Assembly (NCBI GenBank): GCA_028820935.1
Contig: JAPPHZ010000030.1
Span: forward strand, 62,001-126,000
Origin: a bacterium
GTDB lineage: Bacteria > Actinomycetota > Acidimicrobiia > Spongiisociales > Spongiisociaceae
Direction of reading: 5' to 3'
Length of the DNA: 64,000 bases
The notes below the pieces were generated by a model that saw only the letters and a program-made list of their open reading frames with translations, did no database searches and was not told where the DNA came from. Shown here in pieces: positions 1-64,000 of the stretch. Position 1 is the stretch's first letter. The number at the start of each line of letters is the position of its first letter. Both the position numbers and the translations under genes were made by a program.

Positions 1-1
1 C

Positions 2-217
2 TCGATCGATCGGCCGGTGGTGGGGGATAAGGTCTACGGCCGGCCCGCCAGGGCCGGAGTGGATCCGGGCCGGGTCTGGCTCCATGCCCACCGGCTGGGT
101 CTCGTACATCCGGTCACCCGCCAGAACCTCGACGTCGAGGCGCCGCTTCCGGCCGACCTCCGGTCGAGCCTCGAAGCCCTCGGCAGGCCGTCCGGCGGAG
201 AGGCGCCGCGGGAATAA
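2..217 (+). CDS. RluA/RluD-family pseudouridine synthase, C-terminal end (5' truncated by window)
   Basis: The frame is open from the first bases of the window and ends at TAA 215-217. The visible ~71 residues carry the C-terminal signature of RluA-type rRNA/tRNA pseudouridine synthases: RPVVGDKVYG, then LHAHRLGLVHPVT and EAPLPADL. In family members these follow the catalytic domain and form the last strands of the fold. These enzymes isomerise uridine to pseudouridine in structured RNA. An rluD-like gene just before dnaE on the same strand is a common actinobacterial arrangement. The catalytic Asp and the substrate-defining N-terminus are outside the window, so the target RNA cannot be assigned. 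Confidence 0.8.
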   Translation, partial: SIDRPVVGDKVYGRPARAGVDPGRVWLHAHRLGLVHPVTRQNLDVEAPLPADLRSSLEALGRPSGGEAPRE

Positions 218-312
218 ACCCGGTCATGCCCGTTCGGCCAACCGGAATTCGCTAATGTTTCGGATCGCTGGGTGCCCCTGACCGGCCGACGGGTAGCGGT
301 CAAGGAATAGCC

Positions 313-3300
313 ATGGCGAGTAAAGGTTTCGTCCACCTCCACGTTCACAGCGAGTTCTCGATGCTGGACGGCGCGGCGCGCCTGGACCACGCCGTGGAGG
401 CGGTCGTGTCGCATGGCCAACCGGCGCTGGGCCTGACGGATCACGGAGTGCTCTACGGCGCGGTCGACTTCTACCGGGCCGCCACCGCGGCGGGCATCAA
501 GCCGATAATCGGCGTGGAGGGTTACCTGACCACCGGCTCCCGCTTCGATCGGCCCACCGGGCCCGACAACGTCCGCCATCACATCACCCTGCTGGCAGAG
601 ACCCAGACCGGCTACGCCAACCTGGTCAAGCTGGTCAGCAGGGCCTTCCTGGAGGGTTACTACTACAAGCCCCGCATGGACCACGAGTTGCTGGCCGAGT
701 ATGCCGAGGGGATCATCGCCACCAGTGGCTGCCTGTCCGGTCATGTCCCCACGCTGCTGGCCCCGGACGCGCCGCGAGAGGACGGGTACGGCGGCGGCCG
801 GAGGGATATGAAGAAAGCCGTGGAGGCAGCCGGTCTCTACCAGGACATCTTCGGCCGGGACCGGTTCTTCATCGAGCTTCACGACCTGGGCCTGGAAAGC
901 CAACAGCGTATCCTTCCCGACCTGGTGGAGATCTCGCAGCGAGTCGGCGCTCCGCTTCTGGCCACCAACGATGCCCACTACACCCGCCAGGACGAGGCCG
1001 CCGCCCACGATGTGCTGCTCTGCATCCAGACGGGATCGACCGTGGATGACCCGGACCGGAGCCTTCGCTTCGAGGGCGAGGAGTTCTACCTGAAGACCCC
1101 CCGGGAGATGCGGGACCGGTTCCCGGAGGACACCTATCCCGATGCGTGCGACAACACGCTCCTGATCGCCGAGCGCGCCAACGTGGACCTGGACTTCGAC
1201 CAGCTGCTCCTGCCCCATTTTCCGGTCCCGGACGGCCACACGGCCATGTCCTATTTGCGGGAGTTGGTAACCGAGGGCGCTCGCCGCCGCTACGAGGGCC
1301 GGACCGGCGGCGAGGTCGGGCAGCGGATAGAGCACGAGATGCGGATCATCGAGGATATGGGCTTCCCCGACTACTTCCTGATCGTGTGGGACCTGGTGCG
1401 CTACGCGAGGTCGCGCCGGATCAGGGTCGGCCCTGGGCGGGGCTCGGCGGCCGGATCGATCGTGGCGTACTCGCTGGGTATCACCGATCTGGACCCGATC
1501 GGGTACGGCCTGATCTTCGAGCGCTTCCTGAACCCCGGCCGGCGCGAGATGCCCGATATCGACATGGACTTCGACGAGCGTTTCCGGGGCGACATCATCC
1601 GGTACGCGGCCGACAGGTACGGATCCGATCACGTGGCGCAGATCGTCACCTTCTCCACGATCAAGGGGAAGCAGGCTATTCGTGACTCGGCCCGGGTCCA
1701 GGGTTTCCCTTACGCGATGGGAGACCGCCTGGCCAAGCTGATGCCGGATCCGGTCCTGGGACGGGAGGCATCGCTCGACATCTGCTTCAACCCCCCGGCC
1801 CACGACGCCGATGGGATCACCAAGGAGTGGTATGCCAACGCCGCCGGGCTGCGGGAGGAATACCGGGACAAGGAGGATGCCCGCCTGGTCCTGGACACCG
1901 CGCGGGGTCTGGAAGGGCTCCGCCGGCAGGACTCGATCCACGCCGCGGCGGTGGTGATCGCTCCCCGTCCGCTCACCGACCTGGTGCCGGTGCAGCGCAA
2001 GGGCGAGGACGCCGAGGTGGTCACCCAGTACGAGATGCATGCCATCGAGAAGCTGGGCCTGCTCAAGATGGACATTCTCGGCCTGCGCACGCTGTCGACC
2101 ATCGACCGGACGCTGGACCTGATCGAACGGAGTACCGGGGCCCGGCCCGACATCGACCGGGTCCCCCTGGACGATGCCGACACCTACGAGATGCTCTGTA
2201 GAGGCGACACCATCGGGGTCTTCCAACTGGAAGGTACCGCCATGCGCTCCCTGATCAGGAGCCTACGGCCGGACCGATTCCAGGACATGATCGCCCTCGT
2301 GGCCCTGTACCGGCCGGGCCCGATGTCCAACGACTGGCACCACGCCTACGCCAACCGCAAGAACAGGCGCAGCAAGGTGGACTATCCCCATCCGGCCACC
2401 GAGGGCGTGCTGAGCGAGACCTATGGCCTCATGATCTACCAGGAACAGGTCATGCAGATCGCCCGCGACATAGCGGGGTACTCGATGGTCGACGCCGACG
2501 CCCTGCGCAAAGCCATGGGCAAGAAGATACCCGCCATCATGGAGCAGGAACGGGACAAGTTCGTGGAGGGCGTGGTGGCGGGCGGCAACACGCCGGAGTT
2601 CGGGGGAGAGCTGTTCGACTCGATCGAAGGCTTCGCCGGTTACGGCTTCAACAAGTCGCACAGCGCCGCCTACGGGCTGCTCGCCTACCAGACCGCCTAC
2701 CTCAAGGTTCACTTCCCCGCCGAGTACATGGCCGCCCTGCTCACGTCTTCGCACCGGGAGAAGGACCGTAACCGCCTGTACCTGAGCGAGTGTCGAGTGA
2801 TGGGGCTGGAGGTGTCGGCGCCGTCGGTCAACGCCTCCGAGAGCGACTTCACCGTCCGGGACGGCAGGATCGTGTTCGGACTCTCCGGGGTGCGGAACGT
2901 CGGGTCGGCGGTGGTGGAGAGGATCATCCAGGCCCGCCACGCCGGTGGCGCCTTCGCGGACTTCCAGGACTTCGCCAACCGGGTGGACACCATGGCCCTC
3001 AACAAGCGGGTGGTTGCCTCACTGATCAGGGCGGGCGCCTTCGAAGACCTCGGACACGCCCGGAGGGGCCTGAACGAGGTGGCGGAGCTGATGATCGAGC
3101 GTACGCTGGCCCGGAGGCGGCACGAGGAGGCGGGCCAGTTCAGCTTGTTCGGCGGGGAAGCCGAGGTTCCCGAGTTCGACGAAGTGGCGATTCCCGAGGA
3201 TGAGTGGAACAAGTCCGTCCTGCTCGCCCACGAGAAGGAGATGCTGGGCCTCTACGTATCGGACCATCCGCTGAACGGTCTGGGCCGGGCCCTGGCCGAG

Positions 3301-3834
3301 CACGCCAACGCGACCGTGTCCGGGCTGGCGGGGCTGGCGGACGGGGAGCGGGTGAGGGTCGGCGGGATCGTCAGCGGCATCACCCGTCGCTACACCAACT
3401 CGGGGGAGCAGATGGCCTACTTCAACATCGAGGACCTTGACAGCTCGGTCGAGGTGGTGGTGTTTGCGAAGACCCTGTCCTCGGCCGACGAGATACTGGA
3501 GGAGGACGCCATCATGGTGGTGGAGGGCAGGCTGAGCAACCGGGACGAGGTGAAGGTCCGCGCCTTCCGGATCACCAGACCCAAGCTCGTCCCCGACAGC
3601 GACCTCAGGCTGCGTCTGGAGCCCCACCGGGCACTGACGGATCAGGATGCCTTCTTAGATTCGCTGCGCGAGCTCAAGCAGGTGGTGTCCAACCATCCGG
3701 GGCCGGCGCCGGTCTTCATCGACCTAACCGCCGGGGAGGACCGGAAGGTCTTCCGGCTGGACGACAAGGTGGAGTTGTCGTCGTCGTTATACGCCGAGGT
3801 GAGGGGCATTTTCGGGGAGGCTGCCCTCGCATAG
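313..3834 (+). CDS. dnaE: DNA polymerase III alpha subunit
   Basis: Replicative DNA polymerase subunit of 1173 aa, the usual length for DnaE1. The N-terminal PHP domain shows HLHVHSEFS (residues 8-16) and TDHG near 41. The polymerase core has GPGRGSAAGS, then the DIDMD acid cluster (D415/D417/D419), and the third catalytic Asp in KMDILGLRTL (D587). A helix-hairpin-helix region and an OB fold (about 1010-1055) follow. The start is ATG 313 with an AAGGA-type ribosome site seven bases upstream. Cytosolic; acts with the clamp and clamp loader, and a delta-prime gene (holB) lies at 30 kb. Behind the stop is a degenerate TAGTTGC heptamer array. Confidence 0.97.
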   Translation: MASKGFVHLHVHSEFSMLDGAARLDHAVEAVVSHGQPALGLTDHGVLYGAVDFYRAATAAGIKPIIGVEGYLTTGSRFDRPTGPDNVRHHITLLAETQTGYANLVKLVSRAFLEGYYYKPRMDHELLAEYAEGIIATSGCLSGHVPTLLAPDAPREDGYGGGRRDMKKAVEAAGLYQDIFGRDRFFIELHDLGLESQQRILPDLVEISQRVGAPLLATNDAHYTRQDEAAAHDVLLCIQTGSTVDDPDRSLRFEGEEFYLKTPREMRDRFPEDTYPDACDNTLLIAERANVDLDFDQLLLPHFPVPDGHTAMSYLRELVTEGARRRYEGRTGGEVGQRIEHEMRIIEDMGFPDYFLIVWDLVRYARSRRIRVGPGRGSAAGSIVAYSLGITDLDPIGYGLIFERFLNPGRREMPDIDMDFDERFRGDIIRYAADRYGSDHVAQIVTFSTIKGKQAIRDSARVQGFPYAMGDRLAKLMPDPVLGREASLDICFNPPAHDADGITKEWYANAAGLREEYRDKEDARLVLDTARGLEGLRRQDSIHAAAVVIAPRPLTDLVPVQRKGEDAEVVTQYEMHAIEKLGLLKMDILGLRTLSTIDRTLDLIERSTGARPDIDRVPLDDADTYEMLCRGDTIGVFQLEGTAMRSLIRSLRPDRFQDMIALVALYRPGPMSNDWHHAYANRKNRRSKVDYPHPATEGVLSETYGLMIYQEQVMQIARDIAGYSMVDADALRKAMGKKIPAIMEQERDKFVEGVVAGGNTPEFGGELFDSIEGFAGYGFNKSHSAAYGLLAYQTAYLKVHFPAEYMAALLTSSHREKDRNRLYLSECRVMGLEVSAPSVNASESDFTVRDGRIVFGLSGVRNVGSAVVERIIQARHAGGAFADFQDFANRVDTMALNKRVVASLIRAGAFEDLGHARRGLNEVAELMIERTLARRRHEEAGQFSLFGGEAEVPEFDEVAIPEDEWNKSVLLAHEKEMLGLYVSDHPLNGLGRALAEHANATVSGLAGLADGERVRVGGIVSGITRRYTNSGEQMAYFNIEDLDSSVEVVVFAKTLSSADEILEEDAIMVVEGRLSNRDEVKVRAFRITRPKLVPDSDLRLRLEPHRALTDQDAFLDSLRELKQVVSNHPGPAPVFIDLTAGEDRKVFRLDDKVELSSSLYAEVRGIFGEAALA

Positions 3835-3846
3835 ATGATTAGCTCC

Positions 3847-3874
3847 TAGTTGTTAGTTGCTAGTCACTAGTTTC
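3847..3874 (+). repeat. Degenerate TAGTTGC heptamer array behind dnaE
   Basis: Four seven-base units read TAGTTGT, TAGTTGC, TAGTCAC and TAGTTTC, beginning 12 bases after the dnaE stop and in dnaE orientation. This is the weakest of four such arrays in the window (others behind topA, holB and the DUF2236 gene). Because 7 is not a multiple of 3, the repeated TAG falls in all three forward frames. CTAG at the unit junctions also puts stops on the other strand. Confidence 0.75.
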
Positions 3875-3928
3875 CTGCGATAGATTGTCTTAGACGAGAT
3901 CGAACCAGTGTCCGTAGGCCGTGACTCT

Positions 3929-4036
3929 CAGAATGTCGCGCGACCGATTCTCGGAAGGTACCACTTGTTCCCAGAATGTAGTGCGATCCATTTCCAGAAT
4001 GTGTTGCAATCCATGCCCAGAATGTGTTGCAAAGAC
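3929..4036. repeat. 23-bp imperfect tandem repeat, CAGAATGT-containing
   Basis: The octamer CAGAATGT begins at 3929, 3972, 3995 and 4018. The last three copies are spaced exactly 23 bp and share a CAGAATGTgtTGCaATCCAT core with substitutions; the first copy is a diverged outlier 43 bp upstream. The block lies between convergent dnaE and the aroQ fusion gene. Iterated sites like this are seen in transposon ends and in multi-site operators. No transposase or regulator gene is next to it, so either a solo end of a lost element or a binding array is possible. Confidence 0.6.
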
Positions 4037-4075
4037 AATCCGGGACGTGCTGAGGTGCTTCGTCCGTAGAGCCGG

Positions 4076-5218
4076 CTAGGCGCCCAGGCAGGCCCGCGCC
4101 ACATCGTCCCACTCGGCGGCGAGGGGGGAGATCACGTCCATGTGGTCGGTCTCTGGCAGCTCGACCAGGCGGCATCGGTCGCCGGCCGCTCGGGCCGCCT
4201 CGACGAACCGGCGGCTCTGATCCGGCGTTACCGATCGGTCCCTGAGGCCGAGCACCGCCACCGTCGGGACACCGGCGGGAAGGGCTCGGATGGGGTCGAC
4301 CGCCGGGAGGCGAGCGTGCCCGCCGTCGCCCAAGAAGGCCGAGAGCAGCCCGTCGAAGCCGGGGCCGCCGTTCCCGAGATCGAGCATCCCTGCCAGCGAG
4401 ACGAAGCGGGCCGGACGTACGGATGCGGTCTTGGCGGCGAAGAACCCCAGCTGCGCGCCGGCCGAGTGCCCGATCACCGTCACCCGGCCCCGGTCGAGTC
4501 CGTGGTCGCCGGAAAGGGACGACAGGGCGCCGACCCCGGCGGAAACGTCGGCGATGGAATCCCGCCAGCCGCCCACCGGTGGGATCCGTCGGTACTCGAG
4601 ATTCCAGGTGGCCGTGCCCCTAGCGGCCAGGTCGACCGCGGCCCCGTCCATCAGATCACGGGTGTAGGGGTCCATCCACCCGCCACCGTGGACGAGGACC
4701 GCCACCGGGTGGGGTCCGGGAGCATCGGGGAGCCGGAGATCCGCCACCTGGTCGGGGTGCGGTCCGTAGGGCAGCGTGACAGGTGGATGGGCCGCCCGGT
4801 AGTGAAGGTGGGAGATGGCGTCCAGGTAGCCGGTGACGCCCCGGCCGAAGATCTGGTATACGCAGGCCGGCTCGGTCACCGAGATGCGCCGCCACGGCTC
4901 GCGCTCCCGAACGTTGGAGATATGGATCTCGACGGTGGGGATCCCGACCGCCTCTATGGCGTCATGGAGGGCATAGCTGGTGTGGGAGTACGCGCCGGGG
5001 TTGAACACGATCCCGCCCGCGGTCTCCCTGGCGGCGTGGATGGCGTCGATCAACTCTCCCTCGTGATTGGACTGGAAGTCGTCGAGCCGGTGACCCAGCC
5101 GGGCCGCGTGTGCGTGGCACCGCTCGGTGACGTCGGCGAGGGTGTCCGAGCCGTAGACCTCCGGGGCGCGCCTGCCCAGGAGGTTGAGGTTGGGGCCGTT
5201 CAGCAAGAGGATTCGCAT
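4076..5218 (-). CDS. aroQ: Type II 3-dehydroquinate dehydratase fused to an alpha/beta hydrolase
   Basis: 380 aa in two parts. Residues 1-~145 are a complete type II dehydroquinase: LLNGPNLNLLG at the start, catalytic Tyr22, FNPGAYSH with Asn73 and His79, and EIHISN with His99 followed by basic residues at 110-111, matching the M. tuberculosis AroD active site. This half would dehydrate 3-dehydroquinate in the shikimate pathway. Residues ~150-380 are an alpha/beta hydrolase: oxyanion motif HGGGW (177-181), GHSAG with nucleophile Ser252, then Asp327 and His359. That domain resembles arylformamidase/BD-FAE-type carboxylesterases. Type II dehydroquinases are usually ~145 aa on their own. The ATG start has no competing upstream start; the gene is divergent from the oxidoreductase at 5356. 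The hydrolase substrate is unknown. Confidence 0.93.
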   Translation of the reverse strand: MRILLLNGPNLNLLGRRAPEVYGSDTLADVTERCHAHAARLGHRLDDFQSNHEGELIDAIHAARETAGGIVFNPGAYSHTSYALHDAIEAVGIPTVEIHISNVREREPWRRISVTEPACVYQIFGRGVTGYLDAISHLHYRAAHPPVTLPYGPHPDQVADLRLPDAPGPHPVAVLVHGGGWMDPYTRDLMDGAAVDLAARGTATWNLEYRRIPPVGGWRDSIADVSAGVGALSSLSGDHGLDRGRVTVIGHSAGAQLGFFAAKTASVRPARFVSLAGMLDLGNGGPGFDGLLSAFLGDGGHARLPAVDPIRALPAGVPTVAVLGLRDRSVTPDQSRRFVEAARAAGDRCRLVELPETDHMDVISPLAAEWDDVARACLGA

Positions 5219-5355
5219 GGTTACCAGAGCGTAGGCGGGCCGGCCGGCCAGTTGGGCTGATTAGTTCCCCCTACGCCACCAACCGGGTGATCACCGCACC
5301 ATCCGGCCGACCCGGAGCGGTCCGACCCGGCCGGTACACTCGGCCTGGGAGGGCG

Positions 5356-6429
5356 ATGGCGGTGAGAGAGGGCAACATAGGCTTCGGTCTGGTCGGGACC
5401 GGCATGTCGGGTGGGTTCATGGCCAAGGAGCTCGACTTCGTCGACGGCGGCGAGCTGGTCGCGGTGTGCAGCCGGAACGAATCCAACGTTCGGGAGTTTG
5501 CCCGAACCCACGGTGCCGGACACTGGTTCACCGATTACCGGCGGCTGGTGGAACACGATGAGGTCGATGTGGTGGTCGTATCGGTCCCCACCGGCCTGCA
5601 CGCCGACGTGACGATCGCCGCTTCTAACGCCGGGAAGCATGCCCTGGTGGAAAAGCCTCTTGAAACCACCCTGGATAGGGCTGATCGGATGATCGGCGTC
5701 TGCCGGGCGAACGGCACCAAGCTGGGGGTGATCTTCCAGATGCGCTTCGGTGTGGTGGCCCGCACTCTCAAGGAGGCGGTTGACTCGGGTCGTCTGGGGC
5801 GGGTGTTCCTGAGCGATGCGGTTGACAAGTCGAGCCGGACGGCTGCCTATTACGCCTCTGCAGCCTGGCGGGGAACGAAGGCGCTCGAGGGCGGGGGTTG
5901 CCTGATGACCCAGTCCATCCACATCATCGACCTGCTGCAGTACCTGATGGGACCGGTACGGTCGGTCATGGGACGGGTGGCTACCCAGTTTCACGACATC
6001 GAGGTGGAGGACACCGCCACTGCGGTGGTCAGCTTCACCAACGGCGCCATGGGGATCCTCGAGAGCACCTCCTCGGTCCGAACCGCCCTCAAGTCCCGGC
6101 TCGAGCTGCACGGAGAACTGGGCACCGTGGTCGCCAACGCCCAGTACGACAAGTTCCTTGTGTGGGATGTGGAGGATGACGAGGGTCGGGTGGAGTTGGC
6201 CACGGATTTCGCGTTGACCGACATCGACGATCCGTGGGCCTACCCGCAGACTCGCCACCGGATCCAGCTCCAGGACATGGTCGACGCCGTCCGCGAGGAT
6301 CGTGATCCGGTGCTCACCGGTGAGGACGCCCGGGTGTCGCTGGCCATCATCTCGGCCATCTACGACTCCTCCCGGCAGGGCAGGGAGGTCTTCCTGGACT
6401 CCTACCGGCCGGGGAACGCCGCCCCCTGA
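5356..6429 (+). CDS. Gfo/Idh/MocA-family NAD(P)-dependent oxidoreductase
   Basis: About 357 aa. The N-terminal Rossmann fold starts with GLVGTGMSG. The family lysine motif EKPLETT follows around residue 100, and the C-terminal substrate domain has GGGCLMTQSIHIIDLLQYLMGP, where His is the expected catalytic acid/base. Members oxidise or epimerise sugars, inositols and related polyols with NAD(P). I chose ATG 5356, but GTG 5362 has better spacing (8 bases) from the GGGAGGG ribosome site at 5347-5353, so the true start could be two codons later. A longer reading from 5287 lacks a ribosome site. TACACT at 5335-5340 could be its -10 box. Substrate unknown; no sugar-transport genes are next to it. 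Confidence 0.88.
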   Translation: MAVREGNIGFGLVGTGMSGGFMAKELDFVDGGELVAVCSRNESNVREFARTHGAGHWFTDYRRLVEHDEVDVVVVSVPTGLHADVTIAASNAGKHALVEKPLETTLDRADRMIGVCRANGTKLGVIFQMRFGVVARTLKEAVDSGRLGRVFLSDAVDKSSRTAAYYASAAWRGTKALEGGGCLMTQSIHIIDLLQYLMGPVRSVMGRVATQFHDIEVEDTATAVVSFTNGAMGILESTSSVRTALKSRLELHGELGTVVANAQYDKFLVWDVEDDEGRVELATDFALTDIDDPWAYPQTRHRIQLQDMVDAVREDRDPVLTGEDARVSLAIISAIYDSSRQGREVFLDSYRPGNAAP

Positions 6430-6553
6430 AATCCGCGTAGGTCGTACCGGATCGCTCACCTCGAGCCGGCATCGAGTTCGGGGAGTGCGTAAGGGGCGCG
6501 TTCCGCTAGGTCGGCGTCGCCCTTAAGATCGACGTGTACAGCAGGAGGTCCCG

Positions 6554-8473
6554 ATCTTTCACGACTTCGGTGGGGGATGGTGGTCGTACGTGCGCCATGA
6601 CCGGGACCAGCGCGGTCCGGAGATCGATCGGGCGCTGCTACGACGGGTGTTCGCCTACGGCAAGCCCTACCGGATGCTGCTCGTGGGCGTCCTGGTCACC
6701 ATCCTCGTGGTATCGGGCCTCACGGTGGTGCCGCCGCTCCTGATCCGGGACCTCGTCGACAACGCCATCCCGGCCGCCGATGTGGGGCGGCTGACCTTCC
6801 TGGGCGTGGCCATGGTGGTGGTGCCGCTCATCAGCGTGTCGGTGGGCGCTCTCCAGCGCTGGATGAGCGCCACGGCCGGGGAGGGGATCATCTACGACCT
6901 GCGGCGGGCCCTGTACACCCACCTACAGGGCATGTCGCTGCGGTTCTTCACCGAGACCAAGACCGGTGAGCTGGTATCCCGCCTCGACAACGACGTGGTC
7001 GGCGCCCAGACCGCCATCACCGGCACCTTCGTCACCATCGTCTCGAACGTGGTCTCCGTGGTGGCCATCCTGGCGGTGATGATCCAGGCGGAGTGGCGCC
7101 TCACCCTCCTGGCGGTGGCGGCACTGCCGCTGTTCGTCTATCCGGCCCGCCGGGTCGGGCAGGTGCTGCGCTCCATCACCCGGCGCCAGATGCGGCACAA
7201 CGGAGCGATGGCGGCCATCCTCAACGAGACCTTCAACGTGAGCGGGGCCCTGCTGGTCAAACTGTTCGGGCGCCGTAACGAGGAGATGGCCCGCTTCTCC
7301 ACCGAGGCGGGGATGGTCCGCGACCTCGGCGTCCGGTCCGCGGTGGTGGGGAGATGGTTCTTCGCCGCTCTCGGGCTGGTGGGCGCCATCGGTACGGCCG
7401 CCGTGTTCTGGGTAGGCGGCTACCTGGTCATCCAGGGCTCTATGAGCCTGGGGACTGTCATCATGTTCTCGAGCCTCCTGGTGCAGCTGTACGGGCCGCT
7501 GTCGGCCATGTCCAACGCCCGGGTGGAGTTCGCCACCTCCCTGGTCTCGTTCGAGCGCGTCTTCGAGGTGCTTGACCTCCGCCAGGAGATAGTGGAGCGT
7601 CTGAACTCCACCGACCTCCGCCCCGTGAGCGGGACGGTGGAGTTTGACGGGGTGTACTTCCGGTACCGGCAGGCGGAACCGACCGGGTTGACGGCCGTAG
7701 CCAGACCCGGCCGGCCGGACGAGCCTCCCCCGTCCCCGCAGCCTCCGTCCCGACGCTGGGCGCTGGAGGATGCAGACTTCCGGATCGAGGCCGGTGAGGT
7801 GGCGGCCCTCGTCGGGCCGTCGGGGGCGGGAAAGACCACCGTGAGCTACCTCATCCCCCGGCTGTACGACGTGAGCAGGGGAGCGGTGCGGATCGACGGG
7901 GTGGACGTCCGGGACGCTACAACCGAGTCGCTCGAGCGCTCCGTGGGCGTGGTCACCCAGGAGACCTTCCTGTTTCACGACACGATCGCGGCCAACCTGC
8001 GGTATGCCAATCCGGACGCCACGCAGGAAGAGCTGGTGGCCGCAGCCCGCGCCGCCAACATCCACGACTTCGTCGCCGGCTTGCCGGATGGTTACGAGAC
8101 GGTCGTGGGGGAGCGCGGCTACCGCCTCTCGGGTGGGGAGAAGCAACGGATCGCCCTGGCGAGGGTGATCCTCGAGGACCCGCGCATCCTCATCCTCGAT
8201 GAAGCCACCGCCCACCTCGACTCGGAGTCCGAGGCCCTCATCCAGGAGGCCCTGGAACGGGTGATGGTGGGGCGCACCTCGCTCGTCATCGCTCACCGCC
8301 TGTCGACGATCCAGGCCGCCGACCGGATCCTGGTGCTCGACGGGGGTCGCCTGGTCGAGCAGGGCACCCACGAGGTCCTGCTGGAGACGGACGGCCTGTA
8401 CGCCCGGATGTACCGCACCCAGTTCCGCAGGAAGGACTCGAGGAGGGTGCTGAAAGAGACGGCGGTTGGTTAG
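6554..8473 (+). CDS. ABC exporter, fused permease and ATPase (MsbA/MdlB type), probable ATC start
   Basis: Half-transporter of about 639 aa with an N-terminal six-helix ABC transmembrane domain and a C-terminal nucleotide-binding domain: Walker A GPSGAGKTT (421-429), signature LSGGE (about 525), Walker B ILILDEAT and switch His in IAHRL. A Pro-rich insert lies at the domain junction. Such proteins dimerise to export lipids, drugs or peptides; the cargo is unknown. The first canonical in-frame start is GTG 6590, but it has no ribosome site. A perfect AGGAGG at 6543-6548 is followed five bases later by ATC 6554, and the extra residues (FHDFGGGWWSYVRHD) look like the N-termini of actinobacterial homologues. 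I therefore infer initiation at ATC 6554. If that is wrong the protein starts at 6590 (627 aa). Confidence 0.85.
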   Translation: MFHDFGGGWWSYVRHDRDQRGPEIDRALLRRVFAYGKPYRMLLVGVLVTILVVSGLTVVPPLLIRDLVDNAIPAADVGRLTFLGVAMVVVPLISVSVGALQRWMSATAGEGIIYDLRRALYTHLQGMSLRFFTETKTGELVSRLDNDVVGAQTAITGTFVTIVSNVVSVVAILAVMIQAEWRLTLLAVAALPLFVYPARRVGQVLRSITRRQMRHNGAMAAILNETFNVSGALLVKLFGRRNEEMARFSTEAGMVRDLGVRSAVVGRWFFAALGLVGAIGTAAVFWVGGYLVIQGSMSLGTVIMFSSLLVQLYGPLSAMSNARVEFATSLVSFERVFEVLDLRQEIVERLNSTDLRPVSGTVEFDGVYFRYRQAEPTGLTAVARPGRPDEPPPSPQPPSRRWALEDADFRIEAGEVAALVGPSGAGKTTVSYLIPRLYDVSRGAVRIDGVDVRDATTESLERSVGVVTQETFLFHDTIAANLRYANPDATQEELVAAARAANIHDFVAGLPDGYETVVGERGYRLSGGEKQRIALARVILEDPRILILDEATAHLDSESEALIQEALERVMVGRTSLVIAHRLSTIQAADRILVLDGGRLVEQGTHEVLLETDGLYARMYRTQFRRKDSRRVLKETAVG

Positions 8474-8542
8474 CCTGCGATGCCGTGAACAGGGGCTTTA
8501 TGACCGGATATCGGGCTAACCGGACACTTTTCAGTACCCTCC

Positions 8543-8750
8543 GAGCCCCGATTATTCATGGTGGGGGTCTGTCCGGATGACGAGAATGGAGCCTTCGTAC
8601 TCCTGGCCTTGGGTTACACCCATCTGATGGCCCCCGTCTTCCAGTCGGTGCGGAATCAACCGCAGGGTGAGGTGTGGCCGCTTGCGAATTATGTGGGTTG
8701 AAGTGGCCTGATCCGCGTTGGTGTGCTGGGAACAGGAATAATCAGGGCTA
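8543..8750 (-). mobile_element. MITE-like element, copy A (about 206 bp, imperfect TIRs)
   Basis: The ends read GAGCCCCGATTATTCATG (left) and CAGGAATAATCAGGGCTA (right). The reverse complement of the right end is TAGCCCTGATTATTCCTG, so the two ends form an inverted repeat of about 17 bp with few mismatches. A second copy with the same ends and the same length is at 50443-50644 in the opposite orientation. The two copies also share internal blocks, for example CAGGCCACTTCAA and CAGACCCCCACCATGAA. No transposase is encoded. It fills most of the 286-bp gap between the ABC exporter and the small gene at 8760. Confidence 0.7.
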
Positions 8751-8759
8751 GCGAGCGGG

Positions 8760-9101
8760 TCAGGCCCCCAGCATTCGAGACACCACGGGGAAACGGTGGG
8801 CGAGAAGCAGGACCGAGCCGTCCTGGCACACCCACAGGTGCTCGTTGGCCCTGAACCAACGGTGGGGAGGCAGCGCGTCCATGGTTGATCGTTCGGAGGG
8901 GTTGGCGGGCCGGAAAGCCATGACCTCACCGGCCGGGGCGCCGATCGCCTCCACCCGGCCGACCAGGCGGTAGTCGGCGAACAGCGCCGCCATACCCCCG
9001 AAGGAGTCCCGGTTGCGGAAGGTGACGGTCCTGCATTCCTCGCAGGCGACGACCGCCACGCCGCCGCGGATCACCGGGGTGGTTTCATGGGTCCGGCACA
9101 T
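8760..9101 (-). CDS. Small hypothetical protein with a CxxH...CxxC zinc-ribbon-like pattern
   Basis: Predicted 113 aa of unknown function. The N-terminus has Cys2-x2-His5 and Cys20-x2-Cys23, a spacing that could bind one metal ion; the remainder has no motif I recognise. I start it at ATG 9101 because no ribosome site precedes any candidate start. A CTGTCACAG-N8-CACGAT sequence (9131-9109, minus strand) would place transcription start at or near that codon, giving a leaderless message. ATG 9110 is a possible alternative three codons upstream. It is divergent from the nuo operon. The hexamer CACGAT is a poor -10, so the promoter reading is tentative. Confidence 0.55.
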   Translation of the reverse strand: MCRTHETTPVIRGGVAVVACEECRTVTFRNRDSFGGMAALFADYRLVGRVEAIGAPAGEVMAFRPANPSERSTMDALPPHRWFRANEHLWVCQDGSVLLLAHRFPVVSRMLGA

Positions 9102-9108
9102 CAACACC

Positions 9109-9131
9109 ATCGTGCCACGAGCCTGTGACAG
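9109..9131 (-). promoter_or_regulatory. Weak CTGTCACAG-N8-hexamer promoter candidate
   Basis: Minus-strand CTGTCACAG (9131-9123), eight bases, then CACGAT. The nonamer is identical to the one before recA, but the hexamer lacks the initial T of TAnnnT. It is a weaker member of the family described at 55623, 57927, 61392 and 28033. Confidence 0.3.
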
Positions 9132-9250
9132 AACCCGGTATTTCGCCCCGCGTCCCCATGTCGCCGGCCCCACCGGCGGGCATCGGCTGCCACCGCGTCC
9201 TCATCTCGGGTTGTCCGCCTTCCGCTCGCCCGGGACATGGCGGCCCCGTT

Positions 9251-9279
9251 TTGGCGATCATCGCGCCCGTTCGTAGGAT
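9251..9279 (+). promoter_or_regulatory. Candidate sigma-70 promoter of the nuo operon
   Basis: TTGGCG (9251-9256) and TAGGAT (9274-9279) are separated by exactly 17 bases. The nuoA ribosome site GGAGAGGTGG (9291-9300) and GTG start (9302) follow at a suitable distance. No other promoter-like sequence is obvious before the operon, and most junctions inside it overlap. Confidence 0.5.
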
Positions 9280-9301
9280 TGGCTTCTCGCGGAGAGGTGG
9301 C

Positions 9302-9721
9302 GTGGAGCTTTCCGATTATCTCCCCATAGCGGTCATGCTGGTGCTGGCCACATTGTTCGCCGGCGTATCAATGATCGTTTCCTACCTCATCTCGTACAAG
9401 CGTCCCACCGCCGAGAAGCTGGAGCCCTACGAGTGCGGCATCGTTACCGAGGCCGAGCCGATCCAGCGCTTCCCGGTCAAGTTCTACCTGGTCGCCATCC
9501 TCTTCGTCATTTTCGATGTGGAGATCATCTTCCTGTTCGCCTGGGCGTCGGTGTTCGGGACGCTGGGCTGGGGTGGGGTCGCCGCTATCGCCATCTTCAC
9601 CCTGCTGATCGTCGAGACCCTCGGCTACGTGTGGAAGCGCGGCGCCCTGGACTGGAACGTGTCGCGGCGCGCCCGGTACCGATCGGCCGTGGATGCTCCG
9701 GTCGGCGAGCCGGTGGCCTGA
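9302..9721 (+). CDS. nuoA: NADH-quinone oxidoreductase subunit A
   Basis: 139 aa membrane subunit of complex I. Three hydrophobic segments are visible, with the family motifs KLEPYECG and [19 protein letters not shown] that form part of the quinone-site/TM loop with NuoH and NuoJ. The reading frame is open far upstream, but GTG 9302 is chosen because GGAGAGGTGG sits directly before it and the protein then starts at the usual point before TM1. It is the first gene of the nuo operon, and its TGA overlaps the nuoB ATG (TGATG). The C-terminal ~25 residues are polar and not conserved. Confidence 0.95.
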
Positions 9722-10191
9722 TGGCTCATTTGACCTCTCCTCCGCAGCTCCTGACCACCACGCTGGGGAAGGCCATGCGGTGGTCTCAGCAGCAGTCGAT
9801 GTGGCCCGCCACCTTCGGCCTGGCCTGTTGCGCCATCGAGATGATGGCCACCGGCACGGCCCACAACGACCTGGCCCGGTTCGGCATGGAGGTGTTCCGG
9901 GCCTCTCCCCGCCAGGCCGACCTGATGGTGGTGGCCGGTCGGGTGTCCCAGAAGATGGCTCCGGTCCTCCGTCAGGTGTACGACCAGATGGCGGATCCCA
10001 AATGGGTGATCTCGATGGGCGCCTGCGCCTCGACCGGTGGCATGTTCAACAACTACGCACTGGTTCAGGGCGTCGATCAGATCGTCCCGGTCGACGTTTA
10101 CGTGCCGGGATGCCCGCCGGGCCCGCAGTCGCTGATGCACGGGATACTTACCCTTCAGGACAAGGTGGTGTCGGGGGAGTTGGCTCGTTGA
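9721..10191 (+). CDS. nuoB: NADH-quinone oxidoreductase subunit B
   Basis: 156 aa peripheral-arm subunit that holds cluster N2, the last Fe-S centre before quinone. All four ligands are present: tandem Cys36-Cys37 (LACCAIEM), Cys102 (GACAS) and Cys131 (PGCPPGP). ATG 9721 overlaps the nuoA stop, and the nuoB stop overlaps the nuoC ATG, so translation is probably coupled. A longer upstream reading in this frame is only overlap with nuoA. Length and motifs are standard. Confidence 0.97.
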
Positions 10192-10700
10192 TGTCCGGCG
10201 ACAGCTCGCCCGGTCCCGCAGCCGGCGCCGACGAGGTGCTGGCGAGCCTCAGCGAAGCGGTTCCCTCTGCCGAGGCCGGCCACTCGCTGGGTGATCATGT
10301 CGTCCGCGTCCCGGCCGAGGATCTGGCCAGGCTGGCCGGGGCGGCCCGCGCCCAGGGCTTCGAGATGTGTTCGGACATCACCGTCGTGGACTACCTGGGC
10401 AAGCGGAGGGTTCGGTTCGAGGTGGTGGTCAACCTTGTGTCAGTGCAGCACAACCGCCGTCTCCGCATACTGGTGCCGGTCCCGGAAGGCGATCCCGAGG
10501 TGCCGTCGCTGGTTCCGGTCTATCCCGGCGCCAACTTCCTGGAGCGCGAGGCGTACGACATGTTCGGCATCCGCTTCGCCGGCCATCCCGATCTCACCCG
10601 CATCCTGATGCCCGACGACTGGATGGGCCATCCCCTCCGCCGTGATTTCGAGGTGGGCGCCGTCCCGGTCCAGTTCAAAGCCTCGCCCCGGGTGACATGA
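10191..10700 (+). CDS. nuoC: NADH-quinone oxidoreductase subunit C
   Basis: 169 aa, the 30-kDa-type subunit of the complex I connecting module. The C-terminal signature EREAYDMFGIRFAGHPDLTR, then ILMPDDWMGHPLRRDF, is intact. Residues 1-~35 are a less conserved, Ala/Ser-rich leader. The ATG overlaps the nuoB stop, and the stop overlaps the nuoD ATG (ATGA), so nuoC and nuoD are separate proteins here, unlike the NuoCD fusion of E. coli. Confidence 0.95.
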   Translation: MSGDSSPGPAAGADEVLASLSEAVPSAEAGHSLGDHVVRVPAEDLARLAGAARAQGFEMCSDITVVDYLGKRRVRFEVVVNLVSVQHNRRLRILVPVPEGDPEVPSLVPVYPGANFLEREAYDMFGIRFAGHPDLTRILMPDDWMGHPLRRDFEVGAVPVQFKASPRVT

Positions 10701-12055
10701 TGGCTGAGCCGACCGCCACCACCGACATCTGGGTGTCCGGCACCGAAGCCCCCGAGGTCTCGGAGTGGATGGTGGCCGGGACCGACGAGGGTGCTCAGGA
10801 GATGGAGCGCGATGAGACGGTCGAGAGGAGCGTCGAGCAGCGGGGCTCCCGCGTCGTTGACGACTGGGTGGTCGACGACACCGTTGACGACGACGAGCGG
10901 ATGATCGTCAACATGGGACCCCAGCACCCTTCCACCCACGGGGTGCTGAGGCTCAATATCGAACTGGAAGGCGAGATCGTTCGCAGGGTCAAGCCGATAA
11001 TCGGCTACCTCCATACCGGTATGGAGAAGACCGCCGAGACCCTGACCTTCCTCCAGGGCGGCACCAACGTCACCCGCATGGACTATCTGGCGCCCCTCCA
11101 CAACGAGCTCTGCTACTCGCTGGCGACAGAGAAACTCCTGGGCGTGGAGATCCCGCCGCGCGCCCAGGCCATCCGGATCCTGATGACCGAGCTCAACCGG
11201 GTGTCCTCACACCTGGTCGCCACCGCCACCAACGGGATGGACATCGGAGCGCTGTCGATGATGATGTACGGCTTCCGGGAACGGGAGCTGATTCTGGCCT
11301 TCTTCGAGAAGACCACCGGTCTGCGGATGAACCACAACTACATCCGTCCGGGCGGCGTGGCGGCCGACCTGCCGGACGGGTGGGAGGAGGACGTGGCCGA
11401 GATCCTCGAGCGGATCCCGGTGGCCATCCGGGACTACGAGGATCTCCTGAAGGAGAATCCCATCTGGACGGGCCGGACCCGGGGAATCGGGATCATCACC
11501 GCGGACGAGTGCCTGGCCTACGGCGTCACCGGCCCGACCCTGCGGGCGGCGGGAGTGCCGTGGGACCTGCGCAAGGCCCAGCCCTACTCGGGCATCGAAG
11601 CGTACGAATTCGACGTGGTGACCGGGAGCCGGGGGGATGTCTACGACCGCTACCGGGTCCGGATCGGTGAGATACACCAGTCGCTGCGCATCGTCGAGCA
11701 GGCGGCCGCCACCATGCCCCGCGGTGACTACAAGACGGACGACCGCAAAGTGTCGCCCCCTCCCAGGGAGCGTATCGACGAGTCGATGGAGGCTCTCATC
11801 CATCACTTCAAGATCTACACCGAAGGGTTCAAGGTCCCCGCAGGAGAGACCTATGCGGCCATCGAGGCGCCGAGAGGGGAGTTGGGCTGCTACCTGGTGT
11901 CCGACGGGAGCGGCGCGCCGCTGCGAATGCACACCCGGGCGCCCTCCTTCTCCAACCTCCAGGCGCTTCCGATCATGATGGCGGACTCGTTGGTGGCCGA
12001 CACGGTGGCGTGCATAGCGTCGCTGGATCCGGTGATGGGCGATGTGGATCGGTAG
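10697..12055 (+). CDS. nuoD: NADH-quinone oxidoreductase subunit D, with acidic N-terminal extension
   Basis: 452 aa, the 49-kDa-type subunit forming the quinone chamber with NuoB. The conserved core begins at about residue 72 with NMGPQHPSTHGVLRL, followed by GYLHTGMEK and the RGELGCYL region; it ends in the canonical DPVMGDVDR. Before the core is a strongly acidic, polar extension of roughly 70 residues (many Asp/Glu, including VVDDTVDDDE) that most homologues lack. ATG 10697 overlaps the nuoC stop; a second ATG follows immediately, so the exact first residue is ambiguous by one. Confidence 0.95.
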   Translation: MMAEPTATTDIWVSGTEAPEVSEWMVAGTDEGAQEMERDETVERSVEQRGSRVVDDWVVDDTVDDDERMIVNMGPQHPSTHGVLRLNIELEGEIVRRVKPIIGYLHTGMEKTAETLTFLQGGTNVTRMDYLAPLHNELCYSLATEKLLGVEIPPRAQAIRILMTELNRVSSHLVATATNGMDIGALSMMMYGFRERELILAFFEKTTGLRMNHNYIRPGGVAADLPDGWEEDVAEILERIPVAIRDYEDLLKENPIWTGRTRGIGIITADECLAYGVTGPTLRAAGVPWDLRKAQPYSGIEAYEFDVVTGSRGDVYDRYRVRIGEIHQSLRIVEQAAATMPRGDYKTDDRKVSPPPRERIDESMEALIHHFKIYTEGFKVPAGETYAAIEAPRGELGCYLVSDGSGAPLRMHTRAPSFSNLQALPIMMADSLVADTVACIASLDPVMGDVDR

Positions 12056-12061
12056 GCGGAG

Positions 12062-14077
12062 ATGACGTACGCCTGGTCGGACGCGGCCGAGGAACGGGCC
12101 CGGCAGATCATTGCCGGCTACCCCCGGCCCCGTTCCGCGATCATGCCCCTTCTCTACATCGCCATGAAGGAGGATCTGGACCGGGGCGCGGACCGGCTCA
12201 CCGAGGACGGCATGCGCCGGGTGGCGGACCTGGTGGGTGTCACCCCCGCCCAGGTGGTGGCGGTGGCCAGCTTCTACACGATGTATAAGCGGGACCGGGT
12301 CGGCAAGTACCTGGTGTCGGTGTGCACGTCCCTCTCGTGCTGGCTCGACGGCGCCGACGAGGTGCTCCACGCGGTCGAGTCCGAGGCCGGGGTTCCGTCC
12401 GGCCACACCGACCCCGACGGAGCGATCACCCCCGAGCACGTGGAGTGCATCGGCGCCTGCGGAGGGTCGCCCGCGCTCCAGGTCAATTACGAGTTCGTGG
12501 AGGGGGTCACGCCCGCCAAGGCAAGGGAGATGGTCCGTTGGCTCCGCACCGAGGAGCCCGATGCGGCGACCGGTGACGAACTCCAGGCCAGGTTCGGCGG
12601 GCGGACCGCGTTCCCGTGGGCCATTCCCGAGCCGGCTGGCGCCGCCGGACCCGTTCCGGCCTGCGCGTCGCTGGGGACGGCGGTTGAATCCAACGGCCAC
12701 GTCCCGGAGCTGGACACGTCCAAGACCGTGGGGAACGGCGATCTCCCGATGATCCTCACCGACCGGATGAACCATCACCCGGCTAACAGCCACGCCCTGG
12801 CCACCTACGAGGCAACCGGGGGTTACTCCGCGCTCCGCATGGTGTTCGGCGACCCGGGCATGACCCCGGCCGAGATCACGAATGACATCAAGGCCTCCAT
12901 GTTGCGGGGCCGTGGCGGGGCCGGGTTCCCGGCCGGTGTCAAGTGGGGCTTCCTGGCGCCGGCGCGCCCGTCCTACCTGGTGGTCAACGCCGACGAGTCG
13001 GAGCCGGGCACCTTCAAGGACCGCCAGCTCATGGAGCGTGATCCGCACCAGATGATCGAGGGCATCATCATCTCGTCCTACGCGACCGAGGTGAACCACG
13101 CTTTCGTATACGTCCGGGGCGAGTATCCGAAGGCGACCCGGCGTGTCGAGGCCGCGGTCGAGGAGGCCTACCGGGCCGGGTACCTCGGTCGGGACATCCT
13201 CGGATCGGGTTACGACCTCGACCTGACCGTCCATCTGGGCGCCGGCGCCTACATCTGCGGGGAGGAGACCGCCCTGCTCAACAGCCTCGAGGGCAGGCGG
13301 GGCGAGCCGCGGATCAAGCCGCCCTACTTCCCTGCCGCCAAGGGGCTCTACATGATGCCCACCATCGTGAACAACGTGGAAACCCTGTCCAACGTTCCCT
13401 GGATCATCACGGCGGGCGGCGCCGCCTATGCCGCCATCGGCCCCGAAGGCTCGCCCGGCAAGCGGATGTGCTCCATCTCCGGCCACGTCAACCGTCCGGG
13501 CAACTACGAGATCGTGGAGGGTCTGACCTGGCGGGAGCTGATCTTCGACCTGGCGGGAGGCATCCGCAACGGGAACCGGCTCAAGGCCTGGGTGCCGGGC
13601 GGGGCCTCCGCGCCCTGGTTCGTCCCCGAGCTCCACCTCGACACCGAGGTGACCAAGGAGGCGATCGACGGGCACGGATCGATGACCGGCTCCGGAGCGG
13701 TCATCGTGATGGACCACACCACCGACATGGTGGCGGCCGCCGAACGCCTGGTGCGGTTCTTCGCCCACGAGTCCTGCGGGCAGTGCACCCCGTGCCGCGA
13801 GGGGACCGTCTGGATCGACCTGATCCTGCGGCGCATCATGGACCGCCAGGGCCGCCCGGTGGACGCCGATCTCTTGCTGGACGTGTCCGACAACATCTCG
13901 CCCGGGCTCCGGTGGCCCCCCGCCATGACCACCATATGCCCGCTCGGACCCTCGGCCGTCTCGCCGGTGGTGTCGCTCCTCGAGCATTTTCGAGACGAGG
14001 TGGACAGCTACCTGGAGCAGGCCGAACTGCTGGCGCAGGCCAACCTGGTGCCCGTGTCGATCGGCGGCGCGAGATGA
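12062..14077 (+). CDS. nuoEF: NuoE-NuoF fusion, NADH dehydrogenase module of complex I
   Basis: One uninterrupted frame of 671 aa. Residues 1-~180 are NuoE (thioredoxin-like, 24-kDa type) with the 2Fe-2S ligands Cys88, Cys93, Cys129 and Cys133. A linker of about 50 residues rich in Pro/Ala/Gly follows. From ~230 onwards it is NuoF (51-kDa type): FMN/NADH glycine loop LRGRGGAGFPAGVKW (281-295), ESEPGTFKDR, ICGEETALLNSLEGRRGEPR, and N3 cluster ligands Cys572, Cys575, Cys578 and Cys626. The module takes electrons from NADH to FMN and on through the Fe-S chain. In most bacteria these are two genes. No stop or frame slip is seen at the junction and the linker is plausible, so I read a true fusion. 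The stop overlaps the nuoG ATG. Confidence 0.95.
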   Translation: MTYAWSDAAEERARQIIAGYPRPRSAIMPLLYIAMKEDLDRGADRLTEDGMRRVADLVGVTPAQVVAVASFYTMYKRDRVGKYLVSVCTSLSCWLDGADEVLHAVESEAGVPSGHTDPDGAITPEHVECIGACGGSPALQVNYEFVEGVTPAKAREMVRWLRTEEPDAATGDELQARFGGRTAFPWAIPEPAGAAGPVPACASLGTAVESNGHVPELDTSKTVGNGDLPMILTDRMNHHPANSHALATYEATGGYSALRMVFGDPGMTPAEITNDIKASMLRGRGGAGFPAGVKWGFLAPARPSYLVVNADESEPGTFKDRQLMERDPHQMIEGIIISSYATEVNHAFVYVRGEYPKATRRVEAAVEEAYRAGYLGRDILGSGYDLDLTVHLGAGAYICGEETALLNSLEGRRGEPRIKPPYFPAAKGLYMMPTIVNNVETLSNVPWIITAGGAAYAAIGPEGSPGKRMCSISGHVNRPGNYEIVEGLTWRELIFDLAGGIRNGNRLKAWVPGGASAPWFVPELHLDTEVTKEAIDGHGSMTGSGAVIVMDHTTDMVAAAERLVRFFAHESCGQCTPCREGTVWIDLILRRIMDRQGRPVDADLLLDVSDNISPGLRWPPAMTTICPLGPSAVSPVVSLLEHFRDEVDSYLEQAELLAQANLVPVSIGGAR

Positions 14078-16509
14078 GCGGGGACGACCGGGCGATGGTC
14101 GGCCTGACGATCGACGGTATGGAGGTGGAGGCGCCCGCCGGAGAGTTGCTGATCAAGGCGGCCGAGGACAACGGCGTCTACATCCCGCGCTTCTGCTGGC
14201 ACCCGCGGATGAACCCGGTGGGAATGTGCCGGATGTGCCTGGTCGAGATCGAGACCCCGCGCGGCAGGATCCTCGTCCCCTCCTGCGTGCAGCCGGTCAA
14301 CGACGGGATGGTGGCGCACACCGAGTCGGCCCCCGCCAAGAAGGCGCAGGAAGGCGTGCTCGAGTTCCTCCTGGCCAACCATCCTCTGGACTGCCCGGTG
14401 TGCGACAAGGGCGGTGAGTGCCCGCTCCAGGACCAGACCATGTCCTACGGCCCCGGAGAGAGCCGCTTCGTGGAGGAGAAGCGCCACTTCGCCAAGCCGG
14501 TGCCGATCAGCGACCTGGTCCTGCTCGACCGGGAGCGCTGCATCCTGTGCGCCCGCTGCACCAGGTTCTCGGACGAGATCTCGGGGGATCCGCTGATCGA
14601 GTTCCAGGGCCGGAGCGGCCACACCCAGGTGCTGACCTTCCCGGACGAGCCGTTCAATTCCTATTTCTCGGGCAACACCGTGCAGATCTGCCCGGTAGGC
14701 GCGCTGACGGCCGTTCCCTACCGCTTCCGGGCTCGACCCTGGGATCTCGACATCGGCGAGAGCACCGGGACCATGCACACCGAGGGCGCCGGCATCTCGG
14801 TGCACGTTTCCCAGAACCGCGTGCTCCGCTTCCTGGGTCTCGACATCGGCGCCACCAACCAGGGATGGTTGTCCGACAAGGAACGGTTCGGATTCGAGTT
14901 CATCGCTTCTCCCGAGCGGCTCCGCACCCCGCTCATCAAGGATGGGGACGGATTCAGGGAGGCAGGGTGGGGTGAAGCCCTGGACCTGGTGGCGGAGCGG
15001 CTCCTGGCGGCGCTCACGACCGGTGGCGGGGCATCGGTGGCGGCCCTGGGAGGGGCTCGGGGCACCAACGAGGACGCCTACGCGCTGTCCAAGTTCATGC
15101 GGGTGGCGGTGGGATCCAACCACCTCGACGCCGGGCTCGGCGACGGTCTCCCCGCCCGGTTCCTCACCGGATTGGCGGGTCGCGGACGGATCGACGACCT
15201 CGAGACCGCTCGCACCATCCTTCTGTGGGGTCCAGACCTCAAGGAGACCCACCCCATCCTCTACCTGCGGGTCAGGCGAGCCGCCCAGGAGTTGGGAGCC
15301 ACGCTGATCGTGGTCCATCCCCGCCGGACCGGGCTTGACGACCGGGCCGACCACAAGTTGACCTACCGGCCGGGGGAGGGTGCGCAGATCCTGGAGCGGC
15401 TGAAGGCCGGGGCCGGGGAGCTCCAGGCCGTGCGGGATGCGCTGGGCCGGGGTCCCCTGGTAGCGCTGGTGGGACGTCCCGGACTGGCCGAGGATCCCCG
15501 CCTGGCCGAGTCGGTCGCGGCCTTCGCCCGGTCCCTCGGCGCGTCCCTGCTCCCGCTCGTCCACCGGGGCAACACATTCGGAGCGTTCGACATGGGCGTG
15601 GCGCCCGACCTGCTCCCGGGCCGCCTGCCGATCGAGGGCGCGGCGGGGCGCTTGGTTGACGCCTGGGGAGCGATTCCTGCGGGCCCCGGCCTCGACGCCG
15701 TCGGGATCGCCGCCGCCTGCAGCGCGGGCGAGATCGAGGTGCTCCTCCTGTACGGCGCCGATCCGGTCCGCGACCTGGTGGGCTTCGACGGATCCGCCGC
15801 CCTGTCGGGAGCGGGCTTCGTGGTGGCGATGGACCTCTTCCTCACCGATTCATCCCGCCGGGCCGATGTGGTGTTCCCCGCTCTGGGATTCGGGGAGAAG
15901 AAGGGCGCGGTGACCAACCTGGAGGGCCGCGTCCAGATTGTGAACCGGCTGGTGCCGGGTCCCGGGCAGGCCCGGGCCGACTGGTCGGTCCTGGACGATC
16001 TGGCAGATCGCCTGGGCCGCCCGCTCAACCTGGGATCGGAGCGGGATATCGCCGACGAGATCTCCCGGCTGGCGCCTGCCTACGCCGGCATTACCTGGGA
16101 CCACCTCGAATGGGATGCCCGGGAGGGCGAGGTTGCCCCGATCGACCCCGCTGACCAGCCCTTCGTCCACGAGCCGCGCCACCAGGATCTCAACGGCAGG
16201 GTCGAAGGCCACACCCTCCACCTGGCCCGTACCCTCTATGACGACGGCGTGCTGCTCCGGCACTGCCCCTCCCTGGCGCCGCTGGCGCCGGGTGCGGGCG
16301 CCTACATAACCCCGGCCCATGCCGCCTCGCTGGCTGTGGCGGAGGGCGATGAGGTGGTGGTCCGGGTGGGGCGCCGGACGGTGCGGTTGCCGGCGCGGAT
16401 CGATCAGAGCCTGGCGGAGGGCTCGGTCTACATTCCGTTCAACCAGCCCGGTACGGGAGTCGTGGACAACTCGCTCGACGTCAGCGTCTCCGTAGGGGAG
16501 CCGTCCTGA
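14074..16509 (+). CDS. nuoG: NADH-quinone oxidoreductase subunit G
   Basis: 811 aa. The N-terminal ferredoxin-like part has the 2Fe-2S ligands Cys41, Cys52, Cys55 and Cys71, the His103/Cys107/Cys110/Cys116 4Fe-4S site, and a further 4Fe-4S site Cys156/Cys159/Cys162 with Cys206 (ICPVGAL). The rest is a molybdopterin-oxidoreductase-like domain (about 220-811), as in other NuoG proteins, where it carries no cofactor. It includes LLYGADPVRD and the end of a formate-dehydrogenase-like C-terminal barrel. ATG 14074 overlaps the nuoEF stop. The stop TGA 16507-16509 overlaps the nuoH ATG. Confidence 0.95.
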   Translation: MSGDDRAMVGLTIDGMEVEAPAGELLIKAAEDNGVYIPRFCWHPRMNPVGMCRMCLVEIETPRGRILVPSCVQPVNDGMVAHTESAPAKKAQEGVLEFLLANHPLDCPVCDKGGECPLQDQTMSYGPGESRFVEEKRHFAKPVPISDLVLLDRERCILCARCTRFSDEISGDPLIEFQGRSGHTQVLTFPDEPFNSYFSGNTVQICPVGALTAVPYRFRARPWDLDIGESTGTMHTEGAGISVHVSQNRVLRFLGLDIGATNQGWLSDKERFGFEFIASPERLRTPLIKDGDGFREAGWGEALDLVAERLLAALTTGGGASVAALGGARGTNEDAYALSKFMRVAVGSNHLDAGLGDGLPARFLTGLAGRGRIDDLETARTILLWGPDLKETHPILYLRVRRAAQELGATLIVVHPRRTGLDDRADHKLTYRPGEGAQILERLKAGAGELQAVRDALGRGPLVALVGRPGLAEDPRLAESVAAFARSLGASLLPLVHRGNTFGAFDMGVAPDLLPGRLPIEGAAGRLVDAWGAIPAGPGLDAVGIAAACSAGEIEVLLLYGADPVRDLVGFDGSAALSGAGFVVAMDLFLTDSSRRADVVFPALGFGEKKGAVTNLEGRVQIVNRLVPGPGQARADWSVLDDLADRLGRPLNLGSERDIADEISRLAPAYAGITWDHLEWDAREGEVAPIDPADQPFVHEPRHQDLNGRVEGHTLHLARTLYDDGVLLRHCPSLAPLAPGAGAYITPAHAASLAVAEGDEVVVRVGRRTVRLPARIDQSLAEGSVYIPFNQPGTGVVDNSLDVSVSVGEPS

Positions 16510-17594
16510 TGGACTGGATCGATCTGGGTCTGGTGGCGCTGCGGGTGGTGGTGATCTTCGGGCTGCTCCAGGTCGTGACCATCCTGCTGATCTGGTTCGA
16601 GCGCAAGGTGGTGGCCGACATGCAGAACCGGATCGGGCCCGACCGGGCCGGTCCGTTCGGGATACTCCAGACCGTTGCGGACGGCTTGAAGCTGTTCTTC
16701 AAGGAGCAGGTGACGCCCCGCAAGGTCGAACTCGGCCTCTACCTGGCGGCACCGATGCTGGCTGCCGTTCCCGCCTTCCTGATGTTCATGGTGGTGCCCT
16801 TCGGCCGTCCCGTCCGGATCACCCTGGGCGGCGAGGAGCGGCTGATCCCCGTACAGGGCGCCGACCTCAACGTCGGCCTGCTCTACGTGCTGGCCATGTC
16901 GTCGGTGGCCGTCTACGCGGTGGTGCTGGCCGGCTGGTCCTCGGGTTCCAAGTACCCGTTGCTCGGCGGGGTGCGGGCCACCGCTCAGGCCATCTCCTAC
17001 GAGGCCGCCATGGGCCTGTCGCTGGTGCCGGTGGTGCTCTTCACCGGATCTCTCAGCCTCTCCGAGATCGTGGCCGCCCAGGCGGGAAGCCTGACCTTCT
17101 TCGGCAGGGCGCTCAGCCTCCCGGCCTGGAACGTGATCGTTCTCGCCCCATCCTTCATCATCTTCTTCATCGCCGCGGTGGCCGAGACCAACCGGGCCCC
17201 CTTCGACCTGGTCGAGGCGGAGCAGGAGATCGTGGGCGGGTTCCACACGGAGTACTCCGGGTTGCGCTTCGCGCTGTTCTTCCTGGCCGAGTACATCAAC
17301 ATCTTCACCATGTCGGGCCTGGCCGTGACCCTGTTCCTGGGAGGCTGGGCCGGGCCCACCTGGGACGGCTCGGTGCCGCTGCTGGTGAGCGCCATCCTCC
17401 CGACCGTCTGGTTCTTCTTGAAGGTGGTGGTGTTCCTGTTCATTTTCGTATGGCTGCGGGCCACGCTCCCGCGCCTCCGTTACGACCAGCTGATGACCCT
17501 CGGCTGGAAACGGCTCATACCGGCCTCGCTGGTGTGGCTGTTCTTCATCGGGGGAGCGATGGCTGTCCGACAGTTCGGGCTTCCATGGGGGTGA
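16509..17594 (+). CDS. nuoH: NADH-quinone oxidoreductase subunit H
   Basis: 361 aa membrane subunit with about eight hydrophobic helices, at the junction of the peripheral and membrane arms. Family motifs are present: [21 protein letters not shown] near the start, DGLKLFFKE, and [20 protein letters not shown] in the quinone-cavity loop with its conserved acidic residues. GFHTEYSG follows. Length and topology are standard. The start overlaps the nuoG stop, and the next gene begins one base after its stop. Confidence 0.97.
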
Positions 17595-17595
17595 T

Positions 17596-18258
17596 ATGGG
17601 ACCGGTAGAGGCTTTCCTGCGAGGAATGGCGGTGACCGGCCGCCAGTTCATCGCCACCATCACCGGCCGGGGTCTGGTGACCACCCAGTACCCGAAGGTG
17701 ATGCGGGAGAAACCGCAGCGCTTCCACGGCCGGCACGTCCTCAACCGCTACGAGGACGGCATGGAGAAGTGCATCGGTTGCGAGCTGTGCGCCGGGGCCT
17801 GTCCGGCCCGCTGCATCTACGTCCGGGGAGCCGACAACCCGCCGGATGACCCTGTGAGTCCCGGCGAGCGCTACGGGTTCGTGTACGAGATCAACATGCT
17901 GCGCTGCATCTTCTGCGGCCTGTGCGTCGAGGCCTGCCCCACCGAGGCCATCACCCACACCCAGCTGTTCGAGATGTCGACCACCAACCGGAGCGACGCC
18001 ATCTACACCAAGACCGAGCTGCTGGTGGACGAAGACGGCCAACCCAACCACATGTTCGACACGGACCGGTTCGCCGACTTCGGCGAGTTGGCCAAGGCGG
18101 ACGGATGGCTGCGGGCCACGGCGCCCCAGGGCCGGGCTTCGTACGAGGGCCGGGTGGCCTGGTCGGGATCGGCGGGAGTGGGTATCCGCCCGCCGGAGCG
18201 TGGCCAGTCCGAGCTTTCCGACGAGGACCGTGCGGACTCAGAGGACGCTGACGGCTGA
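17596..18258 (+). CDS. nuoI: NADH-quinone oxidoreductase subunit I
   Basis: 220 aa, the 8Fe ferredoxin-type subunit that holds clusters N6a and N6b. Two complete CxxCxxCxxxC motifs are visible: Cys59/62/65/69 ([12 protein letters not shown]) and Cys104/107/110/114 ([12 protein letters not shown]). The C-terminal ~60 residues are polar and probably disordered, longer than in E. coli NuoI but common in actinobacteria. The stop overlaps the nuoJ ATG at 18258. Confidence 0.97.
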
Positions 18259-18854
18259 TGGTGGAGCTGGTCATCTTCGCGCTCATGGGGGTAGTGGCCC
18301 TGGCAGGCGCCATCGGTGTGGTCCGGGCTCGCAACCCCGTTTACGGGGCGATGGGCCTCATGGCCACCCTCTTCACCCTGGCGGTCTTCTACGTGGTCCA
18401 CCTGGCGCACTTCGTGGCGGTGGTGCAGGTGATCGTGTACGCCGGAGCGGTCATCACCCTGTTCCTCTTCGTGATCATGTTCGTGGGCGTGGACCGGGCC
18501 GAGGATCTCACCGAGAAGCTGGCGGTGCAACGACCGGTGGCGCTGATCGTCCTGGTGGGGGTGGTGGTGGCGGCCGGCGCGCTGGTGGTCACCGGCCGCT
18601 TCGACTGGGTCGTCACCTCCGGCGAGCCCCAGCTGGTGCGGGGGACCATCGAGGAGATCGGCGAGAACCTCATCTCGGTCGGTCCGCCGTCCGGTCGCGA
18701 AGCTTCGAGGTGGCTGCTGCCGTTCGAGGCCACGTCGCTGTTGCTTATCGTCGCGGCCGTGGGGGCGATCGCGCTGGCCTTCTACCGCCCGCGACGCAAG
18801 GACGAGGCATCCGGCAGCCGGGACGCCGGCCCCGGGTCAGGATCGGGTCCATGA
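18258..18854 (+). CDS. nuoJ: NADH-quinone oxidoreductase subunit J
   Basis: 198 aa membrane subunit with five predicted helices. Conserved features are [13 protein letters not shown] in helix 2 and the pi-bulge helix region [21 protein letters not shown], important for coupling quinone reduction to proton transfer. The C-terminus is a short hydrophilic tail. It overlaps nuoI by one base and nuoK by four (ATGA). Confidence 0.95.
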
Positions 18855-19156
18855 TCGTCACCGCCGGCTGGTATATGACGCTCGCCGCCGTCCTGTTCCT
18901 CATCGGGGCGGGCGGGCTGCTGCTCCGCAACAACGCCCTCGTCATGTTCATGTCCGTGGAGTTGATGCTCAACGCCGTCAACCTGACCTTCGTGGCGGCG
19001 GCCCGCGCCCACGGTGACATCGGGGGGCAGATGGCGGTGCTGTTCGTGCTGGTGGTGGCGGCGGCCGAGGTGGCGGTCGGCCTGGCCATCATCGTGTCGA
19101 TCTTCCGATCCCGCCGGACCGCGTCGGTGGACGAGCTCTCGGAGCTCTCAGGATGA
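18851..19156 (+). CDS. nuoK: NADH-quinone oxidoreductase subunit K
   Basis: 101 aa, three transmembrane helices. The helix-2 motif [17 protein letters not shown] carries the conserved membrane Glu, and helix 3 ([19 protein letters not shown]) carries the second one; both belong to the proton-translocating antiporter-like chain. The ATG at 18851 overlaps the nuoJ stop. A much longer reading in the same frame from upstream is just overlap with nuoJ. Confidence 0.96.
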
Positions 19157-19229
19157 CCCGCGCCCGCGAGGCGGGTGGGCCGGCGGGTTGCTCCCGGCCT
19201 CCGGCGCGGCGGTCGGTGCGGGCGGCGCC

Positions 19230-21131
19230 GTGACCGGCTACCTCTGGATCGTCATCGCCCTGCCGCTGGCCGGCGCCCTGTTCAACCATTTCTTGGGACG
19301 CCGGATCGGGGAGCCCCGGGCGGCCGGCCCGGCCATCCTGGCGGTGCTCGGATCCTTCGCCTACGCGGCCGTGGCGGCCCGCGACTTCTTCATCTCGGCC
19401 GATGCCTCCGAAGATGCGGTGGCGGTGGTGCACCTGTTCGACTGGATACCGGGCCTGGGCGCCAGGGCCGAGCTGCTGTGGGACCCCCTCTCGGCCACCA
19501 TGACCCTGGTCGTCACCGGCGTGGGCGCCTTGATCCACATCTATTCGGTGGGGTACATGCACGGCGACCCGAGGTTCGGCCGCTTCTTCACCTACCTGAA
19601 CCTGTTCATCGCCTCGATGCTGATCCTGGTGCTGGCCAACAACTTCGCCCTCCTGTTCGTGGGCTGGGAGTTGGTGGGCCTCTGCTCCTACCTCCTGATC
19701 TCCTTCTGGTACACCCGTCCCTCCGCCGCCGCGGCCGGCAAGAAGGCGTTCGTGGTGAACCGGATCGGGGACTTCGGGTTCATGGTGGCCCTGATGATCA
19801 TCTTCCTCTCGTTCGGCACCCTTTCCTACACGGAGGTACTCCACGACCCCGGAATGGTGATCGGCGCCGGCACCGCCACCGCCATCGGCCTGCTGCTGCT
19901 GGTGGGGGCGGCCGGTAAGTCGGCCCAGCTACCCCTGCACGTCTGGCTGCCCGACGCCATGGAGGGCCCCACTCCGGTGTCGGCCCTGATCCATGCCGCC
20001 ACCATGGTCACGGCGGGTGTCTACATGGTGGCGCGCTGCGCGGCCATCTTCGGACTGTCGGACGTGGCCGGTGGGGTAGTGGCCACGGTCGGGGCGCTCA
20101 CGGCGCTGATGGCCGCCACCATCGCCATCGCCCAGCGCGACATCAAGCGGGTGCTGGCCTTCTCGACCATCAGCCAGTTGGGCTACATGTTCATGGCGGT
20201 CGGCGTGGCAGGTTACGTGGCGGGCCTGTTCCACCTCGTAACCCACGCGGTCTTCAAGGCACTGCTGTTCCTCGGGGCCGGATCGGTAATCCATGCCATG
20301 GCAGGCCGGCAGGACATGAACAGGATGGGTGGCCTGCGCAGGAAGCTGCCGCTTACCCACGCCACCATGCTGATCGCCACCCTGTCGATAGCTGGTATCC
20401 CGCCGCTGGCCGGGTTCTGGTCGAAGGACGAGATCCTGGCGGTGATGTTCTATAAGGGTGGGTACTTCACCGTGCTGTGGGCGGTGGGCCTGGTGACCGC
20501 CCTTCTGACCGCCTTCTACATGGCCCGCCAGTATTTCATGGTCTTCTCCGGCGAGGGTCGCTGGGACGCCGGGGCGGACCCGCACGAGTCGCCCCGCGTG
20601 ATGACCATCCCGCTGGTGATCCTGGGCGCCCTGACGCTGGTGATCGGTTTCGTCAACACCCCGTTCCGGCTGAGTTTCGAGCACTTCCTGGATCCGGTGT
20701 TCCACTCCGTACCGGTGGCCCACGCCCCCGGGGACGGTTTCCTGCTGGCCGCGCTGGCGCTGGTCTCGGTGGCCGCCGGTCTGGTGGGCATCCTCATCGC
20801 CTACCTGGTCTACGGGCGGGCCACAGACGAGGTCCGGGAGCGCCTGCTGGGCAGGGTGCGCCGGCCTCTCATGGCGTGGGAGCACGGCTACTGGATCGAT
20901 GACGTGTACGGGAACCTGATCGTCAAGCCGGGATCGCGGATCGCCGAATGGAGCGCGGGCGTCCTGGACCAGCGCGCCATCGACGGGCTGGTCAACGGGG
21001 TGGGGGTCGCGGTGCGCCGGCTCGGGGCCCGGCTCCGGCCCCTCCAGTCGGGGTTCGTGCGCACCTACGGCTCGCTGCTGGCGGCGGGCGCGCTGGTGGT
21101 GGTCGGCTGGATCGTTGTGAGGGGCATCTGA
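19230..21131 (+). CDS. nuoL: NADH-quinone oxidoreductase subunit L
   Basis: 633 aa, the distal antiporter-like proton-pumping subunit, with 14-16 hydrophobic segments. Core motifs include DPLSATMTLVVTGVGALIHIYSVGYM, LFVGWELVGLCSYLLI with the conserved Glu, VNRIGDFGF, and LPDAMEGPTPVSALIHAATMVTAGVY with the key Lys before it. The start is uncertain. GTG 19230 gives the usual N-terminus directly before TM1 but has no clear ribosome site; TTG 19188 is an alternative. The 73-base gap after nuoK is the largest in the operon. Confidence 0.93.
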   Translation: MTGYLWIVIALPLAGALFNHFLGRRIGEPRAAGPAILAVLGSFAYAAVAARDFFISADASEDAVAVVHLFDWIPGLGARAELLWDPLSATMTLVVTGVGALIHIYSVGYMHGDPRFGRFFTYLNLFIASMLILVLANNFALLFVGWELVGLCSYLLISFWYTRPSAAAAGKKAFVVNRIGDFGFMVALMIIFLSFGTLSYTEVLHDPGMVIGAGTATAIGLLLLVGAAGKSAQLPLHVWLPDAMEGPTPVSALIHAATMVTAGVYMVARCAAIFGLSDVAGGVVATVGALTALMAATIAIAQRDIKRVLAFSTISQLGYMFMAVGVAGYVAGLFHLVTHAVFKALLFLGAGSVIHAMAGRQDMNRMGGLRRKLPLTHATMLIATLSIAGIPPLAGFWSKDEILAVMFYKGGYFTVLWAVGLVTALLTAFYMARQYFMVFSGEGRWDAGADPHESPRVMTIPLVILGALTLVIGFVNTPFRLSFEHFLDPVFHSVPVAHAPGDGFLLAALALVSVAAGLVGILIAYLVYGRATDEVRERLLGRVRRPLMAWEHGYWIDDVYGNLIVKPGSRIAEWSAGVLDQRAIDGLVNGVGVAVRRLGARLRPLQSGFVRTYGSLLAAGALVVVGWIVVRGI

Positions 21132-21132
21132 C

Positions 21133-22677
21133 ATGACCGGGTTCTCCGCCCTCACCGCCCTCATCCTGGTGCCGGTGGTCGGCGCCGTGGTCGTGATGCT
21201 GGTCCCGGAGCGCCGCCGGGAGCTGGTGCGGCCCCTGGGGGTGGTGCTCAGCATGTTGCCTGTCCCGCTCGCCGGCGGGCTGTTCCTGGCCTTCGAACGG
21301 GGCGAGGCGGGATTCCAGTTCGTCGAGCGGGCCGTATGGATCGAACGCCTCGGCGTCGGCTGGCACCTGGGGGTGGACGGCATCTCGCTACTGCTGGTCC
21401 TGCTGACCACGGTGCTGGTCCCGGTGGCCCTGGCCGCGTCCGGCGGGATAGATCACCGGGTCCGGCTGTTCGTCGCCATGAACCTGCTGCTGGAGGCCGG
21501 CCTCATCGGAGTGTTCCTGTCGCTCGACCTGTTCCTCTTCTTCGTGTTCTTCGAGGCGATCCTGATCCCGATGGCCTTCATCATCGGCATCTGGGGGAGC
21601 GAGAACCGCATCTACGCGGCGGTCAAGTTCTTCCTCTACACGGCGCTGGGCTCGGCCCTGATGCTGGCGGGCATAATCGCTCTGGCGCTCATCCACCGGG
21701 AGCAGGTGGGCGAGATCAGCTTCTCGTATCTCGGAATGCTGGACCTCGATCTCGGTCTCAATACCCAGCGGTGGTTGTTCGGGGCATTCGTGGTCGCCTT
21801 CGCCATCAAGGTCCCGGTGTTCCCGCTCCATACCTGGCTGCCCGATGCCCACGTGGAGGCGCCCACCGCCGGATCGGTGCTGCTGGCCGGAGTCCTGCTG
21901 AAGCTCGGCACCTACGGGATCCTCCGGTTCAACCTGCCGCTGTTCCCCGAAGCCACCCTCGACTTCGTGCCCCTCTTGGCCACCCTGGCGGTGGTGGGGG
22001 TGATCTACGGGGCTGTCGTGGCCATCGTCCAGCCCGATCTGAAGAAGCTGGTGGCCTACTCCTCGGTCAGCCACCTGGGCTTCATAGTCCTCGGGACCTT
22101 CGCCCTCACCTCCCAGAGCCTGGAGGGAAGCGTGGTCCAGATGATCAACCACGGTCTCACGACAGGCGCCCTGTTCCTCCTGGTCGGGATCCTCTACGAG
22201 CGTCGCCACACCAAGGCCATAGCCGACTTCGGGGGTCTGGCCTCGTCGATGCCCGTCTTCGCGGGCCTGTTCCTGTTCATCGCCTTCGCCTCGATCGGGC
22301 TGCCGGGTCTGAACGGCTTCGTGGGAGAGTTCCTGATTCTCGTCGGGAGCTACCCGACCCTGCCCGTGTACACGGTGCTGGCCGCCACCGGTGTCATCCT
22401 GGCGGCCGTCTACCTGCTGTGGGCGTACGAGCGGGTCTTCACCGGCGAGATCACCGCTCCGGCCAACCGCCAGGTCTCGGACCTGTCCATCGGGGAGACA
22501 CTGGTCTTCGTACCGCTGGTGGCGCTCATCATCGTGCTGGGCGTCTACCCGAAGGTGGCGCTGGACGTGATCGGTCCGTCCACGGACGCCGTCCTGGAGC
22601 GGGTTGAGGCCACCACCGGGTACACGGCGCCCGAACCGGGCGGTGATCACGTCGTGGCGTCGGGGAGCGGCGAATGA
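21133..22677 (+). CDS. nuoM: NADH-quinone oxidoreductase subunit M
   Basis: 514 aa, a 14-helix antiporter-like subunit and one of the three Mrp-type proton channels of complex I. FFVFFEAILIPMAFIIGIWG carries the conserved helix-5 Glu. KVPVFPLHTWLPDAHVEAPTAGSVLLAGVLLKLGTYG carries the channel lysines. The ATG is one base after the nuoL stop, and the nuoN ATG overlaps its stop (ATGA). Confidence 0.96.
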   Translation: MTGFSALTALILVPVVGAVVVMLVPERRRELVRPLGVVLSMLPVPLAGGLFLAFERGEAGFQFVERAVWIERLGVGWHLGVDGISLLLVLLTTVLVPVALAASGGIDHRVRLFVAMNLLLEAGLIGVFLSLDLFLFFVFFEAILIPMAFIIGIWGSENRIYAAVKFFLYTALGSALMLAGIIALALIHREQVGEISFSYLGMLDLDLGLNTQRWLFGAFVVAFAIKVPVFPLHTWLPDAHVEAPTAGSVLLAGVLLKLGTYGILRFNLPLFPEATLDFVPLLATLAVVGVIYGAVVAIVQPDLKKLVAYSSVSHLGFIVLGTFALTSQSLEGSVVQMINHGLTTGALFLLVGILYERRHTKAIADFGGLASSMPVFAGLFLFIAFASIGLPGLNGFVGEFLILVGSYPTLPVYTVLAATGVILAAVYLLWAYERVFTGEITAPANRQVSDLSIGETLVFVPLVALIIVLGVYPKVALDVIGPSTDAVLERVEATTGYTAPEPGGDHVVASGSGE

Positions 22678-24116
22678 GCGGCGTCTCCTACCTGGCGATA
22701 GCGCCGGAGATCATCCTCACCGCGGGGGCGGTGGTGGTGCTGATGGTGGACGTGTTCGCCCGACCCTCGGCCCGGGTGCACGGGTGGCTGGTCTCGGCGA
22801 CCTACGCGCTGGTTGCGATTTCGATCGGGTTCCAGTGGCACCGCATCGGCATCGACGGGGCAGGCGTGTCCTTCGGGGGAACACTCGTTCTGAACTACTT
22901 GGCGGTGACGGTAAGGGCCATCCTGCTGGTGGTGGCGGTGCTGGGTACGGCCGCGGCCTGGCGGATGCTGGTCGGGCTCCGCCGCCGCGCCGCAGAGGGG
23001 ATCGCCCTCGTCATGGTGGCGACCGTCGGATTCATGCTGATGGGCGCCTCGGCCGACCTGGTGATGACCTTCGTGGCGCTGGAGGTGGGTTCCATCGCCC
23101 TCTACGTGCTGGCCGGAATCGTCCGTAGCTCCCCGGCCGGGGACGAGGCGGCCATGAAGTACTTCCTGCTGGGTGCGTTCGCCTCCGCCATATTCATCTA
23201 TGGCGGAGCACTGGTCTACGCGGCCACGGGCAGCACCAACCTCCGCGAGATAGCAGCCTTCCTGTCGGCGGTTCACCTGGCCCGTCCGGCGGTGCTCCTC
23301 ATCGGGATCGGCCTCATGGTGGTCGGCCTGGGTTTCAAGGTCACTGCGGCGCCGTTCCATTCCTGGGCGCCGGATGTCTACCAGGGAGCTCCGGCGGGAG
23401 TGGTGGGGTTCATGGCGGCCGCGGCCAAGGTCGGAGGATTCGCCGCTCTGATCAACATCCTGACCGGGGGTTTCGAACGCTACTCGGGGGCATGGGGGGA
23501 TGGCCTGGCGCTGGTGGCGGCGGTATCCGTGGTCCTGGGCACCCTGCTCGCCATCCAGCAGTCCGACGTGCGACGCATGCTGGCCTATTCCGGAGTGGCC
23601 CATGCTGGTTTCATCCTGACCGGGCTGGCGGCGGGACTGGTGGCCGGCCCCGGCGTCCTGTTCTACCTGGCTACCTACTCGGTGATGCTGGTGGGAGCGT
23701 TCGCGGCGGTTACGGCGGTCAGCGGCCAGGCCGCTACCGGCAGTACCTTCGAGGAGTACCGGGGTCTGGCCAGGCGGTCGCCGGTGGTTGCGGCGGTTCT
23801 GGCCACCCTGATGATCGCCATGTCCGGCATGCCCCTCACCACCGGGTTCATCGGCAAGTTCCAGGTGTTCACGTCCGCTTGGGACGGCGGGTACGAATGG
23901 CTGGTGATCACCGGCCTGCTGGCGTCGGTGGCGGCCTTCTTCTTCTACCTGCGGCTGGTGGTGGTGATGTACTTCCGTGGGGACGAGGGCGAGGGAGCGA
24001 CTCTCGTCGTGGCCCGGAGCATCCGGTGGGTGCTGGTCGCATCGGCGGGCGTATCAGTAGTGCTAGGGGTCTTCCCCGGCCCCCTGCTTGACGTCTTGAA
24101 CCGGGTCGGTGCCTAG
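22674..24116 (+). CDS. nuoN: NADH-quinone oxidoreductase subunit N
   Basis: 480 aa antiporter-like membrane subunit and the last of the three Mrp-type channels. Conserved parts are DLVMTFVALEVGSIALYVLAG with its Glu, KYFLLGAFASAIFIYGGALVY, GLGFKVTAAPFHSWAPDVYQGAP with the helix-7/8 lysine, and SDVRRMLAYSGVAHAGFI. It overlaps nuoM by four bases, and a downstream unrelated membrane protein gene overlaps its stop by eight, so that gene is probably transcribed with the operon. Confidence 0.96.
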   Translation: MSGVSYLAIAPEIILTAGAVVVLMVDVFARPSARVHGWLVSATYALVAISIGFQWHRIGIDGAGVSFGGTLVLNYLAVTVRAILLVVAVLGTAAAWRMLVGLRRRAAEGIALVMVATVGFMLMGASADLVMTFVALEVGSIALYVLAGIVRSSPAGDEAAMKYFLLGAFASAIFIYGGALVYAATGSTNLREIAAFLSAVHLARPAVLLIGIGLMVVGLGFKVTAAPFHSWAPDVYQGAPAGVVGFMAAAAKVGGFAALINILTGGFERYSGAWGDGLALVAAVSVVLGTLLAIQQSDVRRMLAYSGVAHAGFILTGLAAGLVAGPGVLFYLATYSVMLVGAFAAVTAVSGQAATGSTFEEYRGLARRSPVVAAVLATLMIAMSGMPLTTGFIGKFQVFTSAWDGGYEWLVITGLLASVAAFFFYLRLVVVMYFRGDEGEGATLVVARSIRWVLVASAGVSVVLGVFPGPLLDVLNRVGA

Positions 24117-25263
24117 GCATCTGGCTGTGAGGCTGTTCGGGCTGGGCGTGGCGGCCCTGCTCCTGACTGCAGCCGGCGCCCCCGAGGCCCTCCAGACGGT
24201 CGGCGGGGACATCTACATCGTCCCGGAGAATGAGGTGGTGGGGGAGACCTTGTACGTCTCGGCCTCGGTGGTCCGGGTCCACGGGACCATCGAGGGCGAC
24301 CTGGTGGTCCTGGCCACCAGCCGCTTCCACGTCACGGGCTCGGTCAAGGGGGACGTGGTCGGTTTTGCCCGGGCGGCTTCGATCGAGGGCACGGTGGAGG
24401 GCTCGGTCCGGCTGGCCGGTGTCGACCTCGAGGTTTCCGGCAAGGTGGGAGGGGAGGTGGCCGTCCTGGCCCGGGACGCGGTGCTGGGGGGCGAGATCGG
24501 TGGCGATGCGCTCGTCTGGGCGATACGGTTGCTGACCGACGGAGGGCTGGGCCGTGACCTGGGCGGCCGTACCCTCCACGCCACGATCGACGGTCGGGTG
24601 GGCCGGGACGTGGAGATGACCATCGACCACCTCAGGGTCGGGCCGGGCGCCGTGGTGGGCGGAGACCTGGGCTATCGAAGCGCCGACGATGCCGAGATCG
24701 ATCCCGGAGCGACCATCGGGGGCACCCTGGTGCGCCGGGCGCCCCTGTCGCCGGACATCTGGTTACGGGCGGGACGCCTCCTGGGAGGTCTGGTGGTCTT
24801 CCTGCTGTTCATGGCCATGGGGTTGCTGGCGATCCGTTTCCGGCCGGGATGGCTCCATGCCTGCGTCGAGCGCGTGCGCAGGCGCCCCGCCGGGATCGTG
24901 GTCCGGGGGGTGGTGGCCCTCTTGATCCTGACCCTGCCGGTGACCGTCCCCGCCCTGGCCATCTGGGCCGGGCCGCCCCGAGTGGTGATGGCTGCCGTGA
25001 TTGCGGGTCTGGTGTGCCTCATTCCGGCGTTCCTGGCGTTCCTGCTCGCGTTCATCTCGGGGTCGGTGCCGGTGATCGTGTGGGCGTGGGGTCTGGTGAC
25101 CAGGTTCCGGATGGGACCGTACGGGTCTTTCGTGGCGGCCGCGCTGGTGTTCGTGATCCTCCTTCAGGTTCCGTATGTGGGAGGTGTCCTGGCGACGGTG
25201 CTGCCGGTCCTCGCCCTCGGTGTCGCCTTCCGCCACATCCCACAGCGGTGGCGGCGTGTCTAG
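24109..25263 (+). CDS. Bactofilin-like beta-helix ectodomain protein with four membrane segments
   Basis: 384 aa. The start is GTG 24109, overlapping nuoN by eight bases; GTG 24127 is an alternative. Residues 1-~28 look like a signal peptide. Residues ~32-210 contain tandem Gly/Val-rich strands of the polymer-forming (bactofilin/DUF583) type, for example GTIEGDLVVLATSRFHVTG and GTVEGSVRLAGVDLEVSG, with a period of roughly 18-20 residues, as in a right-handed beta-helix. Four hydrophobic segments follow (about 223-243, 261-287, 291-330, 340-372). If the signal peptide is real, the beta-helix lies outside the membrane, unlike classical cytosolic bactofilins. The function is unknown; an envelope scaffold is a reasonable guess. 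A topA-side heptamer array lies downstream. Confidence 0.8.
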   Translation: MPRHLAVRLFGLGVAALLLTAAGAPEALQTVGGDIYIVPENEVVGETLYVSASVVRVHGTIEGDLVVLATSRFHVTGSVKGDVVGFARAASIEGTVEGSVRLAGVDLEVSGKVGGEVAVLARDAVLGGEIGGDALVWAIRLLTDGGLGRDLGGRTLHATIDGRVGRDVEMTIDHLRVGPGAVVGGDLGYRSADDAEIDPGATIGGTLVRRAPLSPDIWLRAGRLLGGLVVFLLFMAMGLLAIRFRPGWLHACVERVRRRPAGIVVRGVVALLILTLPVTVPALAIWAGPPRVVMAAVIAGLVCLIPAFLAFLLAFISGSVPVIVWAWGLVTRFRMGPYGSFVAAALVFVILLQVPYVGGVLATVLPVLALGVAFRHIPQRWRRV

Positions 25264-25310
25264 GCTGTCCCAGTTTCAGTGGTCAGTGGACCAATATAAT
25301 CCAACATAAA

Positions 25311-25369
25311 CTAGCAACTAGCAACTAGCAACTAGCAACTAGCAACTAGCAACTAGCAACCAGCAACTA
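25311..25369 (-). repeat. TAGTTGC heptamer array fused to the topA stop codon
   Basis: Read on the minus strand, eight heptamers run from 25369 to 25314: TAGTTGC, TGGTTGC, then six perfect TAGTTGC, followed by one more TAG. The first TAG (25369-25367) is the topA stop codon itself. The array lies between convergent topA and the bactofilin-like gene. CTAG at each junction is palindromic, so stops occur in all six frames. Confidence 0.95.
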
Positions 25370-27934
25370 CCTTCTCTTGGGCGGCCACTTGCCCTGGCTC
25401 TTCAGCTTCTCCCTCTTGGCGGCGAGCAGCCGGGCGGCCTCCTCGAGGCCCAGGCCGGCCACGGCGTTCTCTCGAACCGAGGCGTTCACGACCCCATCGG
25501 TCAGGTACGGTCCGTACCGCCCGGTCCTGACCACCACCTCCCCCCCGGACTCCGGGTCCTTGCCCAGTTCCCTCAGAGGCGGCGCGGCGCGACGGCCCCG
25601 CCGGGCCTTCGGCCGGTTCATCACAGTGACCGCCTCTTCCAGGGTGATGCCGAAGAGCAGTTGCGGGTTGTCCAGGTTCCGGTACTCGGTACCCATCTTC
25701 AGATACGGTCCGTAGCGTCCCAGACCCGCCACGATGGTCTGGCCGGTGTCAGGATGGACCCCCACCGAGCGCGGCAGGGAGAGCAGGCGCAACGCCTCCT
25801 CCAGGCTCAGCGAGTCCAGGTCCATCCCGGCCAGGAGCGAGGTTCGCTTGGGCTTCTGGCGGGACCCGGAAACCTGCTCACCGAGCTGCACGTAGGGTCC
25901 GTAGCGTCCGTTGCGGGCCAGGACGGTCAGGCCCGAGTCGGGATCGGTGCCCAGGATCTTGTCGCCCGAAGGAGCCTCCAGGAGGCTGAGGGCTTTCTGC
26001 AGGGTCAGCTCGTCCGGCGGCAGGTCGTCGGGTATCGAGGCTCGATCCTCGCCCCTGGCGAGATACGGCCCGTACCTCCCCACCCGCGCCACCACCTCCG
26101 CGCCGGTGGCGTCCTCCCCGATGGGTATGAACAGGCTGCGCGGGTCGATCTCCTTGACACGGTCGGAGGCGATCAATTCCAGGAGGCCGGGGGATCCGTT
26201 CCCGTGGAAGAAGCGGCTCAGCCAGGGGACCTTCCGTTCCTCGCCACGGGCGATCTTGTCGAGGTCCCCCTCCATGCGGGAGGTGAAGCCGTAGTCGACC
26301 AGGTGGTCGAAGTGGCGTTCCAGCAGCACCGTGGTGGCGAAAGCCGTCACCGACGGGACCAGCGCGGTCCTCTTCTTGAACACGTAGTCGCGTTCGATGA
26401 TCGTGGAGACGGTGGAGGCGTAGGTGGACGGCCGCCCGATCCCCCGATCCTCGAGTTCCTTGATCAGGGAGGCCTCGCTGTACCGGCTCGGCGGCTCGGT
26501 GCGGTGCTCCCTGGCGAGAGCGTTCCGGGCGGTGACCTGGTCGCCTTCTTCGAGGCGGGGCAGGTGCCGTTCCCGGTCGGTCTGGGCATAGACCTTCAGG
26601 AAGCCGGGGAACCGAATGGTTAGGCCCGACGCCTCGGACTCCACGTCCGTTCCGTCATCGATCGACGCTCCCGCCCGGACCCTGGTGGACTCGCCCCGGG
26701 CTGGCGCCATCTGCGAGGCCAGGGTACGCGCCCACACCAGCTGGTAGACCAGGTGCTGGTCGCGGTCGGACACCAGTTCCACCACTTCCTCGGGCGTCCT
26801 CCACCGGTCGCCGGCGGGCCGGATGGCCTCGTGCGCCTCCTGGGCGTTGGCCACCTTGCCGGTGTACCGGATGGGTCCGGAGGCCAGGTATTCCTTGCCG
26901 AACCGCTTCGCGATCTCGGACCGGGCTGCCGTCAGGGCGGTCTCGGACAGGGTGATGCTGTCGGTCCGCATGTACGTGATGTAGCCGTTCTCGTAGAGGG
27001 ATTGGGCAGCCCGCATGGTCCGGCCCGGCTCGAACCGCAGCCTGGTGGAGGCCTCTCGCTGGAGGGTCGAGGTACGGAAGGGCGCCTGGGGCCTGCGCGT
27101 GTAGGGCTTGCGGTCCACCTTCCGGATCCGCAACCGGGAGCCCTCGATCGCTCCCGCCAGTCGGGCCGATCGGTCTCCATCGAGGAGCACGACCGCGGCG
27201 GACTTCAGGTTCCCCCTGGCGTCGAAGTCCTTGCTCCCGGCCGTACGCACGCCGTCAACGGTCACCAGCTGGGCTTGGAAGCTCTCATCGCCGCGGGTGA
27301 CGAGACGGGCCTCCACGTTCCAGAAACTGGCCGATCGGAACGCGATCCGCCGGCGTTCCCGCTCCACGAGCAGGCGCACGGCCACGCTCTGAACCCGACC
27401 GGCGGAGAGACCCCTCCTGACCTTGCGCCACAGCACGGGCGACACGCCGTAGCCGACCAGCCGGTCCAGGGTCCGCCGGGCTTCCTGGGCATCGACCCGG
27501 GAGCTGTCGATGGTACGGGGGTTGGCCAGGGCCTCCCTGATCGCGCCGGGGGTGATCTCGTGGAACACCATCCGGTGGGTTGGAACCTTGGGCTTCAGCA
27601 CCTCGGTGAGGTGCCAGGCGATGGCCTCTCCCTCACGGTCCTCGTCGGTCGCCAGGTACAGCTCGGACGCCTCCTTGGCGGCCTGCCTCAGCTTGGTGAC
27701 GATCCGGCGCCGGTCGCCGGGAACGATGTACAGGGGTTCGAAGTCGTTGTTTACATCGACTCCCCAGTTCTTGGCCCAGGCCTGGTCCCGGTACTTGGCA
27801 GGGATCTGCTGGGCGCGGTCGGGTAGGTCGCGGATGTGACCCTGGCATGATTCCACGCGGTAGCCCCTTCCCAGGTAGCCCCCGATGGTCTTCGCCTTGG
27901 CGTTGGATTCGACGATGATGAGCGGCTTGGCCAT
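25367..27934 (-). CDS. topA: DNA topoisomerase I (type IA)
   Basis: 855 aa; relaxes negative supercoils by transient single-strand breakage. The Toprim domain has Glu9 (IVESNAKAKTI) and the acidic triad in DEDREGE (97-103). The active-site tyrosine is Tyr321 in YITYMRTDS. The C-terminus lacks the Cys4 zinc fingers of E. coli TopA and instead has four RYGPY(L/V) repeats and a Lys/Arg tail (KREKLKSQGKWPPKRR), the usual actinobacterial form. No ribosome site precedes the ATG. A TTGACA/TATTAA promoter ends six bases before it, suggesting a leaderless mRNA. The stop codon TAG is the first unit of a heptamer array. Confidence 0.97.
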   Translation of the reverse strand: MAKPLIIVESNAKAKTIGGYLGRGYRVESCQGHIRDLPDRAQQIPAKYRDQAWAKNWGVDVNNDFEPLYIVPGDRRRIVTKLRQAAKEASELYLATDEDREGEAIAWHLTEVLKPKVPTHRMVFHEITPGAIREALANPRTIDSSRVDAQEARRTLDRLVGYGVSPVLWRKVRRGLSAGRVQSVAVRLLVERERRRIAFRSASFWNVEARLVTRGDESFQAQLVTVDGVRTAGSKDFDARGNLKSAAVVLLDGDRSARLAGAIEGSRLRIRKVDRKPYTRRPQAPFRTSTLQREASTRLRFEPGRTMRAAQSLYENGYITYMRTDSITLSETALTAARSEIAKRFGKEYLASGPIRYTGKVANAQEAHEAIRPAGDRWRTPEEVVELVSDRDQHLVYQLVWARTLASQMAPARGESTRVRAGASIDDGTDVESEASGLTIRFPGFLKVYAQTDRERHLPRLEEGDQVTARNALAREHRTEPPSRYSEASLIKELEDRGIGRPSTYASTVSTIIERDYVFKKRTALVPSVTAFATTVLLERHFDHLVDYGFTSRMEGDLDKIARGEERKVPWLSRFFHGNGSPGLLELIASDRVKEIDPRSLFIPIGEDATGAEVVARVGRYGPYLARGEDRASIPDDLPPDELTLQKALSLLEAPSGDKILGTDPDSGLTVLARNGRYGPYVQLGEQVSGSRQKPKRTSLLAGMDLDSLSLEEALRLLSLPRSVGVHPDTGQTIVAGLGRYGPYLKMGTEYRNLDNPQLLFGITLEEAVTVMNRPKARRGRRAAPPLRELGKDPESGGEVVVRTGRYGPYLTDGVVNASVRENAVAGLGLEEAARLLAAKREKLKSQGKWPPKRR

Positions 27935-27940
27935 GAGGTC

Positions 27941-27970
27941 TTAATATCCTCATTCTGTCGAGCTTGTCAA
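27941..27970 (-). promoter_or_regulatory. topA core promoter, probably giving a leaderless mRNA
   Basis: Minus strand: a perfect -35 TTGACA (27970-27965) and TATTAA (27946-27941) with an 18-base spacer; ATATTA or GATATT with 17 or 16 bases also fit. Only six bases separate this -10 from the topA ATG, so transcription should start at or next to the A of the ATG. Confidence 0.6.
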
Positions 27971-28032
27971 AACGGGCCGGTCGTCCCGACGGCCGGTCGG
28001 CCCGGTGATAGTGCCCGAGCCCTCCGGCTACG

Positions 28033-28055
28033 AGCGTACCCGGAGGGTGTGACAT
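28033..28055 (-). promoter_or_regulatory. ATGTCACAC-N8-TACGCT damage-type promoter candidate upstream of topA
   Basis: Minus strand, 28055-28047 ATGTCACAC, eight bases, then TACGCT (28038-28033). It has the same nonamer/hexamer spacing as the motifs before recA, ssb and the solute-binding gene at 61 kb. It would drive topA from about 95 bases upstream; it also lies just before the MFS gene on the other strand. Confidence 0.45.
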
Positions 28056-28072
28056 GACCTAGAGGGACGACC

Positions 28073-29440
28073 ATAGAACTAGTACGCAAAGGCGCTTTCG
28101 CGAGGCTCTGGTGGGCAAGCGCAGCCTCCTCGTGGGGCGACTGGATCACGTTTTTCGCCACGCTCGCCCTGGCCGATCATATCGGCGGCAGCACCGCGGT
28201 CCTGGTCCCCCTGGTGAGCCGGATCATTCCCAGCTTGTTGCTGGGTCCGCTGGCGGGCGTGCTGGCCGATCGATTCGACCGCAAGTGGACGATGGTGGCA
28301 TCCGATGCCGGGCGCGCGGTGGTGGTGCTTTGGCTGGTGCTGGCCAACGATCTGGTCACCATCGCCGTCATCTCTTCCATCCTCGAGATCCTGACCATGG
28401 TTCGCCAGCCGGCCCGGGAAGCGGCTGTACCCACCCTGGTCGAGACGGAACAACTGGTGAAGGCCAACAGCTTCTCCGCCGCCGCCGCCTACGGAACCGC
28501 GCCGATCGGGGCGGCGACCTGGTCGGGCGTGGCCGCTCTCTACGCGGTGTTGGGCGCGGTGGGTCCGATCGACCGGGCCCCCGACCTGGCCTTCGTCCTG
28601 GACTCTGTGACCTTCCTGGTCTCCGGGGCGATCGTGGCCACCATCGCCATCCCCAAGCCGACGCTGGCCGATGCGAGCGGCGCCCGGGACCGGGCCGGGA
28701 GGGATTGGTCACAACCCTTGCGCGACATGGTCGAGGGATTCGCCTTCGTCACCCGGACCCGTACTGTCCGCCGGGTGGTGTTCGGGATGGCGGTGGCCCT
28801 GTTCGGCGGGAGCGCCCTCCTGCCCCTCGGCCAGTCGTTCGCCAGTACCGTCCTGCGAGGAGGTGACACCGGGTTCGGGGTGCTGGTCACCGCGCTGGGC
28901 GTCGGGGTGGGCGTGGGCATGATGGGGGTAGCCGTGTTCAGCTCCGACCGGACCCGCTACGACCTGACCTACGCGCTGAGCCTGGGCCTGGCCGGTCTGG
29001 CCATAGCGCTGGCCGCCTTCGCCCAGACCATCAGCGGAGCGGCCGGTTGGGTGCTGGTCGGCGGGATCGGGACCGGCGTGGCCTATGTCACGGGCTTTAC
29101 CCACCTCCATGGCGAGGTGGACGACACCCTCCGGGGACGCACCTTTGCGGCTCTGTTCACGCTGGTCCGCATGGCCATGCTGGCCTCGTTCGCGCTGGCG
29201 GTGGTGGTCGCGAACGCCCTGGACGGCATCTTCCCCGCGCCGTTCGACAGCGGCATCCGGAACCTGTTCGCCATCTCCGGCGTGCTGATCCTGGGCACGG
29301 GTTCGCTGCTGATCCTCGCCATCCGGTCGGCCCTGCTCAAGCCGGACGTCCCGCCCGAGGTACGCCGGTCGATACGGGATGCCTCCCGCGCGTTCGGCTT
29401 GATGAGAGGCCGGCGGGGCGACTCCGGGTACCGCGATTGA
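28073..29440 (+). CDS. MFS transporter with probable ATA start
   Basis: About 455 aa, MFS exporter of the MFS_3/EntS-like type. The loop 2-3 motif GVLADRFDRKW is clear, and 11-12 hydrophobic segments are visible. The first canonical in-frame start, GTG 28214, would delete TM1. The frame is open upstream and encodes a typical family N-terminus, ELVRKGAFARLWWASAAS, then SWGDWITFF. The frame contains no ATG, GTG or TTG between the in-frame stop at 28055 and 28214. AGAGGG at 28061-28066 followed six bases later by ATA 28073 gives the best initiation site. I infer an AUA start; a sequence error at this codon is the main alternative. Substrate unknown. Confidence 0.82.
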   Translation: MELVRKGAFARLWWASAASSWGDWITFFATLALADHIGGSTAVLVPLVSRIIPSLLLGPLAGVLADRFDRKWTMVASDAGRAVVVLWLVLANDLVTIAVISSILEILTMVRQPAREAAVPTLVETEQLVKANSFSAAAAYGTAPIGAATWSGVAALYAVLGAVGPIDRAPDLAFVLDSVTFLVSGAIVATIAIPKPTLADASGARDRAGRDWSQPLRDMVEGFAFVTRTRTVRRVVFGMAVALFGGSALLPLGQSFASTVLRGGDTGFGVLVTALGVGVGVGMMGVAVFSSDRTRYDLTYALSLGLAGLAIALAAFAQTISGAAGWVLVGGIGTGVAYVTGFTHLHGEVDDTLRGRTFAALFTLVRMAMLASFALAVVVANALDGIFPAPFDSGIRNLFAISGVLILGTGSLLILAIRSALLKPDVPPEVRRSIRDASRAFGLMRGRRGDSGYRD

Positions 29441-29467
29441 GCGGGCACCGGGCGGGGCGGTAGCGCG

Positions 29468-30067
29468 GTGAACCGCTACATAGCGCTCGAGGGCATCGAC
29501 GGGGCCGGTAAGACCAGCGTGTCGACCGCCCTGGCCCTTCTCCTCGAGGAGGCCGGCCACGACGTGGTGCGGGTGCGGGAACCGGGCGGGACCGCGGTGG
29601 GGGAGGGCTTGCGGCAGATCCTCCTGGATGGGCCTCCGGTCACGTCATGGGCGGAGGCGCTGATGTTTGCCGCAGCCCGGGCCCAGCTCGTCGCCGAGGT
29701 GATCCGTCCCGCTCTCGATCGGGGCGCCTGGGTCCTGAGCGACCGCTCCGTCTACTCGTCGCTCGCCTACCAGGGTGCGGGCCGCGGGCTGGGCATGGAC
29801 CGCGTCCGCCGGATCAACGAACCCGGCCTGCTTGGAACCTGGCCCGACCTGGTGGTGTTGCTCAGCGTCTCTCCCCCCGACGGCCTGGCGCGCCAGTCCA
29901 GACCGGATCGGATCGGCGCCCAGGGCGTTCCGTTCCTCGGGGCGGTCGCCGAGGGTTTCGCCAGGCTTGCCGAAGAAGAACCCGGTCGCTTCGTGGTGAT
30001 CGACGCCGGGTGTCCGGTGGAACAGGTGGTGGCCGGCGCCTGGGACGCCTTGGGAGTCCCAGCCTGA
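29468..30067 (+). CDS. tmk: Thymidylate kinase
   Basis: 199 aa, GTG start. It phosphorylates dTMP to dTDP for DNA synthesis. The P-loop EGIDGAGKTS is at residues 8-17, the DRX motif is in LSDRSVYSSLAYQG, and VREPGGTAVGE carries the substrate-binding Arg. It overlaps holB by one to three bases (TGATG), a common tmk-holB pairing in bacteria. The lid region is short. Cytosolic. Confidence 0.95.
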   Translation: MNRYIALEGIDGAGKTSVSTALALLLEEAGHDVVRVREPGGTAVGEGLRQILLDGPPVTSWAEALMFAAARAQLVAEVIRPALDRGAWVLSDRSVYSSLAYQGAGRGLGMDRVRRINEPGLLGTWPDLVVLLSVSPPDGLARQSRPDRIGAQGVPFLGAVAEGFARLAEEEPGRFVVIDAGCPVEQVVAGAWDALGVPA

Positions 30068-31137
30068 TGGCCGGGCTGCACGGGGGCGCCGGGATCATCG
30101 GCCACCGCGCCACCCTGGACGCGCTGTGCGCCGAGGTGGCGTCGCCGGCCCATTCCTACCTGTTCACCGGACCCGCCGGTGTCGGGAAGGCCACCGTGGC
30201 GCTCTCATTCGCGGCGGAGTTGGCGGGCCGGTCAGAGGCTGACCGGGATCGGGTGATGCGGAAGAGCCATCCCGATGTGGTGGTGATGGGACCCGAGGGC
30301 CGCGCCGGTTTCGGGGTGGGCCAGTCCCGGGTGGCAATCACGGCAGCCAGCCTGCGCCCGGTGGAGGCCGACCGGAAGGTGTTCATTCTCGACGAGGTCT
30401 CGACGATGACGGAGGCAGCGGCCAACGCCCTGCTCAAGACGTTGGAGGAGCCGCCGCCCGGGACCGTTTTCGTCCTGGTGGCCGAGTCGGCCGACGACCT
30501 GCCTCCCACGGTGGCGAGCCGTTGCCGGCTGGTCCGCTTCGGGCGGGTGCCGGAGGGGGAGCTGGCCGCCGCGCTGGTGGACCGCGGCGCGGAAGCGGAA
30601 CGGGCGTCGATGGTCGCCCGGATTGCAGGGGGGAGGCCGGGTCTGGCCCTGGACCTGGTGAGGAGCCGGGAAGCGGCCGCCTTCCGGCGGTCATGGCTGG
30701 CGGTCCCGGGCCGTCTCCCATCCGAGCCCGGCCATGGTTTCCGGCTGGCCGAGGAGATGCTGGCAGCCCACGAGCCCCTGCTGGAGGGGATCAAGGCCCG
30801 CCGCTATGAGGAGGAGGAGGCCTACAAGTCGCGCGGAGACCGGATGCCGAAGGCGTTACGCGACAGCTACGACCGCACGTTGCGGCGGACCGGCACGTCA
30901 TTGCTGGTGGCCGGCCTGGACATGCTGGCTTCCTGGTACCTGGACGCGGCCTCGGTGCAGCACGGTGGGCCGGTCCGCAATCCGGACGTGCCGAGGACCG
31001 AGCTGGCGAAGGTGCCGGCCCGTCCGGCGGCGCGCTCGGCGGAGTTGGTGATCGATGCCGGCGTCCAGCTCCGCCAGAACCAGCGGCCCAGGCTGGTGCT
31101 GGCCTGGCTATTCAACCGCCTCGCAGACGGCGTATGA
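30067..31137 (+). CDS. holB: DNA polymerase III delta-prime subunit
   Basis: 356 aa clamp-loader subunit. It has an AAA+ P-loop variant GPAGVGKAT (with Ala before Thr), a Walker-B-like region KVFILDEVSTMTEAAANALLKTLEEPP, and SRC in ASRCRLVRF, the arginine-finger motif of delta-prime. The zinc-module Cys residues found in many DnaX/HolB proteins are not visible. ATG 30067 overlaps the tmk stop. A TAGTTGC heptamer array begins two bases after its TGA stop. Confidence 0.93.
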   Translation: MAGLHGGAGIIGHRATLDALCAEVASPAHSYLFTGPAGVGKATVALSFAAELAGRSEADRDRVMRKSHPDVVVMGPEGRAGFGVGQSRVAITAASLRPVEADRKVFILDEVSTMTEAAANALLKTLEEPPPGTVFVLVAESADDLPPTVASRCRLVRFGRVPEGELAAALVDRGAEAERASMVARIAGGRPGLALDLVRSREAAAFRRSWLAVPGRLPSEPGHGFRLAEEMLAAHEPLLEGIKARRYEEEEAYKSRGDRMPKALRDSYDRTLRRTGTSLLVAGLDMLASWYLDAASVQHGGPVRNPDVPRTELAKVPARPAARSAELVIDAGVQLRQNQRPRLVLAWLFNRLADGV

Positions 31138-31138
31138 G

Positions 31139-31166
31139 TAGTTGCTAGTTGCTAGTTGCTAGTTGT
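31139..31166 (+). repeat. TAGTTGC heptamer array behind holB
   Basis: Three perfect TAGTTGC units and one TAGTTGT, starting one base after the holB TGA stop and in holB orientation. It continues the pattern seen behind topA and the DUF2236 gene. Confidence 0.95.
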
Positions 31167-31246
31167 ATATGATAATGCTGGGCCAATGACCGTCGGCTAC
31201 GGGGCCGGATGTACCATCACTCAGGAAGGCAACACGAGGTAGCAGG

Positions 31247-31912
31247 ATGAGTATCGGCAACCAGTTCATCTCGGCGGAGTTGTACGAATACATCCTGGCC
31301 ACCTCTCTCCGCGAGGATGACCTGGGCCGCGATCTCCGGGAGGTGACCGCGCTCCTACCCGAGTCCAACATGCAGATCTCGCCGGACCAGGGCCAGTTCA
31401 TGGGGATGCTGGTGAAGCTCATGGACGCCACCCGTATTGTCGAGGTCGGGGTGTTCACCGGCTACAGCAGCCTCTGCATGGCCAGGGCGATGCGAGACGG
31501 AGGCACCCTGGTGGCCTGCGACATCAGCGTCGACTACACCGACGTGGCCCGCCGCTACTGGGCGCGGGCGGGCGTGGCGGACCGGATCGACCTGCGGATC
31601 GGCCCCGCCCTCGAAACGCTGGACGGCTTGATCAGCGAAGGTAGGAGTGGGGAGTTCGATCTGGCCTTCATCGACGCCGACAAGGAGAACTATCCGGGGT
31701 ACTACGAGCGCTGCCTGTCCCTGTTGCGCTCCGGCGGGCTGATGATCCTGGACAACATCCTCTGGAGCGGTCGCGTGGCCGACCCGGCCGACACGGGCCG
31801 GCAGACCTCCATCCTCCGGGACCTCGCGGCCGAGGTCGGTCGGGATGGCCGGTTAGTGGACGTAACCCTCCTGCCGGTGGCGGACGGCGTGCTCATGGCC
31901 CGCAAGGCCTGA
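31247..31912 (+). CDS. Class I SAM-dependent O-methyltransferase (caffeoyl-CoA OMT-like)
   Basis: 221 aa. SAM-binding motif I is VEVGVFTGYSSLCMA (about 65-79), followed by GTLVACDIS. The metal/substrate region is LAFIDADKENYPGYYE and ILDNILWSGRVADP, as in the cation-dependent COMT/CCoAOMT family (OMT_3 fold). Full family length. Methylates a catechol-like or other hydroxyl; the bacterial substrate is unknown. It is expressed from its own promoter downstream of the holB array, as shown by the 80-base gap, and is followed at eight bases by a K+ channel gene. Confidence 0.9.
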   Translation: MSIGNQFISAELYEYILATSLREDDLGRDLREVTALLPESNMQISPDQGQFMGMLVKLMDATRIVEVGVFTGYSSLCMARAMRDGGTLVACDISVDYTDVARRYWARAGVADRIDLRIGPALETLDGLISEGRSGEFDLAFIDADKENYPGYYERCLSLLRSGGLMILDNILWSGRVADPADTGRQTSILRDLAAEVGRDGRLVDVTLLPVADGVLMARKA

Positions 31913-31919
31913 CGGCGAC

Positions 31920-32951
31920 ATGAAGATCGGCTCCTCCATGCGAGCTCCCGAAGCCGGTGAGGTCAGTTGGACGCGCTTCCGGGCCGGGCTGGGCCTGCTG
32001 GCCCTGGTGCTCGTTCTCGGCACGACGGGCTACGTCGTGCTGGGCCTGCCATGGCTCGACGCCCTTTACCAGACCGTCATCACCATCTCGACGGTGGGCT
32101 ACCGGGAGCTGGGCACATTCAGCACTCGCTACGAGGTGTTCACCATCCTCCTGATCCTGTTCGGGACCGGCACCGGCCTGTATACCCTCGGAGTGCTGAT
32201 CGACACCATGTTCGAGGCCAGGGTTACGGGACACTTCCGGAGGCGAAGGATGAGGCGAAGAATCGATCGTTTGAAGGGCCACGTGGTCCTGTGTGGCTTC
32301 GGCCAGGTAGGGGAAGCCATCTGTGAGGAGATGATCCGGAGCGGCAAGCAGGTGGTCATCGTCGACCGTTTGCTCCCGGACCGCGCGGATGGCTCTTCCG
32401 ACATCCCGATGGTGCAGGGCGATGCCACCGATGACGCCGTCCTGCATCGGGCGGGGCTGGGGCGGGCCCGAACCCTGGTGCTGGCCCTCGACTCCGATGT
32501 GGACAACCTGTTCGTGGCGCTGACGGCCCGCTCGATCAACCCCGAGATATTCATCGTGGCGAGGGCCAACCACGGGGCGGCCATCGGCAAGCTGCGCCAG
32601 GCCGGAGCCGACCGGGTGGTGAACCCCCACCAGATCGGCGGGGCGCATATGGCGGCGATGGTGGCGCAGCCGGAGGTGGTGGAGTTCCTCGACGTGGTGA
32701 TGCGAGACGGCGAGTTCGAGGTGCGGATGGCGCACTTCGAGATCGCTCCGGGCTCGCAGCTGGCCGGTCGCTCCCTGGGCGAAGCAGGTATCCGGCGCCG
32801 GACGGGAAGCACCATCCTGGCGATCCGGCGCGGCGAGACCTTCCTGACCAACCAGGACAGGCAGCTGGTTCTGGAACCCGGGGACATCATCATCGCGCTC
32901 GGCACCGACGACCACCTGCGCCGGCTCCAGGCCCACACGACCGGGACCTGA
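31920..32951 (+). CDS. Two-TM potassium channel with RCK (TrkA-N/TrkA-C) regulatory domain
   Basis: 343 aa, MthK/Kch-like. TM1 is at about 22-43, the pore helix and selectivity filter are TISTVGY (55-61), and TM2 is at about 72-96. A very basic linker (RRRRMRRRIDR) connects to the RCK domain with Rossmann motif GFGQVGEAI (126-134). The C-terminal TrkA-C part ends in EPGDIIIALGTDDHL. Four subunits form a K+ channel gated by ligand binding to the RCK ring. The next gene starts in the same frame after its TGA. Confidence 0.92.
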   Translation: MKIGSSMRAPEAGEVSWTRFRAGLGLLALVLVLGTTGYVVLGLPWLDALYQTVITISTVGYRELGTFSTRYEVFTILLILFGTGTGLYTLGVLIDTMFEARVTGHFRRRRMRRRIDRLKGHVVLCGFGQVGEAICEEMIRSGKQVVIVDRLLPDRADGSSDIPMVQGDATDDAVLHRAGLGRARTLVLALDSDVDNLFVALTARSINPEIFIVARANHGAAIGKLRQAGADRVVNPHQIGGAHMAAMVAQPEVVEFLDVVMRDGEFEVRMAHFEIAPGSQLAGRSLGEAGIRRRTGSTILAIRRGETFLTNQDRQLVLEPGDIIIALGTDDHLRRLQAHTTGT

Positions 32952-32999
32952 CCCATCGTTCCGGCCGCTCTCCGGGGGCCTCTCAGCAGGATCGCCTGG

Positions 33000-33626
33000 G
33001 TGCTGCTGTGGCCGCCGGCCAGGGTCGTGGCCGCCTGGTTCCCGTATTCGGTCGTCCGCCGCGCCCGGTTACCGAAGGGTCCGTTCGTGGCGGTCATCAA
33101 CCACTTCTCCTTACTAGATCCACCCGTCGCGGGCCTGGCCCTCCGCCGGCCGGTGAGGTTCCTCGCCCTCGACGAGATCTGGGGCGTCAATGCGGCTCTC
33201 GACGCGGTGCTCACGTCCTTCGACTCCATCCCGGTTGCCAGGTCCGACCGCCGGGCGCTCGGGGCGTTGAGGGCGGCACTCCGTCACCTGGAGTCGGGGC
33301 GTCCGATCGGGGTGTTCCCGGAAGGCCGCCGGGTGGCGGCCTGGGGGGAGGTCCCGCTGAAGACCGGCGCGGCCTGGCTGGCGTTACGAGCGTCGGTTCC
33401 GGCCGTCCCCGTGGCCATCTGGGGGAGCCAGCACGCCATGCCGATGGACGGGATGAGGGTAAAGCGCGCCCCGATCAGGGTGGTGGTCGGGACACCGATC
33501 GACCCCAGGCCGTTCATGGAACGTTCCGACCCGGTGCCGGCCCTCAACGAGTCCATCCGCTTCGCCCTCGACCAGGAGCTACGCCGGCTGGAAGCCGCCT
33601 ACCCGGACGGGCCGGCCGGCGGATGA
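33000..33626 (+). CDS. 1-acyl-glycerol-3-phosphate acyltransferase (PlsC family)
   Basis: 208 aa. The acyltransferase motif is present in a slightly varied form: INHFSLLDPP (NHxxxxD, about 32-41) for catalysis, followed by VAGLALRRPVRFLALDEI. GVFPEGRR is the glycerol-3-phosphate-binding motif III and VPVAIWGS is motif IV. Makes phosphatidic acid or acylates a related acceptor at the membrane. GTG 33000 with AGCAGG nine bases upstream is chosen. The frame is open back to the channel stop at 32951, and an ATC at 32955 could also serve as a start. A tRNA gene follows. Confidence 0.88.
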   Translation: MLLWPPARVVAAWFPYSVVRRARLPKGPFVAVINHFSLLDPPVAGLALRRPVRFLALDEIWGVNAALDAVLTSFDSIPVARSDRRALGALRAALRHLESGRPIGVFPEGRRVAAWGEVPLKTGAAWLALRASVPAVPVAIWGSQHAMPMDGMRVKRAPIRVVVGTPIDPRPFMERSDPVPALNESIRFALDQELRRLEAAYPDGPAGG

Positions 33627-33661
33627 GGTGGAGAGTTTCCAGCACTAGAATTGGCGGACCT

Positions 33662-33733
33662 GCCGGAGTAGCTCAGGGGTAGAGCAGCTCACTCGTAATG
33701 AGCAGGCCAGGGGTTCGAATCCCCTCTCCGGCT
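33662..33733 (+). tRNA. tRNA-Thr (anticodon CGT)
   Basis: A complete cloverleaf: acceptor GCCGGAG/CTCCGGC, D arm GCTC...GAGC with AGGGGTA loop, anticodon stem GCTCA/TGAGC with loop CTCGTAA (CGT in positions 34-36), and T arm AGGGG-TTCGAAT-CCCCT. The discriminator is T, and CCA is not encoded. 72 nt. It lies alone between plsC and the sigma factor. Confidence 0.97.
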
Positions 33734-33835
33734 CGCATGCATGGCGCGGTTAGTTTGCCGAGAGGCGGGACCTCCCCGGCCGCCAGGTCAGACTGGCGAT
33801 CGCTCGTGGGCACTGGATAGCCAGGGACGAGGCAG

Positions 33836-34414
33836 ATGGCGGACAGGGCGAACTTCGAGCGGGACGCGATGCAGTACGCACATCCTCTCTTCTCGGCGGC
33901 ACTGCGCATGACCCGCAACCGGGCCGATGCCGAGGACCTGGTGCAGGAGACATTCCTGAAGGCGTATCGCGGATACGAGGGCTTCAAGGAGGGGACGAAC
34001 CTGCGCGCCTGGCTGTACAGGATCCTGACCAACACGTTCATCAATCGCTACCGGCAGCAGCAGCGCCGTCCTAGCGAGGTCGATCTGGACGGGGTGGAGG
34101 GGCTCTACCTCTACAAGCGGGTGGCCACGACCGAGACCGATCGGGCGGCGCGCTCGGCAGAGGACGAGGTGTTCGACGCGCTGGAGGGATCGGACGTACG
34201 GCAGGCGATCGACAAGCTCCCCCGGAAGTACCGGATGCCGGTGCTGATGGCCGACCTCGAAGGCTTCTCCTACAAGGAAATCGCCGGGATGCTGGAGATT
34301 CCCATCGGAACCGTGATGTCGAGGCTCCATCGCGGACGAAGGGCGCTACAGAAGCTATTGTGGCAGACCGCGGAGGAACGGGGGTTCCGCACCCCCGACG
34401 GGGAAGGGGATTGA
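33836..34414 (+). CDS. ECF RNA polymerase sigma factor (SigH/SigR/RpoE-like)
   Basis: 192 aa. Region 2 is [29 protein letters not shown], then [23 protein letters not shown]; region 4 is [30 protein letters not shown], with the helix-turn-helix for the -35 box. No other domains. It is translationally coupled (TGATG) to a zinc-binding anti-sigma gene, the arrangement of the SigR-RsrA and SigH-RshA thiol-stress switches. By that analogy it probably answers disulphide or oxidative stress. No clear GGGAAT-type autoregulatory promoter was found in the 100 bases after the tRNA. Confidence 0.92.
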
Positions 34415-34650
34415 TGCACCGCAAGTCGTGCTTCCGGGCCGCCACCAGGCTCTACTCGTATCTTGACGGCGAGATACGGGCCATCCGGAGGATCCGGATC
34501 CGGCTGCACCTCAGGCGATGCCTGAATTGCGAGCGCGCCTTCCACTTCGAGAAGCGGCTGCGCCGCTTCATTCGCGAACGGGCCCGGGTCGATGCTCCAC
34601 CCGAGGTGGTGGAGCGCATCCGCCGACTGATCCGGGACCGGCACTCCTAG
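34414..34650 (+). CDS. ZAS-family anti-sigma factor (RsrA/RshA-like)
   Basis: 78 aa, small and very basic. It has the YSYLDGEI start and the His32-x3-Cys36-x2-Cys39 zinc motif (HLRRCLNC) of redox-sensing zinc anti-sigma factors, plus Cys6 at about the position of the RsrA trigger cysteine. By analogy, zinc-bound protein sequesters the partner sigma factor and disulphide formation releases it. ATG 34414 overlaps the sigma stop. The stop TAG is followed by GGTCTAG. Co-transcribed with the sigma gene. Confidence 0.88.
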   Translation: MHRKSCFRAATRLYSYLDGEIRAIRRIRIRLHLRRCLNCERAFHFEKRLRRFIRERARVDAPPEVVERIRRLIRDRHS

Positions 34651-34658
34651 TGGTCTAG

Positions 34659-35597
34659 GTGATCGGACCTCGTTCGATAAGGATGGGGGAGTTGTGGCGG
34701 TCCCGGGTCCGGGCCTCCGCCACAGGTCCGTTCGGCCACATCGAGTACCCGCTACGCCACACCCTGGACTTCCCCGGCGACCCCGGCGTGTGCGGTCCCG
34801 GCTCGGCATCCTGGTCGGTGATCTCGGATGTGGCCGCCTTCGTGGGCGGCATCAGGGCGCTGTTGATCCAGAGCGCCCATCCGGAGGTGGTGGCCGGGGT
34901 TGCGGACCACTCCCGCTACCGGGTCGACCCGCTGGGACGGCTGTCCCGGACCTCCGCCTACGTCACGGCAACCACATTCGGCGCCGGCCCTGAGGTGGAA
35001 CGCGCCGTGGAGGCGGTCCGAAGGGCTCACAGCCGCGTGGAGGGGACCTCCCACCGTGGCCGGCCCTATTCGGCCGGTGCTCCCGGCCTGTCCGCCTGGG
35101 TGCACAACGTGCTGACCGACTCTTTCCTGGCCGCCCACCAGGCATTCGGGGCGGTAGCCCTGACCCCGACCGACGCCGATCGCTTCGTGCGCGAGCAGGC
35201 CCGCATCGGACGGATGCTCGGCGCGGAGCCCGTGCCCGTGGAGGCCGACCCGCTATCGCGCTGGGTGTCGGCTCACGCAGACCTGGCCCCGTCGCCCGGG
35301 ATGCGGGAGGCGGTGGACTTCCTGGCGGACCCGCCGCTGGCGGGGCTGCAGAAGGTCGGTTACCGACTCCTCTATCTCGGGGCGGTCTCGACCATTCCGG
35401 ATCGGATCAGAGGCCTGCTCGGGATCCGGCGTCGGGGTGGCCGTCCGGCCGGTGCTCTGGCGGTGAAGCTCCTCCGGTCGGTGCTGGGGTTCTCGCCCAC
35501 CTGGAGCCTGGCGCTGATCCGCACCGGCTGCCCGGTTCCCGAAGGAGTACTCCGCCAGCCCCTACCCGTCGACATCCCGCCCGGCTGGAAGGTCTAG
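34659..35597 (+). CDS. DUF2236 / MpaB-family protein (rubber-oxygenase-like fold)
   Basis: 312 aa. The family pattern is seen in VGGIRALLIQSAHPEVVAGVADHSRYRVDPLGRLSRTSAYV, with a conserved His, and WVHNVLTDSFLAAHQAFG. This family includes latex-clearing protein and MpaB and often binds haem, but many members have no known role. The start is GTG 34659, eight bases after the anti-sigma stop; ATG 34683 is an alternative. Probably the last gene of the sigma operon. Its TAG stop is the first triplet of the longest forward heptamer array. Confidence 0.85.
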   Translation: MIGPRSIRMGELWRSRVRASATGPFGHIEYPLRHTLDFPGDPGVCGPGSASWSVISDVAAFVGGIRALLIQSAHPEVVAGVADHSRYRVDPLGRLSRTSAYVTATTFGAGPEVERAVEAVRRAHSRVEGTSHRGRPYSAGAPGLSAWVHNVLTDSFLAAHQAFGAVALTPTDADRFVREQARIGRMLGAEPVPVEADPLSRWVSAHADLAPSPGMREAVDFLADPPLAGLQKVGYRLLYLGAVSTIPDRIRGLLGIRRRGGRPAGALAVKLLRSVLGFSPTWSLALIRTGCPVPEGVLRQPLPVDIPPGWKV

Positions 35598-35650
35598 TTG
35601 CTAGTTGCTAGTTGCTAGTTGCTAGTTGCTAGTTGTTAGTTACTAGTTAT
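35595..35650 (+). repeat. TAGTTGC heptamer array fused to the DUF2236 stop codon
   Basis: Eight units in gene orientation: five perfect TAGTTGC, then TAGTTGT, TAGTTAC and TAGTTAT, decaying with distance. The first TAG (35595-35597) is the stop codon. Every unit retains TAGTT. Confidence 0.95.
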
Positions 35651-35658
35651 CTTAGAGT

Positions 35659-35691
35659 ACTACAGACTACAGACTACAGACCAGACCACAG
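35659..35691 (+). repeat. ACTACAG heptamer array
   Basis: Three perfect ACTACAG units followed by degenerate ACCAG and ACCACAG, eight bases after the TAGTTGC array. It has the same seven-base period but a different sequence. A putative -10 (TACTAT, 35699-35704) lies just downstream. Confidence 0.8.
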
Positions 35692-35711
35692 ACGCTGGTA
35701 CTATCCCCTCC

Positions 35712-36014
35712 ATGGCAGGGGCGGCAGGAATCAGGGCGCTTACGGGGCCGGTCTCCTGGTTGCTCGTGGGGTTGGTCCTCTGCGCCTGGCCGGCTACTTC
35801 AGTGCTCGCAGCCGATGAGCCGGAGGCTCCGGCCGCGGATGCGCCCGTGCCCGCCATCCCGGTTCCCGACGATCCGCCCGCGGAACCCGAACCCGAATGG
35901 TCCTACCGGTTCCTGGTCCCGGCCACCCTGTTACTCGGTACCGTCGCGGTGGTGGGCGCCATCATCATGTACTTCGTGAGGGTCACCAAGAACCGATACC
36001 GTGTGATCAGGTGA
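35712..36014 (+). CDS. Small exported/membrane hypothetical protein
   Basis: 100 aa, unknown function. Residues 1-~33 look like a signal peptide ending near VLAADEP. Residues ~34-62 are Pro/Ala/Glu-rich and probably disordered. Residues ~67-90 form one membrane helix, followed by a short basic tail (VTKNRYRVIR). No ribosome site is seen before the ATG. TACTAT ends seven bases upstream, so the message may be leaderless. It precedes the metalloprotease-like gene on the same strand by 16 bases. Confidence 0.7.
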   Translation: MAGAAGIRALTGPVSWLLVGLVLCAWPATSVLAADEPEAPAADAPVPAIPVPDDPPAEPEPEWSYRFLVPATLLLGTVAVVGAIIMYFVRVTKNRYRVIR

Positions 36015-36030
36015 GACCGGCGCGGCCGCG

Positions 36031-37098
36031 ATGGGGCCGGCTCCCATGGGCCCCGGTCTGATGCAGACCGAGGAGCAGGCCCGAACCCTGCAGGTGGCCG
36101 GCTACCTGGCGGGCACCTATCCCCTGGCCGGCAGTTACCACCTGGCCGCCCTCGAAGAGGTGGCCCCCGCCCTGGTCCACCGGGCCGGCGCCATGGTCGA
36201 GGAGGAGACCGGCTTCTCCGGTCCGGGCCAGCCCCGCGTCATGGTCATCGACCGGCTCACGTGGGTGGAGCGCAACCTGGCCTTCTTCACCGAGTTGCTG
36301 CGTCCCGTGGAGGAGAAACTGCAGGATCATGCCGAGGAGGCCGGGTCGGGCCACCGCGTCGCCGAGTTCCTGATGGCCTTGGAGTCTGGCGCCGTTCTGG
36401 GGCTGCTGTCCCGGCGCGTCCTGGGCCAGTACGAGCTGCTACTCCCATCCGACGGTCGAGCGGACCAGATCTGCCTGCCCGCCCCCAATATCTTGGAGAT
36501 GGAGAGGAAGTTCCAGCTGCGTCCCGACGACTTCCGATTCTGGGTGGCTCTTCACGAGGTCACCCACCGGCTCCAGTTCGTGGGTGTCCCATGGCTCCGC
36601 GAATACTTTCTGGGCCTGGCGGGAACCCTGGTGTCTCTGTCCGCTCCCGAGGATCCGTCGCGGCTCGAAATACTCCTGTCCCGGGCAGCCAAGGCCATCA
36701 GGGATGGCAGGCCTCCGGTGGGGGAGGCCGGGGTGCTGGGCCTGATGGCTACTCCCTCCGAGTTGGAGCATCTCGACCGGGTGCAGGCGCTCATGTCGCT
36801 GGTGGAGGGTCACGGGCATGTGGTGATGGACCGGATCGGGCAGCGAGAGCTGGCCACGTGGAAACGGATGTCCGATCTCTTCACCCGGCGCCGCCACCAT
36901 CCTCGGGTAGCGGCCCTGTTGCGCCTGTCGGGATTGGAAATGAAGCTGCGACAGTACGAAGAGGGACGCGAATTCATCCTGGCGGTGGTGGAGCGGGCCG
37001 GATGGGCGGCGGTGGATCGAGCCTGGGAGTCGCCCGAGACCCTGCCCACCAGGGCGGAGATCAAGGCCCCCGAGACGTGGTTGGCTCGCGTCGCCTAG
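36031..37098 (+). CDS. DUF2342 zincin-like protein (F420-biosynthesis-associated family)
   Basis: 355 aa. A zincin helix HEVTH is at about 175-179, within FWVALHEVTHRLQF, followed by a conserved EHLDRVQALMSLVEGHGHVVMD segment that carries a further His/Glu. This matches the actinobacterial family of putative zinc-dependent hydrolases named for linkage to F420 synthesis (for example Rv3626c, also beside tilS). No signal peptide, so probably cytosolic. No proteolytic substrate is known. The 3' end overlaps the tilS GTG by 22 bases. Confidence 0.88.
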   Translation: MGPAPMGPGLMQTEEQARTLQVAGYLAGTYPLAGSYHLAALEEVAPALVHRAGAMVEEETGFSGPGQPRVMVIDRLTWVERNLAFFTELLRPVEEKLQDHAEEAGSGHRVAEFLMALESGAVLGLLSRRVLGQYELLLPSDGRADQICLPAPNILEMERKFQLRPDDFRFWVALHEVTHRLQFVGVPWLREYFLGLAGTLVSLSAPEDPSRLEILLSRAAKAIRDGRPPVGEAGVLGLMATPSELEHLDRVQALMSLVEGHGHVVMDRIGQRELATWKRMSDLFTRRRHHPRVAALLRLSGLEMKLRQYEEGREFILAVVERAGWAAVDRAWESPETLPTRAEIKAPETWLARVA

Positions 37099-38429
37099 AG
37101 CGACTCGGCTCCGAGGTCGTCGCCCTGGTCGGCCAGGCGCTCGGCGACGACCCCGGCCGGCTGGCGGCGGCCCTTAGCGGAGGCGCCGACAGCGCGGTCC
37201 TGGCATGGGCGATCCAGGAGTGCGGCCGGAGCCCCCGAGCCGTACATGTCCACCACGGCTGGCCCGGTTCGGAGCGGATGGAAGCTGCGGCCAAGGCGGT
37301 CGCGGACCGGCTCCGCCTCGAGTTCACCGTCGTGAGGGTGGACACCTCCGCGCCGGGCTCGCCCGAGGCTGTCGCCCGCCGGGCCCGCTACGAGGCGCTG
37401 GAGCGCCGGCTCGGCGCCGGCGAGCGGGTCGCCACCGGCCACACGCTGGACGACCAGGCCGAGACCGTCCTGGGAAACCTCTTGTGGGGGTCCGGGCTGG
37501 ACGGGCTGAGGGGCATCCACCGGTCCCGTCCCGGCCTGGTGCGTCCCCTGCTCGAAGTGACCCGGACCCAGACCCGGGAGTTGGCCGCCCTGCTGGGATT
37601 GCCGTTCGCGGACGATCCGGCCAACCAGGATGCCTCCTACCGGCGGGTCAGGATCCGCCGCGCCCTGGCCGGGTGGGAGCGGACCCTGGCCCCCGGCATC
37701 GGCCGGAGGCTGGCCGGTCTGGCCCGGCTGGTCGAGTCCGACGTGGCCTTCCTCGAGCAGGCCGGCGCGTCGGCCAGGGTGGAGAGCGTCGGAGGATCGG
37801 TGCGGGTGGCGGCCGGTGAGGTCCGAACCCTTCCGCCGGCCCTGGCGGCCCGGGCCATCCGGCGGGCCCTCCGGACGCTCGGCGAGGGACACCCGGGCGC
37901 CCGGCGCGACGTGGATGTTGTCCTGAGGGCGGCCTTTGACGGGAAGGAGGGCCGCGTCTCAGGAGGACACCGGGTGGCTCGCGTGGGGGCGTACGTGATG
38001 ATCGGCGCCGAGGACCGTCCCGCCGTCCCGCCGTCGGTGCCCCTGTCGATGCGGGGAGCAACCCGGTGGGGCGCCTGGCACTGGGAGGCGCGGGAGCATC
38101 CCGGGCGGCCCGAGGCCTTTCCCCTCTCCCGGTGGCGCCAGGCTTTCGACGCCCGGGCCCTGCCCTGGGGCGAGGCGGTGGTCCGGCCGGCAGATGACGA
38201 TGACCGGATCGCCATGGCCCGGGGAGGCAAGCGGGTGGCGGACGCCCTGTCCGAGGCTCGCATCCCCCGTGCCGAGCGGGCGGCATGGCCGGTGCTGGCC
38301 GTGGGTGGCGAGGTGGTATGGGTGCCGGGAGTCCGCCGGGCCTACCGTGGATGGATCGGCGAGGATACGATGGGGTTCGTCCTGGTAGAGGCGACGAGGG
38401 AGGACAGGTGGAAGCCGGTCGGGTCTTGA
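37077..38429 (+). CDS. tilS: tRNA(Ile)-lysidine synthetase
   Basis: 450 aa. It converts C34 of tRNA-Ile(CAU) to lysidine with ATP and lysine, so that AUA is read as Ile. PP-loop SGGADS (34-39), then VHHGW and GHTLDDQAETVLGNLLWGSGLDGLRG are diagnostic; the C-terminal TilS domain is present (DDDRIAMARGGKRVADALSEARIP). The start GTG 37077 lies inside the 3' end of the DUF2342 gene; the same frame is open far upstream but not coding there. The hpt start overlaps its end by 22 bases. Classic actinobacterial tilS-hpt-ftsH order. Confidence 0.95.
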   Translation: MVGSRRLERLGSEVVALVGQALGDDPGRLAAALSGGADSAVLAWAIQECGRSPRAVHVHHGWPGSERMEAAAKAVADRLRLEFTVVRVDTSAPGSPEAVARRARYEALERRLGAGERVATGHTLDDQAETVLGNLLWGSGLDGLRGIHRSRPGLVRPLLEVTRTQTRELAALLGLPFADDPANQDASYRRVRIRRALAGWERTLAPGIGRRLAGLARLVESDVAFLEQAGASARVESVGGSVRVAAGEVRTLPPALAARAIRRALRTLGEGHPGARRDVDVVLRAAFDGKEGRVSGGHRVARVGAYVMIGAEDRPAVPPSVPLSMRGATRWGAWHWEAREHPGRPEAFPLSRWRQAFDARALPWGEAVVRPADDDDRIAMARGGKRVADALSEARIPRAERAAWPVLAVGGEVVWVPGVRRAYRGWIGEDTMGFVLVEATREDRWKPVGS

Positions 38430-38935
38430 TCAGCGAGGAGGAGATCGCTCAACGCCTGAAGGAGATGGGCGACGAGATTTCCCGTGCCTACAACGGCGAG
38501 AGGCTGCTGGTGGTGGGGGTGTTGCGGGGGGCCTTCATGGTGATGGCCGACCTGGCCCGGCATATCAGCATCCCCGTGGAGTTCGATTTCATGGCGGTGT
38601 CCTCGTACGGATCGAGCACCAAGACTTCGGGTGTGGTGCGGATTCTCAAGGACCTGGATGAGGAGATAGCCGGCCGCCACGTGCTGCTGGTGGAGGACAT
38701 CGTGGATTCGGGACTCACCCTCGATTACCTGCTGCGCACCCTCCGGTTGAGGAACCCGAGCTCCATCGAGCTGGCCACGCTGCTGCTGAAGGAGGGGGTG
38801 CAACGGGTCCCGGTCGAGGCCAGATACGTCGGCTTCCGGATCGGCCCCGAGTTCGTGGTGGGATACGGCCTTGACTACGACCAGCTCTACCGAAACCTTC
38901 CCTATGTGGGGGTCCTTGACGAACATATGATTTAG
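38408..38935 (+). CDS. hpt: Hypoxanthine phosphoribosyltransferase
   Basis: 175 aa purine salvage enzyme: hypoxanthine or guanine plus PRPP gives IMP or GMP. The PRPP loop EDIVDSGLT is at 96-104, and MAVSSYGSSTKTSGVVRILKDLD is the flexible catalytic loop region. GTG 38408 is chosen: AGGACAGG is just upstream, and it gives the standard length. It overlaps tilS by 22 bases. Gene pair tilS-hpt is conserved across bacteria. Confidence 0.95.
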   Translation: MEAGRVLISEEEIAQRLKEMGDEISRAYNGERLLVVGVLRGAFMVMADLARHISIPVEFDFMAVSSYGSSTKTSGVVRILKDLDEEIAGRHVLLVEDIVDSGLTLDYLLRTLRLRNPSSIELATLLLKEGVQRVPVEARYVGFRIGPEFVVGYGLDYDQLYRNLPYVGVLDEHMI

Positions 38936-39053
38936 AGGGGTGGTCATACGCTCGTTTCTCCCGTAGGATGGGGAACGCGAACCTCCGCTACGCCACCATA
39001 CCGGGCTCACCGGGTCTCTCGCCGCGCCATGGCAACAACAGGGGAAAGATGAA

Positions 39054-40979
39054 TTGAGTAAGACCACCCGCACCATCGTTCTCTACGGTCTCGTGGTGAT
39101 GGCCCTCGTGCTGCTGGGCCAGCGGTTTCTCGACCAGGCGGCCGAATCGGGTGAGATTGATCTGACCGTATTCGAACAGGTGGTGGAGGACGGCTCCGTA
39201 GCCGAGGCGACCATCCTCGAGCGTTCCAACGCCATCGAGGGCATGCTGGCTCCCGGAACACTCGTCCCGGACGTACCGACCGAGTTCCGCGTTCTCTACC
39301 CGGCCGAGTACGAGGGAGCGCTCACCGAACTGCTCCTCAGTAACGATGTCAAGGTGATCATCGATCCGGAGCCCCCCGGTTTCTGGGGTCTGATCGTCGG
39401 ATTCCTGCCATGGCTCCTGATCTTCGGCTTCATGATCTTCGTGATCATGCAGATGCAGAGCGGTGGAAGCCGGATCATGCAGTTCGGCAAGGCCAAGGCC
39501 AAGCAGGTGACCAAGGACCAGCCCAAGGTCACGTTCGAAGACGTGGCCGGGCTCAAAGAGGCCATCGAGGAGTTGGGAGAGATAAGGGACTTCCTGGAGT
39601 CCCCGCAGAAGTTCCGGGCAATGGGCGCCAAGATTCCCAAGGGAGTACTCCTCTACGGGCCTCCCGGCACCGGCAAGACCCTCCTGGCGAGGGCCGTGGC
39701 CGGTGAGGCCGGCGTCCCGTTCTTCTCGATCTCCGGATCCGATTTCGTCGAGATGTTCGTGGGCGTGGGGGCCAGCCGGGTCCGTGACCTCTTCGAGAAG
39801 GCCAAGTCCTCGGCGCCGGCGATCATCTTCATCGACGAGATCGACGCGGTGGGACGGCACCGGGGCGCCGGTCTCGGGGGAGGCCACGACGAGCGGGAGC
39901 AGACGCTGAACCAACTCCTCGTGGAGTTGGACGGTTTCGACGTGGCGAGCGGGGTAATCGTGATCGCCGCCACCAACCGGCCCGACATCCTCGACCCGGC
40001 GCTGCTCCGGCCGGGCCGTTTCGACCGACAAGTGGTGGTCGATCGTCCCGATCTCAGGGGCCGGAGAGCCATCCTCGATGTCCACGCCAAGGGCAAGCCG
40101 ATCTCCGACGACGTGGATATGGAGGCCATCGCCCGCCAGACCCCCGGATTCACCGGCGCCGACCTCGCCAACCTGATCAACGAGGCCGCCCTGCTGGCGG
40201 CGCGCCGTGACAAGGAGTTGGTCGAGCCCGGGGAACTCGAGGAGGCCATCGACCGGGTGATCGCCGGTCCCGAGCGCAAGAGCCGGGTGATGAGCGATCA
40301 CGAGAAGAAGGTCACCGCCTACCACGAGGGTGGGCACGCCCTGGTGGGCTTCGCCCTTCCCAACGCCGACCCGATCCACAAGGTGACCATCATCCCCCGG
40401 GGGCGGGCGGGCGGCTACACGCTGGCGCTCCCGACGGAAGACCGGAACTACATGCGCCGGTCGGAGCTTACCGACCAGCTGGCCATGCTGATGGGGGGAC
40501 GGGCAGCCGAGGAATTGATATTCGTCGACCCCACGACCGGTGCGTCCAACGACATCGAGAAGGCCACCGAGCAGGCCCGGCGGATGGTCATGGAGTACGG
40601 GATGAGCGACGAGCTCGGTCCCATGAAGTACGGGAAGAACAACGCCGAAGTGTTCCTCGGCCGGGATTACTCGAGCCAGCAGGATTACTCCAACGAGGTG
40701 GCGGCGGCCATCGATGACGCGGTCCGGGCACTGCTCGGCCAGGCTCATGAGGAGGCCAGGCGGATACTCACCACGCACATCGAAGCACTGCACCGGCTGG
40801 CCGACCGGCTGATCACGGTCGAGACCCTGGCGGCCGACGAGATCGTTGAGATACTCTCTGACGTGCCCAAGTGGGAGGCCAGGCATGGCTCGGATCCCCG
40901 CATCCAGGCGCCGGCCGGCAGTCCGGGGCTGGTGGAGGGGGTGGCGGCCGCGGCAGCGGCCGATCCGATCTCGCGCTGA
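39054..40979 (+). CDS. ftsH: ATP-dependent zinc metalloprotease FtsH
   Basis: 641 aa membrane AAA protease that degrades misfolded membrane and regulatory proteins. TM1 is at 7-22, the extracytoplasmic domain is at ~25-105, and TM2 is at 112-133. Walker A GPPGTGKT (202-209), Walker B IIFIDE (257-262), the second region of homology ending in RPGRFDR, and the zinc site HEGGH (424-428) are intact. The start is TTG 39054 with GGGGAAAG upstream. A minimal ATG-AAT-TGA frame (39049-39057) overlaps this start, which could tune initiation. TAGGAT at about 38966 is a possible -10. Confidence 0.96.
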
Positions 40980-40981
40980 TC

Positions 40982-41563
40982 ATGCGCAGCCAGGGGATCG
41001 ACCAGGCTGCGATCCGCGACGCCGTACGGCAGATACTGATCGCGATCGGAGAGGATCCCGACCGGGAGGGCCTGACCGAGACCCCGCTGCGGGTGGCCCG
41101 CATGTATGCCGAGGTGTTCGACGGGATCCAGCGCGACCCCAGGGAGGACCTGTACCGGGTCTTCGTGGCCGACCAGCACGAGGAGATGGTGCTGGTGAGC
41201 GACATCCCGTTCTACTCGATGTGCGAGCACCACCTGCTTCCCTTCTACGGCACCGCCCACGTGGCCTACGTGCCGGATGGCCGCGTGACCGGTCTCTCCA
41301 AGCTGGCGCGGCTGGTGGACGGTTTCGCCCGCCGGCCCCAGATGCAGGAGAGGCTCACCACCCAGGTCGCCGATGCCCTCGTGGAAGTCCTGGCGCCCCG
41401 GGGTGCGCTGGTGGTCATGGAGGCTCGACACCTGTGCATGGAGATGCGAGGGGTGGAGAAGCCGGGCGCCGTCACCCAGACCTCCGCGGTGCGGGGACAG
41501 TTCCGGCGTAGCGCCGCCACCCGGGCCGAGGCCTTCTCGCTGATCAACCGGGGCCGCGTGTGA
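40982..41563 (+). CDS. folE: GTP cyclohydrolase I
   Basis: 193 aa. It makes dihydroneopterin triphosphate from GTP, the first step of folate synthesis. Zinc ligands Cys81 and His84 (MCEHHLLPF) and Cys152 ([12 protein letters not shown]) are present, with the family motifs [12 protein letters not shown] and [17 protein letters not shown]. The start is ATG 40982, two bases after the ftsH stop and without a ribosome site, which suggests coupling to ftsH. Its stop overlaps the folP GTG. Confidence 0.96.
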
Positions 41564-42423
41564 GGCGACCGAGGTGGCACGTCAGGGGTGCCGTCCTCGA
41601 CCCGAACCGGGGCACCGTCATCATGGGGGTGGTCAACGTCACCCCGGACTCCTTCTCGGACGGCGGCCGCTGCCTGTCCGAGGACTCGGCCGTTGCCATG
41701 GGTCTCCGGATGTGGCGCCAGGGCGCCCACATCGTGGACGTGGGAGGCGAGTCGACCCGACCGGGCGCAGCCGAGGTCTCCGAGCAGGAGGAGCTCGGGC
41801 GGGTGGTCGGCGTGGTGGCGAGGTTGGCGTCCGCCGGTGTGCCGGTGTCGATCGACACGTCGAAGCCGGGGGTGGCCGAGGCAGCCATCGAAGCCGGGGC
41901 GGCGGTGCTGAACGATGTCACGGCTCTGGAGGACCCCGCCATGGCGCGACTGTGCGCGTCCACCGGGGTGGGGGTGGTGCTCATGCACATGCAAGGCAAC
42001 CCCCGGACCATGCAGGTCGACCCCTACTACGCCGACGTGGTCGCCGAGGTCGGCGAGTACCTCCGCCGGAGGATCGGGGCGGCCACGGAGGCGGGCGTCG
42101 ACCGGCGTGCGATCGCGGTCGATCCGGGGATCGGCTTCGGCAAGACGCTCCACCACAACCTGGCCCTGCTCAACGGCCTGCCCGACCTCGCGGGCCTGGG
42201 CCGGCCGGTCCTGGTGGGAGCCTCGAGGAAGGCCTTCCTGGGCGCCCTCACCGACCGGTCCGTGGAGGAGAGAGACGGCGTGACCGCGGTGGCGTCGGGT
42301 ATCGGGGCGATCCTGGGCGCTTCCGTGATGAGGGTCCACGACGTGCCCTCCACCCGGGATGCGCTGGCGCTGGCTGACGCTATGGTGGCGGCCATGGATG
42401 AGGGTGATGCCGACCGGCAGTAG
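41560..42423 (+). CDS. folP: Dihydropteroate synthase
   Basis: 287 aa. It condenses pABA with 6-hydroxymethyl-dihydropterin pyrophosphate; this is the sulfonamide target. Motifs: [15 protein letters not shown] (22-36), [12 protein letters not shown] (59-70), and [13 protein letters not shown] from about residue 188. GTG start overlapping the folE stop. The next gene overlaps its end by about 17 bases. Typical length and single-domain form. Confidence 0.95.
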
Positions 42424-42886
42424 GCCACGGGACTTTGCCTGGGTTATCCAGGATCGCCTGGCCGCATCTTCCCGGGTGGGTGGTCAGGGCATCCAGCACC
42501 GGCGGGTCCGGCGGGAGCAGGAGATATCCTGGCTGGTCGAGGCCGGATTCACCACCGTGGTGTCGCTGCTCCCCGGCAACCAGAACGTTCGCAGCTACGA
42601 GCGAGCCGGCATCGAGGTCCACCTGGCGCCGGTTGACAGCGAACACGAAGAGGCGGCGGTCGAGCACGCATTCGAGGTCCTGGCCAAGGTCCTGGCCGAT
42701 CCGGACGCCAAGGTACTGGTCCACAGGGACTTCGTTGACGACACGGTGGGTGGCATCCTGGCCGGGTACGTGGTCTTCGCCGGTCTGGTGGACGATCCCC
42801 GCGTGGCTGCGATGGTCATCCAGGAGATCATCGGACGGCCGCTCGGTCCCAGCGGGAGGGGCCTCATTCCGGCGGCGGGGGTGTGA
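42407..42886 (+). CDS. Degenerate tyrosine/dual-specificity phosphatase-like protein in the folate operon
   Basis: 159 aa from ATG 42407, with GAGGG two to three bases upstream; ATG 42398 is an alternative. Residues ~8-55 (VIQDRLAASSRVGG, and VEAGFTTVVSLLPG) and ~92-125 resemble the cysteine-phosphatase fold. The P-loop reads VLVHRDFVDDTVGG (103-116), where active enzymes have HC-x5-R: Cys is replaced by Arg107 and the loop Arg by Thr113. A catalytic phosphatase is therefore unlikely. It overlaps folP by 17 bases and folBK by four, so it is firmly inside the operon. Role unknown: possibly pterin or phosphate binding. Confidence 0.7.
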   Translation: MPTGSRPRDFAWVIQDRLAASSRVGGQGIQHRRVRREQEISWLVEAGFTTVVSLLPGNQNVRSYERAGIEVHLAPVDSEHEEAAVEHAFEVLAKVLADPDAKVLVHRDFVDDTVGGILAGYVVFAGLVDDPRVAAMVIQEIIGRPLGPSGRGLIPAAGV

Positions 42887-43785
42887 GCGAGGTCTTGATC
42901 ACATCCGGCGGGACGGCCCCGGGGGAGTCCGGCGACTCGATCACTCTGAAGGGTCTGCGGATCGAGGCCCATCACGGTGTCCTGGACAGCGAACGGCGGG
43001 AGGGCCAGCCGTTCGTGGTGGATGTGACGGTATGGCTGGATCTCTCGGAGGCCGGAGGGCACGACGACCTGGACGCGACCATCGACTACGGCAAGCTGGC
43101 CACCGAGATACACCGCCGGGTGTCGGGCGAACGATGGAACCTGATCGAGAGGGTGGCGGAACGGGTAGCCCGGTTGGTTCTCGAGGACGGCCGCGTCTCG
43201 AGGGTGGCGGTGACCGTTCACAAACCCCGGGCGCCCATCGACGTCGAGTTCGAGGATGTCTCCGTGACGGTGGTGAGGTCGTCGCACGGCACGCGGGCGG
43301 CCATCGCCCTGGGGACCAACCTGGGTGACCGGGCGGCCAACCTCGAAGAGGCTGTGGAGGGCATCCGGTTGGTGGGGCGGGTAGTGGCGAGTTCCAGTGT
43401 GTACGAGACGGCTCCCCAGGGCGTGGTCGACCAAGAGCCCTTCTACAACGCGGTGGTCCTGGTCGACACCCAGCTCGACCCGGTCGAGTTGGTGGGCCGG
43501 CTGCTCGGCATCGAGCGGGAGATGGGCAGGGTGAGAGGGCCGCGATGGGGCCCCCGGCTCATCGACCTCGACCTGATCCTGTACGGCGACCGCACTATCC
43601 GTACGGCGTCCGTGGAGGTTCCCCATCCTCGCTACCGGCAGCGCCGGTTCGTCCTGGAACCTCTGGTCGAGGTATGGCCCGATGCCCGCGACCCGGACGG
43701 CACCGCGGCGGCTGACCTGCTCGAGGCGGTATCCGGCCAGGCAGTGGCTCCGGTGGCGGTGCCCGGTTGGCCGCATGGAAGTTAG
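42883..43785 (+). CDS. folBK: Dihydroneopterin aldolase / HPPK bifunctional protein (FolB-FolK fusion)
   Basis: 300 aa. Residues ~18-132 are FolB: EAHHGVLDSER (28-38), Tyr69 in TIDYGKLA, and catalytic Lys114 (VHKPRAPI). It cleaves dihydroneopterin to 6-hydroxymethyl-dihydropterin. Residues ~138-300 are FolK: ALGTNLGDRAANLEEA, SSVYETAPQG, and RWGPRLIDLDLILYG (221-235) with the metal-binding Asp pair, transferring pyrophosphate from ATP. In mycobacteria the two are adjacent separate genes. GTG or ATG-like start at 42883 overlaps the upstream gene (GTGA). Completes steps between folE and folP. Confidence 0.95.
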   Translation: MSEVLITSGGTAPGESGDSITLKGLRIEAHHGVLDSERREGQPFVVDVTVWLDLSEAGGHDDLDATIDYGKLATEIHRRVSGERWNLIERVAERVARLVLEDGRVSRVAVTVHKPRAPIDVEFEDVSVTVVRSSHGTRAAIALGTNLGDRAANLEEAVEGIRLVGRVVASSSVYETAPQGVVDQEPFYNAVVLVDTQLDPVELVGRLLGIEREMGRVRGPRWGPRLIDLDLILYGDRTIRTASVEVPHPRYRQRRFVLEPLVEVWPDARDPDGTAAADLLEAVSGQAVAPVAVPGWPHGS

Positions 43786-43831
43786 GCGGGTGACGAGGCG
43801 ATAGCACCTCGACCCTATAAACTGCCCGGTT

Positions 43832-44152
43832 GTGATAGGTCTCCTGAAGGCGATTCGCGGGTTGCTGATCCTGGTCGCTCTGCTGCTGGCGGTGATCCCC
43901 CTGGTGATGCTGATCAGCCTGCTGACCGGTGGTACGGGATACGGCCTGTGCGCTGACGGTCTGGCGAGGTGCGATACCGCCTTCCTGACCGGACCGGCAG
44001 TGGCGGCCCGCATCTGCCTCGGGCTGCTCATGGTTGCCGCCGCCGTCCGGGTGATCTCCCGGATCGTCAGCCGGGTCGAAAAGGACCGCCGCTATGCGGA
44101 CGCCCGATCCCGCTACTCGGATCTAGCCGAGTGGGCCGACCGCCTCCGGTAA
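43832..44152 (+). CDS. Small two-helix membrane protein of unknown function
   Basis: 106 aa, GTG start. Hydrophobic segments at about 9-33 and 56-76 flank a short external loop with two cysteines (Cys40 and Cys47) that could form a disulphide. A basic and acidic helical tail (RIVSRVEKDRRYADARSRYSDLAEWADRLR) would be cytosolic. I do not recognise the family. TATAAA (43816-43821) lies ten bases before the start and no ribosome site is seen, so the 5' leader would be only a few bases. Convergent with the thioesterase gene nine bases away. Confidence 0.6.
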   Translation: MIGLLKAIRGLLILVALLLAVIPLVMLISLLTGGTGYGLCADGLARCDTAFLTGPAVAARICLGLLMVAAAVRVISRIVSRVEKDRRYADARSRYSDLAEWADRLR

Positions 44153-44160
44153 CCGACCTC

Positions 44161-44634
44161 CTATAAGCCGGCCTCCTCCATGATCTCGGCGATGGTGTGG
44201 CTGACGAGATACAGGCCCTTGGCGGTCACGCTCATGCCGCCGTCGCCCGGGTCGAGCGATCCACTGATCACCAGCCGGTTGCCCCTGCGTTCTTCGACCC
44301 GGCCCCGCAGTTCGATCTCCCCGGCGACGCCGACCGGCCGGCGGTAGCGCAGCTCCAGCCTTCCCGTGACCGATAGGACCTCCTCCTGGAGGATCCCGGC
44401 CCACACCAGGATCTCGTCAAGGGCGACGGCGGCGATCCCTCCGTGGAGGTTCCCGATGGTGCCTTGTAAGTCGTCGCGGGCGGTGAAGGTCGCCACGACT
44501 TCTTCCCCCCGGATGTCGAAATTGTCGATGTGGAGGCCGATCGGGTTGGACCGCCCGCAGGCGAAGCAGCCGTCGCCGGTATGTCGCCTGAGAGCATCGA
44601 CTATCGGGGCGATCGGCGGGACAGGTTCAGCCAA
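44161..44634 (-). CDS. PaaI-like hotdog-fold thioesterase
   Basis: 157 aa single hotdog domain. LQGTIGNLHGGIAAVALDEILVWAG carries the HGG...xxDE motif of PaaI/YiiD-type acyl-CoA thioesterases. An N-terminal GDGCFACGRSNPIGLHI motif (CFxCG) is typical of the subgroup seen in actinobacteria. Hydrolyses an acyl-CoA; substrate unknown. Overlaps the upstream xpt gene by eight bases on the same strand, so the two are probably co-transcribed. Confidence 0.87.
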   Translation of the reverse strand: MAEPVPPIAPIVDALRRHTGDGCFACGRSNPIGLHIDNFDIRGEEVVATFTARDDLQGTIGNLHGGIAAVALDEILVWAGILQEEVLSVTGRLELRYRRPVGVAGEIELRGRVEERRGNRLVISGSLDPGDGGMSVTAKGLYLVSHTIAEIMEEAGL

Positions 44635-45187
44635 AACGGATCACGCCGCCCTCGACCGACACCACGCTGGTGACCGCCCAGACCGGCCAACCCCGTTCCT
44701 CCAGCAGGCGGCGGGCGCCCACCCAGGCCTTCTCGATGGCGAACACCGCCCCCAGCATCTCGCAACCGAGTTCCTCGACGATCTCGCCCAGCGCCACCGC
44801 GGTCCGGCCCTGGGCGAGGAAGTCGTCCACGATCAGCGCCCTCATGCCGGGCTCCAGCACGTGCCTGCGGATCTCGATCGTGTACTCGAAGCCTTTCGTG
44901 GCCGACCTGACCTCTTTGCTCACCGCCTTCCTCGGCCCGGGCAGGACGTACTTCTTGGCATAGACCATGGGGAGCCCCAGTTCCGAGGCGGCGGTGAGGG
45001 CGGGAGGTATCCCGCTCGCCTCGGCGGTGACGATGACATCCGGCCGGAGCGGTGCGGCGATGGCGGCTATCCGGCGGCCGAACTCGACCATGACGGAGGG
45101 GTCGACCCGATGGTTGAGGAAGGTGTCGGCGCTGATGATCTCACCGCTGACGCTTGACCGCTCGAGTATGTACCGCTCCAGGTCCAT
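44627..45187 (-). CDS. xpt: Xanthine phosphoribosyltransferase
   Basis: 186 aa. Matches the Xpt family: N-terminal MDLERYILE, DTFLNHRVDP (21-30), VTAEASGIPPAL (53-64), MVYAKK, and the PRPP loop VDDFLAQGRT (120-129), then VFAIEKAW and LLEERGWPV. It converts xanthine and PRPP to XMP. ATG 45187 is chosen from family length; a much longer same-frame reading runs back into nth and is not coding. Purine salvage partner of hpt in this window. Confidence 0.92.
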   Translation of the reverse strand: MDLERYILERSSVSGEIISADTFLNHRVDPSVMVEFGRRIAAIAAPLRPDVIVTAEASGIPPALTAASELGLPMVYAKKYVLPGPRKAVSKEVRSATKGFEYTIEIRRHVLEPGMRALIVDDFLAQGRTAVALGEIVEELGCEMLGAVFAIEKAWVGARRLLEERGWPVWAVTSVVSVEGGVIRFG

Positions 45188-45236
45188 GCGGCCTGCACGA
45201 TAACCCGCACCAGGTCCGCCGACGCCGGGGGCCGGC

Positions 45237-45923
45237 TCAGTCCGGCGGGAGGGACTTCGGCTCGAACGGGCACAGCCTGGCGAGCTCGCACTCCCAGCAC
45301 CGGGGCTTGCGAGCGCTGCAGACGTCCCTGCCGAACTGGATGATCCGCATCGAGAGATGCTGCCACTCGTGCTTCGGCACGAGGGCCTTGAGGTCCTGCT
45401 CGATCCTGGTGGGGTCGTCCTCGGTCGTGAGCGAGAGCCGGTTGGTGATCCTCCGGACATGGGTGTCCACCGCGATGGCCGGTTGGCCGAACGCCTCCGC
45501 CAGCACCACCGAAGCGGTCTTGCGCCCCACACCCTTCAGCGTCACCAACTCGGCCATCTCATCGGGAACGACTCCGTCATACCGCTCCACCAGGTCCTGT
45601 GACAGGGCGATGATCGAGCGGGTCTTCTGCCGGTAGAAGCCGGTGGAGAAGATCACCCTCTCGACCTCTTCGGGGTCGGCGGCGGCCAGGTCGTCGGGGG
45701 TCGGCCAGCGGGCGAACAGGTCCGGGGTGGCCCGGTTGACGTTCTCATCGGTGGTCTGCGCGGATATGACCGTCGAAACCAGCAGCTCGAAGGGGTTGGT
45801 GTAGGCGAGAGCCGTGCTGATCTCCGGATATCGGGAGGCGAGCCGGTTGACGATACGCCGGGCGTAGCCCCGTTGCCTTGCGGTCGGGACGGTCCCGTCC
45901 GCCCGTGCCTCACCTTTTGCCAT
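45237..45923 (-). CDS. nth: Endonuclease III (DNA glycosylase/AP lyase)
   Basis: 228 aa base-excision repair enzyme for oxidised pyrimidines. The helix-hairpin-helix LKGVGRKTASVVL carries catalytic Lys135, and AVDTHVRRITNRL carries Asp153. The 4Fe-4S cluster loop is Cys202-x6-Cys209-x2-Cys212-x5-Cys218. ISAQTTDENVNR is the family helix. Divergent from the MATE gene over 81 bases. The ATG at 45923 gives a ~17-residue leader as in many actinobacterial Nth proteins. Confidence 0.96.
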   Translation of the reverse strand: MAKGEARADGTVPTARQRGYARRIVNRLASRYPEISTALAYTNPFELLVSTVISAQTTDENVNRATPDLFARWPTPDDLAAADPEEVERVIFSTGFYRQKTRSIIALSQDLVERYDGVVPDEMAELVTLKGVGRKTASVVLAEAFGQPAIAVDTHVRRITNRLSLTTEDDPTRIEQDLKALVPKHEWQHLSMRIIQFGRDVCSARKPRCWECELARLCPFEPKSLPPD

Positions 45924-46004
45924 AGTCTTCGCAGGTTAGATGTACGTCCGGACCCCGCAGGCGCGCCGACGGCGGTCGACGGCATAAGCTTCCGGGGCTC
46001 CATC

Positions 46005-47285
46005 ATGTTCCGGATAACCGAAGACGACCGCACCATCGCCCGCCTGGCTGTACCTGCTCTGGGCGCGCTGGCGGCCGAGCCGCTGGTGGCTCTGGTCGAC
46101 ACCGCCTTCGTGGGGCGGCTCGGCGAGGATCCTCTGGCGGCGATGGGGGTGGTGACCGGCATTCTCGGCCTGGCGTTCTTCGTCTTCATCGCTCTGGCCT
46201 ATGCCGGAACCCCGCTCATCGCCCGGGCGATCGGGATCGGCGACCACGACCGGGCGGCGCAGTTGGCCGGCCAGTCGCTGTTAGTGGCCGCGGTGCTGGG
46301 GGCTGCCGGCCTGATCCTGCTCGAGGGGGCCGCCCCCCAGCTGGTCGGCCTGATGGGCGCCGGGCCGGATGTGGCGCCGCATGCGGTCTCCTACCTGCGG
46401 ATCCGCGGCCTCGGCCTGCCTGCTCTCCTCATGATCTCCGTCGGACACTCGGTGTACCGGGGGGTGGGCGACACCCGGACCCCGATGTTCATCAGCATCG
46501 GCCTGAGCCTCGTCAACCTGGTTCTCGATCCCCTGTTCATCTTCGGATTCGGATGGGGACTTCCCGGCGCCGGGTTCGCCTCGGTGATCGCCCAGACAGC
46601 GGGCGGCGGCGCCTTCCTGTTCTTCTTCGTGACCGGGCACACCGGGCTGGTCCTGCGCCGGGTCCGGCCCCGGTGGGCGGACCTGAGGGAACTGGTCGGC
46701 GCCGCGTCGGCCCTCTTCGTGCGGACTTCGGCGATCGTGGCCGCACTCACCGTCGCGGTGGCGGTCGCCGCTCGCCTGGGCGACGCCGAGGTGGCCGCCC
46801 ACCAGGTGGCGGCGCAGGTGTGGATCTTCCTGAGCCTCGTGGTCGATGCGGTAGCGATCGCCGCCCAGAACCTGGTGGCGGGCCATCTCGCCACCGACCG
46901 GGCGGCCGCCCGCCGCTTCTCCCAGCGGATGCTCTTCTGGGGACTGTGCTGGGGAGTGCTCCTGGCGGTGGCTTTCTGGTTCGTGCGCAACGACCTGCCC
47001 GGGTGGTTCACCACCGATCCGGCGGTGGCTGCGCTCGTAGTCATCCTGATGCCGTTCGTCGCGCTGAGCCAGCCCCTCAACGGCCTGATCTTCGTGCTGG
47101 ACGGGATCATGATCGGTGCCACCGACTTCGCGTACATGGCCAAGGCGATGGTCTTCGCCGCGGTGGTGGCGTGCTCGCTGATGGTCATGGCGGATTCGAT
47201 CAGCGCCGTCTGGTGGGCGCTGCTCACCATGAACGCCCTCCGCCTGGCAACCCTGTACCGGCGCTACCGGGTGGTGGTCATGTGA
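46005..47285 (+). CDS. MATE-family multidrug/Na+ antiporter
   Basis: 426 aa with about 12 hydrophobic segments in two homologous halves (MatE domains): VPALGALAAEPLVALVDTAFVGRLG at the start of half 1, and a repeated organisation from about residue 225. DinF subgroup-like. It exports cationic or metabolic compounds using H+ or Na+. ATG 46005 is chosen, as it gives the usual N-terminus; the open frame upstream to 45873 lies opposite nth. The last 22 bases overlap the convergent MFS gene. Confidence 0.9.
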   Translation: MFRITEDDRTIARLAVPALGALAAEPLVALVDTAFVGRLGEDPLAAMGVVTGILGLAFFVFIALAYAGTPLIARAIGIGDHDRAAQLAGQSLLVAAVLGAAGLILLEGAAPQLVGLMGAGPDVAPHAVSYLRIRGLGLPALLMISVGHSVYRGVGDTRTPMFISIGLSLVNLVLDPLFIFGFGWGLPGAGFASVIAQTAGGGAFLFFFVTGHTGLVLRRVRPRWADLRELVGAASALFVRTSAIVAALTVAVAVAARLGDAEVAAHQVAAQVWIFLSLVVDAVAIAAQNLVAGHLATDRAAARRFSQRMLFWGLCWGVLLAVAFWFVRNDLPGWFTTDPAVAALVVILMPFVALSQPLNGLIFVLDGIMIGATDFAYMAKAMVFAAVVACSLMVMADSISAVWWALLTMNALRLATLYRRYRVVVM

Positions 47286-48565
47286 CTCATGTCGTCGCCC
47301 AACGTCTCGGGGATGACGAGTTGGGCGAGCATGGCTACCACCACCCCCGCGCCCAGCGCGGTCACGGTCAGCGGCAAGCCCCAGAGTTCGATCGTGGTGC
47401 CGGCGATGGTCAGGCCGATAATCGACCCGAGCACGGCCACCGTATGCAGCCACTGGGTGGCGGTGGCCCTGATGGCCGTGGGGAACAGCTCGGTCCGCTG
47501 GGCGGCGCTCACGGGCAGGGCGGCCGAGCTACCGAAGGCCGACAGCGTGGCGGCCACGATGAGCAGGTCCCGGCTCGACGTCCAGTAGAAGCCGATCCCG
47601 CCCGCCAGCCCCACGACCAGCGAGAGGAGAATGGCCGGCTTGCGTCCCAGAGTGTCGCCCATGCGCCCACCGAGGAAGAAGCCGGTTCCTCCCAGCGTGC
47701 CTCCGATCAGCAGGATGCGCGCCGCCTCGGAGGAGGTCAGGCCCAGACCGTTGACGAGGCGTTCGAGAGCGAAGGTGACCGCCACCACCGAGAAGGCGCT
47801 TAACGAGAGGCTGTAGATGCCGGCCAGCCAGAAACGTCCGGAGAAGCGACCGAACAGGGGTGGGAACACGCTGCCACCGCCGGTGTCGAACTGGAACACC
47901 CTGCTCTCCTCGACCCTCACCCTCAACCAGAGGTAGATGGGAAGGCCGGCCACCGACGCCGCGAACAGGAGGCGCCAACCGGCCTCGCTGGTCTGGGCGA
48001 TCGGAAGGGCGAGGAGCCCCGCTCCGGAGCCGAGCGCCACGGCGGTGGAGTAGAGGCTGATCGCCCAGGCCCGGTTGTTCCAGTTGACCCGCTCGGCCAG
48101 CAGGACCGTAGCGAGCATCGCCATCGCTGCCGAACCCATGCGGGCGGCCACTTGCAGGGCGGTGTACACGGTGGGGGAGAAGGCCGCCGCCGTGGCGCCG
48201 GTGGCCAACATGAGCATCAGGTACGCCGCCAGGAAGGGTCCTCGACGTCCCCAGCGGTCGCCGAACACCGCGTACACGACGGCTACAAGGGAACCGATGC
48301 GGGCGACGGCGAACAGGTAGCTCATGTCGGCCTTGGACAGGTCGAACGCGAGCCGGACGAACGGGAGGGTGTTGACGGCCTGGGTCTGGACGTATCCCTG
48401 GAACAGGCCGGCCAGGTACATCAGGCCCAGCAGCCGCCAGTCATCCCGGCGGTATCCGGAGGCCGGACCGAACATGCGCAACAGGGCGCTCAAGGCATCG
48501 ATCCCGCGGTCGGCCGCACGATGGACGTATTGGGGCGATGGTTCGGGCCCGTAGCGGCGAGCCAA
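47264..48565 (-). CDS. MFS transporter (sugar-phosphate/metabolite type)
   Basis: 433 aa with 12 predicted helices. Motif A is GDRWGRRGPF (about 103-112), with the second-half copy GGRMGDTLGRKPAILLSLVVG. A central loop sits near residues 215-240. General MFS; the substrate cannot be named. TTG 48565 gives a ~45-residue hydrophilic leader with no ribosome site. ATG 48475 (MFGPASGYRRDDWRLLG) is a credible alternative closer to TM1. The 3' end overlaps the MATE gene by 22 bases tail to tail. Confidence 0.85.
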   Translation of the reverse strand: MARRYGPEPSPQYVHRAADRGIDALSALLRMFGPASGYRRDDWRLLGLMYLAGLFQGYVQTQAVNTLPFVRLAFDLSKADMSYLFAVARIGSLVAVVYAVFGDRWGRRGPFLAAYLMLMLATGATAAAFSPTVYTALQVAARMGSAAMAMLATVLLAERVNWNNRAWAISLYSTAVALGSGAGLLALPIAQTSEAGWRLLFAASVAGLPIYLWLRVRVEESRVFQFDTGGGSVFPPLFGRFSGRFWLAGIYSLSLSAFSVVAVTFALERLVNGLGLTSSEAARILLIGGTLGGTGFFLGGRMGDTLGRKPAILLSLVVGLAGGIGFYWTSSRDLLIVAATLSAFGSSAALPVSAAQRTELFPTAIRATATQWLHTVAVLGSIIGLTIAGTTIELWGLPLTVTALGAGVVVAMLAQLVIPETLGDDMSHMTTTR

Positions 48566-48628
48566 CCCGGTGTCACAGGGACCATCCCGACCAGGATACC
48601 CCGTAATCCCGCTCCATCTCTCTCCCGG

Positions 48629-49168
48629 CTATCGCCGTGGCGGGCCCACTCGCCTCACGTAGGCGATCGAGCCGAGGAGGCGGTCCTCGGGTATGTCGTA
48701 GTAGGTGCGGAGAACGGACTCGGAGTCGCCGGCCGGCCGGTAGCCGTGCTTCTCCAGGACGCCGCGGGCCTTGTAGTTGGCCTGGTAGGTGCCGGCCACG
48801 ATCATCCTGGTGGAGCCGGGCGCAGACGCCTCGACATGGCGGATGAGGGCGCCGGCGACACCGCTTCGCTGGTGCTCGGGAAGGACGTACAGGTGGCGAA
48901 GGAGCACCACGTCCCCGATGGGCTCGCTACCCGTGACCCCCACCAGGCCATGGTCCGAGAAGGCGCCCCACCATGTCATCCGCTCCGCCTCGGCATCCCA
49001 GCCGGACTCGTCCATCTCCGGACCCTGCAGCTCCTCGGGCGGAAGGAACTCGCGGTACCAACCGGCCGCGGTGTTGATCACCCCGACCGCCGCCTTGCGT
49101 TCCCCGGATCGCAGCTCGCGGATTGCCGGGCCGGTGTCTGCGGGCGATGGCAGGTCGGGCGGGTTCAA
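48629..49168 (-). CDS. GNAT-family N-acetyltransferase
   Basis: 179 aa. The acetyl-CoA-binding motif A is LRHLYVLPEHQRSGVAGALIRHVEA (about 91-115), with the Q/RxxGxG/A pattern slightly varied (QRSGVAGA), followed by NYKARGVLEKHGYRPAGDSE, which is motif B. The start is ATG at 49168 on the minus strand. The substrate is unknown. Stands alone between the MFS gene (64 bases away) and the divergent GAPDH-like gene. Confidence 0.88.
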   Translation of the reverse strand: MNPPDLPSPADTGPAIRELRSGERKAAVGVINTAAGWYREFLPPEELQGPEMDESGWDAEAERMTWWGAFSDHGLVGVTGSEPIGDVVLLRHLYVLPEHQRSGVAGALIRHVEASAPGSTRMIVAGTYQANYKARGVLEKHGYRPAGDSESVLRTYYDIPEDRLLGSIAYVRRVGPPRR

Positions 49169-49374
49169 CGGAAGCTCCCAGGACGGATGGGTACTGCGGG
49201 ACCGGCCATACCGATCCGCTCAGAGGTGAAAGGTACACGCTGCCGGCCCTGCGCATGCCTCCCGTCGAAAGGAGGCGGACGGCCGGGGACTCCGCCCCGT
49301 CCCGGTCGTGCGATCCGGCTGCCGGCCGCCTACTATGAGATCCCGTCGGATATAGCCGGGAGGCGGAGTTCTGA

Positions 49375-50433
49375 ATGGCCAGGATCGTGCATATCGTTGG
49401 AACGGGGACCATCGGGGAACCCTTGATCGGTCTCATGGCCGACAACCAGGAAGCATTCGGCATCGACGAGGTGACGTTCCACAAGCGAACGCCCCTGCTG
49501 CGTGAGCGGGGCAAGGTGAACGATCTGGTGAGCCGGGGCGCTCATCTCTCGGTCGACCGGGATCGGTGGTCCGGCTTCGAGGAGCTGGGTCACGCTCCCA
49601 AGCTGGAGGCCTGGGAAGCCATCGAGCGGGCCACGGTGGTGGTCGACTGCACCCCGGCGGGCAACGAGAACAAGGACAAGTACTACGGGAAGGCCTCCGG
49701 CGTCCGCGGTTTCCTCGCCCAGGGTTCGGAGTTCGGCTTCGGCAAGATGTACGCCCGGGGCATCAACGATCAGGCTCTCGACCGGGAGGAGGACCGGTTC
49801 CTCCACATCGTGTCATGCAACACGCACAACATCGCGGTTCTGCTCAAGACGCTCGGATTCGACGCCGACGGGACCAACCACATAGTCGAGGGGTCCTTCC
49901 TCTGTATCCGGCGGGCCAATGACATCAGCCAGGCAGGCGGGTTCATCCCGTCTCCGGAGGTAGGGACCCATTCCAAGGGGAGATTCGGCACCCACCACGC
50001 GCGGGATGCCCACCACCTCTTCCGGACCATCGGAGAGGACCTCGACCTGTTCTCGTCGGCGATCAAGGTCAACAGCCAGTACATGCACGCCCTGCACTTC
50101 GAGATCGTGCTGGATCGGGAGATCACCGTTGAGGAGGCCCAGGAGCGCCTCATGGAGAACCCGAGGGTTGCGGTCACCTACAAGCGTTCGGCCGGCGAGA
50201 TCTTCTCCTTCGGGCGGGATCACGGCTACTACGGGCGCATACTCAGCCAGACGGTGGTTCCGGTCGAGACGCTGGCGGTGCGGGGAGGCAACCGCATCGT
50301 CGGGTTCTGCTTCACGCCCCAGGACGGCAACCCGATGCTGTCCACCGTGGCCGCGACCCTGTGGTACCTGCATCCGGGCGGCTTCGGCGATCGCCTCGAA
50401 GTGCTGGCTCGCTTTGTCTTCCAAGAGGTCTGA
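49375..50433 (+). CDS. Archaeal-type (type II) glyceraldehyde-3-phosphate dehydrogenase homologue
   Basis: 352 aa. It follows the type II GAPDH layout rather than the bacterial GapA one. Rossmann start HIVGTGTIGEP, VVDCTPAGNENKDKYY (89-104), GSEFGFG, and catalytic SCNTHN with Cys148. His-rich GTHHARDAHHLF follows, then QYMHALHFEIVLDREITVEEAQERLMENPRVAV, which aligns with the archaeal C-terminal domain. The expected reaction is phosphorylating oxidation of glyceraldehyde-3-phosphate with NAD(P), but SCNTH replaces the usual SCNTT, so a different aldehyde is possible. The ribosome site GGGAGGCGGAG is strong; TACTAT at ~49332 may be the -10. MITE-like copy B starts ten bases after its stop. Confidence 0.8.
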   Translation: MARIVHIVGTGTIGEPLIGLMADNQEAFGIDEVTFHKRTPLLRERGKVNDLVSRGAHLSVDRDRWSGFEELGHAPKLEAWEAIERATVVVDCTPAGNENKDKYYGKASGVRGFLAQGSEFGFGKMYARGINDQALDREEDRFLHIVSCNTHNIAVLLKTLGFDADGTNHIVEGSFLCIRRANDISQAGGFIPSPEVGTHSKGRFGTHHARDAHHLFRTIGEDLDLFSSAIKVNSQYMHALHFEIVLDREITVEEAQERLMENPRVAVTYKRSAGEIFSFGRDHGYYGRILSQTVVPVETLAVRGGNRIVGFCFTPQDGNPMLSTVAATLWYLHPGGFGDRLEVLARFVFQEV

Positions 50434-50442
50434 CCTGTTCCC

Positions 50443-50644
50443 AGCCCTGATTCTTCCTGTCTCCGACACACCGGCGCTTTCAGGCCACTTCAAACTGAGC
50501 TTCGCAGGCGGCCTGCATAACCTGGCGGATTCGTGTCGCGCCTAGACCCGAACGGAGCAACCAATAGTCATAGTCCCAGGCCAGGGGCCCGAGGCTCCTA
50601 GTCTCCTCACCCGCTCAGACCCCCACCATGAAGAATTGGGGCTA
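50443..50644 (+). mobile_element. MITE-like element, copy B (about 201 bp, imperfect TIRs)
   Basis: Ends AGCCCTGATTCTTCCTG (50443-50459) and CATGAAGAATTGGGGCTA (50627-50644). The reverse complement of the right end, TAGCCCCAATTCTTCATG, pairs with the left end over 17 bp with three mismatches. It is homologous to copy A along its whole length but diverged in the middle. No coding capacity. It fills the gap between the GAPDH-like and VanW genes. Confidence 0.7.
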
Positions 50645-50679
50645 GCTCCCGGCGCCGTGCCCGCGGGCGACCGGTAAGG

Positions 50680-52209
50680 ATGAGGCGAACCCCGGTCTTG
50701 GTCGCCGGCCTGTTGCTGGCACTGACCTCCATGCTCGTGTATCCGGCGGCGGCCGGAACGACGGCGCCACCGAGCGTCGCCGCGGCGGACCGCCCGTTCG
50801 CGGATGTCCCGCCGGGTGGTCCCGACGCCGCCATGATCGATGCGCTCGACGCGCTCGGAATCCTGGGTGGAACCGAGTGCGGACCCCGGCGCTTCTGTCC
50901 CGACGAGCAGATCGAGCGATGGGTCATGGCCGTCTGGCTGGTGAGGGCGGTCGACCACATGGACGAACCCGGTCCTCTGGCAGGCCGTTTCACCGACGTT
51001 GACCGGGAGGCGTGGTGGTCGGGTTACCCGGAGCGGCTCGCCGAGTTGGGGATCACTCAAGGATGCGGTCTGATCCCGCCGCGCTTCTGCCCTTCCGGCC
51101 CGGTAACGAGGGGGGAGATGGCCACCTTCCTCACCAGGGCGTTCGGTCTGGGACCTGCCGAGGAGGTGGGCTTCATCGACCTGGCCGGGACGGTGCATTC
51201 CCCGAACATCGACTCGGCGGTGGCGGCCGGGCTGGTGACCGCCTGTTCCGAGGACGGGCTCCGCTTCTGTTCCGGCCAACCGGTCACCCGGGTCGAGATG
51301 GTCACCGTCCTGGCCAGGGCGTTCGACCTGGCGCCTCCCGCAATCTACGAGGAGGTGGCGGAGGAGCATGGGATCCTCCACCTGATATCCGGGTACACCA
51401 TCCATCACGACTGTTGCGAGTCCCGGGTTGCCAACCTAGAACTCTTCTCCGACACCGTGACCGGGGTGGTGGTGGACGCTGGCGAACGGCTCAGCCTCAA
51501 CAGGCTGGTAGGGCGGCGGACCGCCGCGAAGGGTTACGTGCCGGCGGATACCTGGGTGGGTGACCGGGTGTCCGACTCGGTCGGCGGGGGAATCAGCCAG
51601 TACGCGGCGACCATGTACAACGCCATTTTCTGGGGAGGCTTCATCGGTAGCTACTCCCGGGCTCACAGCGTGTACTTCCCGCGCTACCCGCCCGGTATCG
51701 AGGGAACCCTCTACTACCCCTACATCGACCTGGTGTTCCGGAACGACACCGGGAGCCCGGTCCTGGTGGTGAGCGACTACACGGACACCTCCCTGACGGT
51801 GAAACTGTACGGGGACAACGACGGCAGGGCGGTGATGGGGGAGTGGAAGGACGGTTGGCACACCCTGGACGTGGTGACGCAAGGCGGTCCGGACGCCCGC
51901 GTGGTTACCGGCCAGGTCTCCCGTCCCTACGGCTACGTCGACCCGCCCTCGACCAGATATATCTCCAACCCGGATCTGCGGATCGGTGAGTCGATCGTGA
52001 TCGAGCCGGCTCGAAAAGGCTGGACTGTGCGCGTCGACCGGACCGTGACCGTCAATGGCCGGGATAGGGATCAGTCGTGGTGGGTCAGTTACAGACCGGT
52101 CCGCGCCATTATCGAGGCCCATCCCTGCGTGATCAGCAACACTTGTCCCCCCGTGGAGCAACCGGCCGAGGAGGAGGAGAACGGAGAGGCGGGCCCGCAA
52201 CCGTTCTGA
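50680..52209 (+). CDS. Exported SLH-repeat and VanW-domain protein
   Basis: 509 aa. Signal peptide at ~1-25. Three SLH-like repeats (about 38-95, 103-160, 165-222), each with a Cys pair in its conserved loop: CGPRRFCPDEQIER, CGLIPPRFCPSGPVTR and CSEDGLRFCSGQPVTR, probably disulphides. Such repeats bind cell-wall polymers. From ~245 to ~400 is a VanW/G5-type domain (VANLELFSDTVTGVVVDAGERLSLNRLVGRR, VGGGISQYAATMYNAIFWGG, YYPYIDLVFRNDT). VanW proteins are linked to envelope functions and vancomycin clusters, but the activity is unknown. The acidic C-terminal tail is short. The start codon lies 36 bases after the MITE-like element, so its promoter may lie in or near the element. Confidence 0.88.
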   Translation: MRRTPVLVAGLLLALTSMLVYPAAAGTTAPPSVAAADRPFADVPPGGPDAAMIDALDALGILGGTECGPRRFCPDEQIERWVMAVWLVRAVDHMDEPGPLAGRFTDVDREAWWSGYPERLAELGITQGCGLIPPRFCPSGPVTRGEMATFLTRAFGLGPAEEVGFIDLAGTVHSPNIDSAVAAGLVTACSEDGLRFCSGQPVTRVEMVTVLARAFDLAPPAIYEEVAEEHGILHLISGYTIHHDCCESRVANLELFSDTVTGVVVDAGERLSLNRLVGRRTAAKGYVPADTWVGDRVSDSVGGGISQYAATMYNAIFWGGFIGSYSRAHSVYFPRYPPGIEGTLYYPYIDLVFRNDTGSPVLVVSDYTDTSLTVKLYGDNDGRAVMGEWKDGWHTLDVVTQGGPDARVVTGQVSRPYGYVDPPSTRYISNPDLRIGESIVIEPARKGWTVRVDRTVTVNGRDRDQSWWVSYRPVRAIIEAHPCVISNTCPPVEQPAEEEENGEAGPQPF

Positions 52210-52252
52210 GCGGCCGCGGGGCAATCCAGCCACCCTCCTAGACTTCCCGCCC

Positions 52253-53620
52253 GTGAGGTCGAGTACCAGCCCCAGCATCCACATAACCACCCTTGGCTGC
52301 TCCAAGAACCAGGTCGATTCCGACAAGGTCTCCGCCATGCTCCACCAAGCCGGCTACCGCTCTGCCGGGTCTCCCGAGGAGGCGGATGTGGTGATGGTCA
52401 ACACCTGCGCGTTCATCGAGGCTGCCAGAGCCGAGTCGGTCGAGACCATCCTCGATCTGGAGGACGCCCGGGCAGAAGGCGCCCGGCTGGTGGTGATGGG
52501 CTGCATGGCGCAACGCTTCGGAACCGAGCTGGAGGAGGCGCTGACCGGGGTCGATGCGGTGGTCGGCCTGGACCGCTACGGCGAGCTGGTGGGCATGCTC
52601 GACTCGATGACCGATTGGTCGCCGGTCCGGATAGGTCCACGGCGCTCACCGATGGACATCCTCGATCTGGCGCACCGGCCCACCCCGGTCTTCCCCTACG
52701 CGTACGTGAAGGTCGCCGAAGGATGCGACAAGACCTGCGCCTTCTGCGCCATACCGCTCATACGGGGCCCCCAACGCTCCCGGCGTCCCACCTCTATCAG
52801 GGACGAGATCGGTGGGCTGTGCCGGGCGGGTGTGTCGGAGATCGTCCTGGTCGCCCAGGATCTGGCCGCCTACGGGCGTGACATCGGGGTGGCGACCCGT
52901 GACACCATCGTCGACCTGCTCCGGTTCGTCTCCGATGTCGATGAGCTGGTCCGGATCCGCCTGCTCTACCTGTACCCCACCGAGATCCGACCTCCCCTGA
53001 TCGAGGAGATGGTCACCAACCCCAGGCTGGCGCCCTACTTCGACCTCAGCCTCCAGCACGCGTCCCGCCGGCTCCTCCGGTCGATGCGCCGTCCCGGGAG
53101 CACCGCCAGCCACCTGCGTCTCATCACCCGGATCCGGGATGCGGATCCGGATGCTGCGCTGAGGTCCTCGTTCGTCGTCGGCTACCCGGGCGAGACCGAT
53201 GAGGATGTGGACGAGCTGATCGACTTCCTGGGCGAGGCCGAACTCGACTGGGCCGGATTCTTCCCCTACTCGCCCGAGGCGGGCACGGCGGCCGTCGACC
53301 TGCCGGGACGGATCGATCCGGACGAGGTCACCGACCGGGTGCGGGAGCTGAGCCGGGTCCAGGAGGGGATCACGGCCCGGCGCAACGCCGAGCAGGTGGG
53401 GAGGCGGCATAAGGTGCTGGTGGACCAGGTGGAGGACGGAGTGCCCGTGGGGCGTTCCTACCGGGAGGCGCCTGATATCGACGGGATGATCTGCCTGGAC
53501 TACGGAAGCCCCGGCGAGTGGCTGGAGGTCGAGATAACCGGCAGCTACGAGACCGACCTCACCGGTGAGGTCCGCTCCCGGGCCATCGAGGATCCGGTCG
53601 GGTCGGGGAGGGCGAAGTGA
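52253..53620 (+). CDS. rimO: Ribosomal protein S12 methylthiotransferase
   Basis: 455 aa radical-SAM enzyme that adds a methylthio group to an Asp of ribosomal protein S12. The UPF0004 domain has Cys16 (TLGCSKNQVDSD), Cys52 (VNTCAFI) and Cys84 (MGCMAQR). The radical-SAM triad is Cys158/Cys162/Cys165 (EGCDKTCAFCAIP), and the C-terminal TRAM domain ends the protein. The IP LIRGPQRSR motif and SKNQVDSD separate it from MiaB. GTG start; the stop overlaps the cinA start. rimO-cinA-recA clustering is typical of actinobacteria. Confidence 0.96.
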   Translation: MRSSTSPSIHITTLGCSKNQVDSDKVSAMLHQAGYRSAGSPEEADVVMVNTCAFIEAARAESVETILDLEDARAEGARLVVMGCMAQRFGTELEEALTGVDAVVGLDRYGELVGMLDSMTDWSPVRIGPRRSPMDILDLAHRPTPVFPYAYVKVAEGCDKTCAFCAIPLIRGPQRSRRPTSIRDEIGGLCRAGVSEIVLVAQDLAAYGRDIGVATRDTIVDLLRFVSDVDELVRIRLLYLYPTEIRPPLIEEMVTNPRLAPYFDLSLQHASRRLLRSMRRPGSTASHLRLITRIRDADPDAALRSSFVVGYPGETDEDVDELIDFLGEAELDWAGFFPYSPEAGTAAVDLPGRIDPDEVTDRVRELSRVQEGITARRNAEQVGRRHKVLVDQVEDGVPVGRSYREAPDIDGMICLDYGSPGEWLEVEITGSYETDLTGEVRSRAIEDPVGSGRAK

Positions 53621-54864
53621 TCGTCGAAGTGCTGGCGGTCGGGACCGAGCTCCTGCTGGGCCAGACGGTCAACACCAACGCCGCCTACCTGGGGGAGCGT
53701 TTCGCGGAACTGGGTCTGGACGCCCATTACCAGGTGGTGGTGGGCGACAACCACGACCGCATGGTGGATGCCATCCGGACCGCTTTCTCACGGGCCGACG
53801 CCCTGATCATCACCGGCGGCCTAGGGCCTACCCAGGACGACATCACCCGGGACGCCATCTCCGAGGCGACCGGGCGCCGGATGCTGTTCAGCGAGGAGCA
53901 GGCCGCCCGACTGAGGTCCTTCTGGGATCACCTGGGCCGGCCGTTTCCCGAGAGCAACCTCTGCCAGGCCGAGTATCCGGAGGGTGGAGAACAGCTCCCC
54001 AATCCCCGTGGGACCGCTCCCGGCCTGTTCCTGGAGCACGACGGGGTGCTGTTGTTCGCCCTTCCGGGAGTTCCCGCCGAGTTGTACATGATGCTCGACG
54101 ACCATGTCCTGCCCCGGCTCCGCAAGGCCACCGGCGCCGGGGAGATCCTGGTGAGCCGGGTACTGCGCACCTGGGGTCTCGGAGAGTCGGCGGTGGCGGT
54201 GCTGCTCGATGACCTGTACCACGCCTCGTCCAACCCGTCGGTGGCTTTCCTCGCCTCGGCCGGTGAGGTGAAGGTACGCCTGTCGGCCAAGGCGGGGTCC
54301 GAGAAGGAGGCCGGGGAGCTCATCGGACCGCTCGAGCAGCAGGTGCGCCGGCGGCTGGGGGAGTCGGTCTTCGCTACCGACGAGGAGACGCTCGAAGAGA
54401 TCCTCCTCGACGAGTTGCGGGTGAGAGGATGGACCATCGGCACGGCCGAGTCGGTCACCTCCGGGATGGTGGCCGCCCGGCTGAGCCTCCTTCCGGGGGC
54501 ATCGGAGGTGTTCCGGGGAAGCGTCATCGCCTACGCCACCGATGTGAAGCGGGACATCCTGGGCGTGCCTCCGGAGATCATCGAAGCCCATGGGGTGATC
54601 GGGCCCGAGACCGCGGAGGCGATGGCGGAGGGAGCGTCCGCGGTCCTGGACGTCGACGTGGTGGTCGCCACCACCGGCGTGGCCGGTCCGGACTACCTGG
54701 GCCATCCACCGGGGACGGTTGCCGTGGCGGTGCGCACTCCTCTCGACACCCGATCGCAGCTCCTGCGGATGCCCGGAGACCGGGAGAGGGTCCGCGCCTA
54801 TGCAACCACCACGGTTCTCCAGCTGGCCCGGCTCGGCATCCTGGGCGAGTGGTGGGAGGAGTGA
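53617..54864 (+). CDS. cinA: CinA-family competence/damage-inducible protein
   Basis: 415 aa. The N-terminal MoCF/MoaB-like domain (IVEVLAVGTELLLGQTVNTNAAYL, ALIITGGLGPTQDD) and C-terminal CinA/PncC domain (IGTAESVTSGMVAARLSLLPGASEVFRGSVIAYA, and VVVATTGVAGPDYLGHPPGTVAVAV) are both complete. The PncC part deamidates NMN; the MoCF part is linked to ADP-ribose hydrolysis in some homologues. It overlaps rimO by four bases, and its TGA overlaps the thpR GTG. Confidence 0.94.
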   Translation: MIVEVLAVGTELLLGQTVNTNAAYLGERFAELGLDAHYQVVVGDNHDRMVDAIRTAFSRADALIITGGLGPTQDDITRDAISEATGRRMLFSEEQAARLRSFWDHLGRPFPESNLCQAEYPEGGEQLPNPRGTAPGLFLEHDGVLLFALPGVPAELYMMLDDHVLPRLRKATGAGEILVSRVLRTWGLGESAVAVLLDDLYHASSNPSVAFLASAGEVKVRLSAKAGSEKEAGELIGPLEQQVRRRLGESVFATDEETLEEILLDELRVRGWTIGTAESVTSGMVAARLSLLPGASEVFRGSVIAYATDVKRDILGVPPEIIEAHGVIGPETAEAMAEGASAVLDVDVVVATTGVAGPDYLGHPPGTVAVAVRTPLDTRSQLLRMPGDRERVRAYATTTVLQLARLGILGEWWEE

Positions 54865-55406
54865 GCGCCGGATCCCCGGTGCGCTGCTTCGTGGCGCTGT
54901 CCATCCCTTCGGAGATCCGCCTCGCCGTGCGGGATTGGCGTGACACTCTGAACCTGCCCGGCCGGCCGGTGCAGCCGGAGAAGTTCCACGTGACCTTGCG
55001 GTTCGTGGGGCGGGCCGACCAGGTCGGGAAGGAGCGGATCATGGCGGCGCTTGACGCCGCCGATCTCGGCCCGGCCTTCCCGTACCGGATCGGCGGGTTC
55101 GGGGTCTTTCCGAGGCCGCGCAAGGCGACGGTGGCGTGGGCCGGGCTGGAGCGCGACGAGGGCAGGCTGTCCGTGCTGGCCTCGGTGGTCGATGAGGCGG
55201 TGGCGTCGGCCGGTTTCGGTCACGAGGAACGTCCCTTTCGGGCTCATCTCACCCTGGCGAGGATCCGGCCCCCCGCAGACCTCCGTGCGGTTGTCGCCGC
55301 TCCTGCCGGGATTCCCGCCCGCGCCGGCGAGGTGGTGTTCTACCTGAGCCGCACCGAGGGTCCCCGCACCACCTACCACCCGTTGGAGAGGTTCTCGCTG
55401 GCCTGA
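54861..55406 (+). CDS. thpR: RNA 2',3'-cyclic phosphodiesterase (2H family)
   Basis: 181 aa. Two HxT motifs of the 2H phosphoesterase fold are intact: HVTLRFVG (about 45-52) and HLTLARI (about 132-138). CFVALSIP starts the fold. Older name 2'-5' RNA ligase. GTG 54861 overlaps the cinA stop and is preceded by GGGAGGAG. A longer reading in the same frame upstream is inside cinA and not coding. The recA regulatory region begins after its stop. Confidence 0.92.
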   Translation: MSAGSPVRCFVALSIPSEIRLAVRDWRDTLNLPGRPVQPEKFHVTLRFVGRADQVGKERIMAALDAADLGPAFPYRIGGFGVFPRPRKATVAWAGLERDEGRLSVLASVVDEAVASAGFGHEERPFRAHLTLARIRPPADLRAVVAAPAGIPARAGEVVFYLSRTEGPRTTYHPLERFSLA

Positions 55407-55459
55407 GCCGGGGTGGTTGGCCGGAAATGCCGGCCTTCCGCTTGCTCACCGTGTAGGAT

Positions 55460-55475
55460 ACGAACATGTGTTCGT
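55460..55475 (+). promoter_or_regulatory. LexA (SOS) box upstream of recA
   Basis: ACGAACATGTGTTCGT: two perfect 7-base arms around a TG centre, matching the actinobacterial/Gram-positive LexA consensus CGAACnnnnGTTCG. TAGGAT (55454-55459) directly abuts it and may be the -10 it represses. It is 228 bases before the recA ATG. Confidence 0.85.
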
Positions 55476-55586
55476 GTCATCCCGGAAGTGCGGTGGTCTG
55501 TCTGTGGAAGATCCACTAACCTTGGCTGTGGATAACACGACTGTAGTTCGGCAGGTGTAATTGGTGTATATCGGGTCGGAATTCCG

Positions 55587-55614
55587 GGTCCTGCCCGGCC
55601 GAAGCGGGAGGACC
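55587..55614 (+). other. Hairpin in the recA 5' leader
   Basis: GGTCCT(g)CCCG pairs with CGGGAGGACC around a seven-base loop (one bulged G). It lies between the LexA-controlled region and the second promoter candidate, so it is only in transcripts that begin upstream. Confidence 0.4.
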
Positions 55615-55622
55615 GGCGGTTT

Positions 55623-55645
55623 CTGTCACAGCCTCTCCTTACCTT
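55623..55645 (+). promoter_or_regulatory. CTGTCACAG-N8-TACCTT damage-type promoter of recA
   Basis: CTGTCACAG (55623-55631), eight bases, TACCTT (55640-55645). It agrees in core (TGTCA) and exact spacing with the RecA-NDp consensus TTGTCRGTG-N8-TAnnnT, recognised by PafBC in mycobacteria. Transcription would start about 50 bases before the recA ATG. Confidence 0.6.
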
Positions 55646-55703
55646 TGGTCTTGGTACAGGCCCGGCACGAACCCGTCGGCTCGATGACACGAAGGAGTAA
55701 CCG

Positions 55704-56741
55704 ATGAAGAACAAGGAACGGACGCAGGCTCTGGACTCGGCCATGTCGCAGATCGAGCGGCAGTTCGGCAAGGGATCCATCATGCGACTCGGTTCGACCG
55801 CCCACCAGAAGATCGCCCATATCTCCACCGGGGCGCTGTCCCTCGACCTGGCCCTGGGGATCGGGGGAGTACCCAGGGGCCGTATCGTCGAGGTGTACGG
55901 TCCCGAATCGAGCGGGAAGACCACCCTCGCCCTGCATATCGTGGCCGAGGCCCAGCGCAACGGAGGGCTGGCCGCCTTCGTGGACGCCGAGCATGCCCTT
56001 GACCCCGTCTATGCGAAGGCGGTCGGCGTGGATATCGACGAGCTCCTGATCTCCCAGCCCGACACAGGCGAGCAGGCCCTGGAAATCGCCGATACGCTGA
56101 TCCGCTCCGGCGCTCTCGATGTGTTGGTGATCGACTCGGTGGCCGCGCTGGTGCCCAGGGCCGAGATCGAGGGGGAGATGGGCGACACCCATGTGGGCCT
56201 CCAGGCCCGGCTGATGTCCCAGGCCCTGCGCAAGCTGACCGCCAACGTCAACCGATCGATGACCACCGCCGTCTTCATCAACCAGCTCCGCGAGAAGATC
56301 GGAGTGATGTTCGGCTCCCCGGAGGTCACGCCCGGTGGCCGGGCCCTGAAGTTCTATTCGAGCGTGCGCCTGGACATCCGTCGCATCGAAGCGATCAAGG
56401 ACGGTAGGGAACAGATCGGCAACCGGACGCGGGTGAAGGTGGTCAAGAACAAGCTGGCGCCTCCTTTCCGCATGGCCGAGTTCGACATCATGTTCGGGCA
56501 GGGCATCTCCCGCGAGGGCAGCCTTCTCGACGTGGCGGTGACCGTCGGGATCGTCAGGAAGAGCGGCGCCTGGTACACGTTCGAGGGTGACCAGCTGGGA
56601 CAAGGCCGCGAGAAGGCGAAGAGGTTCTTGCGTGAGAATCCCGACCTGGCGATGGTGCTCGAGGCGAAGGTCCTGGCAGCGGTCGGGATCACAGACCCCG
56701 AGGAAGCCGGGACGGAAGCTGTCGAAGTCGGGTCCGATTAG
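55704..56741 (+). CDS. recA: Recombinase RecA
   Basis: 345 aa. Forms filaments on ssDNA, drives strand exchange and triggers LexA self-cleavage. Walker [10 protein letters not shown] (66-74), [11 protein letters not shown] (Walker B), and the L1/L2 loops ([20 protein letters not shown], and [21 protein letters not shown]) are intact, and no intein is present. ATG 55704 with GAAGGAG upstream. Upstream control elements are an SOS box and a second damage-type promoter, the two-promoter plan known from M. tuberculosis. A strong hairpin follows the gene. recX, usually next, is not seen. Confidence 0.98.
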
Positions 56742-56782
56742 TGGTCTACGAAGTCCACGATCTTCGTTAGCCTTCCTGATCA

Positions 56783-56819
56783 GCACGGGCTCACTTCGGA
56801 ACCCATGGTGAGCCCGTGC
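56783..56819 (+). terminator. Hairpin terminator after recA
   Basis: GCACGGGCTCAC and GTGAGCCCGTGC form a perfect 12-bp stem with a 13-base loop, 42 bases after the recA stop. No U-tract follows, as is common in high-GC actinobacteria. Confidence 0.7.
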
Positions 56820-56853
56820 CGCGTAACTCCGAGTGCCCGGAAAGGGGCCAGTC

Positions 56854-57879
56854 GTGACCAACCGCCGTCGAGACCGATCAGGATCCGGGCCTCCTCGCCG
56901 TTCCTCACGTCCTAGCGGGCCCGGCCGGCAAGGGAGCAAGGGGAAACGCCGCGGTCCGGGACCAGGCGGGCGATCCGGGCGTCCGGGAAGCTCGTCCTCC
57001 CGGCGTAGGGGCGGGCCGGGTCCCAAGCGGGGATCAAAGCCGGTGCCGGGTCGAGGGTCCAAGTCCGGGCGGGCTTCTGCGCCCCGGTCGAAGGGTCCGA
57101 GATCCGCTCGCTCCGGATCAGGTTCCCGCTCCCGGAGCGAACGTAATCCGGCGGGGCGCCCCGGCCGGTCGGAGCGGGACACAGGCGGGCGGCGGCCGGA
57201 TCGCAAGCCCCCCCACGCCGGAGTGGGCGTTCGTAACCTGCCGCGTTGGATGCGAGATGAGATCCACCGGGCCACCCGGAAGGATCGCCGGGATGCCGCT
57301 CTGCTGCTGCTATCGGAAGCGGTCGACTCCTACGGGAACGAGGCATTCCCGGCCGCACGCCGCAAGCTGATGGAGGCCAAGCAGCTCAGCCCGCGGTCAT
57401 CCACGATCCGCGAGTTGCTCGGGCTCAGCTCCTACCGGTGCGAGGAGTGGGACGAGGCCCTGGCCGAGTTGCGCGCCTACCGGAGACTGACCGGGGACAC
57501 CACCCACATGCCGGTCGAGATGGATTCTCTCCGCGCATTGGAGCGCGACCGCGATGTCGAAGTGACGTGGGGCCGCTTCGTGGAACTCGGCGGCAACCGT
57601 CCCACCGAGGCCGAGGCGAGGGTCGTCTACGCCTCGTACCTGCTCGACACGGGGAGGGCCGCCGAGGCGTGGACGATCACCGGACCGGATCGCCTTTCCA
57701 GAGATGCCCAACCGTACGAGAGGCGGTGCTGGTTCGTGGCTGCCCGGGCCGCCTTGGCGATGGGGGAGACGGACCCGGCCGCCCAGTTGACCGAGGCGAT
57801 CCGCCGGGCGGATCCGGAGATGCCCGGACTAGAGGAGTTGATCCGGCAGGTGGAGGAAGCCAGGTCGGGACGGAGCTAG
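56854..57879 (+). CDS. Protein with a long basic Arg/Gly/Ser/Pro tail and a TPR-like domain
   Basis: 341 aa from GTG 56854, chosen because AAAGGGG (56840-56846) is seven bases upstream. Residues 1-~125 are almost only R, G, S, P and K, with no hydrophobic core, and are probably disordered and nucleic-acid binding. Residues ~126-341 are helical with TPR-like repeats (DAALLLLSEAVDSYGNEAFPAARRKLMEAKQLSPRSSTIRELLGLSSYRCEEWDEALAELRAYRRL in order, split here only as a region at ~138-205). It sits where recX is found in many actinobacteria but has no resemblance to RecX. Function unknown. Confidence 0.75.
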   Translation: MTNRRRDRSGSGPPRRSSRPSGPGRQGSKGKRRGPGPGGRSGRPGSSSSRRRGGPGPKRGSKPVPGRGSKSGRASAPRSKGPRSARSGSGSRSRSERNPAGRPGRSERDTGGRRPDRKPPHAGVGVRNLPRWMRDEIHRATRKDRRDAALLLLSEAVDSYGNEAFPAARRKLMEAKQLSPRSSTIRELLGLSSYRCEEWDEALAELRAYRRLTGDTTHMPVEMDSLRALERDRDVEVTWGRFVELGGNRPTEAEARVVYASYLLDTGRAAEAWTITGPDRLSRDAQPYERRCWFVAARAALAMGETDPAAQLTEAIRRADPEMPGLEELIRQVEEARSGRS

Positions 57880-57926
57880 CCCGGATCACCTATCTGTACC
57901 GCTGATTTAGTTAGTCATACGTATTC

Positions 57927-57949
57927 CTGTCACACCCACCCCATACATT
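57927..57949 (+). promoter_or_regulatory. CTGTCACAC-N8-TACATT damage-type promoter of ssb
   Basis: CTGTCACAC (57927-57935), eight bases, TACATT (57944-57949), 44 bases before the ssb ATG. The following CTATCGC is also shared with the copy at 61392. Same spacing as the recA motif. Confidence 0.6.
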
Positions 57950-57993
57950 GCTCTACCTATCGCACTTCTCCCTGAGGCGAAGGAGCCAAACTC

Positions 57994-58350
57994 ATGGTCA
58001 AGAGCAACAATCCAGCCAAGCCCGAGGACACGCAGCGGCACGACCGCAACGAGGTTGTCCTGAGAGGCGTGCTGACCACCGCACCGGAGCATCGGGTCTT
58101 CGGATCTGGGGCGTCACTGGCCCGCCTGCTGGTGACGATCCGCCTGTCCGCTCCGAGAACCAGGACCGACGTCATCCCGGTAACGGTCTGGGAACCCGAT
58201 GCGGCGGTCATCGAGGCCGAGCGCGGCACTCCCGTCGACGTGGTCGGGCAGGTGCATCGACGCTTCTGGACCGACGCGGAGGGCCGGCACAGCCGGGTCG
58301 AGGTGGTAGCGACCGAGGTCGTGCTCGGCGAGATCAGGTCGACCGCCTGA
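57994..58350 (+). CDS. ssb: Single-stranded-DNA-binding protein (short OB-fold form)
   Basis: 118 aa. One OB fold: NEVVLRGVLTTAPEHRVFGSGASLARLLVTIRL, then DVIPVTVWEPDAAVIEAERGTPVDVVGQVHRRFWTDAEGRHSRVEVVATEV, which match SSB strands as regions at ~19-50 and ~58-110. It lacks the acidic DDDIPF-like C-terminal tail of the main replicative SSB, so it may be an auxiliary or damage-linked paralogue. ATG with GAAGGAG upstream. Preceded by the CTGTCACAC promoter candidate. Confidence 0.82.
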   Translation: MVKSNNPAKPEDTQRHDRNEVVLRGVLTTAPEHRVFGSGASLARLLVTIRLSAPRTRTDVIPVTVWEPDAAVIEAERGTPVDVVGQVHRRFWTDAEGRHSRVEVVATEVVLGEIRSTA

Positions 58351-58373
58351 GTCAGGCGCCTGCAACGCAGGCG
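58344..58373 (+). terminator. Overlapping hairpins after ssb
   Basis: CGCCTGC-AAC-GCAGGCG (58357-58373) is a perfect 7-bp stem-loop. A second, mutually exclusive stem CGCCTGA-G-TCAGGCG (58344-58358) overlaps the ssb stop. No U-tract. Confidence 0.45.
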
Positions 58374-58456
58374 GAGGGACCGCACACGCAACGGCCACCA
58401 GGGACAGCGGCGGTATCGATTGCGGGCTATGCACTCCGGAACGGGATAATGGAAAT

Positions 58457-59227
58457 GTGCGGATTGCAGTTCGTCCCCGATGGATTGTCTTCTCGGTCCT
58501 GGTGGTCGTGGTGGCGGTCGCCTGCGTATTCCTGGGGTTCTGGCAGCTGAGCCGTCTGGAGGAGCGGCGGGCGTCCAACGCCGTCCTGATCGCCAGGTTG
58601 GCCCGCGAGCCGATCCCGCTCGAGGACCTGAGAGCCGGACTCCGGCCGGAGCAGGGGATAGAGGTCGACCCGGCCGACTACGAGCACACGAGAGTGACTG
58701 CCACGGGAAGGCTGACCGACCGGGGCCGGGTGCTGGTCCGTTCCCAGGTCGTCAGGGGGCAGGCCGGGGTGCACGGTGTCTATGCGATGGAGTTGGACGA
58801 CGGGGCCGCCGTCCTGGTGAACGTCGGCTGGTTCCCCATCGGCTCCGAGATCGGCCCGATTGCGGATGCTTACGGCGAGTCGGGGCAGATCGAGTTGACC
58901 GGCCTGGTCCGGGCCGACCAGGAGAGACCCGCGCTGGGCCGGGCAGAGCCCCCCGGACTGCTCGACACCGTGGCCCGGATCGACATCGACCGGATACAGC
59001 AGCAGGTGGAGTCGACGCTGCTGCCGTTCTGGATACAGCTGGTCGAGCCGGACGATGCGGACCGCCTTCCCATCCCCGTCCCTCTACCCGAGGCCGGCGA
59101 AGGATCCCACCTGTCCTACGCCGTGCAGTGGTTCTCGTTCGGCGCCGTCGCCGTCATCGGCTACGTGGCCCTGATGCGTAGAGAGCTCAGGCCGGGCCGC
59201 CGGCGGAAGGCTCGGGCAGGGGATTAG
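58457..59227 (+). CDS. SURF1-family cytochrome c oxidase assembly protein
   Basis: 256 aa. TM1 at ~9-28 is followed by the family motif LGFWQLSRLEERRASN, and a second TM lies at ~222-240 (SYAVQWFSFGAVAVIGY). Between them is the extracytoplasmic SURF1 domain with VRGQAGVHGVYAMELDDGAAVLVNVGWFP. It helps haem a3 insertion or assembly of aa3-type oxidases. GTG start; GATAAT (58445-58450) ends six bases before it and no ribosome site is present, suggesting a leaderless mRNA. The last 41 bases overlap the convergent YbaK-like gene. Confidence 0.88.
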   Translation: MRIAVRPRWIVFSVLVVVVAVACVFLGFWQLSRLEERRASNAVLIARLAREPIPLEDLRAGLRPEQGIEVDPADYEHTRVTATGRLTDRGRVLVRSQVVRGQAGVHGVYAMELDDGAAVLVNVGWFPIGSEIGPIADAYGESGQIELTGLVRADQERPALGRAEPPGLLDTVARIDIDRIQQQVESTLLPFWIQLVEPDDADRLPIPVPLPEAGEGSHLSYAVQWFSFGAVAVIGYVALMRRELRPGRRRKARAGD

Positions 59228-59705
59228 CCAGGTCCTCGATGACGCTGACCGACGGCATCCGGACGAACACCTCCGGGTTGACGGAGATCTTGGTGGAGCG
59301 GTTTCCCCCGCCCACGATTATCTCGTCCAGCGACATGATCCGGGCGTCCACATAGACCGGAAGGTCATCCGGAAGCCCGAAGGGGGTCACCCCGCCGATC
59401 TCCATGCCGGTCAGGTCCATCGTCAACTCGGCCGGGGCGAAGGACAGCTTCCGGACCCCGAGGAGGCCACGGACGCGCCGGTTCACGTCGAGTCGGGTGG
59501 TGGCGGTTGCCAGGCAGACAGCGTTGTGCCCCAACGGACGCTTCGAAGCCACCACGATGGCGTTGGCCGATTGCTCCGGGGAGTAGCCGTACCGGGCGCA
59601 GAAGTCCGCCGTGTGGGTGAACGCCGGGTCGATGTCGATGACCGTGAAGTCGGCTCGGAGGGCCGCCAGGGTGTCCTGCACCCGATGAGCGATGTCGTTA
59701 CTCAT
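59187..59705 (-). CDS. YbaK/ProX-type aminoacyl-tRNA deacylase
   Basis: 172 aa. It has the YbaK/EbsC fold: SANAIVVASKRPLGHNAVCLATATTRLDVNR (about 47-77), with the conserved Lys in VRKLSFAP, and GMEIGGVTPFGLPDDLPVYVD (about 101-121), with the GG(V/I)xP motif. These enzymes remove mischarged amino acids (Ala or Cys from tRNA-Pro) in trans. ATG 59705 is chosen by homology; the frame is open upstream without coding features. The end overlaps SURF1 by 41 bases, tail to tail. Confidence 0.88.
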   Translation of the reverse strand: MSNDIAHRVQDTLAALRADFTVIDIDPAFTHTADFCARYGYSPEQSANAIVVASKRPLGHNAVCLATATTRLDVNRRVRGLLGVRKLSFAPAELTMDLTGMEIGGVTPFGLPDDLPVYVDARIMSLDEIIVGGGNRSTKISVNPEVFVRMPSVSVIEDLANPLPEPSAGGPA

Positions 59706-59780
59706 GATCCGGCTGCATGGTGGCAGGTGTGACGGCCCGAGCCAACCGTACCCCGTCCGAGACGTGCGATACTCAGACCC

Positions 59781-59984
59781 ATGGCAATCGATCCGCTGCT
59801 GTTGGACATCCTGGTGTGCCCTCTCAGCAAGGCATCTCTCAAGGAGATAGACGGCGCTCTTGTCTCGACCGATCCGGAGACCAGGATGCGCTACCGGATC
59901 GAGGGCACCATTCCGGTCATGTTGGTGGAGGAGGGCGAACGGATGCCCGTGGACCAGTGGAAGGAAGCGATGGCGCGTGGCTGA
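59781..59984 (+). CDS. Trm112/YcaR-family small protein
   Basis: 67 aa. DPLLLDILVCPLSKASLKEIDG, then RYRIEGTIPVMLVEEGERM match the YcaR/UPF0434 (Trm112p-like) fold, here with only one Cys (Cys13), so zinc binding is unlikely. Eukaryotic Trm112 activates methyltransferases; the bacterial role is unclear. GATACT ends seven bases before the ATG and no ribosome site is seen. Its end overlaps the HIT gene by eight bases. Confidence 0.85.
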   Translation: MAIDPLLLDILVCPLSKASLKEIDGALVSTDPETRMRYRIEGTIPVMLVEEGERMPVDQWKEAMARG

Positions 59985-60333
59985 GCAGCACAACGACACG
60001 GTATTCGGAATGATCCTGAGGGGAGAGATTCCTGCCGACATCGTCTACGAGGACGAGCTTGCCGTCGCCTTCCGAGACATAGCTCCCCAGGCGCCGGTCC
60101 ATGTACTGGTCATCCCACGCCGGCACGTTCAAAGCCTCGCCCACGCCGCAGCGGACGATCAGGCTCTCGTCGGCCATCTCCTGAGCGTGTGCGCGGCCGT
60201 TGCGGAACAGGAGGGCGTGGCCGAGTCGGGCTACCGAGTGGTGACCAATATCGGCGAGGAAGGGGGACAGTCGGTCGATCATCTCCACTTCCACGTCCTG
60301 GGTGGCCGACGGCTGAGTTGGCCCCCCGGCTGA
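59977..60333 (+). CDS. HIT-family nucleotide hydrolase (HINT-like)
   Basis: 118 aa. The histidine triad is HLHFHVLGG near residue 99, and DTVFGMILRGEIPADIVYEDELAVAFRDIAPQAPVHVLVIPRRH covers the N-terminal half (about 6-49). HINT enzymes hydrolyse AMP-lysine and related phosphoramidates. GTG 59977 overlaps the YcaR-like gene; AAGGAAG is ten bases upstream. Its end overlaps the next gene. Full family length. Confidence 0.93.
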   Translation: MAEQHNDTVFGMILRGEIPADIVYEDELAVAFRDIAPQAPVHVLVIPRRHVQSLAHAAADDQALVGHLLSVCAAVAEQEGVAESGYRVVTNIGEEGGQSVDHLHFHVLGGRRLSWPPG

Positions 60334-61355
60334 CCCGGCGCCCGGCCGGTGGCCTCCTCATGGCGCTGGCGGTCCTCCTCACGCTGGCCGGGTCAGGCTG
60401 CTCGGCAGGGAGTGGGGATCGTGTTGTCGAGGTGGGCTTCTACGCCTTCTTCGAGCCGGTCAGCTCGTCGGCGGACGCCGATCCCGCCTCGCCCGACTTC
60501 AACGTTCACGTCGGCTACGAAGCCGACCTTCTGACCGCTGTCGAGGCGATCGAGGGTTATGGCCTCCGGTTCAACCGGACCGCCATCCCCCAATGGACCG
60601 ACATCTGGCTGAGGGCGGCCGGCGCCGAGTTCGATCTTGCCGGCGGGGGCATCACCATCCTCGAGGCTCGCACCCGTGACAAGTCCGGCAAGGCGGTCGT
60701 GGCGTTCACCGACGGCCACATCGATTTCACCCAGTCACTCCTGGTTCGCGCCGAAGACGCCCGCCGTTTGCCCGATCACGAGGCGCTCCTACCCACGGAT
60801 GTCGTGGGAGTCCTCCCCAATACGACCGGGGAGGCCAGGTTGCTCCAGCTTCTGGGGGTGGCCGACGAGGACGGAGGCCTGGCGGCCGGTACCCGCATCG
60901 AGACGCCATCCGGTTGGGTAACGGTCGAGACGGACCGTTACCTCGCCATCAGCGCCGCCCGTGCCTCACCGGAGTTGGCGGCCCGCAAGCGCCTCATCGC
61001 GGCCGATCCCGACCGGCCGCAGATTCTCTACCTGGGGGAAGAGCCCGGCGCGGAGGTCGGGGAGCCGGAGCTCCTGGCCGCATTGGCCGACGGCACGATC
61101 GACGCCATAGCCCGAGGTACCGTGGGCAACACGCTCGCGGCGGCCTCTTCGGATGATGCCTTCGTGGTGACCGCCCTCGACTCCCGCCCGGAACGAGGGG
61201 GATTCGTGGTCGACATAGGCGACACCCGGCTGTTGCAACAGATCAACGTGGCCATCGCCTGGCTGACCGACGGGGGTCGGATCGGACTGGCCGAGTGGCT
61301 GGCCGATCCTCTGGTCTTCCTCGAGCGGGCCGCCCGCTGGGATGATCGGTCCTGA
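60318..61355 (+). CDS. Family 3 extracellular solute-binding lipoprotein
   Basis: About 345 aa from TTG 60318, which provides a basic n-region (PRLTRRPAGG) before the hydrophobic core; ATG 60360 would lack it. A lipoprotein Cys follows in LTLAGSGC. The mature part matches SBP_bac_3 (amino-acid-binding or cyclohexadienyl-dehydratase-like): VGYEADLLTAVEAI, DLAGGGITILEART and FTDGHIDFTQSLLVR. No permease or ATPase gene is adjacent, so a transport partner would have to be elsewhere, or the protein could be a secreted enzyme or sensor. Overlaps the HIT gene by 16 bases. Confidence 0.82.
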   Translation: MAPRLTRRPAGGLLMALAVLLTLAGSGCSAGSGDRVVEVGFYAFFEPVSSSADADPASPDFNVHVGYEADLLTAVEAIEGYGLRFNRTAIPQWTDIWLRAAGAEFDLAGGGITILEARTRDKSGKAVVAFTDGHIDFTQSLLVRAEDARRLPDHEALLPTDVVGVLPNTTGEARLLQLLGVADEDGGLAAGTRIETPSGWVTVETDRYLAISAARASPELAARKRLIAADPDRPQILYLGEEPGAEVGEPELLAALADGTIDAIARGTVGNTLAAASSDDAFVVTALDSRPERGGFVVDIGDTRLLQQINVAIAWLTDGGRIGLAEWLADPLVFLERAARWDDRS

Positions 61356-61364
61356 GGACAGATC

Positions 61365-62717
61365 GTGAGCATTACCGAATGGGGGTTGAAACTGTCACAC
61401 CCTCGCCATACATTGCCTATCGCCAAGCACCTGCGCCGGTCGAGAGCTCTCCCAATTGGCTCGACCGACCCGAGGGAACATTCAGCTTCTAGGAGCGAAG
61501 GGCCTTCATCCCGGCATCCAGCCGGGCATGGCCGACCACGCTCCAAAAAGGAAAGGTGGTGGTGGGGGAGGGCCCGGTGCGGAGCGCCGGTTTGGCGCGG
61601 CGATTTTCGCGTTCTCGGACCGGTCCGGCGCTGGCGCCAAGCGGTTGTGGCGTTGCTCATCCCGTCGCTGGTGGCTTGCGGGTTCGGATCCGACCAGACC
61701 GAGGAGGTGCCTTCCCCGGTCTGCGCGTCCGGGCAGATCGACGGTGAGGTGGTTCTGCTCAGCCGCGCCGGGCAGATGGCACCGCAGGTCATCGACCGGT
61801 TCGAGCGGCGCTACGCGGTGGACGTCAAGGAGCTGTTCTACGAGACCGACGACGAGATGCTCTCCCGCGTGACCGCAGGTGCCGACCCGTTCGATGTGGT
61901 GATTCTCAGCCAGGACCTGGCTGCGATTCTCTGGCGGGGAGGCCAGCTCCACGCTCTCGACCCGATTGCCTTGCCGGGTCGGGTGAACCTCGACACCCAG
62001 CTCATCCGACCGGATTCGGATACCGAGGGCTTCTACACGGTGCCGCTCGTCTGGGGCACGGTCGGGATCGGTTTGAATGTCAACGTGGTGCCCGACACCG
62101 CCGAAACCAACTGGGGGCTCATCTTCGATCTCTCCCAGGCTTGGATTTACGCGGGTCGGGTCTCACTCCTTGATGATCCCCGCCACGTCATGGCCGCCGC
62201 CATGTTCTACCTCGGATACTCGCCGAACTCGGCGAACCGGGACCAGGTGCGGGAAGCCGGCCGGGTGGTGGCGGAGGCGAAGGCCCACTTGAGGGGGTTC
62301 GATTCTGACGACTACGCAGCCAGGTTGGCCGATGGGGGGCTCGACCTTGCCCAAGGCCGGTCGGATGACTTCCTGGCGGCCCTTGCCCCCGACTCGGACG
62401 ACTTCCTCTACGTCATACCCCAGGAAGGGGCCGCCATCTGGTTGGAGTCGATGGCCGTTCCCGTCACGTCCCAGCATCCGTGCAGCGCCCATTCCTTCAT
62501 CGACTTCCTACTCGAGCCTCGGACGGGAGCGGTCGTGGCCGACCATATCGGGGAGGCCACCGCGAACACGGCGTCGCTCTCGTACCTGATGCCCGAGACC
62601 GCCGCCAACCGGACGCTCTATCCGACGCTCCAGGCCCGGGAGCGGCTGGTGCTCCTCGAATACACGGAGGAACTGGACCTCCTGTACGCGGAGGAGTTCG
62701 CGCTGGTGGTGGAGTAG
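61365..62717 (+). CDS. Family 1-type solute-binding lipoprotein (PotD-like), start uncertain
   Basis: The mature domain, from Cys104 (lipobox SLVAC) to the end, is a PotD/AfuA-like periplasmic binding protein: VVLLSRAGQMAPQVIDRFERRY, VVILSQDLAAILW and VPLVWGTVGIGLNVNVVPD, as in spermidine/putrescine or Fe3+ binders. GTG 61365 as the start would give ~100 residues before the lipobox and would include the promoter-like motif at 61392. No canonical start follows the motif until ten codons before the Cys. GGGGGAGGG at ~61564-61572 could be a ribosome site followed by a non-standard start, or there may be a frame error in the adjacent G-rich run. No transporter genes adjoin. Confidence 0.7.
   Translation: MSITEWGLKLSHPRHTLPIAKHLRRSRALPIGSTDPREHSASRSEGPSSRHPAGHGRPRSKKERWWWGRARCGAPVWRGDFRVLGPVRRWRQAVVALLIPSLVACGFGSDQTEEVPSPVCASGQIDGEVVLLSRAGQMAPQVIDRFERRYAVDVKELFYETDDEMLSRVTAGADPFDVVILSQDLAAILWRGGQLHALDPIALPGRVNLDTQLIRPDSDTEGFYTVPLVWGTVGIGLNVNVVPDTAETNWGLIFDLSQAWIYAGRVSLLDDPRHVMAAAMFYLGYSPNSANRDQVREAGRVVAEAKAHLRGFDSDDYAARLADGGLDLAQGRSDDFLAALAPDSDDFLYVIPQEGAAIWLESMAVPVTSQHPCSAHSFIDFLLEPRTGAVVADHIGEATANTASLSYLMPETAANRTLYPTLQARERLVLLEYTEELDLLYAEEFALVVE
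61392..61414 (+). promoter_or_regulatory. CTGTCACAC-N8-TACATT damage-type promoter candidate
   Basis: CTGTCACAC (61392-61400), eight bases, TACATT (61409-61414), with CTATCGC after it. Same nonamer and hexamer as before ssb. TTGAAA (61386-61391) overlaps a conventional -35 position 17 bases before the hexamer. It should drive the solute-binding gene. Confidence 0.5.
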
Positions 62718-62779
62718 GAGGATGCCGCGAGACGCGGTGAAGGGCCGGTCCGGCGGCGGGAGGCTTGTAGTCTGAACCG

Positions 62780-63487
62780 ATGGCCAACACCGTTCCCAAG
62801 CTCCGACCGGTTCTTAAGAAGCGGGTCCCCAATCTTCGGGTCGAGAGGCGGCTCTGGGAGGTGGGACACGAGGTGGTCGTGGGTGTGGACGAGGTCGGAA
62901 GGGGTGCCTGGGCGGGTCCCTTGACGGTTGGAGCAGCCGTGATCCCGAAGGACCGGCGCATCTACAAGCTACGCGACTCCAAGATGCTCACCGAAACCGA
63001 GCGGGAGGCCTTGTTCGATCGCGTGGCCGGCTGGTGTGTCCGGTGGTCGACCGGCCACGCCGACCACCAGGAGTGTGATCGGCTGGGCATGTCGGAAGCC
63101 CAACGCCTGGCCGCCCGCCGCGCGCTCGACGGGTTGGGTCTGACCCCCGACCGCATCCTGGTCGACGGTCGCTGGGACTTCGTGGGTGGGGCGAGAACCA
63201 TCAGGCTGGTCCGGGGGGATGCGACCTCCCTTTCCATATCGGCCGCCTCGATCCTCGCCAAGGTGACGCGGGACCGGATGATGCGCAGCCTCGCGGCCCA
63301 CTATCCGAACTACGGCTTCGAGAGCAACAAGGGCTACCCATGCCCGACCCACAAGGCCGCCCTGCAGGCATGGGGTCCGTCCGCCATCCACCGCCGGAGC
63401 TGGGTGTTCATGGACCACATGCCCTGGACAGGGATCCCACGTTACGTCAGACCGGACCCCCAAGGCGTGCTTTTCGACGCCGGCTGA
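62780..63487 (+). CDS. rnhB: Ribonuclease HII
   Basis: 235 aa. It removes ribonucleotides from DNA:RNA hybrids. Catalytic acids are in GVDEVGRGAWAGPLTVGAAV (Asp37/Glu38) and in ILVDGRWDF (the third Asp), with SISAASILAKVTRDRMM the family helix. A ~30-residue basic N-terminal extension precedes the fold. TAGTCT (62768-62773) ends six bases before the ATG and there is no ribosome site, so a leaderless mRNA is likely. Convergent with the hydrolase gene. Confidence 0.94.
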   Translation: MANTVPKLRPVLKKRVPNLRVERRLWEVGHEVVVGVDEVGRGAWAGPLTVGAAVIPKDRRIYKLRDSKMLTETEREALFDRVAGWCVRWSTGHADHQECDRLGMSEAQRLAARRALDGLGLTPDRILVDGRWDFVGGARTIRLVRGDATSLSISAASILAKVTRDRMMRSLAAHYPNYGFESNKGYPCPTHKAALQAWGPSAIHRRSWVFMDHMPWTGIPRYVRPDPQGVLFDAG

Positions 63488-63551
63488 CACACCTTGTCCC
63501 TCAGGTAGAAGGTCGTAGCAGGCGGCGGAAGCCGGACCTTTATCGAGAACC

Positions 63552-64000
63552 TCAGCCTGGCAGGAAACCGGCGATGGCGTCTATCACCTGGTCGGGTTGC
63601 TCGACCATCATGATATGGCCCGCGCCTTCGATGGTGACTTCCTGTAGGACGACCAATCGTTCCCGGAGAGGCGCCGCCGCCCGGGACGGCGTCATGATGT
63701 CCAGCGAGCCGCGGATGAGAAGGGCCGGGCACCGGACACGGTCAGCGGCCTCGGCGCCGCGGGCGTAGTCATTGCAGGCGCGGAGGTCCGAAGCCAGGAC
63801 CCCGGCGGGTGCCCGCTCCCACAGCCGGATGGTGCCGCCCATCATCCACAAGCCGGGCGTCTGGTGGCCGCCTAGGTGGAAGGGTTTGCCGTGACCCCAG
63901 GAGGACAACAACTCGTATGCCAGGTGCTGTCCCTGCTCGGAGGCGGCCAGCAGACCGGGATGAACCCGGATGGCAGCTGCGCCGCCGCACATGGTGAGCG
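63552..64000 (-). CDS. Alpha/beta hydrolase, C-terminal part (5' end outside window)
   Basis: The frame continues past the window edge, so the N-terminal part with the nucleophile Ser is missing. The visible ~148 residues contain the cap region and the last strands: CPALLIRGSLDIMTPSRAA, with the expected Asp after the strand, and IEGAGHIMMVEQPDQVIDAIAGFL, with the catalytic His (GAGH). This is the standard ending of the alpha/beta hydrolase fold (esterase, lipase or haloperoxidase-like). The substrate is unknown. Confidence 0.85.
   Translation of the reverse strand, partial: LTMCGGAAAIRVHPGLLAASEQGQHLAYELLSSWGHGKPFHLGGHQTPGLWMMGGTIRLWERAPAGVLASDLRACNDYARGAEAADRVRCPALLIRGSLDIMTPSRAAAPLRERLVVLQEVTIEGAGHIMMVEQPDQVIDAIAGFLPG

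Follow-up and report, generated by a model that had tools for sequence, protein, structure and literature searches.

A PafBC-type promoter upstream of recA, common to repair genes and a multicopy structured RNA family in an order of actinobacteria

The window, i.e. the whole 64,000-nt stretch of DNA that was analysed, carries on its forward strand a recA gene (55704..56741) that encodes a protein of 345 aa and starts with an ATG at 55704. Upstream lies a LexA (SOS) box, ACGAAC-ATGT-GTTCGT (ACGAACATGTGTTCGT, 55460-55475), a perfect palindromic 6+6 operator where a near-perfect SOS palindrome had originally been noted, and nearer to the gene the nonamer CTGTCACAG (55623-55631) followed by N8 and TACCTT, which a re-reading of the sequence found just as it had been described (55623-55645). 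Sequence comparison outlines here a putative LexA-independent promoter (P1), on the same strand as recA, that has no usable -35 element but a PafBC-type -26 element TGTCACAG (55624..55631) fixed 8 nt before its -10 element TACCTT (55640..55645), from which transcription would be expected to start near 55652. As a single sequence this is a weak match, the nonamer agreeing with TTGTCRGTG in 6/9 positions (TGTCACAG has the TGTCR of the full consensus tTGTCRgtg, but the following two bases differ), and ~6% of shuffled upstream regions match TTGTCRGTG-N8-TAnnnT equally well on the same strand. Single-sequence significance was thus abandoned as proof in favour of conservation, and the recA site is secure because it is conserved across the order. 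The hairpin proposed to lie between the two elements can indeed be drawn, but its sequence and position vary among species of one genus, and it was therefore rejected as a functional element and given no weight. The same interval contains a ~60-nt block around a DnaA-box-like sequence (TGTGGATAACA, 55527-55537) that is nearly invariant inside the genus, is partly kept in sister genera and may hold another promoter or binding site.

To assess conservation, the upstream regions of 64 recA genes of the order were compared. A perfect CGAAC-N4-GTTCG core is present in 63 of them and TGTC-N12-TAnnnT, with its fixed span of 22 nt, in 61 (against a mean of 0.6 in shuffled upstream regions), always downstream of the LexA box where both occur; this motif search in relatives had been named beforehand as a test of the prediction. 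When 12 members of the family, other genera included, are aligned, the LexA box and TTTCTGTCACAG...TACCTT are conspicuous against diverged flanks. The -26 heptamer reads TGTCACA in 41 upstream regions, the others having TGTCACT, TGTCCCA, TGTCATA, TGTCAGT, TGTCGGT and further variants, and in some genomes of the order canonical TGTCAGTG or TGTCGGTG stands before recA in place of TGTCACA. Among named Actinomycetota, Streptomyces, Nocardia, Rhodococcus and Mycobacterium have TGTC[AG]G forms of the corresponding element, and Aquihabitans and two further MAGs, of which one belongs to Acidimicrobiales, have TGTCACA. Judged by these relatives, the genome of the window probably belongs to class Acidimicrobiia. 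The strongest argument for a PafBC (RecA-NDp) promoter, as opposed to a different site, is this swapping of forms at a constant place and spacing.

In mycobacteria, PafBC activated by single-stranded DNA directs sigma A polymerase to TGTC promoters and RecA filaments bring about LexA cleavage (PMC5656591, PMC11804915), the mode of action of PafBC being sigma adaptation (PMC11804915). The recA P1 of mycobacteria (tTGTCRgtg-N8-TAnnnT) and the one described here have the same place and spacing, a TGTC core, a TAnnnT -10, a LexA promoter nearby and pafBC beside pafA. They differ in the bases after TGTC, mostly ACA(C/G) here versus RGTG, and in the LexA box, which lies 148 nt upstream in the window and 14-189 nt upstream in the genomes compared. 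The original prediction had read the divergent 3' end of the nonamer as a possible change in PafBC specificity. No such change need be assumed, because the M. tuberculosis motif (TGTCGG, TGTCAG or TGTCAC, then N10-TA-N3-T; PMC8151990) already accommodates TGTCAC and because a canonical TGTCGGTG site occurs before recC in this genome. The -26 element of the lineage, mostly TGTCACA(C/G), is better called a lineage preference.

The regulators that such an arrangement calls for were sought in the genome and all of them are present. There is a pafA-pafB-pafC operon, in the gene order pafA-pafB-pafC-tatA-tatC (tatA and tatC named by eye), and PafB and PafC, which match the solved PafBC chains of M. 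smegmatis and Arthrobacter and contain WYL, WCX and HTH_PafC domains (Pfam), account for the only WYL matches in the genome. A single LexA is encoded (lexA, C13:9220-9408), and the LexA boxes adjoining its gene suggest autoregulation; with its perfect 6+6 palindrome before recA and its own boxes at lexA, the system resembles the actinobacterial SOS operator (CGAAC-N4-GTTCG) with no difference of note. A literature search on PafBC in Acidimicrobiia returned nothing relevant.

The promoter motif extends well beyond recA. Pattern searches, which together with sampled stretches provided the genome counts, found 49 exact TGTCACA-N9-TAnnnT sites in the 3.30-Mb genome, compared to 0.38 expected under a second-order Markov model and 0 for a reversed-pattern control. 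Eighteen of these sites stand before genes, among them recA, ssb, topA, lhr, a UvrD-type helicase gene, rmuC and dprA, as well as genes for HNH proteins, a VWA-ARPP1 protein, a protein with a GmrSD-C nuclease domain and several uncharacterised genes. Besides that of recA, two can be seen in the window, where the PafBC-type promoter TGTCACACCCACCCCATACATT (57928..57949, forward strand) precedes an ssb-family gene of 118 aa (57994..58350, forward strand; Pfam SSB, E=1e-10), and TGTCACACCCTCCGGGTACGCT (28033..28054, reverse strand) lies ~100 nt before the start of topA, which encodes DNA topoisomerase I (25367..27934, reverse strand; 855 aa, Pfam Toprim and Topoisom_bac). The canonical TGTCGGTG has one occurrence in the genome, the one before recC, and almost every genome of the genus has the same match. 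Across the order, motif-bearing genes include those that we take to be recA, uvrA, recQ, dprA and a class II ribonucleotide reductase gene. These sites form a PafBC-type regulon, whose dependence on PafBC itself seems probable from the promoter sequences, and its repair-gene targets fit the published ones, since ssb, uvrA and a recB-like gene respond in M. tuberculosis without RecA (PMC8151990). SOS-type palindromes also occur beside two other PafBC-type sites, before the genes for an HNH protein (L257, G000:C3:4825-4846) and a small protein that is ImuA-like by eye (L294, G000:C43:33812-33833); in both, a perfect LexA-type palindrome directly follows the -10, which suggests combined activation and repression. 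Three TGTCACA-N9-TAnnnTT sites are found within ~1.2 kb in G007, the most diverged species of the genus (L103, G007:C29:10382-11621).

The remaining 31 of the 49 sites are located at the starts of copies of a ~195-nt RNA repeat, in which the promoter is followed by ~195 nt of conserved sequence (GCCAAGCACC ... GGAGCG-...-CGCTCC ... GGTGGTGGNGGGGGAGGGCCC) and, in most copies, by a terminator hairpin and a T run (e.g. CCGGTGC-GGA-GCACCGG-TTTTT). The copy in the window is on the forward strand (61415..61599, including a terminator-like hairpin near 61576-61592; nhmmer E=1e-58, covariance model 181.8 bits), and its predicted promoter (61386..61414) has a -35 TTGAAA (61386-61391), a 17-nt spacer with TGTCACAC at 61393-61400, and a -10 TACATT (61409-61414). 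In an alignment of 48 copies, 94.4% of cells pair compared to 29-48% in slid structures, a result that profits from the fitting of the alignment to the model; in the same model-fitted alignment, 20 of the 36 base pairs show double changes, with 79 double-change cells versus 16 in shuffles. Folding of single copies gave inconsistent structures and weak z-scores, and the alignment-based test was used instead. The repeat is not a coding gene, its ATG frame (MADHAP...) being disrupted by indels whose lengths are not divisible by three, and the copies are not leaders because the downstream frame is usually on the opposite strand (17/26 callable cases, with crude frame calling). Rfam 15 covariance models provided no known identity, without a match to the family even at E<=1, and a literature search for such a family found nothing relevant. 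Like the bacterial structured RNAs of Rfam 15 and stand-alone small RNA genes, it has its own promoter, conserved stems and an intrinsic terminator; unlike them, it is present in dozens of dispersed copies per genome and has a promoter type in common with recA. The multicopy structured RNA family is new and was not expected. At recA the system is a known one, with a -26 element that varies by lineage.

With a diagnostic 21-mer, each of ten genomes of the genus shows 25-41 RNA copies, and counts in sister genera do not exceed 4, which is the control level. A covariance model run on 138 genomes, with at most 18 copies counted in any one of them, detects the RNA throughout the ten genomes of the genus, in two sister genera and also in g45, a distant genus of family f8 (5-10 copies per genome), with no match in the rest of the 138; the g45 genomes are also conspicuous for the promoter motif. 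In distant copies the core is retained, as is a promoter with TTGA, and most of them also have, at unchanged spacing, a GTCAC-type element in the spacer. Across species the copies are syntenic, and since both flanks are 84-99% identical they have been inherited and are not currently mobile. Many copies are followed directly by short palindromic repeats, either single or in tandem series, of GACGCCCTGATCCTCAGG and its variants (L255:12950-13030, L256:16730-16870, L046 and others). Two full and more partial copies are clustered beside rmuC (L274, L275 and L276; G000:C28:29097-31155), a gene that carries its own PafBC-type site. There is also a divergent subfamily (L280, L263, L271, L282, L289 and L303), with a different 5' body (TTGGATAACCGTAA...) and the same promoter and G-rich 3' part.

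Comparison of the promoters of 40 distinct RNA-gene copies revealed an exchange between two elements. The 26 promoters without a -35 all keep TGTCA, which is lost in 9 of the 14 that have a TTGA -35 (Fisher p=7e-6, uncorrected for the kinship of the copies and too small because they are related), while GTCAC remains in 37/40. Mutual substitution of TGTCA and the -35 is the pattern predicted by sigma adaptation, in which a -35 is no longer needed when PafBC acts at -26. The copy in the window has both a near-consensus -35 and a TGTC-type spacer element, so that PafBC may not be required for its activity. In the RNA promoters of G007 and genus g45 the -35 is retained, and the match to the -26 or -10 is weaker.

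These observations on sequences, conservation, spacing, enrichment, presence of lexA and pafBC, targets, RNA structure and promoter grammar outline a model whose predicted parts are protein binding, damage induction, transcription starts and RNA function. We put at nearly nine in ten the probability that recA is under a LexA promoter and a PafBC-type P1, a promoter type common to repair genes and ~31 RNA genes; the dual LexA and PafBC/RecA-NDp control envisaged originally has gained from order- and phylum-wide conservation, the presence of the regulators and the other target genes. Two damage-responsive promoters would drive transcription of recA, one upstream that LexA controls through the palindrome at 55460-55475 and one downstream (P1, 55624-55645) of the PafBC type. 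Damage-derived single-stranded DNA would load RecA filaments that trigger self-cleavage of LexA, and the same DNA would bind the WYL domains of PafBC, enabling RNA polymerase with the housekeeping sigma factor to use TGTC-type promoters, so that recA would answer through two sensors of one signal. The same promoter type would serve ssb, topA, lhr, the UvrD-type helicase gene, rmuC and dprA, and its canonical form recC. Since the ~31 RNA genes have this promoter type as well, damage should raise the RNA along with the repair genes. We see even odds that this family makes up a major part of what the PafBC damage response produces, the PafBC element having replaced the -35 in many copies. Our preferred guess for its role is that it acts as a small RNA in its own right and binds a protein or a messenger when DNA is damaged; titration of PafBC by the many RNA-gene sites is a less likely guess.

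It could be argued that an alternative sigma factor or a different activator reads TGTCACA-N9-TAnnnT, since the last three bases (ACA or CAC) are unlike the mycobacterial GTG and most sites in the genome are followed by RNA genes, not repair genes. This seems very improbable, considering that the canonical PafBC sequence takes the same position before recA in relatives with identical spacing, that M. tuberculosis already accepts TGTCAC, that PafB and PafC are the sole WYL proteins and that the targets, ssb and uvrA included, match the known regulon. Somewhat less remote, but still unlikely, is the notion that a non-autonomous mobile repeat with a chance promoter, rather than damage-controlled RNA genes, accounts for the 31 RNA-like copies. 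High copy number and restricted distribution would be consistent with it, as would contig ends inside copies and paralogues that are sometimes closer than orthologues, but it is difficult to reconcile with copies at the same positions across species between flanks that are both 84-99% identical, with the lack of inverted ends or target duplications (on inspection by eye), with double changes that preserve 20 of 36 pairs in a family extending to a distant family of bacteria, or with the conserved promoter and terminator.

A more serious contender, although still a doubtful one, is a real RNA family with an ordinary sigma A promoter, in which the spacer GTCAC serves another purpose and damage has no effect. 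A good -35 is indeed found in 14 of the 40 promoters, often with a changed TGTC, and the copies of G007 and genus g45 keep theirs. Against this stand the retention of GTCAC in 37 of 40 and that of TGTCA in every one of the 26 copies that lack a -35, which would be expected if PafBC replaces the contacts of the -35.

PafBC control of both recA and the RNA genes, should it be confirmed, would have several implications. Control of recA by PafBC would reach beyond mycobacteria to an entire actinobacterial order, most of it unstudied, in which comparison reveals the bases of the -26 element that drift over evolution. Dozens of sister promoters in one genome, with a -35 and a TGTCA element standing in for one another, amount to a natural experiment in which evolution itself puts sigma adaptation directly to the test. 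Should damage induce the RNAs, the actinobacterial damage response would have a large and unsuspected non-coding RNA component. Apart from these elements, the window contains 7-nt tandem arrays at 25309-25369, 31139-31165 and 35594-35648, whose units (AACTAGC, TAGTTGC and CTAGTTG) are related and partly on opposite strands.
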